Assembly (NCBI GenBank): GCA_012839385.1
Contig: DUNL01000134.1
Span: 1-34,145 of the forward strand
Source of the DNA: Clostridiaceae bacterium
Lineage (GTDB): Bacteria; Bacillota; Clostridia; Saccharofermentanales; DTU023
DNA: 34,145 nt
Direction: 5' to 3'
In this document: one piece after another, positions 1 to 34,145 of the stretch
Position numbering within the stretch: the first letter of the stretch is position 1
Layout: every line of letters starts with the position of its first letter
Made by a program: the position numbers and the translations under genes
The notes under the pieces: generated by a model
Seen by the model: the letters and a program-made list of their open reading frames with translations, nothing else
Database searches by the model: none
What the model was told of the DNA's origin: nothing

Positions 1-56
1 AGAGCAACGGTCTCCAAAACCGTGGGTTGCGGGTTCGAATCCTGTCTCCCCTGCCA
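1..56 (+). tRNA. tRNA-Trp (CCA anticodon), 5' part cut by window edge
   Basis: The 3' two thirds of a tRNA are visible. The anticodon stem is ACGGT/ACCGT around the 7-base loop CTCCAAA, giving anticodon CCA and thus tryptophan. A T-arm follows with loop TTCGAAT, then the 3' acceptor strand, discriminator G and an encoded CCA at 54-56. The D-arm and 5' acceptor strand lie outside the window. tRNA 3' ends are common integration points, and an accessory region follows directly, but I found no second copy of the tRNA 3' end to serve as an att repeat. Confidence 0.93.
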
Positions 57-62
57 ACTTAA

Positions 63-109
63 AACGCAGTCATTGATACAATTTTCGTATCAGTGGCTGC
101 GTTCTTTTT
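63..109 (+). terminator. Intrinsic terminator behind tRNA-Trp
   Basis: A 17-bp stem (63-79 with 87-103, two G-T wobbles) encloses a 7-base loop and is followed by CTTTTT. It should end the tRNA transcript and isolate it from the abiE operon downstream. Confidence 0.9.
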
Positions 110-115
110 ATTGAG

Positions 116-153
116 TTTACGAACGTGCTAATATAGTGTACAATATTAGCACG
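116..153 (+). promoter_or_regulatory. abiE promoter overlapped by a perfect 11-bp inverted repeat
   Basis: A promoter TTTACG (116-121), 17-bp spacer, TACAAT (139-144) precedes abiEi. A perfect inverted repeat, CGTGCTAATAT (124-134) and ATATTAGCACG (143-153), separated by 8 bp, covers the spacer, the -10 box and the expected start of transcription near 151. AbiEi-type antitoxins are known to bind inverted repeats in their own promoter and repress the operon, so this is the obvious candidate operator. The predicted transcript would begin almost at the Shine-Dalgarno (GAAGGG, 153-158). Confidence 0.72.
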
Positions 154-168
154 AAGGGATGTGGTCGC

Positions 169-762
169 ATGGATGTAGATTATAAAATCCAACAAATTTA
201 TAAAAATAATGGGGGCCTACTTATTCTTAGAGAAGCGTCCAAGCAGGGCATCAGTAAATACGATTTCTATTCGTTTGTAGAAGAAAATGGACTTGAACGA
301 ATTGGCCGGGGTGTTTATTCTTCAGCTGATGTTTGGCTTGATGCGATGTTGTTGATTCATCTTCGCTCTGAGCAGGCTATTTTCTCACACGAAACTGCTT
401 TGTTTCTTCATGACATGACTGATCGAGAGACCTTTATCTACTCTGTGACTGTAAAAACTGGTTATAATCCCCATCGTCTCAAGGAGGACGGGATTAAGGT
501 TTACACAATTAAGGAAGAATTACACGAGTTGGGTTTGAGTGAGGCTATAACTCCCTTTGGGCACCTAGTTCCGGTCTATGACAAAGAAAGAACTCTTTGC
601 GACATTCTCCGTAACAGAAAGAATGTTGATAAACAGATTCTTCAAGACGCTTTGAAGAGTTACAGCAAACGACAGGACAAGGATCTGAGGAGGCTGATGG
701 GCTACGCAGAGACTTTCAGGGTGAAAAGCATCCTAAAGCCTTATTTGGAAGTACTTCTTTAA
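169..762 (+). CDS. abiEi: AbiEi-type antitoxin and autorepressor (type IV toxin-antitoxin)
   Basis: This 197-residue protein resembles the AbiEi family: an N-terminal winged-helix-like part (about residues 1-65, with the family-like segment around GLERIGRGVY) and a C-terminal domain that counteracts the AbiEii toxin. AbiEi proteins also bind DNA to repress their own operon. I chose ATG 169 over the in-frame GTG at 136, because 136 lies inside the promoter/operator and a Shine-Dalgarno (GAAGGG) sits 10 bases before 169. The stop codon overlaps the start of the next gene by one base (TAATG), the usual coupling for this pair. The frame is uninterrupted, so it looks functional. Family assignment is by pattern recognition, not search. 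Confidence 0.85.
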   Translation: MDVDYKIQQIYKNNGGLLILREASKQGISKYDFYSFVEENGLERIGRGVYSSADVWLDAMLLIHLRSEQAIFSHETALFLHDMTDRETFIYSVTVKTGYNPHRLKEDGIKVYTIKEELHELGLSEAITPFGHLVPVYDKERTLCDILRNRKNVDKQILQDALKSYSKRQDKDLRRLMGYAETFRVKSILKPYLEVLL

Positions 763-1592
763 TGATACAAACATCCAGACAACTCAAAGATAAAATCCGC
801 AATCTTTCCAAAGAGTACTCCGCCGGTGCTCAACTTTTGATGAGAATCTATATGATGGAACGCCTTCTGGAACGGATTTCATCATCTAAGTACAAAGAAC
901 ATTTTATCTTAAAAGGCGGTGTGTTAGTTGCCTCATTGGTGGGCTTAAGCTCACGTAGTACGATGGATCTTGATGCGACTGTGAAAGACTTTCCGGTCAA
1001 TCCGACAGATGTGGAGCGCATGATTCAGAATATCATGATGGTACCGCTCGAAGACGGCGTGATTTTCCGTATCAAAAGTGTTCAGGAAATCATGGAAGAG
1101 GCTGAATATCCCGGAGTCAGGCTGAGTATTCAAGCTGAATTTGATGGGACGCGTACACCTTTCAAAATGGATGTATCCACAGGTGATGTTATAACTCCGT
1201 CTGCGATTCAATATTCTTACCCTTTGACGTTTGAAGAGCGTAGTATTAAACTTCTATCTTACAATCTTGAAACAGTACTTGCTGAAAAATTTGAATCCAT
1301 TGTCAGCAAACACGTGGCGAATACACGTATGCGCGATTTTTATGATGTTTATATCCTGCAGGAAATATATGAGAAACAGATTTCTCTACCCCTGCTTAAG
1401 GCTGCGATTAAAGCTACTGCAGAGAAGCGTGGTACAACGAGGCATATGGAGATGGCCTTGACCTCTTTACAAGAGATTGAGGAAAATATGGACATGCATG
1501 AACTTTGGACGTCTTTCCAAGATCACAACAATTATGCGAGAGATATTTCCTGGAATGAAGTGATGGATGCAGTCAAGAGGATTTGTGAATGA
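762..1592 (+). CDS. abiEii: AbiEii-type nucleotidyltransferase toxin (type IV toxin-antitoxin)
   Basis: This is a 276-residue DUF1814-family nucleotidyltransferase. The family motifs are present: FILKGG (residues 48-53), the metal/NTP motif R-S-T-M-D-L-D (65-71), the D-V-S-T-G-D segment (137-142), AEKFE (174-178), and R-M-R-D-F-Y-D (189-195). Known AbiEii/MenT-like enzymes add nucleotides to tRNA or otherwise block growth, causing abortive infection when phage infects. All predicted catalytic positions are intact and length is normal, so with abiEi this is probably a working bacteriostatic toxin-antitoxin pair. It is translationally coupled to abiEi by a one-base overlap. Confidence 0.9.
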   Translation: MIQTSRQLKDKIRNLSKEYSAGAQLLMRIYMMERLLERISSSKYKEHFILKGGVLVASLVGLSSRSTMDLDATVKDFPVNPTDVERMIQNIMMVPLEDGVIFRIKSVQEIMEEAEYPGVRLSIQAEFDGTRTPFKMDVSTGDVITPSAIQYSYPLTFEERSIKLLSYNLETVLAEKFESIVSKHVANTRMRDFYDVYILQEIYEKQISLPLLKAAIKATAEKRGTTRHMEMALTSLQEIEENMDMHELWTSFQDHNNYARDISWNEVMDAVKRICE

Positions 1593-1709
1593 TGGAAAAA
1601 TACAAAATAATTTTTCTCTACACGAGCTTACGCATATCAAACTCATGAAGATAAAATACAATAATTACTCAAGATTATTTTGAAATTGATTAATGAGGTG
1701 ACTAATTTT

Positions 1710-2550
1710 ATGCAGATACAATTTATAATTGGCAATGGATTTGACATAGCATTATCAGAAAAATATGGAATAAGAAAGACCACATATAAAGAAATGTATG
1801 ACTGGAATAAATTTTATAGATTTGCAGAAATATAGCAAGCCCAAAACAAACTTGTACAATCAATCTATGAAAAAGAAACATCAGAATTATGGTCTGACTT
1901 TGAGAGTGGATTAATAGATTATTTCCAAAAAATAGAGAGTAAAGGTAAAGGAATTATTGATTATTTTTTGATAAAGATCAAATATGTAGTTATATTAAAT
2001 GTAAATTGAAAATTTTTCAAGACATAATAAATGAAAAAACTACTTAGAAGATTGCTTTGAGGAGTTTTCTATACCTATACTCAATTTAGATAAAGTTGAA
2101 ATTGACTTTATAAATTTCAATGGAACTAATACATTAGAAAGGTTAGTGGATAAATTCAGAAAGTCTTCTCCTAGATTTGAAATTCAGGATAGAACAGTTG
2201 ATGTAAAAATTGGAGAAGTAAAATATGTACATTCTAAATTAGAAGGGAAAACTCAAAATTATCATGAGTATGCTTTTGGAACAACAATGGAAAATGTTCT
2301 TGCTGGATGCCCTACTAGAATTTTGAATGCATTGGATAAGACTAACTATGAATTTATAAACTGGATTTCAGATTCGGATATTTTTGTTACACACGGACTT
2401 TCATTCGGAGTAAGTGATAAATTTTATTGGAAAAGGATTTGCGAGAAAATTTGTGAAAATGGTATTATTATTGATTTTCCATATATAACTGCGGATGAGA
2501 AAAAACATCCTGAAAAACAGGAAGAAAAGAAAAAGCTCAAGAATTGCTGA
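1710..2550 (+). pseudogene. abiH: abiH-like abortive infection gene, broken by one stop and two frameshifts
   Basis: A Shine-Dalgarno (GAGGTG, 1695-1700) and ATG 1710 open a frame beginning with the AbiH signature IIGNGFDIA. A TAG at 1833-1835 interrupts it. The same frame then continues through SELWSDFESGLIDYF. It must shift near the T6 run at 1964-1969 (DKDQICSYIK) and again near the A6 run at 2034-2039 to reach the last frame. That frame reads FINFNGTNTLERL (AbiH usually has FNYT here) and the C-terminal HGLSFGVSDKFYWKRI, ending at TGA 2548. Joined, the parts give about 280 residues in family order. AbiH proteins are phage-exclusion proteins of unknown mechanism. Both frameshifts sit at six-base homopolymers, so indel errors or slippage could explain part of the damage. 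Confidence 0.8.
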
Positions 2551-2586
2551 AAGCTTAGATTCCTTGCTGTAATTCTTGAGCTTTTT
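2530..2586 (+). terminator. Terminator at the end of the abiH remnant
   Basis: A perfect 16-bp inverted repeat (2530-2545 with 2571-2586) brackets the abiH stop codon and a 25-base loop. It ends in TTTTT on the plus strand and begins with AAAAA, so it could terminate transcription from both sides. The long loop makes it less typical. Confidence 0.6.
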
Positions 2587-2689
2587 CTTTGCTTTTCCCA
2601 TGCTGGACCTCCTGCTGGATATTGCATTATATTTGTCCAACTTTCGGGGTGCAGTTCATGGTGGACTTCCGCCGGAGCGGTTTCCAGGA

Positions 2690-3042
2690 TTTTGGAAGGA
2701 TGTCTTAAAGCAAAATGCATCCCGACTGGCTACTTACTTCTGTGAGGATGCAATTATTCGCTGGCATTGCAGTAATTAACAGTTTACCGTTTCTTAGTAC
2801 GTCCGAGCTAATTGTGAATACCAGGGTACTGGGATGGAGAAATAGAAAGATGTGAAGCGTTCGGGGACTTGATGATTTCGGTTGTTAAGGTATTCCTGAA
2901 AGATCAAAGTGCTTCTTTTCATGCGGTCAGTTTTTGCAAACTAGAAAATGGCCTGATTGCTGAAATGGATGAATATTGGGCGGATGACGGTGCGCCTCCA
3001 GAGTGGAGGCAGAAACTGGGGTTCGGCACAGTTATTCGCTAG
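2690..3042 (+). pseudogene. NTF2/SnoaL-like protein remnant
   Basis: Reading from 2693 gives WKDVLKQNASRLATYF, then EDAIIRWHCSN, followed by a TAA at 2777. The frame continues with QFTVS, a TAG at 2795, then YVRANCEY. After a frameshift near 2820-2836 it reads DGEIERCEAF and ends with EMDEYWADDGAPPEWRQ and a TAG at 3040. This order fits the small NTF2-like/SnoaL family protein found in many Firmicutes (nuclear transport factor 2 fold, often unknown substrate). Two stops and a shift make it a pseudogene. The N-terminus is not recognisable and the upstream 2587-2690 holds no clear gene. It has no visible link to the defence genes around it. Confidence 0.65.
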
Positions 3043-3155
3043 AGTATAAATTAGCAAAAGAAAGCAATCTTAAAAAAGTAAAGTTTTGTTTTGGTAGATG
3101 GCTCAAACATTATAGATGTGTGGTGTGTTTCAATCCTAGCGTTGTTAACTAATTA

Positions 3156-3187
3156 TTGCAGCCTGCTCGATATAGGTATATACTTAT
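3156..3187 (+). promoter_or_regulatory. Promoter with palindromic operator candidate before the MNT gene
   Basis: TTGCAG (3156-3161), 17 bp, TATACT (3179-3184). The perfect palindrome GTATATAC (3176-3183) overlaps the -10 box. Extended to 3172-3187 it is a 16-bp palindrome with one mismatched pair. Start of transcription near 3191 would coincide with the Shine-Dalgarno (GAGGGG, 3191-3196). Since the encoded protein has a possible ribbon-helix-helix N-terminus, autorepression here is a reasonable inference. Confidence 0.5.
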
Positions 3188-3204
3188 GTTGAGGGGTGAT
3201 GTCT

Positions 3205-3690
3205 ATGGCAACAAAAGCGGAACTAAAAGCACAGGCAAAATATGACAAAAAGAATACTAAGCAGGTTGGGTTAAAACTAAATTTGAACTATGATGCGGAC
3301 ATTCTTGCCAAGCTTGATAAAGAGGCGAATAAGCAAGGGTATATTAAGAATTTGATAAGGGAAGATATGAGAAATGCTAGAAGCGTTTTATCTTTAGAGT
3401 CTATACGGTTTTTGTTATTGCCTGTCGTGCAGCGATATGGCATCAAATCAATTAGTGTATTTGGATCTTATGCCCGTGATGAAGCAGAGCCAACAAGTGA
3501 TGTGGATCTTCTTATTGAAGGAGGAGATTATAAGGGTTTAATTGAATATACAAAAATGCTTGAGGAAATGGGGACTGCTCTTGGCAGGAATGTCAATGTG
3601 ATTACACAGTCAATGCTAGACCAGAGCAGTACACAGGCGGATTTTCTCTTCAAAAATAAAGTAGAAAGAGAGAAGGTGGTCCTCCTATGA
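3205..3690 (+). CDS. MNT-type nucleotidyltransferase antitoxin with N-terminal DNA-binding-like extension
   Basis: The 161-residue protein has two parts. Residues 1-55 (AKYDKKNTKQVGLKLN, then KLDKEANKQGYIKNLIRED) resemble the small ribbon-helix-helix/CopG-like proteins common in Clostridia. Residues 60-161 are a minimal nucleotidyltransferase with the exact motif GS-x10-D-x-D (G87, S88, D99, D101). In HEPN/MNT systems such enzymes neutralise the HEPN RNase by adding AMP to a tyrosine next to its active site. The gene overlaps the HEPN gene by four bases (ATGA). ATG 3205 is preferred over GTG 3196 and ATG 3199, because the Shine-Dalgarno GAGGGG ends at 3196. The catalytic motif is intact although the partner is truncated. 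Confidence 0.82.
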   Translation: MATKAELKAQAKYDKKNTKQVGLKLNLNYDADILAKLDKEANKQGYIKNLIREDMRNARSVLSLESIRFLLLPVVQRYGIKSISVFGSYARDEAEPTSDVDLLIEGGDYKGLIEYTKMLEEMGTALGRNVNVITQSMLDQSSTQADFLFKNKVEREKVVLL

Positions 3691-4034
3691 ATTTTGAAGA
3701 CAGAGACAGATTTTATTTCCTGAGAATGATTGAGCATTGCGAAAAAATTGAAAAAGCTAAAAAGAGATTTGGAGAAACCCTCGAACACTTTCTGAATGAT
3801 TCTGACTATAGGGATGTTGTTTGTATGAACATTTTTCAAATTGGTGAACTATCCAATCATATTTCAGAAGAAGCACAGGGTACCCTAAACGATATTCCTT
3901 GGCGACAAATGTACGCTATCAGAAATATATTGGCGCACGCTTATATAAAAGTTGATAAGCAAATTGTGTAGGATACGATGGTCCATGATATTCCCCAATT
4001 AGAAAAAAGGCTTAAGGAAATTATCTCTCGCTAA
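3687..4034 (+). pseudogene. HEPN-domain (DUF86) toxin with premature amber codon
   Basis: The frame from ATG 3687 gives 94 residues containing the HEPN active-site motif R-x4-H-x-Y (R79, H84, Y86 in RNILAHAY). It then hits TAG at 3969-3971 and continues in the same frame for 20 more codons (DTMVHDIPQLEKRL...) to TAA 4032. The family usually has a tryptophan at this spot, so a single TGG to TAG change explains the break. HEPN toxins of this type are ribonucleases held in check by the adjacent MNT protein. The catalytic motif lies before the stop, so a truncated but folded product is possible. Loss of the last helix makes inactivation more likely. The coupling overlap with the MNT gene is preserved. 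Confidence 0.78.
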
Positions 4035-4179
4035 AGCTGATTTGTGTATTTGACAATGAGATTGTTAGCTCGGCGCACTTTGTATGGGAACCTAATCATA
4101 AAATGGAAACCTGATTAGAGTTTGTAGATTTATCCTATTAAATTAATTCGGAAACGTTTGACCCAAACAACCTTCAAGT

Positions 4180-4244
4180 GATTGTATTCGTTTTGCTATA
4201 CGATGCCAACTAAGGACAGAGAAACGAATACAATCTCTGTCCTT
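4180..4244 (+). repeat. Interleaved inverted repeats (A-B-A'-B') in a 444-bp gene-free stretch
   Basis: The gene-free stretch 4035-4478 separates the accessory patch from rnhA. Inside it, A (GATTGTATTCGTTT, 4180-4193) is the exact reverse complement of A' (4222-4235). B (AAGGACAGA, 4212-4220) is the exact reverse complement of B' (4236-4244). B lies in the loop of A-A', and A' lies in the loop of B-B', so the two hairpins exclude each other unless they form a pseudoknot. No T-run follows B', so it is not a standard terminator. A weaker 7-bp inverted repeat (CTAATCA 4092-4098, TGATTAG 4112-4118) lies upstream. I see no coding remnant in the stretch. Confidence 0.75.
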
Positions 4245-4392
4245 GTATATTAGTGTCCGTCATGGTTATGGTAACTTGAATGACATTTCTTTTATGCCCA
4301 TCTTAACGAGTTGTACAGCAGACCATTGGCCGAGCTATTTGTTTTCTGAAGAATTTCTGTGCCGGAGTTACGATTTGACGTGTTCCAAGGGC

Positions 4393-4421
4393 TGAACATT
4401 TTCCTGTAATCCCTATATATT
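4393..4421 (+). promoter_or_regulatory. Candidate promoter for rnhA operon
   Basis: TGAACA (4393-4398), 17 bp, TATATT (4416-4421). The -10 matches five of six consensus bases and the -35 four of six. It is the best match I found between the accessory patch and rnhA, but AT-rich sequence makes chance matches likely. Confidence 0.38.
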
Positions 4422-4478
4422 ATTTAAGTGTCAGGAAGGCGTTAGATTTGATAAAATATAAAATTGAGGTGCAAATTA

Positions 4479-4940
4479 ATGGCAAGAGCAAAAGCTAGAA
4501 ACAAACCAATCGTTGAAATATATACTGACGGCGCTTGTTCAGGCAATCCCGGTCCCGGTGGTTGGGCCGCTATTCTCAGGTATGGGGATTATGAAAAGGA
4601 GATCAGTGGCTATGAAGAGAGTACTACTAATAACAGAATGGAGCTGACCGCGGCTTTGATGGCATTGCGTGAACTCAACCAACCCTGTCGGGTAAAATTG
4701 CATAGTGATAGTTCTTATCTGGTTAATGCCTTTAAACATAAATGGTTGGAGAATTGGACTAAAAATAATTGGAAAAATTCAGCTGGCAACGATGTCAGTA
4801 ATCCTGATTTGTGGCAGGCGCTACTTGCGGAAAATGAGAGGCATGATATCGAATGGATAAAGGTAAAAGGGCACGCTGATAATGAAGATAATATTCGATG
4901 TGATAAGATGGCTGTTAATGAAATAAAGAGGAGACAGTGA
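4479..4940 (+). CDS. rnhA: Ribonuclease HI
   Basis: Cytoplasmic endonuclease that removes the RNA strand of RNA-DNA hybrids (R-loops, primers). The 153-residue protein matches the family length. It carries the opening motif YTDGACSGNPGPGGW with catalytic D17, then E55 (NNRMELTAA), D77 (HSDSSYLVN), H132 and D142 (GHADNEDNIRCDKMA), so all four acidic residues are present. ATG 4479 follows GAGGTG (4466-4471); the in-frame TTG 4464 would sit on top of that ribosome site. It is followed three bases later by the Nudix gene, suggesting one operon. A second, unrelated RNase H (HII) is encoded at 26997-28028. Confidence 0.96.
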   Translation: MARAKARNKPIVEIYTDGACSGNPGPGGWAAILRYGDYEKEISGYEESTTNNRMELTAALMALRELNQPCRVKLHSDSSYLVNAFKHKWLENWTKNNWKNSAGNDVSNPDLWQALLAENERHDIEWIKVKGHADNEDNIRCDKMAVNEIKRRQ

Positions 4941-4943
4941 CAG

Positions 4944-5666
4944 ATGGACACTGATAATAACAAACAATTTGATTTGAAACCTGTAAGAGTTGGTTCTACA
5001 GAAATAGATAAGAGAACGCAAGAGCCGGTAACTGAAGAAGTTGAGATTGACCAGGATTTGGAAGTGGTTGAACCGTCCCCGGTAACTTATTATGCCGGTG
5101 AGTCTATCGATGACACTGTGCCAACAGATGTACAGTCGGAGTTGGTTGAGACTATGATTGAATCGGATTTGAAATTTGTGGGACGTGTTTTTACTGTCGA
5201 GCTGGACAAAGTGTTGCTGTCTGACGGGCGCCATTCCCGGCGTGAAATTGTCCGTCACCCCGGTGGTTCCTGTATCGTCGCGCTTGATTTATACGGGAAT
5301 ATATATATGGTTAGACAATATAGATTGGCGTTGGGGCGTATTACTTTAGAATTACCCGCGGGTCTTGGGGAGCCAGATGAGACGCCACTTGATTGCGCGG
5401 TTAGAGAGCTACATGAAGAGACGGGACTTGTGGCAGAGGATTGGCGTCGTCTAGCTTCTATTCATACTTCACCCGGTTATTCAGACGAAGTTTCCCATAT
5501 TTTTTTGGCCGAAGGCCTAACTATGGGTAATAGTAATCCTGATGATGGAGAGTTTGTAACTGTTGAGAAATTACCTCTAACTGAGGCTGTTGAAATGGTT
5601 CTAAACGGTAGTATCTCTGACGCTAAGTCTTGTGTAGGTATCTTGTTGGCTGCTAAGTTGGCCTGA
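4944..5666 (+). CDS. Nudix hydrolase, ADP-ribose pyrophosphatase-like, with N-terminal extension
   Basis: The 240-residue protein has a complete Nudix box GX5EX7REUXEEXGU at residues 140-162 (G140, E146, R154-E155-L156, E158-E159, G161). It is set in the context typical of ADP-ribose/nucleotide-sugar pyrophosphatases (VRQYRLALGRITLELPAG before, SPGYSDEVSHIFLAEGL after). These cleave ADP-ribose to AMP and ribose-5-phosphate. Residues 1-75 are an acidic, low-complexity-looking extension with no recognised domain; typical family members start near residue 75. ATG 4944 follows AGAGGAGA (4927-4934) at a good distance, so the extension seems real. Substrate is inferred only from similarity. Confidence 0.88.
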   Translation: MDTDNNKQFDLKPVRVGSTEIDKRTQEPVTEEVEIDQDLEVVEPSPVTYYAGESIDDTVPTDVQSELVETMIESDLKFVGRVFTVELDKVLLSDGRHSRREIVRHPGGSCIVALDLYGNIYMVRQYRLALGRITLELPAGLGEPDETPLDCAVRELHEETGLVAEDWRRLASIHTSPGYSDEVSHIFLAEGLTMGNSNPDDGEFVTVEKLPLTEAVEMVLNGSISDAKSCVGILLAAKLA

Positions 5667-5696
5667 CTTGATACCAGTTATTACGGTGTTAAAGAG

Positions 5697-8312
5697 ATGA
5701 GTTGGTCTAAAGAAGAAAACAAATCCTTTATTCGGAGAGAGGTCCACGGAGTTTTTTATGCCGCGGCTGCTTTGCTGTTGGCGCTGGCCTTTTACGCTCC
5801 TCACAAGTGGACCGGACCGATAGGTGGTTTCGCGCGAACCGTTGGCCTTGGGATTGTAGGTACTTCTGCCTATATTATTCCTGCCTTTCTAATTTATTTG
5901 TCAGTAGAATTCTTTCTGGAAAATGAGAGCCGAATGACTCGAGTGCGACTGATATGTATCGGTCTCATACTCCTTACTATTAGTGGCATGATTAGTCTCT
6001 GGTCCGAAGTTTTGCCGGAGTCCGGAGTCGTTACCGAGAATGTTTCTGCCTTACAGTTGCTCGGCAAACTATGGCAGCATGGAACCGGCTTAGGTGACGG
6101 TACCACCCCCGGTATCTGGAGCGGTGGCTTGATTGGAGGCTTGATAGGTATGGGGCTTAAAGCTGTTGCCGGTAAGACGGGGGCAATGGTTATTCTTATT
6201 GCTATGATCTTAGCTTTAGCGGTACTAGTATTTAATGTTTCTTATTCCGCCTATGTGCGAAAATCCGCTCAGGTCTTGAAAGAGAAACAAATTCAAGTTG
6301 GTGACAGTATCAGAAGCAAAATCCAGGATCGTAAAGACAGACAAAATGATATCGCTAAATATAATGAAACTAAAAATAGGGTTTTGCCTGCTTTTGATTG
6401 GAATGATAAACAGGTCAGCGGATCTGACGAAGTCGATTATCCTGATAATCTGAGACGGTCTACAGGAGAAGAAAAACTGGAGTTGCCGTTAACAAGAGAA
6501 GAGATCCAATATCGTCTACCTGAGGGTGACTTACGTACGTCTACGGACGACTATCCCGATGCGGATATTGATTATCCTATGTATAAAGGTGTATTATCTA
6601 CCGGTGCTCAGCCACAAGACACAGCGATTGCAGTTGATCCAACTGTGCGAGATGTTGCTGAGCCGGCGACTACGAAAGCTGGTGATCTTTCCGATCATAA
6701 GCGTTACGCAGATAAAGGCGCGGGAGATACAGTAGCTTCCGATTACAGTCGTAACAACTGGATAGACCGTAGCGCTGACACAGATGTTCCTACTCTGAGA
6801 AAGCCTGAGGTTAAAGGAGAGCAGCTAAGCCTATTTACAGAATATAAACCGTTCCCTCTCAGTCTCTTGAAGGCAGACAAATACCGTAAGCCCACTAGAG
6901 AGAATCTGAGGCATGTGCAAGAGATGAGTAGAAAGCTGGAGCAGACTTTGCAAAGCTTCAGCGTCGAAGCTAAAGTAACAAACTATACAAGTGGTCCTAC
7001 TCTAACGCGTTTTGAACTTACTCCCGGCCTCGGTGTTAAAGTAAGTCGTATCGTTAATCTTAGCGATGATATTGCCTTAAATCTTGCTGCCTACGGTGTC
7101 AGAATCGAGGCCCCCATACCCGGCAAATCAGCGATAGGGATAGAAATTCCTAACAAGAAGACTCAGCCCGTTCTTTTAAGAGGCATTTTGGAGGAACCGA
7201 GTTTTTTGAAACTTAGTCAGTCTGCTCCTTTGTTATCTGTAATAGGGCGTGATGTCGCGGGGCAACCTATTTACTGTGATATATCTAAGATGCCACATCT
7301 ACTCATAGCCGGCGCTACAGGTTCCGGTAAATCTGTCTGTATAAATTCTATGTTGATAAGTCTGCTGTATCATTCCTCGCCTCAGGATTTGCGCTTGCTT
7401 TTGATTGACCCAAAGGTGGTAGAGCTGAGTGTATATAATGGTATTCCCCATCTTTTACAACCTGTGGTAACAGATCCTAAAAAAGCTTTTGGGGTTCTTA
7501 ACTGGGCTGTTGTGGAAATGGATCGACGTTACAATTTGTTTGCCGACAGACAAGTCAGAGATATCGGTTCGTATAACGAAGTTATCAAACATTTCCCTGA
7601 AGAGGACCCTGAATATTTGCCTTTAGTTTTGATTGTAATTGATGAGTTGGCCGACCTGATGGCTACAACTTCCAATGAGGTTGAAGATGCTATTCAACGT
7701 CTGATGGCTAAGGCCAGGGCAGCGGGGATCCATGTGATTATCGCTACACAAAGACCTTCTGTTGATGTTATTACCGGGGTAATTAAAGCTAATATTCCTT
7801 CTCGTATCGCTTTTAGTGTAGCCTCACAAGTAGATTCCAGGACTATCCTCGATACAGGGGGTGCCGAAAAATTGTTAGGTAAGGGAGACCTGCTATATTT
7901 CCCGCAAACTTCTCCCAAGGCTTTACGCGGTCAAGGAGCTTTCGTCACTGACGCTGAGGTGGAAAATGTACTTAACCATATACGTAGTCTATATGGAGAT
8001 AATTATGATGATTCTGTCGCGGAGGCGATCGCCAACCCGGAAGCGGTAGGACAATCGGTAGACCAAGTGGCAGGTGAAGAAGAGGATGAATTATTTGATG
8101 ATGCTTTACGCTTGGTTGTGGAGACAGGTTATGCGTCTATCTCATTGTTACAGCGACGACTTACCATAGGTTATCCTAGGGCAGCCAGATTGGTTGACAG
8201 ATTACATGATCTTGGCTATGTAGGTCCTTTTGAAGGTAGCAAACCGAGGAAAGTACTGATTTCTATGGAACAGTATCTGGCAATGCAAGCGGGTGAGGAT
8301 ACTAAAGATTAG
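5697..8312 (+). CDS. ftsK: FtsK/SpoIIIE DNA translocase
   Basis: An 871-residue membrane-anchored hexameric motor that pumps chromosomal DNA across the division or sporulation septum. About four transmembrane segments fill residues 20-185. A charged, proline-poor linker spans about 190-390. The alpha/beta motor follows, with Walker A GATGSGKS at 539-546, Walker B ending in D649-E650 (LIVIDELADLM) and the RQR-like segment ARAAGIHVIIATQRPSVDVITG. The C-terminal winged-helix gamma domain (about 795-860, TGYASISLLQRRLTIGYPRA) is the part that reads oriented DNA sequences in the family. The length is normal. Whether it acts as FtsK or SpoIIIE cannot be told from sequence alone. Confidence 0.95.
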   Translation: MSWSKEENKSFIRREVHGVFYAAAALLLALAFYAPHKWTGPIGGFARTVGLGIVGTSAYIIPAFLIYLSVEFFLENESRMTRVRLICIGLILLTISGMISLWSEVLPESGVVTENVSALQLLGKLWQHGTGLGDGTTPGIWSGGLIGGLIGMGLKAVAGKTGAMVILIAMILALAVLVFNVSYSAYVRKSAQVLKEKQIQVGDSIRSKIQDRKDRQNDIAKYNETKNRVLPAFDWNDKQVSGSDEVDYPDNLRRSTGEEKLELPLTREEIQYRLPEGDLRTSTDDYPDADIDYPMYKGVLSTGAQPQDTAIAVDPTVRDVAEPATTKAGDLSDHKRYADKGAGDTVASDYSRNNWIDRSADTDVPTLRKPEVKGEQLSLFTEYKPFPLSLLKADKYRKPTRENLRHVQEMSRKLEQTLQSFSVEAKVTNYTSGPTLTRFELTPGLGVKVSRIVNLSDDIALNLAAYGVRIEAPIPGKSAIGIEIPNKKTQPVLLRGILEEPSFLKLSQSAPLLSVIGRDVAGQPIYCDISKMPHLLIAGATGSGKSVCINSMLISLLYHSSPQDLRLLLIDPKVVELSVYNGIPHLLQPVVTDPKKAFGVLNWAVVEMDRRYNLFADRQVRDIGSYNEVIKHFPEEDPEYLPLVLIVIDELADLMATTSNEVEDAIQRLMAKARAAGIHVIIATQRPSVDVITGVIKANIPSRIAFSVASQVDSRTILDTGGAEKLLGKGDLLYFPQTSPKALRGQGAFVTDAEVENVLNHIRSLYGDNYDDSVAEAIANPEAVGQSVDQVAGEEEDELFDDALRLVVETGYASISLLQRRLTIGYPRAARLVDRLHDLGYVGPFEGSKPRKVLISMEQYLAMQAGEDTKD

Positions 8313-8418
8313 ATTTGTCATAATTTAGTTTTAATTTGTAAATTTATGTATTAAAAATAGTAAATGCGGAGGACTTGTTTTTAATAGTTAATAAGTGTTC
8401 AGAACGGAGAAAATTTAT

Positions 8419-9282
8419 ATGGCGCTCATTATTGATGGAAAAGCACTTTCACGCAAAGTCAGAGCTAGAATCGGTGAAGAAGTAAAAGAATTAAATGCAG
8501 TCCAGGAAAGGGCTCCGGGTCTGGCTGTAATACAGCTGGGGGAAGATCCGGCTTCTACTATTTATGTCAATAGTAAAATTAAAGCCTGTACCGAGGCCGG
8601 TATTGAGTCTTTTGGTTATATCTTGAAGTCTGATACCAGTGAAGAAGAGCTTCTGACTTTAATCGCGGAACTAAATTCAGATCCCAGGGTAGATGGTATA
8701 CTTTGTCAGCTTCCTTTGCCAGATCAGATCAATGAGGAGAAAATAATTCTGGCAATTGATCCCGACAAAGACGTAGATGGTTTTCATCCTTTTAATGTAG
8801 GCCTTTTGTCCATGGGAAAGCAGGAAGCGCTGGTGGCCTGCACTCCTTTAGGTTGTATTGAAATGCTCAAAGAATATAAGATTCCACTGCGAGGGAAGAA
8901 GGCGGTAGTCATAGGTAGGAGCAATATTGTTGGTAAACCAATGGCTTATCTGTTATTAAGGGAAAACTGTACCGTAACCATTACACACTCACATACCCCG
9001 GTCGCGGAATTGCCTGAACTGTGCCGACAGGCTGATATTTTGGTAGTTGCTATTGGCAAACCGGGTTTTATCACTCCTGAGTACACTAATCCTGATCAAG
9101 TAATAATTGATGTGGGGATCAACCGGACGCGAGAAGGTAAAATTATTGGTGATGTTGACTTTGAGTCCGTAGCGCCGATAGTTCATGCGATAACACCTGT
9201 TCCCGGAGGAGTGGGACCCATGACAATAGCTATGCTACTAAAAAATACAGTGACTTCATATCGTAGACGGGTGGCTGATTAG
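8419..9282 (+). CDS. folD: Bifunctional methylenetetrahydrofolate dehydrogenase/cyclohydrolase
   Basis: FolD interconverts 5,10-methylene-THF, methenyl-THF and 10-formyl-THF in the cytoplasm, feeding purine and methionyl-tRNA formylation. The 287-residue protein has the signature STIYVNSKIKAC with catalytic Y49 and K53, GILCQLPLP, DVDGFHPFN, the Rossmann segment VVIGRSNIVGKPMA, and the C-terminal PVPGGVGPMTIAML. ATG 8419 follows CGGAGA (8405-8410). It overlaps the GTG start of cinA by one base. The 106-bp gap before it holds no convincing promoter. glyA at 31320 makes the methylene-THF that FolD uses. Confidence 0.96.
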   Translation: MALIIDGKALSRKVRARIGEEVKELNAVQERAPGLAVIQLGEDPASTIYVNSKIKACTEAGIESFGYILKSDTSEEELLTLIAELNSDPRVDGILCQLPLPDQINEEKIILAIDPDKDVDGFHPFNVGLLSMGKQEALVACTPLGCIEMLKEYKIPLRGKKAVVIGRSNIVGKPMAYLLLRENCTVTITHSHTPVAELPELCRQADILVVAIGKPGFITPEYTNPDQVIIDVGINRTREGKIIGDVDFESVAPIVHAITPVPGGVGPMTIAMLLKNTVTSYRRRVAD

Positions 9283-10586
9283 TGGATTTATTTAGAGTGG
9301 CTTTGCCAAATCCTGAACAAGAAATAACCAAGGCTGAGATAGTCTCCATCGGCACTGAATTGCTTTTAGGGCAGACCCTGAATACTGATGCTCGTGATTT
9401 GGCGCGTGAGTTATCTGAACTTGGTATTAACTGCTATTATCAGTCTGTAGTCGGGGATAATCCCGAGCGTATGGAAGAGGTAATAAGGCTTAGCCTTAAG
9501 CGTAGCGATCTTGTGATAACGACGGGTGGTCTCGGTCCTACCGAAGATGATATAACGATGGGTGTTTGCGCTAAAATAGCAGGCTCCGAGCTGGTTTATC
9601 ATGCTGAATCCGAACGTCGGATTAAAGAATTTTTCGCTATTCGGGGTCTTGTTCCCAGTGATAAGAGCAAAAAACAAGTTATGCTTCCTTCAGATGCGTA
9701 TATTATGCCTAATGACGCGGGAACAGCTCCTGGCGCGGTGTTTAACTTTGAATACAATGGCCAAACGCGCTATTTGGCGGTTCTGCCCGGACCGCCCATG
9801 GAGATGAATCTAATGTTTCAGCGTGAGCTGAAGCCTTGGTTAAAGCGTTATTCTCGCCATCATCTTCATCATCAATACATTCGCACTGTTGGCATTGGAG
9901 AAAGTCAGCTGGTTGCTAAAATAACAGATATTATTCATAATCAAGGACTAGTATCAATCGCGCCCTATGCTTCGGCCGGTGAGGTTATGTTGAGATTAAG
10001 CGTTATGGCCCCTCATGACATGCCGATTGATGAAGTTAACGCTCTAATCCAACCGGTAGCGGAGCAGATTAAAGAGCGTATCGATGAATATATTTATTCA
10101 GAGGACAATAAGCCTATGGCTGAAGTTGTGCTGTCACTATTGACTAAGGAGAAGGCCATGGTTGGTTTTGCTGAATCTTGTACAGCGGGACTGGCGGCAG
10201 CGGAACTGGCGAAGATTCCGGGAGCGTCCAGGGTTTTGTCCGGAGGCGTGATTACTTATTGCAACGAACTTAAACACTCATTACTGGGAGTTTCTCGGGA
10301 AATTCTAGCTAGGGAAGGCGCTGTCAGCGAGAGCTGCGCCATAGCTATGGCTGTTGGCGCGCGTAGCTTGTTAAAAACCGATTACGCGGTATCAATTACC
10401 GGGATTGCGGGGCCTGAAGGAGGCAGTGAGGTTAAACCCGTAGGCACTGTGTGGATTGGAATTTCTCATAGGAACGGTTCTTTTGCCCGAAGTTTTTTAT
10501 TCGCCGGTGATCGTAATCATATACGTAAAGTATCCGTCTTGAATGCTCTTGACCTTCTGCGCAGATGTCTTTTGAGTAGAGAATAA
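9282..10586 (+). CDS. cinA: CinA-like protein (MoaB-like domain plus PncC nicotinamide-nucleotide amidase domain)
   Basis: 434 residues. The N-terminal half is a MoCF/MoaB-like domain (IVSIGTELLLGQTLNTDA, ITTGGLGPTEDD, LPGPPMEM), described in CinA/COG1058 as an ADP-ribose/NAD-pyrophosphate hydrolase. The C-terminal part from about residue 285 is the PncC amidase (GFAESCTAGLAAAELAKIPG, SGGVITYCNELK, SITGIAGPEGGS), which converts NMN to NaMN in pyridine nucleotide salvage. GTG 9282 overlaps the folD stop by one base and is preceded by GGGTGG. In many Firmicutes cinA lies just upstream of recA, as it does here with one gene in between. Confidence 0.94.
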   Translation: MDLFRVALPNPEQEITKAEIVSIGTELLLGQTLNTDARDLARELSELGINCYYQSVVGDNPERMEEVIRLSLKRSDLVITTGGLGPTEDDITMGVCAKIAGSELVYHAESERRIKEFFAIRGLVPSDKSKKQVMLPSDAYIMPNDAGTAPGAVFNFEYNGQTRYLAVLPGPPMEMNLMFQRELKPWLKRYSRHHLHHQYIRTVGIGESQLVAKITDIIHNQGLVSIAPYASAGEVMLRLSVMAPHDMPIDEVNALIQPVAEQIKERIDEYIYSEDNKPMAEVVLSLLTKEKAMVGFAESCTAGLAAAELAKIPGASRVLSGGVITYCNELKHSLLGVSREILAREGAVSESCAIAMAVGARSLLKTDYAVSITGIAGPEGGSEVKPVGTVWIGISHRNGSFARSFLFAGDRNHIRKVSVLNALDLLRRCLLSRE

Positions 10587-10596
10587 GGTGTTAGAT

Positions 10597-12180
10597 ATGA
10601 AGAAGAGAAACCTTTCCAAAGATCTATCGCTGGTGACAATTGTAATGATGATTAGTCTTACCACCACTAAGATTTCCGGCTTCATCAGAGAAATAATCAT
10701 TGTGCCCAGATTAGGATATGGTCTTAACTCTGATGCCTATACTATAGGTTTTCAGATACCGGACTTGTTTTATCAGATGTTAGTTGGTGGAGCTATAGGT
10801 GCCGCGGTAACCCCACTGCTTAGTACCGCGGTAGCTAAAAATAAAACTCAACGTTTTTGGAAAAGTCTCAGTACATTTATTACAGTTTTAGTTTTGGTTA
10901 TGGTAGGAGCTAATATTGTTGGTGAGATATTTGCTCCGTATTTGATTAGGTTATACAATTCAAAACAAGCTGATGAAGTAATTGTTCTCGCGACTAAAGT
11001 AACCAGGGCTTTGTTCCCACAGACGATATTTCTCACCCTCAGTGGTTTGCTGATCGGTATTCTTTACGGCTATAGGATTTACCACAAGAATATCTTTTCA
11101 GCGTTTTTGTATAATGTGATATGTATTTTCTTTATTTTCTACTGGGGAGATAAAACCAGCCAAGGCCCGATCCGAGTTGCTTTTGGTGTTGTTATCGCGT
11201 CTTTTATCCAATTTACTTATATCTTGGTCCGTTCTCGTCACGAAGTAAGGCTTTATCGCCCGAATCTAGATACTAAAGATCCCGCTTTTAAGGCGATAGT
11301 GAGGCTGGCTATCCCTACGCTGATTTCGGGCTCTGTAATTCAGATAAATGCGATTATTCAGACCCATTTCGCGCATCAGTTTCAGGGAGCGGTAACCGCT
11401 CTTAGACATGTCCAGGTGACTCGTAACTTGCCTCTAGGAATAATAATTGGCCCCATTACCACCATAATGTTGCCAATTTTATCTTCCGAGCATGCCGTGA
11501 AAAACTATAAAAATATGCGTCGTATTTTTACCAATAGTATTAGACGTGCTTTATTCATGGTCAGTCCCTTTGTGCTGATATTTGCTGTTTTATCACAAGA
11601 TACCATCAGAGCAATTTTCCAGTGGCGTAGCGCGATGCCGGAGGGCAGAATAGCTATTGAGGCCGGCCTGCTACAAATTCATGCGCTGTCATTGTTGGTA
11701 GTAACCGGAATATCTATTTATAACGCGGCCTTTTACGCTCGTAAGGTTACTCGTATCTCGATCCTAACCTCAATTATATCTTTAGTTTTAAATCCCATTC
11801 TGTGCATTATTTTCGCTAATACATTAGGTCTGGGTTTATACGGAATACCCATTGCCAATGTGCTAAATGATTTTATCAGATTGATGTTGTTGTCATACCT
11901 ATATAAGCATCACATACCCCAAGCCAAGCCCTACAGGCTATTTCCTTTCTTTTTCCGTTGCCTGCTGATGTCACTACTTACCCTCATTGTTTTAATGGGA
12001 GTCAATACTATTCCAATTCATCCCAGCGGTAAAATATTACATATGTTAGTTTATGTGGCAAAAGCTTTGATAGGTCTTGTGACTTGGTATTTTGCCGGTA
12101 TTGCGATTAATTTACGTGAGGCTAGATTTGTTCAGAGTGAAATAAGAAGAATTTTAGGTTTTTCACCGGTGCTTGAATAG
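10597..12180 (+). CDS. murJ: MurJ/MviN-family lipid II flippase
   Basis: A 527-residue polytopic membrane protein of the MATE-like MOP superfamily. It opens with the family pattern TTKISGFIREIIIVPRLGYG and the QIPDLFYQMLVGGAIGAAVTP loop, then has about 14 hydrophobic segments through the C-terminus. MurJ moves lipid-linked peptidoglycan precursor to the outer leaflet. ATG 10597 is preferred over GTG 10588, because AAGGTG (10585-10590) would be its ribosome site. Firmicutes often carry several MOP flippases, so a polysaccharide or spore-wall role instead of lipid II is possible. Confidence 0.88.
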   Translation: MKKRNLSKDLSLVTIVMMISLTTTKISGFIREIIIVPRLGYGLNSDAYTIGFQIPDLFYQMLVGGAIGAAVTPLLSTAVAKNKTQRFWKSLSTFITVLVLVMVGANIVGEIFAPYLIRLYNSKQADEVIVLATKVTRALFPQTIFLTLSGLLIGILYGYRIYHKNIFSAFLYNVICIFFIFYWGDKTSQGPIRVAFGVVIASFIQFTYILVRSRHEVRLYRPNLDTKDPAFKAIVRLAIPTLISGSVIQINAIIQTHFAHQFQGAVTALRHVQVTRNLPLGIIIGPITTIMLPILSSEHAVKNYKNMRRIFTNSIRRALFMVSPFVLIFAVLSQDTIRAIFQWRSAMPEGRIAIEAGLLQIHALSLLVVTGISIYNAAFYARKVTRISILTSIISLVLNPILCIIFANTLGLGLYGIPIANVLNDFIRLMLLSYLYKHHIPQAKPYRLFPFFFRCLLMSLLTLIVLMGVNTIPIHPSGKILHMLVYVAKALIGLVTWYFAGIAINLREARFVQSEIRRILGFSPVLE

Positions 12181-12278
12181 TCTTTAGTGGGCATCTCGGA
12201 TCGGATTTAGCCAAATTAAGTTACGAATTATCGGGCTGTTCTTGACGAATGTATTGTCTGACAGCATGATTATACTGG

Positions 12279-12307
12279 TTGACAGTTGTTAATTGCTGGA
12301 CTATCAT
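12279..12307 (+). promoter_or_regulatory. recA promoter
   Basis: Consensus TTGACA (12279-12284), 17 bp, TATCAT (12302-12307). It predicts a start of transcription near 12314, inside the SOS box. It is among the strongest sigma-A-type matches in the window. Confidence 0.82.
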
Positions 12308-12313
12308 CAATGA

Positions 12314-12325
12314 GAACATACGTTC
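12314..12325 (+). promoter_or_regulatory. LexA (SOS) box of recA
   Basis: GAACATACGTTC matches the Gram-positive LexA/DinR core GAAC-RNRY-GTTC exactly. It sits 6 bp after the -10 box, where bound LexA would block RNA polymerase. This places recA, and probably recX behind it, in the SOS regulon. Confidence 0.9.
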
Positions 12326-12374
12326 ATGCTAGCGATACCTGACGATTATTATCGCTTTACTAAAAGGAGTAGAT

Positions 12375-13496
12375 ATGGCCAGAGGAAGAAAATCATCAAA
12401 GCACCGCCAAGAAGTAGAACCTAAGGCAAATGAGGAGAGAAAGAAAGCTCTGTCCGCAGCGCTTAGCCAGATTGAAAAGCAGTATGGTAAGGGAGCGATT
12501 CTAAAACTTGGTGATGAGGTGGATTATGAAATTTCGTCGATACCGACGGGCGCGCTTTCCCTTGATGTAGCGCTGGGTATTGGCGGTCTACCACGTGGAC
12601 GGGTAGTGGAGGTTTTTGGTCCGGAAGCCTCCGGCAAAACAACAGTTGCTTTACACTGTATAGCAGAAGCTCAGAAATTGGGCGGTATCGCTGCCTTTAT
12701 TGACGCCGAACACGCGTTAGATCCGTCTTACGCCGCCAAGCTTGGTGTCGATATAGACAATCTTATAGTGTCTCAACCCGATTACGGTGAGCAGGCACTG
12801 GAAATTACGGAAGAACTGGCACGTAGCGGAGCGGTTGATATTGTAGTAGTTGACTCGGTCGCCGCGCTTGTACCCAGAGCTGAAATAGATGGGGAGATGG
12901 GGGATTCTGTGGTTGGCTTGCAAGCCAGGCTTATGTCTCAGGCACTGCGAAAATTAGCGGCAGTGTTAAATAAATCACAGACTCTTGTTGTTTTTATTAA
13001 TCAACTGAGAGAAAAGATAGGAGTTATGTTTGGCAATCCGGAGACCACAACCGGTGGCAGGGCTCTAAAATTTTATTCTTCAGTTAGATTGGATGTCAGA
13101 CGAATAGAGACTTTACGTAGCGGCACGGATATTATTGGTTCACGTACTAGAGTTAAAGTTGTAAAAAACAAGGTCGCGCCTCCGTTCAAAGAAGCTGAGT
13201 TTGATATTATTTATGGCGAAGGTATTTCTCAAGAGGGCTGCTTGATAGATATGGGAGTTGAGCTTGATATTGTAAATAAGAGTGGCTCTTGGTTTTCTTA
13301 TCAGGGAGAGCAATTGGCGCAAGGGCGAGACAACGCCAGACTATATCTGATTGATAATCCGGAGATTTCTGATGAGATTGAGGCGAAGATCAGGGCGCAT
13401 TATGAGAGCTTGGACTCCAAAAAAGACCCTGATTCTAAAGCAGGTGAGGCAGAAATACTTGTCGACGATGTTGATGAATTGCTTGGTCTTGACTAA
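12375..13496 (+). CDS. recA: Recombinase RecA
   Basis: A 373-residue RecA. Walker A reads GPEASGKTT (residues 82-90), Walker B is [12 protein letters not shown], the L2/DNA-binding region includes [24 protein letters not shown], and an acidic C-terminal tail follows (DVDELLGLD). It forms filaments on single-stranded DNA, performs strand exchange and triggers LexA self-cleavage. A basic N-terminal extension of about 20 residues precedes the usual start region. ATG 12375 follows AAAGGAG (12362-12368). It is regulated by its own promoter and SOS box. No intein or frameshift is present. Confidence 0.98.
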
Positions 13497-13523
13497 TGTG
13501 GCGCACAGCCAGAACCAACTGCG

Positions 13524-13994
13524 ATGTCTGAGAAAACTTTTGATAAATTACGTGAGAAAGCTGTTAAATACTTAGGGCTAAGGCGCGCGAAATCCAGCGG
13601 GCAAATAAGACAGCGCTTGCGTCGCGAGACCTCTGACGAAGAGCTGATTGAGGCAGTAGTAGCTTATTTACAGGACATTGATTATGTCAATGATCGTAGA
13701 GCTGGGCAGTTGATGATGAAAAGTTTCCGGGGGCGTCGTTCACGTTCGAGATTTGCTGTTCAATATTCTTTGCGGCAGAAGGGAATACCAGGAAATATAG
13801 CAGAGGAACTTGCTAATTCCGGACCCGCGGATCATGAGTCCGCGGCTGAATTAATTCGGTCACAGTTTAATAGTATCAATGAAGACGATCGTCAGCGCGC
13901 ATCCACTCTGCTACGCAGAAGAGGTTATAACTATGAGGTAATTACGGAAGTGGTTAACAAATGTCTGGCAGAAAACAGGTCGACACAACAATGA
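13524..13994 (+). CDS. recX: RecA regulator RecX
   Basis: A 156-residue, highly basic helical protein made of RecX-type three-helix repeats (KYLGLRRAKSSGQIRQRL, YLQDIDYVNDRRAGQ, SLRQKGIPGNIAEEL, TLLRRRGYNYEVITEVV). RecX binds and limits RecA filaments. It starts 27 bp after recA and so is probably co-transcribed and SOS-induced. No good Shine-Dalgarno precedes ATG 13524, consistent with low, perhaps coupled, translation. Its stop overlaps the rimO start (ATGA). Confidence 0.92.
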   Translation: MSEKTFDKLREKAVKYLGLRRAKSSGQIRQRLRRETSDEELIEAVVAYLQDIDYVNDRRAGQLMMKSFRGRRSRSRFAVQYSLRQKGIPGNIAEELANSGPADHESAAELIRSQFNSINEDDRQRASTLLRRRGYNYEVITEVVNKCLAENRSTQQ

Positions 13995-15340
13995 AATTCT
14001 TTTTGTTAACTCTAGGTTGTCCCAAGAATCAAGTGGACGCGGAGTATATGAGTGCCCAGCTCTGTAAGGCTGGGTTTGTTGCTTGTAGCGATCCTGAGGA
14101 TGCTGATGTTCTGATTGTCAATACTTGTTCCTTTATTGAAACGGCCAGGGCGGAAGCCGCTGAGAATATCTTAGATTTGTTGCCTTATAAAAAACCCCAA
14201 GGCAATGCTTCTTTTTTAATTATTACCGGTTGTCTGCCTCAAATGATAGGACAGGAAATATATGATGCTTTGCCTGAAGTAGATACTATCCTGGGAACAG
14301 CGGAATATAGTTTAATTGTAGAAGCAGTTCACGGCCTTATGGCAGGAACTTGGCCCGCGGGCAGACTACCACGGGGAGTTGGCGGACTTGCCCATGTCCG
14401 GGGGGAACGGATACCGGCTCATCGCCAATACGCTTGGCTTAAGATAGCTGAGGGTTGTTCCAATCATTGTACTTACTGCGCGATACCTTCCATCAGAGGC
14501 ACCCAGATTTCACAACCCATTTCTGCACTTAGCGAAGAGGCGTTGGCTTTGACAGAGTTGGGAGTAAAGGAACTGATATTAGTGGCGCAGGATACTACGA
14601 GGTATGGACAAGATTTATACGGTAAACCGACTCTAGACCTTCTATTGCGGGATTTAGATGAGAAGCTCCCGTCTAATGTTTGGATCAGAACTATGTATTT
14701 CTACGCGGATGCGATAACTGATAGTCTGATTGAGACCATGGCAAGTTCGCCCAGAATTCTTAATTATATTGATATTCCCATTCAACATGCCTCGGATCGA
14801 ATCCTGAAACAGATGGGGCGGTCTGAGACATCGGCGATAATTAAGGAAAAGATCGCTAAACTTAGAGCGATGTTGCCCGGACTTATTTTGCGAACTACGG
14901 TTATGGTTGGCTTTCCCGGTGAATCTGATGAGGATATTGAAGAACTGTTAAGCTTAATGGAAGAAGTAAAGTTTGACCGACTTGGTTGCTTTATCTTCTC
15001 ACCTGAAAAGGGTACCGCGGCAATGCGCATGCCAAATAAAGTAGCGGCTGGCGTGGCCGAAGATCGTTATGATAAAGTAATGTCATTACAAAGGCAAATT
15101 GAATTGGACAAAAACAAAGAACGTATTGGTTCAGTTACTGATGTTATCTTTAGCGACTATGAACAAGGTGATATACTCTATCAAGGAAGAAGTTATGGCG
15201 AAGCGCCTGATGTCGATCCTATAATATGGGTGGCTGCTACTGTTCCCGATCTGGATCTTAGTAAACGACATCCGGTTCGCATCATAGATGTAGATAATTA
15301 TTCTCTTACGGGGGTTACTGATTATGAATATCGCGAATAA
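13991..15340 (+). CDS. rimO: Ribosomal protein S12 methylthiotransferase RimO
   Basis: A 449-residue radical SAM methylthiotransferase that modifies an aspartate of ribosomal protein S12. It has the N-terminal MTTase domain with cluster cysteines C10, C46 and C81 (LGCPKNQVDAE, NTCSFI, GCLPQ). The radical-SAM motif CxxxCxxC sits at C156, C160 and C163 (CSNHCTYC), and a C-terminal TRAM domain starts near residue 375. The LGCPKNQVD signature separates RimO from MiaB. ATG 13991 overlaps the recX stop. The in-frame ATG 13961 would add a non-conserved ten residues. Confidence 0.96.
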   Translation: MKFFLLTLGCPKNQVDAEYMSAQLCKAGFVACSDPEDADVLIVNTCSFIETARAEAAENILDLLPYKKPQGNASFLIITGCLPQMIGQEIYDALPEVDTILGTAEYSLIVEAVHGLMAGTWPAGRLPRGVGGLAHVRGERIPAHRQYAWLKIAEGCSNHCTYCAIPSIRGTQISQPISALSEEALALTELGVKELILVAQDTTRYGQDLYGKPTLDLLLRDLDEKLPSNVWIRTMYFYADAITDSLIETMASSPRILNYIDIPIQHASDRILKQMGRSETSAIIKEKIAKLRAMLPGLILRTTVMVGFPGESDEDIEELLSLMEEVKFDRLGCFIFSPEKGTAAMRMPNKVAAGVAEDRYDKVMSLQRQIELDKNKERIGSVTDVIFSDYEQGDILYQGRSYGEAPDVDPIIWVAATVPDLDLSKRHPVRIIDVDNYSLTGVTDYEYRE

Positions 15341-15926
15341 GATGACTATTAGCAGAATTATTCTTATTCCTTTCATTATGTTGTTTTTGCTGCCTATTCC
15401 CTATGCTTGGGCAGAAGGATGGAATAATTTTGTTAATGGTCTGGGCGGCAATATAATAGCCCTGGTCTTATTCTCATTAGCGTCTTTTACAGATTTCTTG
15501 GACGGCTACTATGCCAGAAAGATGGGTCTGGTTTCAAATTTTGGAAAATTTCTTGATCCTATTGCCGACAAATTGCTGGTTATTTCAACTTTTGCTTGCT
15601 TAGTTTCTCTTAATAGGGCAGGAGTTGTTGTTATGATAGTTATCATTGCCAGGGAATTTCTGGTTACCGGTATGCGTCTGATGGCCGCGCAACAAGGTGT
15701 CGTAGTGGCGGCGAGTATGTTTGGCAAAGCCAAGATGGTAACTCAGCTTATCGCGATTATTTATCTTTTGTTAGAACCAATATTGTTTAAAATATTTAAC
15801 ACTAATTATCCATCCCGAGCCATGAAGATTATCAGGATAGTCCTTATTGGTATCGCGGCAATAATGACAGTTCTTTCCGGAGCGGATTATATGTGGAAAA
15901 ATCGTAGATTCTTTGCTAATGCCTAG
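15324..15926 (+). CDS. pgsA: CDP-diacylglycerol-glycerol-3-phosphate 3-phosphatidyltransferase
   Basis: A 200-residue membrane enzyme making phosphatidylglycerol phosphate, the first committed step to phosphatidylglycerol and cardiolipin. The CDP-alcohol phosphotransferase motif D-G-x2-A-R-x8-G-x3-D-x3-D is complete (D60, G61, A64, R65, G74, D78, D82), with D57 just before it. About five hydrophobic segments are visible. It starts 17 bp inside the end of rimO, so the two are translationally linked, an arrangement also common in other Firmicutes. Confidence 0.95.
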   Translation: MNIANKMTISRIILIPFIMLFLLPIPYAWAEGWNNFVNGLGGNIIALVLFSLASFTDFLDGYYARKMGLVSNFGKFLDPIADKLLVISTFACLVSLNRAGVVVMIVIIAREFLVTGMRLMAAQQGVVVAASMFGKAKMVTQLIAIIYLLLEPILFKIFNTNYPSRAMKIIRIVLIGIAAIMTVLSGADYMWKNRRFFANA

Positions 15927-15955
15927 GATTATCTGTATGTTTATTCATACTTTAC

Positions 15956-15984
15956 TTGACATTTTGTGAAGAGTTTACTAAAAG
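15956..15984 (+). promoter_or_regulatory. Candidate acpP promoter
   Basis: A perfect TTGACA (15956-15961) is followed after 17 bp by TAAAAG (15979-15984). A better-looking TATTAT (15985-15990) is 23 bp away, too far. A promoter in this 129-bp gap is expected for the highly expressed acpP, but the -10 choice is uncertain. Confidence 0.42.
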
Positions 15985-16055
15985 TATTATATTAAACGCA
16001 GAAAATACTGCTAATGAAGATAAAATAAAAAGCTATTTATGAGGAGGAACCAATA

Positions 16056-16295
16056 GTGACTACAGAACAAATCTTTGAGCGTGTTCGGGATATGCTGGCT
16101 GAGCAATTGCGTATTGAACCCGAAACAATTAAAATGGACTCTAACTTTATTGATGATATGAATGCCGATTCTTTGGATATTGTAGAAATGGTTATGGCAA
16201 TGGAACAGGAGTTTGACTTGTCTATTCCGGATGAAGAGGCGGAGCGAATAAAAACTGTGGGCGACGCTGTTAACTTCATATCTGCTAATATTTAA
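16056..16295 (+). CDS. acpP: Acyl carrier protein
   Basis: A 79-residue acidic four-helix protein with the phosphopantetheine attachment motif DSLD at S39 ([18 protein letters not shown]). It carries growing acyl chains in type II fatty acid synthesis. GTG start at 16056 behind an excellent Shine-Dalgarno (GAGGAGG, 16041-16047). It is followed directly by a strong terminator, so it can be transcribed alone at a high level. No other fatty-acid gene is next to it; the rnc-smc neighbourhood is the usual Firmicutes arrangement. Confidence 0.97.
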
Positions 16296-16315
16296 TCTGA
16301 TTATTTGAAATGCCG

Positions 16316-16345
16316 GAGCCCCTGACCTGTAGGGGCTCTTTTTTT
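16316..16345 (+). terminator. Strong intrinsic terminator between acpP and rnc
   Basis: An 8-bp G+C-rich stem (GAGCCCCT 16316-16323, AGGGGCTC 16331-16338), a 7-base loop and seven T's. It ends the acpP transcript. Only 15 bases separate it from the rnc start codon. Confidence 0.93.
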
Positions 16346-16360
16346 GAAAGAGTGCGCGTG

Positions 16361-17116
16361 ATGAAATATAGTGATCTACAGGAAATAATGAACATTATTT
16401 CTTATAATTTTAAAAATCCTCAATTGTTGGAAACCGCTCTCACTCATTCGACTTACGCTTATGAAAATCGAGGTGTTGAAAATAATGAGCGACTTGAGTT
16501 TCTTGGCGATGCCGTTTTGCAGCTAGTCATAAGTGAAAGGCTATATCTTATGCAAAGCAAACCTCAAGAAGGAGATATGACGAAGGCGCGCTCACTTGTG
16601 GTCTGCGAGCAAACATTAGCTCGCGCGGCCTTAGATATTTCTCTTTGTGACTACATTCGATTGGGTAAAGGTGAGTTGATGACCGGAGGAGCAAAGAAGC
16701 CGTCCAATTTGTCGAACACTTTAGAGGCTATTTTTGGCGCTGTCTATTTGGATGGCGGTTTATCTAATGCCAGAAAAGTAATTGTTTCCTTATTGGCCTC
16801 TTATCTGGAATTAGCAATCAGTGGTAAGATTCAATATGACTTTAAGAGTAGGCTGCTGGAAATGGTTCAAACGGCAAGGGGCCAAAGTAAACTTAGTTTT
16901 GCTATCCTGGCAGAGGCAGGACCCGTTCATGATCGAACTTTTACGGCGGCTGTAATAGTTGATGGTCTGGAGGTTACTACCGGACAGGGAAGCAGTAAGA
17001 AGGAAGCTGAACAAAATGCCGCCCGCAAGGCTCTCACAATGATTGTTTGCGATGATTCCGGTTGTGGTTTGCTTTCAGACTTGGCTGAAAATAATACAGA
17101 CGGAGTAGATAAATAA
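16361..17116 (+). CDS. rnc: Ribonuclease III
   Basis: A 251-residue double-strand-specific RNase that processes rRNA and structured mRNAs. The N-terminal catalytic domain has the signature ERLEFLGDAVL (43-53, with E46 and D50). The second acidic pair, usually D-x-x-E, reads N119-T-L-E122 here, so the first acid is an asparagine. The C-terminal dsRNA-binding domain runs from about 160 to 232 (DFKSRLLEMVQ, GQGSSKKEAEQNAARKAL). ATG 16361 is chosen because a longer upstream start at 16310 would translate through the terminator. GAAAGAG (16346-16352) is a weak ribosome site. It overlaps smc by one base. Confidence 0.94.
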   Translation: MKYSDLQEIMNIISYNFKNPQLLETALTHSTYAYENRGVENNERLEFLGDAVLQLVISERLYLMQSKPQEGDMTKARSLVVCEQTLARAALDISLCDYIRLGKGELMTGGAKKPSNLSNTLEAIFGAVYLDGGLSNARKVIVSLLASYLELAISGKIQYDFKSRLLEMVQTARGQSKLSFAILAEAGPVHDRTFTAAVIVDGLEVTTGQGSSKKEAEQNAARKALTMIVCDDSGCGLLSDLAENNTDGVDK

Positions 17117-20100
17117 TGCACTTAACTTCCCTGGAAATGCAGGGGTTTAAATCTTTTCCTGAACGAACTGTTATTGAGTTTCATGAGGGCATCACCGCTA
17201 TTGTCGGACCTAATGGCTCAGGAAAATCTAATGTCGCCGATGCTATACGCTGGGTTTTGGGCGAACAAAGTGTGCGTTCGCTACGAGGCGACAAGATGGA
17301 AGATGTTGTCTTTAATGGCACGGAGAACCGTCGTGCCATGGGCTTTGCCGAGGTAGCCATTAATTTTGATAACAGTGATCAGGTATTGCCGCTTGAATAC
17401 AATCATGTTCGTATTGTTCGGAGATACTATCGATCCGGCGAGAGTGAGTATATGATTAACCAAACTCCTTGTCGCCTCAAGGATATTACCGCGCTTTTTA
17501 TGGATACCGGTATCGGCAGGGACGGTTATTCCCTGGTCAGCCAAGGTAAAGTTGATGAGATTTTGAGTACAAGATCAGAAGATAGAAGACGCATTTTTGA
17601 TGAGGCCTCCGGGATTGTTAAATACAAGTCGCGTCAACTTGAAGCGGAACGAAAATTAGCGCGTACCGATACCAATCTTATTCGTATTAACGATATCTTG
17701 ACGGAGCTGTCTGATCGGATCTCACCTCTACGAAGCCAATCCGAAAAAGCGCGGATTTATCTGGAGCTGGCTTCAGAGATGAAAAAATTAGATATTGCCT
17801 TGATCTTGCATCAGCTTGGTGGTCGGGAGGAGGAAGCCAACAAGTTGAATGAGACTAGGGCGCAATTATCTAACGATCTTACAACAACTGAAGCGAATAT
17901 CGCCCGGGGGAGAAAAGGTTATGAGTTAGTCGGGCAAAAGATTAGAGATCTAGAGGCGAGGACAGAAAACCTTCGTGTTAAACATTCTGGTTTGCTTGAT
18001 CAGTTGTCTGAAAAAAATAATAGTATCGTTCTGCTGAAAGAGCAGAATAGAAATTTTGATAAGGACAAAGTTGAAGCGAAGGCTGAAATTGAAAGACTAG
18101 CGCGTCAGCAAGAGTTACTGCTTGCGGAGCGAGAGACACGAGAACATAAAAGAAATGTGCTTCTTAAGCAAAGGTCAGCCTTTACTGAGCAGCTATCAGA
18201 AGTTACAGCGCGTTATCAAGCGATACTGAATAAGATGAGTGATCAAGCGCAAGCGCAGGAAAATCTCCGACAACAGTTGGCGGAGATGAGAGAGAGAATT
18301 TTTGCCGTGGACACCGCGCAGGCCAGATTTGAGAGCGAATCTCAGTTGCTTAAGCGTCAGTACGAGAATATTTCTCAACAATTGTCTCAAATGGAAGCGG
18401 ATTTGCAGGAAATATTGCAAGCCCAGCTGGAGGTCAGAAATCAAATTTCCGCTGCCGAAACAGATGTTAATTCGTTGGTTGAGAAGAAGAATTTAAATGA
18501 CAAGCTTTTATCCGAGTGGGAGCGAAAGGTTAGTGATCTGGAAACTAAGAAACAAAAATATATTCAGAAAATTCGGGATTATGATTATCAACGAGAGGTA
18601 CTGAAAAAACTGGAAGAGAATCTGGAAGGCTATTTGGTTCCGGTTAAAAAGATTATGCAAAAATTGCAGGCCGAACCGGATTTCGCGCCGGATGTGAAAG
18701 GTCCATTGGGTTCTCTTATTGAAGTTGAAGAAAAATATGAAGTGGCTATAGAGGTCGCTCTAGGCACAAGTTCCAACCATATTGTGACTACAACTGAAGA
18801 AAGCGCCAAAAATTTGGTAGAGTGGTTGAAAGAATCCCAAAGCGGTCGCGCTACTTTTCTTCCCATTGAGACGATTAAGCCTAAAGAGCTCAGTTCTAAT
18901 ATTGTCGCCTTCGCCAAAAAAAGTCCGGGCTATCTGGGGATAGCTGCGGAATTGATTAGTTATCCAGAGGAGATTGAGAATATTGTCCGCTATCAGTTGG
19001 GCCGTACGCTGGTCTGTGATGATCTTAGCAAGGCGCTGGCCTTAGCGGCGAGCCTAAAATATAGATGCAGAATTGTTACCTTAGAGGGGGATCTGGTTAA
19101 TCCTGGTGGTTCAATTACAGGTGGTTCTCTCAACTTTTCCGCGTCTGGAATTATCGGGCGCAGTGGGCGCATAGCGAAGCTGGGCAAAATTAGAGAGGGA
19201 CTGCGGGCTAAAAACGAAGAATTGTTGACAGACCTGGCGGCCGCTCACGAGGAATTGGATCATGTGACAGAGATTGATGAGGGAGTTTTAACTGATATTC
19301 GCTCATTACGAGAGGAAATTAGCAATTATCATGTACATCTCGACGCTCTAGTCGCTAATGAAGAAAAATTAAAAGAGAAACTGGCTAGAGAAAGAGACAT
19401 TGCTGAGCAGTTGCAGGTGGAAAGCGCCACGCTGGAGGCCAAATTTCTGGCCAGCCAACAGGATAAGACTAAAGATGAGGAGCTTTTGTTAAGCCTGTCA
19501 GCTCAAATCGATAAGGAGTCGTCACAGCGTGATACCGATAGAGCGGAAAGAGATCGCTTGCGAGAGAGGGAAACTGACCTTAGGGTATCGCTGGGCTCCA
19601 TTGAACAGTCTTTAGACGGTATTACGGACTTTGTCAGGCATCTTGAGGAACAAGCTGTTTCAGGACGTAGCAGGCAAGCTCAGTTGGAGAAGGTAATTGC
19701 TGATTCAGCGCGAGGACAAAGTGATAATCTCGGTCAATTAAAGCAGTTGGACGAGGATCTGGAGCAGTTGCGACATGATATCTCTGAATTAGCTTTAGAA
19801 GTTGAAGAGCAGAACCTTAAGAAGGATCAGCTTGAGGGTGAGAGGTTAAGGCTATACCAAAATCTTGAGTCTCAAGCTGAGAGTCTTGCCGCCATCAGGG
19901 GTGAATTGGGGAAACTAGAAGAAGCTTTGCTTAGAATAGAGCATAACAATGATCAGCTACGTAATCGCCTTTGGGAGGACTATGAGTTGACCGTTGCTAC
20001 GGCGGGAGAATGGCGTCAAGAAATATCGAACTATAATAAATCTCAGAGAGAGCTGAATCGTCTTAAGGCTAAAATAAAGGATCTGGGCGCGGTTAATCTG

Positions 20101-20691
20101 GACGCGATCAAGGAATTTGAGGCCGTTCAGGATCGTTTTAGTTTTATGGACGGGCAAAGAGAAGATATTGAGCTTTCCAGACAAGAACTGACTTCTCTGA
20201 TTTCCGAGTTAGATCAAGCTATGGAGGAGCAATTCAAAATATATTTTAAGGAAATCAGTCTTAACTTTGATACTGTTTTTCGCGAATTGTTCGGAGGTGG
20301 TTTTGCCGAACTTTCTTTGGCCGATACCGATGATTTGCTGAATACAGACATAATCATCAAGGCCCAACCTCCGGGTAAGCGTCTACAGAATTTGAGCTTG
20401 CTTTCGGGCGGAGAGAGAAGTTTAACCGCGATAGCTCTTCTTTTTGCTATTTTCAGATTGAAGCCTGCTCCTTTTTGTGTCTTTGATGAAGTTGAGTCGA
20501 CCTTGGATGACGCTAATGTAATTAGATTTAATAATTATATTAAGCGCTATTCCTCAGGTACCCAGTTTATTTTGGTTACTCATCGCAAGGGGACTATGGA
20601 GTCCGCTGAGCGGCTATATGGTGTTACAATGCAGGAGAGAGGTGTATCAAGCATCTATTCCATGAAGTTATCGGATTATCCTGCCGACTGA
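17116..20691 (+). CDS. smc: Chromosome segregation SMC protein
   Basis: A 1191-residue condensin ATPase that organises and segregates the chromosome with ScpA/ScpB. Walker A is GPNGSGKS (31-38). Long coiled coils span about 170-500 and 680-1010 around a hinge at about 520-680 (with GSLIEVEEKYEVAIEVALG and GGSITGGSLNFSASG). The C-terminal head has the ABC signature LSGGERSLTAIALLF and Walker B CVFDEVESTLDDANV, where the family more often has LDEVDAALDD. The length is normal. It is coupled to rnc by a one-base overlap, and ftsY follows 27 bp later. Confidence 0.97.
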   Translation: MHLTSLEMQGFKSFPERTVIEFHEGITAIVGPNGSGKSNVADAIRWVLGEQSVRSLRGDKMEDVVFNGTENRRAMGFAEVAINFDNSDQVLPLEYNHVRIVRRYYRSGESEYMINQTPCRLKDITALFMDTGIGRDGYSLVSQGKVDEILSTRSEDRRRIFDEASGIVKYKSRQLEAERKLARTDTNLIRINDILTELSDRISPLRSQSEKARIYLELASEMKKLDIALILHQLGGREEEANKLNETRAQLSNDLTTTEANIARGRKGYELVGQKIRDLEARTENLRVKHSGLLDQLSEKNNSIVLLKEQNRNFDKDKVEAKAEIERLARQQELLLAERETREHKRNVLLKQRSAFTEQLSEVTARYQAILNKMSDQAQAQENLRQQLAEMRERIFAVDTAQARFESESQLLKRQYENISQQLSQMEADLQEILQAQLEVRNQISAAETDVNSLVEKKNLNDKLLSEWERKVSDLETKKQKYIQKIRDYDYQREVLKKLEENLEGYLVPVKKIMQKLQAEPDFAPDVKGPLGSLIEVEEKYEVAIEVALGTSSNHIVTTTEESAKNLVEWLKESQSGRATFLPIETIKPKELSSNIVAFAKKSPGYLGIAAELISYPEEIENIVRYQLGRTLVCDDLSKALALAASLKYRCRIVTLEGDLVNPGGSITGGSLNFSASGIIGRSGRIAKLGKIREGLRAKNEELLTDLAAAHEELDHVTEIDEGVLTDIRSLREEISNYHVHLDALVANEEKLKEKLARERDIAEQLQVESATLEAKFLASQQDKTKDEELLLSLSAQIDKESSQRDTDRAERDRLRERETDLRVSLGSIEQSLDGITDFVRHLEEQAVSGRSRQAQLEKVIADSARGQSDNLGQLKQLDEDLEQLRHDISELALEVEEQNLKKDQLEGERLRLYQNLESQAESLAAIRGELGKLEEALLRIEHNNDQLRNRLWEDYELTVATAGEWRQEISNYNKSQRELNRLKAKIKDLGAVNLDAIKEFEAVQDRFSFMDGQREDIELSRQELTSLISELDQAMEEQFKIYFKEISLNFDTVFRELFGGGFAELSLADTDDLLNTDIIIKAQPPGKRLQNLSLLSGGERSLTAIALLFAIFRLKPAPFCVFDEVESTLDDANVIRFNNYIKRYSSGTQFILVTHRKGTMESAERLYGVTMQERGVSSIYSMKLSDYPAD

Positions 20692-20718
20692 TTATTATAT
20701 TTTTAACTGGGAGAGAAC

Positions 20719-21636
20719 ATGAGTTTACTGAATAAGTTCAAAAATGGTTTGTCTAAGACCAGACAATTTGTCACTGAGAGCTTTAATCGCGTGGCAGCCG
20801 GGCTTGGTGTTTTTGATGAGGATTTTCTAGATGAGCTGGAGATGATCTTGATCCAAGCTGACTGTGGTGTAGAAGTGTCCACTAAACTGGTTGATTCAAT
20901 CCGAGACAGAATAAGAGCTGACGGCAAAGTGGATAGAGAATATATTCTGGACAATCTGAAGCGGGATATGCTAAATATCCTGGGCACTAAGCCTTTTCAA
21001 CCTAATTTTGATCATTTACATGTTGTTTTTATGGTCGGCGTTAACGGTACCGGTAAGACAACTACCGCCGGCAAGATTGCCTGGCAATTTCAAAAACAAG
21101 GTGTTAAATGTATGTTGGCGGCAGGTGATACATTTCGGGCGGCCGCCATTGATCAGCTTAAAGTATGGGGCGAAAGGGCTAATGTGCCTGTGATAGCGAA
21201 TACCTTGGGTTCTGATCCTGCCTCAGTTGTCTTTGATGCTATGCAATCAGCTAAGGCCAGGAATATAGACTTATTGATTGTGGATACGGCGGGCAGGTTG
21301 CACAACAAACCTAATTTAATGAATGAAATGGCTAAGATGAGAAGAGTGGCTGCCCGTGAAGGGGAGGCGGTGGGAGCTATTATCCAGAGCTTACTCGTAC
21401 TGGACGCGACCACGGGGCAAAATGCCGTCATTCAAGCCAGATCATTTAACGAGGTTACTTCATTGGACGGCCTGATAATTACCAAGTTGGACGGTAACGC
21501 CAAAGGGGGTATTGCTCTAGCTGTAGCTGACGAGATGGAAATTCCTCTTGTTTATGCCGGTTTGGGTGAGGGGATAGATGACCTGGCTCCCTTTGATCCC
21601 CGACTCTTTGTTGATTCGTTGTTGCCGGAAGTTTAG
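20719..21636 (+). CDS. ftsY: Signal recognition particle receptor FtsY
   Basis: A 305-residue SRP GTPase that docks Ffh-ribosome complexes at the membrane. It contains only the N and G domains and lacks the long acidic A domain of the E. coli protein, which is usual for Gram-positives. The G1 loop GVNGTGKT is at 107-114, with DTAGRLHNK (G3) and ITKLDGNAKGG (G4 with closing motif) also present. ATG 20719 follows GGGAGAG. It belongs to the rnc-smc-ftsY group; ylxM and ffh follow. Confidence 0.97.
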   Translation: MSLLNKFKNGLSKTRQFVTESFNRVAAGLGVFDEDFLDELEMILIQADCGVEVSTKLVDSIRDRIRADGKVDREYILDNLKRDMLNILGTKPFQPNFDHLHVVFMVGVNGTGKTTTAGKIAWQFQKQGVKCMLAAGDTFRAAAIDQLKVWGERANVPVIANTLGSDPASVVFDAMQSAKARNIDLLIVDTAGRLHNKPNLMNEMAKMRRVAAREGEAVGAIIQSLLVLDATTGQNAVIQARSFNEVTSLDGLIITKLDGNAKGGIALAVADEMEIPLVYAGLGEGIDDLAPFDPRLFVDSLLPEV

Positions 21637-21644
21637 CTGTTATC

Positions 21645-21689
21645 CTGTCAACCATTTAACTTGACAGAGTTGGTTTTTCTCTATATGCT
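21645..21689 (+). promoter_or_regulatory. Inverted repeat and candidate promoter between ftsY and ylxM
   Basis: CTGTCAA (21645-21651) and TTGACAG (21661-21667) form a perfect 7-bp hairpin with a 9-base loop, followed by GTTTTT a few bases later, so it may be a weak terminator for ftsY. The same right arm contains a perfect -35 TTGACA (21661-21666), with TATGCT 17 bp downstream (21684-21689). That would start transcription near 21696, the A of the ylxM start codon. Confidence 0.5.
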
Positions 21690-21695
21690 TGCAAC

Positions 21696-22058
21696 ATGTC
21701 TATACTTATGAAGCGGGCAACAGATCATCTAAATGTTTGTACCTTACTTGATTTTTACGGGTCTTTGCTTAATAACAGGCAAAGGGAAATCATGAGGCTG
21801 TTTTATTATGAAGATTTGTCTCTAGCTGAGATAAGTGGGATCAAAGGTATTACTCGACAAGCTGTAAACGCGCAAGTCCATCGGGCAGCCGATAAGCTTA
21901 GAGAATTTGAGCGCGGCTTAAAGTTGGTTCGGGCTTATGAGAGGACGAAAGAGTTGCAAGCGAGACTTGGAGCGGCAGTTGCGTCTAAGAGCTGGGCGGA
22001 AGCTGAGTCTGTACTGATAGAATGGAAGAAGTTTGAAGAACCTAAAGATAATAATTAG
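21696..22058 (+). CDS. ylxM: YlxM-like SRP-associated helix-turn-helix protein
   Basis: A 120-residue protein of the YlxM/P13-like family, a sigma-factor-region-4-like helix-turn-helix. The segments LLNNRQREIMRLFYYEDLSL and EISGIKGITRQAVNAQVHRA are typical, and a charged helical tail follows. It is almost always encoded just before ffh, as here (18 bp gap), and has been linked to SRP function in Firmicutes, though its exact role is unclear. No Shine-Dalgarno precedes ATG 21696 or the alternative ATG 21708, and a candidate promoter would start at the ATG itself. Leaderless translation is possible. Confidence 0.9.
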   Translation: MSILMKRATDHLNVCTLLDFYGSLLNNRQREIMRLFYYEDLSLAEISGIKGITRQAVNAQVHRAADKLREFERGLKLVRAYERTKELQARLGAAVASKSWAEAESVLIEWKKFEEPKDNN

Positions 22059-22076
22059 ATTTTAAGAGGAGTTACA

Positions 22077-23420
22077 ATGGCTGTATTTTCCGGTTTATCA
22101 GAGAAACTACAAGTGATCACGGAACGCATGCGTGGTAAGAGTAGGGTCACAGAGCGTGATCTTAAAGATATGATGCGCGAAATCAGACTGGCGCTATTGG
22201 AAGCTGACGTTAATTATCAAGTAGTTAAGGATCTTACCAAAGAAATTTCTCAACAGGCCGCGGGGACAGAGGTAATACAAAGCATCACTCCGGGTCAGCA
22301 GATAGTAAAAATAGTTAACGACTCTCTGACAAAAATCCTGGGAGGCGCTGAGAGTAAGCTGGCAGTTAATCCAAGTGGCTTTACCGTCTACATGCTCTAT
22401 GGACTGCAGGGAGCAGGTAAAACGACAACAGCCGCTAAACTGGCTTATATGCTCAAGGAGCAAGGCAAAAAGCCGTTACTGACCTCTGTAGACGTACACC
22501 GACCTGCCGCTGCTGAGCAGCTTGATACATTGGCTCAACGTATCGATGTACCCTGCTATATTAACAAGGATGAGAAAAGGGCAGAGGTGATAGCGACCGA
22601 GGCGCGCAAAAAGGGCGAATATCTGTTGCGAGACACTTTGATAGTGGATACAGCCGGCAGAATGACAATTGATGATGAGATGATGGATGAGCTCAAAGCA
22701 ATTGCTACCGCTGTTCGGCCCGATGAAAAATTGCTGATAGTTGACGCTATGATCGGCCAGGAGGCTGTGAATATAGCTCTGGAGTTTGATCAGCAAATCG
22801 GTCTTGATGGCTTTATTATGACTAAGTTGGATGGCGATGCCAGAGGCGGCGCGGCTTTATCAATTCGCCGTATGACAGGTAAGCCGATCAAGTTAGTCGG
22901 TATGGGTGAGAAGATAGATCAACTGGAGATCTTCCATCCGGAAAGGATGGCCTCCAGAATCCTTGGTATGGGTGACGTCTTGTCCCTGGTCGAGAAAGCG
23001 TCACGCCGCATTGATGAGGAGAAGGCTAAAAAAACACTGGAGCGACTGCAAAAAAATCAATTTACGCTGCAGGATATGTTGGAACAGCTTGAGCAGGTGA
23101 AAAATATGGGATCCTTGCAGGATATGATGTCGATGTTGCCCGGAATGGGCGGTAAGATGCAAGCGACACAGGTGGATGAGAAGGAATTCGACCGCTTTTC
23201 CGCCATTATCCGTTCCATGACAATGCGTGAGCGGAATAATCCCAAAGTGCTCAACGCCAGCAGAAGGAAGAGAATTGCCAGTGGTTCGGGCACTTCGATT
23301 CAGGAAGTTAACAGATTGATACGACAATACGAACAAACACAAAAACTAATGAAACAATTCGCCGGTTTATCGAAAGGCGGAAAAAGAGGAATGCTCAGTA
23401 AATTTGGCCTAGGTTTCTAG
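22077..23420 (+). CDS. ffh: Signal recognition particle protein Ffh
   Basis: A 447-residue SRP54 GTPase. The N domain spans 1-90, and the G domain has G1 GLQGAGKTT (109-117), DTAGRM (G3) and TKLDGDARGG. The methionine-rich M domain (about 300-447) includes SMLPGMGGKM and the SRP-RNA-binding segment SGSGTSIQEVNRLI. It binds signal sequences on ribosomes together with 4.5S/6S RNA and hands them to FtsY, encoded 440 bp upstream. ATG 22077 follows AAGAGGAG. Confidence 0.98.
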   Translation: MAVFSGLSEKLQVITERMRGKSRVTERDLKDMMREIRLALLEADVNYQVVKDLTKEISQQAAGTEVIQSITPGQQIVKIVNDSLTKILGGAESKLAVNPSGFTVYMLYGLQGAGKTTTAAKLAYMLKEQGKKPLLTSVDVHRPAAAEQLDTLAQRIDVPCYINKDEKRAEVIATEARKKGEYLLRDTLIVDTAGRMTIDDEMMDELKAIATAVRPDEKLLIVDAMIGQEAVNIALEFDQQIGLDGFIMTKLDGDARGGAALSIRRMTGKPIKLVGMGEKIDQLEIFHPERMASRILGMGDVLSLVEKASRRIDEEKAKKTLERLQKNQFTLQDMLEQLEQVKNMGSLQDMMSMLPGMGGKMQATQVDEKEFDRFSAIIRSMTMRERNNPKVLNASRRKRIASGSGTSIQEVNRLIRQYEQTQKLMKQFAGLSKGGKRGMLSKFGLGF

Positions 23421-23464
23421 GTTGAGACTGTTGCTAATATATTTTTATATTTTTGGAGGAAATG

Positions 23465-23998
23465 ATGGCAGTAAAAATTCGCTTGAAACGCATGGGTGCC
23501 AAGAAACAGCCCAGCTATAGAATCGTCATAGCTGATTCACGCTCGCCGCGTGACGGAAGATTCATTGAGGAAATCGGTTTCTATAATCCCCAGACCAATC
23601 CTAAGCAATTCAAAGTAGATGAAGAGGCCGCTAAAAGCTGGTTGGCGAAAGGCGCTCAACCTACGGATACGGTGCGCGCCTTATTGGTAAAGGCAGGTCT
23701 CTTAGCAGACAAGACAGGTAAGATAAAGAAAGCTATAGTAGAAACAGCGGAGGTCCCGGATCAAGCAGATGAAGAAGTGGTTGCCGGCGATGCGGCTGAT
23801 GAGTTGGAGAACCAATCTCCCTCTGAGACGCCGGTAGAAGCGGCTCCTGAGACGGAGGCTGAAGAGGTAGAGACAACTGCGGCTGTCGCGGAAGCAGTCC
23901 AAGATATTAAGGCGTTTGAGCCGGCTCCGGCTGAAGTGGAGCAGAATTTAGAGTCAGTATCTACCGCAGTTGTCGCGGCAGAGGATGATGAGAAATGA
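23465..23998 (+). CDS. rpsP: 30S ribosomal protein S16 with long acidic C-terminal tail
   Basis: Residues 1-85 are a standard S16 ([39 protein letters not shown]), needed for assembly of the 30S 5' domain. S16 usually ends near residue 80-95, but this protein has 177 residues. The rest is an Ala/Glu-rich, probably disordered, strongly acidic tail. The frame stays open and its stop overlaps khpA by four bases (ATGA), so the tail is not a frameshift product. ATG 23465 gives the conserved MAVKIRL start; the ATG three bases earlier is also possible. Shine-Dalgarno GGAGGA at 23455-23460. Confidence 0.95.
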
Positions 23999-24225
23999 AG
24001 GACTTTTTGCGCAAATTGATTACTCCTTTGGTTCACTATCCTGAAGAAATAACAATTGTCGGGGTAGAAAAGAATAGACAGTTGGTGCTGGAGATTCATG
24101 TAGCTCCCGAGGATATGGGACGTGTTATCGGTAAGGGAGGAAAGCGGGCTAACGCTATTCGCTCCATCATGAAAGCCAAAGCCGCGACGGAGGGTCGTCG
24201 CGTCATGGTTGAGATTGTTGATTGA
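23995..24225 (+). CDS. khpA: KH-domain RNA-binding protein KhpA
   Basis: A 76-residue single type II KH domain with the RNA-binding GxxG loop in [19 protein letters not shown]. KhpA (YlqC) works with KhpB/Jag in binding RNAs that affect cell elongation and division in Gram-positives. Its place between rpsP and rimM is the usual Firmicutes position. It is coupled to rpsP by an ATGA overlap. Confidence 0.95.
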
Positions 24226-24770
24226 GGGAACAATTGCTCAATAAATATTTTGTTATTGGCGTTATAACGGGAGCTCACGGGATAGATGGCAGACTGCGCG
24301 TAAAACCTTTAACCGATGAGCCTGCCAGATTTCTTGACTTAAAAACTTGCCGGCTCATGAAGCAGGGTAAGTTCTTGCGCGAGTGTGAGGTAGAGGAGGC
24401 CGGTAGACACAATAACTTAATCTTGTTACGTCTTAATGGCGTGGATAACAGAGATCAGGCTCAAGCCTTGACCAATCTTGAGATAGCGGTAGAGCGTGGC
24501 GCAGCAATTGAGTTGGGACCGGATAGTTGGTTTATCGCGGATCTCATTGGTTGTGAAGTCTATGATGTAGAGCGCGCTCTACTGGGCACAGTTAAAGATA
24601 TTCTCCAACAGCCACATCATGACCTATATGTGGTGCAAAAGGCCCAGGAAAAAGATCTTCTTTTTCCCGCTCTCAAAACAATTCTCCTCTCTGTTCAACC
24701 GGAGAAGGGAAGAATAGACGTAAAATTACCTGATGGTCTGTATGAGATCTACCGGGAGACAACAGAGTGA
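24222..24770 (+). CDS. rimM: Ribosome maturation factor RimM
   Basis: About 180 residues. The N-terminal RimM barrel ([35 protein letters not shown]) and C-terminal PRC-barrel ([31 protein letters not shown]) are both present. It helps mature the 30S head and binds S19. The start is TTG: either 24222, overlapping the khpA stop by four bases, or 24234, which lies 5 bases after GAGGG and fits the family's short N-terminus. I report the longer form. It overlaps trmD. Confidence 0.93.
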
Positions 24771-25534
24771 AATTCAAAGTCTTAACTCTTTTTCCTGAGG
24801 CCATCAAGCCTTATCTAAACTCTTCCATTCTGGCTCGCGCTCAGGATAAGGGCCTCTTGGAAATAGAACTGATTCAAATCCGAGACTTCGCTGTCACGGA
24901 ATATGGTAAAGTTGATGATCAGCTCTACGGTGGTGGAACGGGCATGTTATTGATGGCGGAGCCGGTCTGGCAGGCGTGGTGCCATGCCGGCGGTCTAGAT
25001 CCGGAAAATGCCACCAAAGATGATCTGGCGACAGGGACAGAAACCGTTTTTCTTTCTCCTAGGGGGCGCGTCTTCAACCAGGCATATGCCCGCGAGTTGA
25101 TGAGATTTGATGAGCTGATTTTAATTTGTGGTCATTATGAAGGTGTAGATGACAGGGTTATAAAGCGTGTCGGCGCCCAAGAGTTGTCACTGGGTGATTA
25201 TGTTATTACCGGTGGCGAACTGGGGGCTTTGATAGTAATTGACGCCTTGAGTAGAATGCTTCCGGGCGTTCTGTCTGACGAGCTGGCCTGGCAACAGGAA
25301 TCACATTTCTCAGGCCTGTTGGAAGAGGAACAGTATACTCGACCGGCTGAATGGAGAGGTGAGAAGGTTCCCGAGGTGTTGCTATCCGGGCACGAGGCTA
25401 ATATCAAGCGCTGGCGCAGATTGTCAGCTTTGAATACGACATTGGAAAATAGACCTGATCTGCTTGAGCGCTATCCGCTCACGGCGCGAGAATGGGAAGA
25501 ACTGTTGCAGTTTCGGGCTAATTTATCTAAATAA
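24767..25534 (+). CDS. trmD: tRNA (guanine-N1)-methyltransferase TrmD
   Basis: A 255-residue SPOUT-fold enzyme that methylates G37 of tRNAs next to the anticodon, preventing +1 frameshifting. Family signatures are [32 protein letters not shown], the knotted SAM site [20 protein letters not shown], and the C-terminal [24 protein letters not shown] start at 24767 overlaps the rimM stop by four bases. It is part of the rpsP-khpA-rimM-trmD-rplS translation operon. Confidence 0.97.
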
Positions 25535-25704
25535 TCAGAAGTAGAGACGAACGCGTTCGTCAATAGTTCAGAGCTCGGGCCGACTAAGTCGGATCCAAGA
25601 CTTGCGCGGAGCTCAACTATCTGATAGAATTCTTTTTGGCTTATTTAGGGGATGGTCCGCTGCCGTTGCGTGTAAGAACATCCGTCGGAGAGGAGGAACG
25701 CAAG
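25535..25704 (+). ncRNA. Structured rplS (L19) leader candidate
   Basis: The 170 bp between trmD and rplS contain nested inverted repeats. There is a perfect 14-bp palindrome at 25547-25560. A two-part stem pairs ATAGTT (25563-25568) with AACTAT (25615-25620) and GAGCTC (25571-25576) with GAGCTC (25609-25614). An inner hairpin CCGACT/AGTCGG (25580-25592) and a T5 run at 25633-25637 complete it. About 70 bases then lead to the ribosome site GAGGAGG (25690-25696). Autoregulatory L19 leaders are known in Firmicutes. Whether this one matches that family cannot be told by eye. Confidence 0.55.
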
Positions 25705-26058
25705 ATGAGTATTGTGAAAGCAGTAGAGAGTGAATATCTGAGGGATGCTCATGAGAATGTCGGCGTCGGTGACTTTGTCCGTGTCCATCTCAAGATTAAA
25801 GAAGGCGCGCGCGAACGTATTCAGGTATTTGAAGGCACCGTTATTGGCCGTCGTGGTAGGGGAGTTAATGAGACATTGACAATTCGTAGAGTCTCCTACG
25901 GTGTTGGCGTTGAGCGTGTGTTGCCGGTACATTCACCCAAGATTAACCAGATTGAGGTCGTGCGTAAAGGACGTGTCCGCCGCGCGAAACTGAACTATCT
26001 GAGAAAACGGGTTGGCAAGGCGGCTAAAGTTAAAGAAAAATTGTCGACTCGTAAGTAA
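25705..26058 (+). CDS. rplS: 50S ribosomal protein L19
   Basis: A 117-residue basic protein located at the 30S-50S interface. Signatures are FRVH-like [39 protein letters not shown] and [18 protein letters not shown] 25705 follows GAGGAGG at an ideal distance. An upstream in-frame TTG at 25636 would run through the leader and is rejected. Its own terminator follows at 26070. Confidence 0.97.
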
Positions 26059-26069
26059 TATACTAGGCC

Positions 26070-26094
26070 AAAGCTCCGCTCAGCGGAGCTTTTT
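26070..26094 (+). terminator. Intrinsic terminator after rplS
   Basis: A 10-bp G+C-rich stem (26070-26079 with 26083-26092), a three-base loop TCA and a T-run at the base. It closes the rpsP-rplS operon. rbgA starts 31 bp later without an obvious promoter, so partial read-through is likely. Confidence 0.92.
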
Positions 26095-26124
26095 CAACTC
26101 CGTATTTGTTGGGGCAGGTCACTT

Positions 26125-26994
26125 GTGAAAGAAATTAACTGGTTTCCCGGCCATATGGCCAAATCGAGACGAGAGCTGCTTGGAAGTCTCAAGAGAGCGG
26201 ATCTGATCTTAGAGGTCTGCGACGCTAGGTTGCCTAAATCATCTCGACACCCGGATCTGGACAAAATATCTGAGGGAAAGCCTGTTTGGACAATACTTGG
26301 GAAGTCCGATCTAGCTGATCCGGTCTGCACTGACAAATGGTTGTGTTCCGCGGAGGCGGAGAACAAGATCTGGCTGGCTCTGAACTTATTTTCCGATCGT
26401 GAGCTCAATCAACTGCGCAAGAGATTACGGGACTATAATGAAAAATTTCTTGTCGCGGCTAGGGCAAAGGGACAAAGAATTTCGCCGCTACGCCTTATTA
26501 TCGTTGGGATACCTAATACCGGCAAATCCACTCTGATTAATCGCCTTATCGGTAAGAAATCTACTCAGACTTCCAATCGACCCGGAGTTACCCGTAGCCT
26601 ACGTTGGGTTAGAGGAGGAACAGACTACGAAATCCTCGACACTCCCGGAATATTACCTCCTCGTCTAAACAACAAGGAGAGCAAATTAAATCTAGCGGCA
26701 GCCGGGGCGATACCTGACGATATCTTGCCTCTGGATGAGGTCGCCTTTGCCTTGTTTAAGAAACTACTGCTTGATTACCCGGCCTTAATGGAACAACGCT
26801 TTGCCGTTACGAACGGAGGACAAGAAGAGTGGGAATTGTTTCAGATGGCAGCCTGCAAGAGAAATTGCTTAGCCAGTGGTGGGAAAGCGGATCTACCCAG
26901 ATTTATCAATCTTTTATTGCGGGAGTTCAGAACTGGCAAAATTGGTAGAATAAGCCTGGAATGTCCTCCCTTTGTCATGGATATAACTGAATAG
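26125..26994 (+). CDS. rbgA: Ribosome biogenesis GTPase RbgA (YlqF) with altered G4 motif
   Basis: A 289-residue circularly permuted GTPase needed for late 50S assembly. Order of motifs: G4 at 59-62, then G1 GIPNTGKS (128-135), G2 T156 (RPGVTRS) and G3 DTPG (172-175). A C-terminal ANTAR-like domain ends in LLREFRTGKIGRISLE. The N-terminal NWFPGHMAKSRRE is diagnostic. The G4 motif reads GKSD instead of the usual NKxD, so the guanine-contacting Asn is a Gly. GTG start at 26125 follows AGGT. Its position after rplS and before rnhB is the classic Firmicutes order. Confidence 0.93.
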   Translation: MKEINWFPGHMAKSRRELLGSLKRADLILEVCDARLPKSSRHPDLDKISEGKPVWTILGKSDLADPVCTDKWLCSAEAENKIWLALNLFSDRELNQLRKRLRDYNEKFLVAARAKGQRISPLRLIIVGIPNTGKSTLINRLIGKKSTQTSNRPGVTRSLRWVRGGTDYEILDTPGILPPRLNNKESKLNLAAAGAIPDDILPLDEVAFALFKKLLLDYPALMEQRFAVTNGGQEEWELFQMAACKRNCLASGGKADLPRFINLLLREFRTGKIGRISLECPPFVMDITE

Positions 26995-26996
26995 AG

Positions 26997-28028
26997 ATGG
27001 CAGAACCGACTCCGCGAAAACAATATAAGATGCGTATCACCAAGAGGGATGAGGAACGCTGGTCTAAAATGCAGAGCTATGTGTTAGAGCTGGAAGCAAA
27101 AGGCTACAGATTTATTGCCGGGGTAGATGAAGCGGGGAGAGGGCCGTTGGCGGGTCCGGTGGTTGCCGCTGCCTGTATCTTACCTAGTCAGGAGATGTTC
27201 TTAGGCCTTAATGATTCCAAGAAGATGACAGTAAAGCGTAGAGAGTTCTTATATCAGGAAATTGTGGAGCGAGCGCTAGCCTATAGTATAATTCCTGTTT
27301 CTTCGACAGTGATAGATCTGATTAATATTAGAAATGCTACTTTACAGGCAATGACAGAAGCAGTAAATAATCTCTGTCCGACTCCTGATATTGTACTTAC
27401 AGACGCCATGGTCTTGAAAGGCTTAGCTTTTCCTATACAGGCGCTGACAAAAGGTGACGCTAGAGTTAATAGCATAGCTGCTGCCTCAGTTCTGGCCAAA
27501 GTATCACGGGATAGGCTGATGGCTGAATATGACAAACTATATCCCGGATATGGTTTCGCTAAGCATAAAGGATATGGCACTAAGCAACATTATGAATCTT
27601 TAGAAAAGTTAGGGGCCTCACCGATACACCGCCTTTCTTTCTTAAGGCCTGAACACAAAGGTCAAAGTTACAGCAGTGATCTCGGACTAAAATATGAAAA
27701 AGCGGTGGCGGCCCATCTCTCCGGGCAGGGATACAGTATTATTGCCAGACGCTATTCGATCCCTAATCTGGGGGAAATTGATTTGATCTGTAGCAAGGAT
27801 GACAAAATATATTTCGTTGAAGTAAAAGCGAGAGCTAATAGTTCAAAGGAATATGGCGGTGTCGCGGAAGCGATAACCGGGCATAAGATAAAACGCCTTC
27901 GCTCCACAGCCGAGATTTTTCTTGAACGCTATGCTCTGACTGATAGAACGGCCATCATGATAGCGGCCTTGGTAAGCTGTGACGGGCAGGGAGAAGTGGA
28001 GCGGATTAAGTATTGCCCGATCGATTAA
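26997..28028 (+). CDS. rnhB: Ribonuclease HII fused to a YraN/UPF0102 nuclease-like domain
   Basis: A 343-residue two-domain protein. Residues 38-218 are RNase HII (GVDEAGRGPLAGPVVAAA with D44 and E45, TDAM with D136, and KGDARVNSIAAASVLAKVSRD with D172). It nicks DNA at misincorporated ribonucleotides. Residues 228-343 are a UPF0102/YraN domain with the restriction-nuclease-like pattern E260-x-D262 and E275-V-K277 (LGEIDLI, FVEVKARA). The two genes are usually separate neighbours; here they are one open frame. The start at 26997 has only a weak ribosome site, and later in-frame ATGs (27030, 27069) would keep both domains. Confidence 0.94.
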   Translation: MAEPTPRKQYKMRITKRDEERWSKMQSYVLELEAKGYRFIAGVDEAGRGPLAGPVVAAACILPSQEMFLGLNDSKKMTVKRREFLYQEIVERALAYSIIPVSSTVIDLINIRNATLQAMTEAVNNLCPTPDIVLTDAMVLKGLAFPIQALTKGDARVNSIAAASVLAKVSRDRLMAEYDKLYPGYGFAKHKGYGTKQHYESLEKLGASPIHRLSFLRPEHKGQSYSSDLGLKYEKAVAAHLSGQGYSIIARRYSIPNLGEIDLICSKDDKIYFVEVKARANSSKEYGGVAEAITGHKIKRLRSTAEIFLERYALTDRTAIMIAALVSCDGQGEVERIKYCPID

Positions 28029-28066
28029 TTGCCAGTAGGTTAGTTGTCATTACATAAAAAATTCTC

Positions 28067-28105
28067 TTGAAAAATAATTGTTCTATGATATGATGTATAG
28101 ACATC
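28067..28105 (+). promoter_or_regulatory. Promoter and GntR/HutC-type operator before the regulator gene
   Basis: TTGAAA (28067-28072), 16 bp, TATGAT (28089-28094). Overlapping the -10 is the inverted repeat GATGT-ATAG-ACATC (28092-28105). Its core GTATAGAC (28095-28102) fits the GTMTAKAC consensus described for the HutC subfamily of GntR regulators. The next gene is such a regulator, so negative autoregulation of the whole operon is the simplest reading. Confidence 0.68.
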
Positions 28106-28139
28106 TTGCTTTTCAATTAGATTATTGGGGGACAATAGT

Positions 28140-28862
28140 ATGAAGTTGGACAAACATAGTAGTATTCCGCTATATGCGCAATTAAGGGAATTGATCGTTG
28201 AGCGTATCCAGGAGGGGGATTACAAACAAGGTGACAGAATACCCTCCGAGATGCAGCTTTGCAAAGAATTAGATTTATCGCGCCCTACCGTGAGACAGGC
28301 AATATCCGAGTTGGTGTCGGATGGGATTTTAGAAATTCATAAGGGTCGAGGCACCTATGTCGCGACTGAGCCGGAACGCTTGTCAATTCCACACTTTAAC
28401 GCGCTTAGTTTTTCTTTTCTCAATCTTAACTCTTATGATGATATTGAGCTACGCCCGGTTATGTTGGTTGAGCCGGATAGTGAACTTGACGAAATTTTCG
28501 GCATTACCGGCAAACATCCGGGTTATTGGTTAGCGCAATGGCCTATTTATTATGATCATCAGATTCATGGTTGGTGTTCATCGTATATTCCGGTATCTAT
28601 TTTTCCTGACTTGGGACAAAGTATCAGTTCCGGTAAAAGAATGGTGGATATTAAATCAAATAAATATGCTTTCTTGCCGAATAAGGGCAGTGTCCATATT
28701 TTTGCCAGGCCGGCTCGCAATCGAGAAGCTAAAATGCTTGAGATACCCAGACGCTCCTTTGTTCTGGCTGTGGAAGGGCCTTTGTTCGCGCGTAATGGCA
28801 ATGTCTGTGAAGTTATTAGAACGGCTTTGCGTCCGGAATTAATTAGACTTGAAATCAACTGA
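28140..28862 (+). CDS. GntR-family regulator, HutC/UTRA type
   Basis: A 240-residue repressor-type protein. The N-terminal winged helix-turn-helix spans residues 8-75 (IPLYAQLRELIVERIQEGDY, RIPSEMQLCKELDLSRPTVRQAI, HKGRGTYV). The C-terminal UTRA-like ligand domain runs from about 85 to 238. Such proteins sense small metabolites (sugars, amino acids, fatty acids); the ligand here is unknown. ATG 28140 follows GGGGGA (28127-28132). Its stop is one base from the cysteine desulfurase start, so it is probably the first gene of a gntR-iscS-thiI operon. Confidence 0.9.
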   Translation: MKLDKHSSIPLYAQLRELIVERIQEGDYKQGDRIPSEMQLCKELDLSRPTVRQAISELVSDGILEIHKGRGTYVATEPERLSIPHFNALSFSFLNLNSYDDIELRPVMLVEPDSELDEIFGITGKHPGYWLAQWPIYYDHQIHGWCSSYIPVSIFPDLGQSISSGKRMVDIKSNKYAFLPNKGSVHIFARPARNREAKMLEIPRRSFVLAVEGPLFARNGNVCEVIRTALRPELIRLEIN

Positions 28863-28863
28863 T

Positions 28864-30009
28864 ATGCCTAATAAGGAAATTTATCTTGATTATGCCGCTA
28901 CCAGCCCTGTAAAAGCGGAAATTCTGGATTCTTATTTTACAGATTTAAATGAAATTTACGCGAATCCCGCGTCCGGTCATGAGGCCGGACATCAGGCTAT
29001 GTTGGCTATCGACAGAGCGCGAGCTATACTATCTCGGGTTTTTCACGCTAAGCCACATGAGCTGATCTTTACTTCAGGTGGTACCGAATCTTTGAACTTG
29101 GCCTTGCAAGGTCTGGCCGGGGCTTATGTCAGGCTCCCCCGCAAGATTGTTATTTCGGCGGGTGAGCATGAGGCGGTAAGAGCTGTTTCTCGAGCTATAA
29201 ATTATGATGTGTTTGAAATAGGGCTGGACCCTGATAGCGGCACAGTAGTAAGAGAAAATCTGATCGGGATTGTTGAAAAACAGCAACCGGGGATCGTGAG
29301 TTTAATTTATATAAGCAATGAGACAGGAGCGATAAATCCGGTTAGAGAATTAATCTCAGAGATACGTGGTCTTAGTCCCCGAACTAAAATTCATCTTGAC
29401 GCTGTACAGGCGGCAGGGAAGGTGGAACTGGATTTTTCCGCCCTTGATTGCGATCTGATGTCAATTTCCGGGCATAAGCTAGGTTCTCCTAAAGGTATCG
29501 GTATCCTTATCAAGCGGGATAAAACTTTACTAAAGCCGCTTCTTTATGGTGGAGGGCAGCAGTCAGGCCTACGCTCCGGCACGGAAAGCGCTCCCTTGGC
29601 TCTAGCCTTGGCTAGAGCGGCAGAACGGGCTACGTCACAATTGACAGACAACGCCGAGCGATGTCTTTTGTTAAAAAACCTGTTTCTCGAGTCCCTCAGA
29701 GAGATTACAACTGAATTCAGATTGCTCTCGCCATCTACGGCCGTACCTCAGATTATTGCCCTGTCTTTTCCTCGTCTACGCGGGGAAACACTGGTCAACG
29801 CGGCTAGCGTGAGAGGAGTATATATCTCACATGGTTCCGCTTGTTCCGGGCTTCATGTGGGTGAAAGCCCTGCCCTCAGAGCTTTAGGATTATCTGAGGA
29901 CGAAATATTAGGAACCGTAAGGGTTAGTTTGAATGAGGACGTCGCTGAAGATGATATTGTCGCCGCGGCGCGGATTATCGGTTCCGAGTACCTGAGGTGG
30001 AGATTATAG
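28864..30009 (+). CDS. Cysteine desulfurase (NifS/IscS family)
   Basis: A 381-residue PLP enzyme that removes sulfur from cysteine as an enzyme-bound persulfide. It has the N-terminal YLDYAATSPVK, ESLNLALQ, the H-L-D-A-V-Q-A-A-G segment, PLP lysine K205 in SGHKLGSPKG, the GGGQQSGLRSGTES stretch, and the catalytic C327 in HGSACSG. Directly abutting thiI, it is likely the sulfur donor for 4-thiouridine in tRNA, like NifZ in Bacillus. ATG 28864 is chosen; the TTG at 28849 lies inside the regulator gene. A second cysteine desulfurase begins at 34010. Confidence 0.94.
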   Translation: MPNKEIYLDYAATSPVKAEILDSYFTDLNEIYANPASGHEAGHQAMLAIDRARAILSRVFHAKPHELIFTSGGTESLNLALQGLAGAYVRLPRKIVISAGEHEAVRAVSRAINYDVFEIGLDPDSGTVVRENLIGIVEKQQPGIVSLIYISNETGAINPVRELISEIRGLSPRTKIHLDAVQAAGKVELDFSALDCDLMSISGHKLGSPKGIGILIKRDKTLLKPLLYGGGQQSGLRSGTESAPLALALARAAERATSQLTDNAERCLLLKNLFLESLREITTEFRLLSPSTAVPQIIALSFPRLRGETLVNAASVRGVYISHGSACSGLHVGESPALRALGLSEDEILGTVRVSLNEDVAEDDIVAAARIIGSEYLRWRL

Positions 30010-31227
30010 ATGCAAGAGAATTTGAGTAATGGATATGAGGAGATAATTCTCGTCAGAATCGGCGAAATAGCTCTTAAGGGGGCTAACCGCAGTAAATTTT
30101 ATAATCAATTGATAGGGAATATCAGATATCGGCTCCGTGATCTGGGAAGATTTGACATTAGGCAAAGTCATACCCGTATTTGGATTAAGCCCAAGAACGA
30201 AATATTTCCGGCTCAAGAGATCTTAAAGCGCGTTAGTAAAATTTTCGGCATTGTATCTGCCAGTCTGGTGAGAACTTTTGTGGCAGAACCGCGGATTCTC
30301 CGAGAGCAGTTGTTAGACTATGCCAATGAAGTCATTTCAGGTAAAGATAAACTAAGTTTCAAAATTGAGACTCGCCGCGTGAATAAGAATTTTCCGCTTA
30401 GTAGTTACGAGGTTTCCAGCGCTGCCGGCAGTCTTCTGTTAGAGAAATTTCCTACTGTACTGACAGTTGATGTCCATAATCCTGACCTCGTATTTTCTAT
30501 CGAGATCAGAGAAAAAATATATTTATTCTCTGACAAAATAGATGGTCCCAAAGGCTTACCGGTAGGGATGGGGGGCAAAGGTCTGGCGCTTTTATCCGGT
30601 GGTATAGACAGTCCGGTGGCCGCTTGGCTGATGGCTTCCCGTGGCATGATGCTTGATACCGTATACTTTCATACGCCACCCTATACCAGCTCCAGGGCCC
30701 TGGACAAGGTTATTCGTCTCTCTCAAATACTGTCTAGGTATCTGGGTAACCACCGTTTATATATTGTGAATTTTACAGACATTCAGTTAGAACTTAATGA
30801 CAATTGTCGCAACGATATGCTGACAATCGTGATGCGTCGTATGATGATGAGGATTGCCTCAAGGCTCGCTAGTCAATTAGGATTTAAGTCATTAATAACA
30901 GGTGAGAGTTTAGGACAGGTGGCAAGTCAAACTCTGGAGGCTCTTATTACCACGGAAAAAGCTTCAGAGCATATCGTATTTCGGCCTCTGATCGGTTTAG
31001 ACAAAGATGAAATCACACGACTTTCCAGACAAATAGGAACATACGAGACCAGCATCGAGCCCTATGAGGATTGTTGCACGGTCTTTGTTTCTCGTCATCC
31101 TAAAACATTTCCCTCAGTCGAAGACGCTAAGTGGGCAGAACAGGATCTTGATATAAACCATCTCATTACCAGAGGTTTAGAAAGCGTTACTACTCAAGAG
31201 ATCTTCCTCCGCGATCATCTTGACTAA
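30010..31227 (+). CDS. thiI: tRNA 4-thiouridine synthase ThiI
   Basis: A 405-residue protein that activates uridine 8 of tRNA with ATP and accepts sulfur from a cysteine desulfurase. Order: N-terminal ferredoxin-like domain (VRIGEIALKGANRSKFYNQL), THUMP domain (about 60-170), and a PP-loop ATPase with LSGGIDSPVAAWLMASRG. The C-terminal part carries TGESLGQVASQTLEAL and SIEPYEDCCTVFVSRHPKT. It lacks the C-terminal rhodanese domain of the E. coli protein, as in Bacillus and most Firmicutes. Its start is directly adjacent to the desulfurase stop. Confidence 0.96.
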   Translation: MQENLSNGYEEIILVRIGEIALKGANRSKFYNQLIGNIRYRLRDLGRFDIRQSHTRIWIKPKNEIFPAQEILKRVSKIFGIVSASLVRTFVAEPRILREQLLDYANEVISGKDKLSFKIETRRVNKNFPLSSYEVSSAAGSLLLEKFPTVLTVDVHNPDLVFSIEIREKIYLFSDKIDGPKGLPVGMGGKGLALLSGGIDSPVAAWLMASRGMMLDTVYFHTPPYTSSRALDKVIRLSQILSRYLGNHRLYIVNFTDIQLELNDNCRNDMLTIVMRRMMMRIASRLASQLGFKSLITGESLGQVASQTLEALITTEKASEHIVFRPLIGLDKDEITRLSRQIGTYETSIEPYEDCCTVFVSRHPKTFPSVEDAKWAEQDLDINHLITRGLESVTTQEIFLRDHLD

Positions 31228-31229
31228 TT

Positions 31230-31258
31230 TTGTCATTAATACCGCCTTTCTGTATGTT
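31230..31258 (+). promoter_or_regulatory. Candidate glyA promoter
   Basis: TTGTCA (31230-31235), 17 bp, TATGTT (31253-31258) lies in the 92-bp gap between thiI and glyA, leaving a leader of about 55 bases. It is the best-spaced match here. No terminator for the upstream operon is visible, and I see no purine or glycine riboswitch. Confidence 0.48.
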
Positions 31259-31319
31259 ATGATTAAGCGTGTATAAATCTCATCAACATTAATAATACCG
31301 ATCATTCAGGAGGGGAAAA

Positions 31320-32570
31320 ATGGGTTGTTTATATTGTACAGCTGTCGAGCTGACTGATCCGGAACTCTTTGCGGCAATTAAAAGTGAGCTCAATCGTCAA
31401 CAAAATAAGCTTGAACTTATCGCGTCAGAAAATTTTGTCAGTTTAGCGGTGTTAGAAGCAGGTGGTTCAGTACTTACTAATAAATACGCGGAAGGGTATC
31501 CTGGGAAACGCTACTATGGCGGCTGTGAATTTGTTGATATAGTTGAGCAATTGGCGATTGACAGGGCCAAGGAGATATTTCAGGCGGAACATGCCAATGT
31601 GCAGCCCCATTCCGGAGCTTCCGCCAATACAGCAGTTTATTTCGCTACCTTAGAACCGGGAGATTCTATTTTAGGTATGGATTTATCCCATGGCGGACAT
31701 TTGACGCATGGTATGAAAATCAATATTAGCGGCAGATTCTTTAATTCTTATAGCTATCAAGTGTCACCGGAAACCTACCAAATTGACTATAAAAAATTGC
31801 TGGTCAAGGCCAAAGAAGTTAGACCTAAGATGATTATCGCCGGTGGTAGCGCGTATCCAAGAGCGATTGACTTTAAAGCTTTTAGAGAAATTGCCGACGA
31901 AGTAGGTGCCTTGCTCTTAGTTGACATGGCGCATATCGCGGGTATTGTCGCGGCGGGACTACATATGAATCCGGTGCCTTATGCTGACTTCGTTACCTCT
32001 ACTACCCACAAGACTTTATGTGGACCTAGGGGCGGCATTATCCTTTGCAAAGAAAAATATGCAAACGCGATTGATTCCGCTGTCTTCCCGGGCACTCAAG
32101 GTGGTCCTCTCATGCATATTATCGCGGCCAAGGCAGTGGCCTTTAAACAGGTTATGCAACCATCATTCCTAGATTATCAGAAGCGCGTGCTGGCCAATGC
32201 TAAAGCTTTAGCCGAAGGCTTCATAAACAGAGGTGTAGCTGTTGTTTCCGGTGGAACAGACACACATTTACTCTTGCTTGACCTTAGAACAACCGGTATC
32301 AGCGGGCAAGAATTACAGGAAAGATTGGACAAAGTTAATATCACCTGCAATAAGAATACAATTCCCTTTGACACTGAATCGCCGATGGTAACATCCGGTA
32401 TCCGACTGGGAACACCCGCGCTTACAACCAGAGGCTTTAACGAAGATGATATGGATAAGATAGCGGGACTAATTAGCCACGCGATTTATGATTACGAAAA
32501 TAAAAAGGAGCATATAGTAAAAGAAGTCGCCACGCTATGCGAAAAGTATCCACTTTATGACGAACTCTAA
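31320..32570 (+). CDS. glyA: Serine hydroxymethyltransferase
   Basis: A 416-residue PLP enzyme converting serine and tetrahydrofolate to glycine and 5,10-methylene-THF. Signatures are [52 protein letters not shown] and the PLP lysine in [14 protein letters not shown]. It opens with an unusual short [11 protein letters not shown] segment bearing two cysteines before the conserved region. ATG 31320 follows AGGAGGGG. Its product feeds FolD (8419). It overlaps rarA by 14 bp, so the two are co-transcribed. Confidence 0.97.
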
Positions 32571-33909
32571 ACCAACTGAAGAACAATTGGCTCTCGCGCG
32601 TCGACAACCCTTAGCGTTTCGTATGGCTCCACAAAGCATAACTGAGGTTGTAGGGCAATCTCATCTTCTAGCCGAAGGCAAAATGCTAAGGCGTATGATT
32701 GAGGCTGATCGCCTGTCCACAATTATCTTGTTCGGACCACCGGGGACAGGGAAGACCTCCCTAGCACGTGTGATTGCCAGAACTACTCAATACAATTTTA
32801 AAAAGTTGAATGCTGTTACTTCCGGTGTCGCTGATATTAAGAGAATAGTTAGTGAGGCCGAGAATCCGCTACTGACCCCGGAAGGCAGAACCATACTTTT
32901 TATTGATGAGATACATCGCTTTAATAAAGCGCAACAAGACGCGCTTCTGCCTCATGTAGAGAGCGGTACTTTAACTTTAATTGGCGCTACCACGGAGAAT
33001 CCTTTTTTTGAGGTGAATAAAGCGCTAATTTCACGTTCCACGGTCTTTCAACTCTATCCGCTTGAAAAAGAAGACATAATTGTCCTATTAAGAAGGGCCT
33101 TAGCGGATCCGGATCGAGGTTATGGCTTTCTGGATATCAATATAAGCGAAGAAAGCTTGGACTTCGCGGCTTCTCTAGCTAGTGGTGACGCCAGAGTAGC
33201 GCTCAACGCGCTTGATTTGGCTGTGCTGACTACCGATCAGCAAAACGGTAGTATTAATATTGATTTGGATACGATGCGAGACTGCATGCAGAAGAAAGCT
33301 CCTCAGTATGACAAAGCAGGTGAGAACCATTACGATACGATTAGCGCTCTGATAAAATCTATGCGTGGTAGCGATCCCGATGCCGCTCTCCATTATCTTG
33401 CTCGCGCTTTGGAGGCGGGAGAGGATATCGCCTTCATAGCTAGACGCTTGGTGATTCACGCTGCTGAAGATGTTGGCATGGCTAATCCGCAAATCTTACC
33501 TCTCGCGGTAGCTGCCTATCATGCGGTACAGGCAATAGGAATGCCTGAGGCCAGATTGATTCTTGCCCAGGCGGCAGTTGCTATAGCTACCAGCCCGAAA
33601 TCTAATCGATGTTATGTAGGCATAGATAAAGCTTTGGCGGATATCCGGGCAGGAAGTATTCCGGAGATTCCTTTCCATTTGCGCAACGCTCCTCTTAAGG
33701 GGATGTCGGAGCTAGGTTACGGCATGGATTATCAGTATGATCACGACTATCCTCAAGCGATATCGTATCAGAGATTTTTACCGGATAGTTATGAAGAAGG
33801 TAAGTATTATCAACCCTCGGACAGCGGTTATGAAGCGAAAATTAAGAACTGGCTCGCTAAAATACGAAAACTGAGAACCGAGGGCCGGAAGAAAAACATT
33901 GAAAAGTAA
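32557..33909 (+). CDS. rarA: Replication-associated recombination protein RarA (MgsA) AAA+ ATPase
   Basis: A 450-residue clamp-loader-like ATPase that acts at stalled replication forks. It has the N-terminal [21 protein letters not shown], Walker [10 protein letters not shown], Walker [14 protein letters not shown], sensor 1 [12 protein letters not shown], then the tetramerisation and C-terminal MgsA domain ([23 protein letters not shown] cut into segments, [19 protein letters not shown]). Length and motifs are complete. It begins inside the end of glyA. Confidence 0.95.
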
Positions 33910-33929
33910 CTTGAGTTACTATGAGTAGT

Positions 33930-34145
33930 ATGCACCTAGCTTAATGTTTGATTTAGGAGTAATAAGTATAAATGTCTAATAACTATAAAAATCTTAGGAG
34001 ACGGCTTTAATGAAAAAAGAGCGGATCTATTTTGATCATGCGGCGACAACACGCTCTTTTTTCATTAAAGCCGTCTCCTAAGATTTTTATAGTTATTAGA
34101 CATTTATACTTATTACTCCTAAATCAAACATTAAGCTAGGTGCAT
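33930..34145. repeat. Perfect 94-bp inverted repeat with 28-base loop at the window end
   Basis: Bases 33930-34023 are the exact reverse complement of 34052-34145, with a 28-base loop at 34024-34051. The left arm contains an intergenic region, a ribosome site (TAGGAG) and the start codon of a cysteine desulfurase; the right arm merely repeats it backwards and ends exactly at the last base. A short AGTAAC-TTGA-GTTACT hairpin (33905-33920) just before it carries the rarA stop. The long repeat looks like a fold-back chimera rather than a natural element. Confidence 0.97.
34010..34051 (+). CDS. Second cysteine desulfurase, first 14 codons only (cut by the inverted repeat)
   Basis: ATG 34010 follows TAGGAG (33995-34000). 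The 14 codons encode MKKERIYFDHAATT, the typical NifS/IscS N-terminus (YFDHAATTP). From 34052 the sequence turns into the reverse complement of its own upstream region and reaches a stop within ten codons, so the true gene continues off this sequence. A role in Fe-S assembly or tRNA 2-thiolation (with mnmA) would be typical but cannot be tested here. Confidence 0.72.

Follow-up and report, generated by a model that had tools for sequence, protein, structure and literature searches.

Interleaved inverted repeats in a Clostridiaceae genome as a probable attP-type junction of elements moved by large serine integrases

Large serine integrases such as those of A118/LI, phiC31 and Bxb1 act at sites composed of mirror half-sites about a central dinucleotide, with a distal motif approximately 16 to 27 bp from the centre, and these sites lie beside the phage integrase gene; in attP, the zinc-ribbon motif occupies half-site positions 16 to 24 about the central dinucleotide (PMC3783163). 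Also known are multi-targeting large serine recombinases, in which integrases that are more than 90% identical are found at different genes (PMC10083194; the word tRNA is absent from its main text), and tandem or triplet serine integrases, at least two adjacent to one another, in streptococcal ICEs and in phages such as phi1207.3, where the ICE triplets insert in and disrupt the protein genes mutT, traG and hsdM (PMC4701971). Islands and prophages borne on tRNA genes leave the target tRNA intact and insert in tandem, but usually rely on tyrosine integrases and on a longer block of identity to one tRNA. Intrinsic tRNA terminators consist of a G+C-bearing hairpin and a T-tract immediately behind the tRNA.

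The locus described here lies in a window of 34,145 nucleotides (the whole stretch of DNA that was analyzed, contig DUNL01000134.1 of a Clostridiaceae bacterium), and it and its relatives share features with each of these systems. In contrast to the A118/LI, phiC31 and Bxb1 sites, the right arm is placed in the loop of a terminator hairpin, several tRNA genes serve as targets at their CCA ends, and the attP flanks are long and carry TGCACCC iterons. Whereas the multi-targeting recombinases are found at different genes, all targets here are tRNA 3′ ends; unlike in tRNA-borne islands, CCA alone is shared and several tRNAs are used; and unlike in intrinsic tRNA terminators, the loop sequence is conserved at a fixed distance from CCA, and the copy in the window is without a T-tract. 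The integrases found here are ∼50% identical to phage relatives, a likeness to the streptococcal tandem and triplet systems. A literature search of incomplete coverage returned no description of serine integrases that act at many tRNA 3′ ends and whose sites embed an arm in a terminator, and integration at many tRNAs by elements that bring their own terminator appears to be a variant that has been little described; the TIGER and Islander island databases may already hold such cases.

The repeats lie on the forward strand between a HepT gene (stop codon at 3969–3971) and rnhA (from 4464), in the order A-B-A′-B′. Arm A (4180–4193, GATTGTATTCGTTT, 14 bp), the putative left integrase-binding arm, matches arm A′ (4222–4235, AAACGAATACAATC), the putative right one, at 14/14 positions, and at 94% when extended to 17 nt. 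B (4212–4222, AAGGACAGAGA) and B′ (4234–4244, TCTCTGTCCTT) match at 11/11 positions as the perfect 11-bp stem of a terminator-like hairpin that holds A′ in its loop, A′ overlapping B by one base and B′ by two; the T-tract expected 3′ of B′ has been lost. The first-pass annotation had reported perfect interleaved arms at 4180–4244, which are indeed present, with 14 bases for A, as found, and 9 to 10 for B, which in fact spans 11. Its view that chance occurrence is unlikely is borne out, as 30 block-shuffled windows were free of interleaved pairs (arms ≥12 and ≥9, span ≤75), and 4180–4244 is the sole place in the real window with these properties. The RNA fold of the segment is 2.7 s.d. below that of shuffled sequences; the predicted structure contains the B/B′ hairpin and not the A-A′ helix.

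That annotation had proposed a pseudoknot or two-state switch, that is, a cis-acting RNA or attenuator in which competing A-A′ and B-B′ pairing controls a neighbouring gene, and had named recombination ends in passing. The A-B-A′-B′ topology, the perfect arms and the stability of the B/B′ hairpin are what such a switch would present. Searches of the window's own genome (G000, 1.96 Mb in 291 contigs, 88.9% complete) and of its relatives, which the annotation had suggested as checks, show instead that the region is built of separable modules that recur, termed A, D and C. The A pattern (≤3 mismatches) occurs in 10 of 188 genomes of the order, all within the window's family of 38 genomes, and a reversed control pattern had no matches in the 188; the relatives with named records are MAGs titled Clostridiaceae, Clostridiales, Bacillota or Mageeibacillus, and one is titled Chloroflexi. 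Arm A occurs without A′ in C25/L009, L031, L036, L035 and L037, and the A′-bearing hairpin is found without A after tRNA genes, so the two helices do not travel together among homologs. Within the family A is nearly invariant and A′ drifts, with no compensatory A-A′ change; the B stem, by comparison, varies in sequence across copies with its pairing kept. A scan against Rfam gave no significant match (one sub-threshold snoRNA match elsewhere was judged to be chance), and an intact copy of the composite sits at the border of an integrase gene in a phage contig. An RNA switch is therefore highly improbable, and the recombination reading is the one supported. The B/B′ hairpin is plausibly an RNA-level feature, namely a terminator, with which A would compete only because a recombination junction sets A and B/B′ side by side.

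We consider it very probable that the composite at 4160–4245 represents an attP-type junction, in which module A is joined at C^A to module D, and that the elements concerned are moved by large serine integrases. Module A (4160–4208) ends in GATGCCA, would be the decayed right end of an integrated element, and is matched with an nhmmer E value of 1.7e-12 by a model built from family copies that include the window copy. Further copies were located in C25, C37, G002, G032, G037, L214 and others, usually with TGCACCC iterons on the left of the module, of which the window retains one degenerate example (TTGACCC). Module D (4209–4245) is the B-A′-B′ hairpin in a short B-type form, a putative left-end or tRNA-terminator half-site, assigned because the same hairpin follows tRNA-Leu in C259 and tRNA-Thr and tRNA-Cys in G030. 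The arms A and A′ are symmetric about 4207^4208 (C^A), which makes CA at 4207–4208 the proposed crossover dinucleotide: over half-site positions 14 to 29 the mirror halves agree at 14/16 positions in the window and at 11 to 15 of 16 in nine other composites, with zero offset of the symmetry in 8/10 composites. Such two-fold symmetric half-sites about a central dinucleotide are what an attP site presents. The distal arm motif is at about 18 to 27, which places it ∼2 bp more distal than its A118 counterpart. tRNA 3′ ends and module A have only CCA in common, and related copies diverge right after CCA, which suggests a crossover of about two bases, with little more shared between attB and attP. 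Judged from sequence, the geometry of A|D resembles that of a large serine integrase attP.

The CCA of tRNA-Cys is immediately followed by module D in several genomes, as are that of tRNA-Thr in G030 and that of tRNA-Asn in C25 (partial, at a contig end); in C259, D starts ∼4 bp beyond the CCA of tRNA-Leu. The tRNA-adjacent left ends have ∼160 bp in common, including GGGTGCA, the inverse of the right-end iterons. D was also considered as a tRNA terminator that had merely been inherited; this was rejected as the whole story, since the same left end of ∼160 bp is found at tRNA-Asn in one genome and at tRNA-Cys in others, and since at the position of D other tRNA-Cys genes in the family carry terminators that are quite different and unrelated. 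On the other side of the elements, A is followed by another D in L053, L032, L058, L061, C37 and the window, and by unrelated terminator hairpins in L031, L036 and L035, which we read as putative displaced tRNA terminators. Up to the junction, L031 and L036 agree at 97.7% over 259 bp; beyond it they diverge. In L037 (the MAG titled Chloroflexi), module A is followed at 5702–5790 by an apparent tRNA 3′ half in the opposite orientation, where ARAGORN reports no tRNA.

The order in C25 is tRNA-Asn|D, a hydrolase fragment, then A, and this is the sole element with both ends and flanks read. On it was judged whether the modules could be the ends of a DDE transposon (IS21- or Tn7-like) with the TGCACCC iterons as transposase sites. 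Inverted iterons at both ends and termini of the TG...CA type would suit such a transposon; the C25 element, however, is without a target duplication (AGCCA on the left, TATAG on the right), insertion falls exactly at the CCA of different tRNAs, no transposase was recognized among the inspected array genes, and the phage copy adjoins serine-integrase genes, all of which leaves a DDE transposon very unlikely. A fragment upstream of A in L060 was examined as a serine integrase, for which Pfam gave only the tail of a transposase core. Fragments that resemble different parts of an alpha/beta hydrolase gene (L068 6871–7308 and L120 near 7759–7986) each adjoin a D or A module on separate contigs, and an intact-looking relative is found at L126 9729–10547.

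The link of the A/D ends to serine integrases came from the contigs L171, L214 and L215 rather than from the integrase contigs of the family, in which no A/D-type ends were found. IMG/VR was scanned with two spaced motifs, which returned one contig each, L214 and L215. L214, a phage contig, contains an A|D site that is almost letter for letter that of the family, between endolysin/holin and serine-integrase genes, its integrase being broken off by the contig end; it could derive from the junction of tandem prophages instead of from a free circle. In L215 the other arm motif occurs at 1.8 kb from a pair of serine-integrase genes, and L171 has the junction TTGTATCA...GCC^A...TTGATACAA, which has an interleaved hairpin of its own and adjoins a serine-integrase gene. 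In these three relatives the site and a serine integrase gene lie in the same element. When 33 additional viral contigs encoding related integrases were scanned for symmetry, two weak hits emerged besides those already known, neither of them convincing.

Within the family, PF07508 proteins are encoded in 15/38 genomes, often in pairs. Serine-integrase genes end near the 3′ ends of tRNA-Cys (G028), tRNA-Thr (G035) and tRNA-Trp (G006), and further ones lie near those of tRNA-Pro (G030, with a phage holin upstream) and tRNA-Met (G001, with one small gene intervening). The left ends of these five elements are hairpins in which GATAC starts exactly 19 nt after CCA, as (G/A)ATAC does in D, where the A′ core AATACAAT lies at 19 to 26 nt after CCA. 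The integrases at tRNA-Cys, -Thr, -Trp and -Met are 93 to 96% identical over the available parts. Of three additional viral contigs that encode related integrases, two end at tRNA-Cys and tRNA-Pro and have GATAC at +19, and one ends at tRNA-Ser and lacks it there. Serine integrases also adjoin tRNA-Met and tRNA-Pro at L177 7424–9102 and L178 5909–7812, with no GATAC at +19, and may represent a separate group that behaves similarly.

A site for a tyrosine recombinase, of which an integron-like attC cassette junction would be one form, would likewise account for tandem cassettes with an inverted-repeat junction. Tyrosine recombinases need an overlap of 6 to 8 bp, for which the CA or CCA that alone is common to tRNA ends and module A is too short. 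The sole tyrosine recombinase found in G000 is of a type present in nearly every genome of the family, and the examined contigs with PF00589 genes, considered as a source of movers, carry no A/D ends. Even though tRNA 3′ ends are classic targets of tyrosine integrases (PMC4701971), we regard this origin as having very little likelihood. Two or three adjacent tyrosine recombinase genes occur in L121 (G036:C25) and L123 (G004:C109), recalling recombinase-in-trio elements.

The preferred reading, an attachment site of large serine integrases, thus draws on the symmetry, the tRNA-adjacent positions, the hairpins beyond A, the L214 site and the near-identical integrases at four tRNAs. In the free circular element, A and D would be joined as attP; the integrase would bind the mirror-image arms A and A′, cut at the central CA, and exchange it with the CA of the 3′ CCA of a tRNA gene. 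After integration, D would sit behind the tRNA, its B/B′ hairpin, with A′ in the loop, replacing the tRNA's own terminator, and A would close the element with the old terminator beyond it. With a terminator at its left end, an element could lie directly behind a tRNA gene and leave transcription of the tRNA unharmed. Stacking of elements in tandem would recreate A|D inside arrays. We infer the recombination itself, the protein domain that binds the arms, and the movement in trans of relatives that have no integrase.

As to what the integrase reads in the target, the A arm was compared with the tRNA T-arm, and agrees best at an inward shift of 4 to 5 bp (6.1 to 6.3 of 12 positions, over tRNAs that are non-independent samples); published attB sites show a 5-bp shift, a prediction that this optimum fits. 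The L171-type arm scores equally at shifts of 0 and 5. From this modest agreement we put forward, as a hypothesis, the tRNA T-arm as a candidate attB half-site. A wider proposal, possible though somewhat doubtful, is that a clade of serine integrases reads shared tRNA features (the T-arm GGTTCRANTCC plus CCA) as attB and stacks phages and integrase-less cargo cassettes behind many tRNAs, each with its own terminator, in an integron-like system whose cargo would include McrBC, Fic and DUF4143 ATPases, and perhaps AbiE and MNT/HepT. If CA and the T-arm do give near-identical integrases access to many tRNA genes, such enzymes would integrate at multiple sites and have targets in most genomes, and the use of many tRNAs would offer a route for the spread of defence genes.

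Arrays begin at tRNA-Cys in G032 and G037, and the gene listings of several arrays contain no recognizable integrase; such arrays may be moved in trans. Their putative cargo comprises McrBC in C37 and Fic and DUF4143 ATPases in G032 and G037. In C37 (L120), McrBC-type restriction genes at 900–5390 lie between the A|D junction and a copy of module C, with the AAA/McrB part split over two frames. Genes for AAA_14/DUF4143 ATPase-like proteins recur beside A/D ends in L054, L058, L059, L061 and L062, as if they were typical cargo, and Fic or Phd/RelE-like genes accompany the ends in some of these.

The copy in the window is a decayed relic, since its iterons are mostly gone, the T-tract that follows the hairpin in most relatives is replaced by a remnant of module C, the HepT gene has a premature stop, and no PF07508 (serine integrase) gene was found in G000 at its 88.9% completeness. 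As a terminator the copy is accordingly incomplete, with the stable hairpin present and the T-tract missing. To the left of the composite lie AbiEi/AbiEii genes (136–1592; Pfam AbiEii 7.9e-40, with an AbiEi_4 match below its cut-off), an AbiH-like fragment and a pair of MNT nucleotidyltransferase and HepT genes (3196–3971; Pfam NTP_transf_2 1.4e-12, HepT-like 3.1e-15). These are consistent with cargo, with no left end present in the window to prove it. The HepT gene (3687–4034) has an in-frame TAG at 3969–3971 in a frame that would run to TAA at 4032–4034, and the HepT toxin of the pair looks truncated. The local element cannot be delimited because the contig has no tRNA and no second element end; the tRNA expected for this copy, if any, would lie beyond the contig start. 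A tRNA upstream of rnhA, where sister genomes carry tRNA-Pro or tRNA-Trp, was considered as the local target and rejected, the window having no tRNA there and D being in the wrong orientation for such an origin. At some tRNAs, the window's short B-type hairpin may act as a terminator by itself, and D may here be a displaced tRNA terminator rather than the left end of another element, as the same type of hairpin stands solo after tRNA-Leu and tRNA-Thr.

A suspected RNA switch can thus prove to be a recombination junction, and mirror arms about CCA, with one arm in a terminator loop, offer a simple sign for finding, in Clostridia, where serine-integrase elements at tRNA genes have their ends. 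Module C, the remnant of an unrelated repeat end (4240–4299; nhmmer E value 2.9e-07), also occurs in C37, C28 and G018, in two cases at a contig end; the sites recorded besides that of the window are L120 947–831 and L069 10167–10276, together with L065 and L066 at contig ends. It is probably the end of a multicopy insertion sequence.

Follow-up and report, generated by a model that had tools for sequence, protein, structure and literature searches.

An exact fold-back at the end of a clostridial contig, interrupting a cysteine desulfurase gene, is very probably a strand-switch chimera retained in the assembly

The window, i.e. the whole stretch of 34,145 nt that was analysed, comprises the entire contig C3 of assembly G000 (G000:C3) from a Clostridiaceae bacterium. 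Close to its right end, an intact gene for a rarA/mgsA-type AAA+ ATPase is followed, after 100 nt, by the ATG of a NifS-type cysteine desulfurase gene. A Shine-Dalgarno-like motif AGGAGA is located in the intervening region at about 33996-34001, and the desulfurase frame can be read for 14 codons, translating as MKKERIYFDHAATT, before the contig folds back on itself (Table 1).

Table 1. Features at the right end of the window
Feature	Coordinates	Strand	Remarks
rarA/mgsA-type AAA+ ATPase	32557..33909	+	intact upstream neighbour; MgsA_C, 226 bits
NifS-type cysteine desulfurase, codons 1-14	34010..34051	+	rest on G000:C78 from base 5
Fold-back (arms and loop)	33930..34145		sole long perfect inverted repeat of the window
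Left arm	33930..34023	+	genuine: intergenic tail, Shine-Dalgarno, desulfurase bases 1-14
Loop	34024..34051	+	genuine: remainder of desulfurase codons 1-14, from the last base of codon 5
Right arm	34052..34145	-	false inverted copy of 33930-34023; not genomic here

A reading made earlier from the sequence alone had described two exact 94-base arms around a 28-base loop, with the second arm ending at the last base, and had taken the left arm and loop for ordinary sequence made up of an intergenic region, a Shine-Dalgarno motif and 14 codons of a NifS-type gene. This description agrees with our results: the arms are 94 nt long and 100% complementary (94 of 94 pairs), the loop measures 28 nt, the right arm stops at the final base of the contig, and gene calls and translation gave the same content for the left arm and loop. 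The other inverted-repeat pairs listed in the window were far from such perfection (32 nt at 88% and 25 nt at 84%). From base composition alone, about 4e-50 repeats of this kind would be expected by chance, so that a chance origin is excluded. A genome search for further occurrences of the fold-back returned only the site itself.

Several other features of the window were recorded. Its left end (1-56) cuts into a tRNA gene, matched by the Rfam tRNA model at 1-53 (truncated at the 5' side, model positions 20-71); this gene was recognized by eye as tRNA-Trp with a CCA anticodon and represents an ordinary site for a contig break. At 136-1592, an AbiEi-like gene, whose match of 22.3 bits falls short of the cut-off of 25, stands in tandem with an AbiEii gene (137.7 bits); judging from these matches, the two probably constitute a type IV toxin-antitoxin pair. 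Similarly, a nucleotidyltransferase gene (48.3 bits) and a HepT-like gene (56.4 bits) at 3196-3971 overlap by 4 bases and are a probable MNT-HepT pair. A second, more diverged desulfurase of the NifS/IscS type (TIGR03402, 250.9 bits, below cut-off), directly followed by thiI, occupies 28849-31227, 5 kb upstream of the interrupted gene.

A false right arm requires that the remaining part of the desulfurase gene sit elsewhere in the assembly, and this constitutes the decisive test. A search of the genome for the aminotransferase class V family gave nine matches, one of which begins at base 5 of contig C78, at the very contig edge, and lacks the first nine profile positions. C78 opens with AACA, identical to the last four bases of the loop (34048-34051), and proceeds with GCA GTA CAT CCT CAA... 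Joining the 14 codons of the window with C78 from base 5 yields a single frame of 414 amino acids, which reads MKKERIYFDHAATT|AVHPQVLESMLPILEHVYGNPSSF... and thus continues past the junction with AVHPQVL... When compared with NCBIfam TIGR03402 (NifS), the C78 part alone covers positions 11-379 and scores 520 bits (cut-off 530.75); the first 10 positions are encoded on the C3 side. The desulfurase gene is therefore uninterrupted in the organism, and contigs C3 and C78 are chromosomal neighbours. The sequence-only reading had proposed to look for reads in which a normal desulfurase frame extends beyond codon 14; here it is a contig, not reads, that carries the frame on exactly from the junction.

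The same gene order was found in relatives. In all four genomes of the same genus that were compared (G001-G004), rarA is followed by the desulfurase gene, with a gap of 87-98 nt as against 100 nt here. Their desulfurases open as the one here does, with IYFDHAATTAVRPEV or a closely similar sequence, and have the initial stretch IYFDHAATT in common with it. A NifU/IscU-like frame, named by eye, comes next in three of the four, while the stretch fetched from the fourth ends earlier. Since the left arm runs in frame into C78 and lies in a gene order common to all four genomes, it can be regarded as genuine. No perfect hairpin with arms of at least 30 nt was present in the four rarA-desulfurase regions. 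Likewise, none (arm at least 30 nt, loop up to 200 nt) was detected in 187,083 bases of 29 same-genus loci, nor in 973,937 bases of 80 related loci.

Next, other contig ends of the assembly were considered. G000 consists of 291 contigs (1.96 Mb, 88.9% complete, 5.9% contaminated). We sampled 76 of them, chosen by number or through matches of other searches and hence non-randomly; 31 were set aside because they read as N throughout, so that 45 contigs with 90 readable ends remained. Seven of these ends (about 7-8%) carried fold-backs, whose exact arms span 52-94 nt and whose loops span 23-59 nt; if C3 and the fetched partners C78 and C19 are disregarded, the count is six of 84. They comprise the right ends of C1 (arm/loop 94/41), C3 (94/28), C12 (81/42), C259 (76/59) and C152 (52/23), and the left ends of C160 (87/42) and C100 (58/28). 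Beyond the junction, the seven contigs overrun by 94, 94, 87, 82, 81, 76 and 76 bases. Searches for second copies of the fold-backs at C259 right, C160 left and C100 left returned, in each case, their own site only. As C1 and C3 both have arms of 94 nt, an arm length fixed by the assembler was considered, but values of 76, 81 and 87 at other ends led us to reject it.

At C100 left and C152 right, the arm is followed by a second switch, after which exactly 24 plus-strand bases are copied from about 200 bases back; the C100 hairpin begins 25 bases in from the contig end. A similar plus-strand tail of approximately 20 nt, as estimated by eye, is found at the left end of C28. Word size was considered as a source of the 24-nt tails of C100 and C152. 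The fold-back at C259 right lies within a tRNA-Tyr gene, and its loop goes with the outer arm, being therefore inverted relative to the contig; this is the same chimera viewed from the other strand.

Perfect hairpins (arm at least 30 nt, loop up to 200 nt) in 446,004 scanned bases of the assembly were confined to contig ends: all six found without the right end of C152, which was added later, were terminal, and no internal one was detected. Two further assemblies from the genus, comparably fragmented (about 240-260 contigs each), offered 14 readable contigs out of 25 and 20 out of 27, respectively; fold-backs were observed at none of 27 and none of 40 ends. The difference between seven of 90 and none of 67 ends is modest (Fisher p = 0.02).

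Three of the seven fold-backs could be traced by means of the gene they break, and all three continue at the junction on another contig: C3 on C78 (nifS), C1 on C19 (pyrimidine-nucleoside phosphorylase) and C152 on C28 (upp). The remaining four (C12 right, C100 left, C160 left and C259 right), which include sites other than protein genes, fall outside this traced set. C1 stops within the phosphorylase at ...MVAAQG, the gene being named from a match of the missing portion to PYNP_C. The C-terminal domain of this enzyme is located at the start of C19, which reads GDASYINGDK... past the junction; the two contigs share 23 exact bases up to the junction, while the first two bases of C19 are GC against GA in C1. 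As for C152, it stops within upp, and the missing end of upp is on C28. The left end of C28 (1-120) is itself folded back around the C152 site, and single bases are mismatched within the false sequence there.

If the chromosome, or that of a subset of the population, carried a genuine inverted repeat, a hairpin end or an inverted duplication, a contig end is likewise where it would be expected, because perfect inverted repeats stop assemblies; terminal position by itself thus proves nothing. However, the desulfurase is whole once C3 and C78 are joined, the relatives carry no hairpin at this locus, and the same structure recurs at unrelated sites, including the interior of upp and of the phosphorylase gene. 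We therefore consider a real repeat very improbable. It is also most unlikely that the fold-backs represent real hairpin-ended or inverted-duplicated molecules, for example from broken replication forks, that were assembled where ordinary reads ended.

In contrast, an exact inverted copy, a true continuation elsewhere and recurrence at unrelated sites were all observed, as would be characteristic of a chimera. We conclude, with a probability of about 0.97, that a strand-switch chimera retained at the contig end, and not a biological structure, accounts for the fold-back. The sequence-only reading had likewise favoured an artefact, and both the C78 continuation and the recurrence at other contig ends lend support to it; its warning that the last 94 bases are not genomic holds for 34052-34145 at this position.

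The true chromosome runs from rarA across 100 nt into the desulfurase gene and on, uninterrupted, into C78. At 34051, the assembly leaves the plus strand and takes up 94 minus-strand bases, the first of them at 34023, which lies 28 bases back. Ordinary reads assembled across 34051 may have been few or absent, so that chimeric reads could have extended the contig end and escaped pruning. Ordinary reads probably did run out, since C3 and C78 overlap by 4 bases and C1 and C19 by about 25, which is too short for many assemblers. Furthermore, the overrun of 76-94 bases in the seven cases would fit extension by single reads of approximately 100 nt.

The junctions bear on the way in which such a chimera might have been formed. 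The base following 34051 is G on C78 (GCAGTA...) and C on C3 (CGCTC...), while the bases preceding the right arm are ...TAGATC on the opposite strand and ...ACAACA on C3. When judged against the true C78 continuation, the C3 junction therefore shares 0 nt on either side. It had been suggested that the switch point contains a short microhomology (GAGCG/CGCTC), but this did not hold: 34019-34023 and 34052-34056 are simply the first five (inner) pairs of the arm. Among the five junctions in the assembly that could be measured, four share 0 nt and one shares 2 nt.

One special case of the chimera reading is primed template switching during multiple displacement amplification (MDA), in which a displaced 3' end would anneal to the nearby opposite strand and copy back. 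PMC1855051 reports that 85% of 475 MDA chimeras were inverted, and the main MDA product is described as an inverted join whose two parts are separated by a short segment. They resemble our fold-backs in joining an inverted nearby segment of the opposite strand, with an unpaired stretch left between the arms, and the second switch back to the plus strand at two contig ends also speaks for MDA. On the other hand, PMC1855051 gives mostly 2-21 complementary bases at the junctions, and at least 2 at 93.5% of inverted joins less than 10 kb apart. Complementarity of at least 2 bases is absent from the C3 junction and present at a single one of the five measured. An origin by MDA thus appears rather unlikely, though far from negligible.

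The other special case is a fold-back arising by ligation or end repair in the library, or a wrong-orientation join made by software, none of which involves annealing. Junctions without shared bases would be expected here, all seven overruns fall within 76-94 bases as they would under a read-length limit, and the single mismatches within the false sequence at upp point in the same direction. A single wrong join gives only one switch, however, whereas two of the ends need two. We regard this origin as reasonably probable. The junctions themselves favour ligation, end repair or read joining slightly over MDA, and five junctions cannot decide between them.

Related artefacts have been described. 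The library palindromes of PMC3946424 and PMC10908179, including interrupted ones, share with our fold-backs a perfect or nearly perfect reverse-complement 3' extension and an unpaired middle, but they concern single reads of ancient or historic DNA or of clinical human DNA, whereas the present cases are ends of bacterial contigs. The palindromes in amplified long reads treated in PMC6218980 are artificial as well, arise after amplification and spoil assembly; those are long-read data, unlike the assembled false arm of at most 94 bases seen here. Narrow word searches of open-licence literature turned up no earlier publication on fold-backs at the contig ends of metagenome assemblies.

For the organism, the fold-back has no biological meaning, and its use is practical only. 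Bases 34052-34145 should be trimmed, and gene callers as well as surveys of hairpins or inverted repeats run on such assemblies would take the false tails as features.
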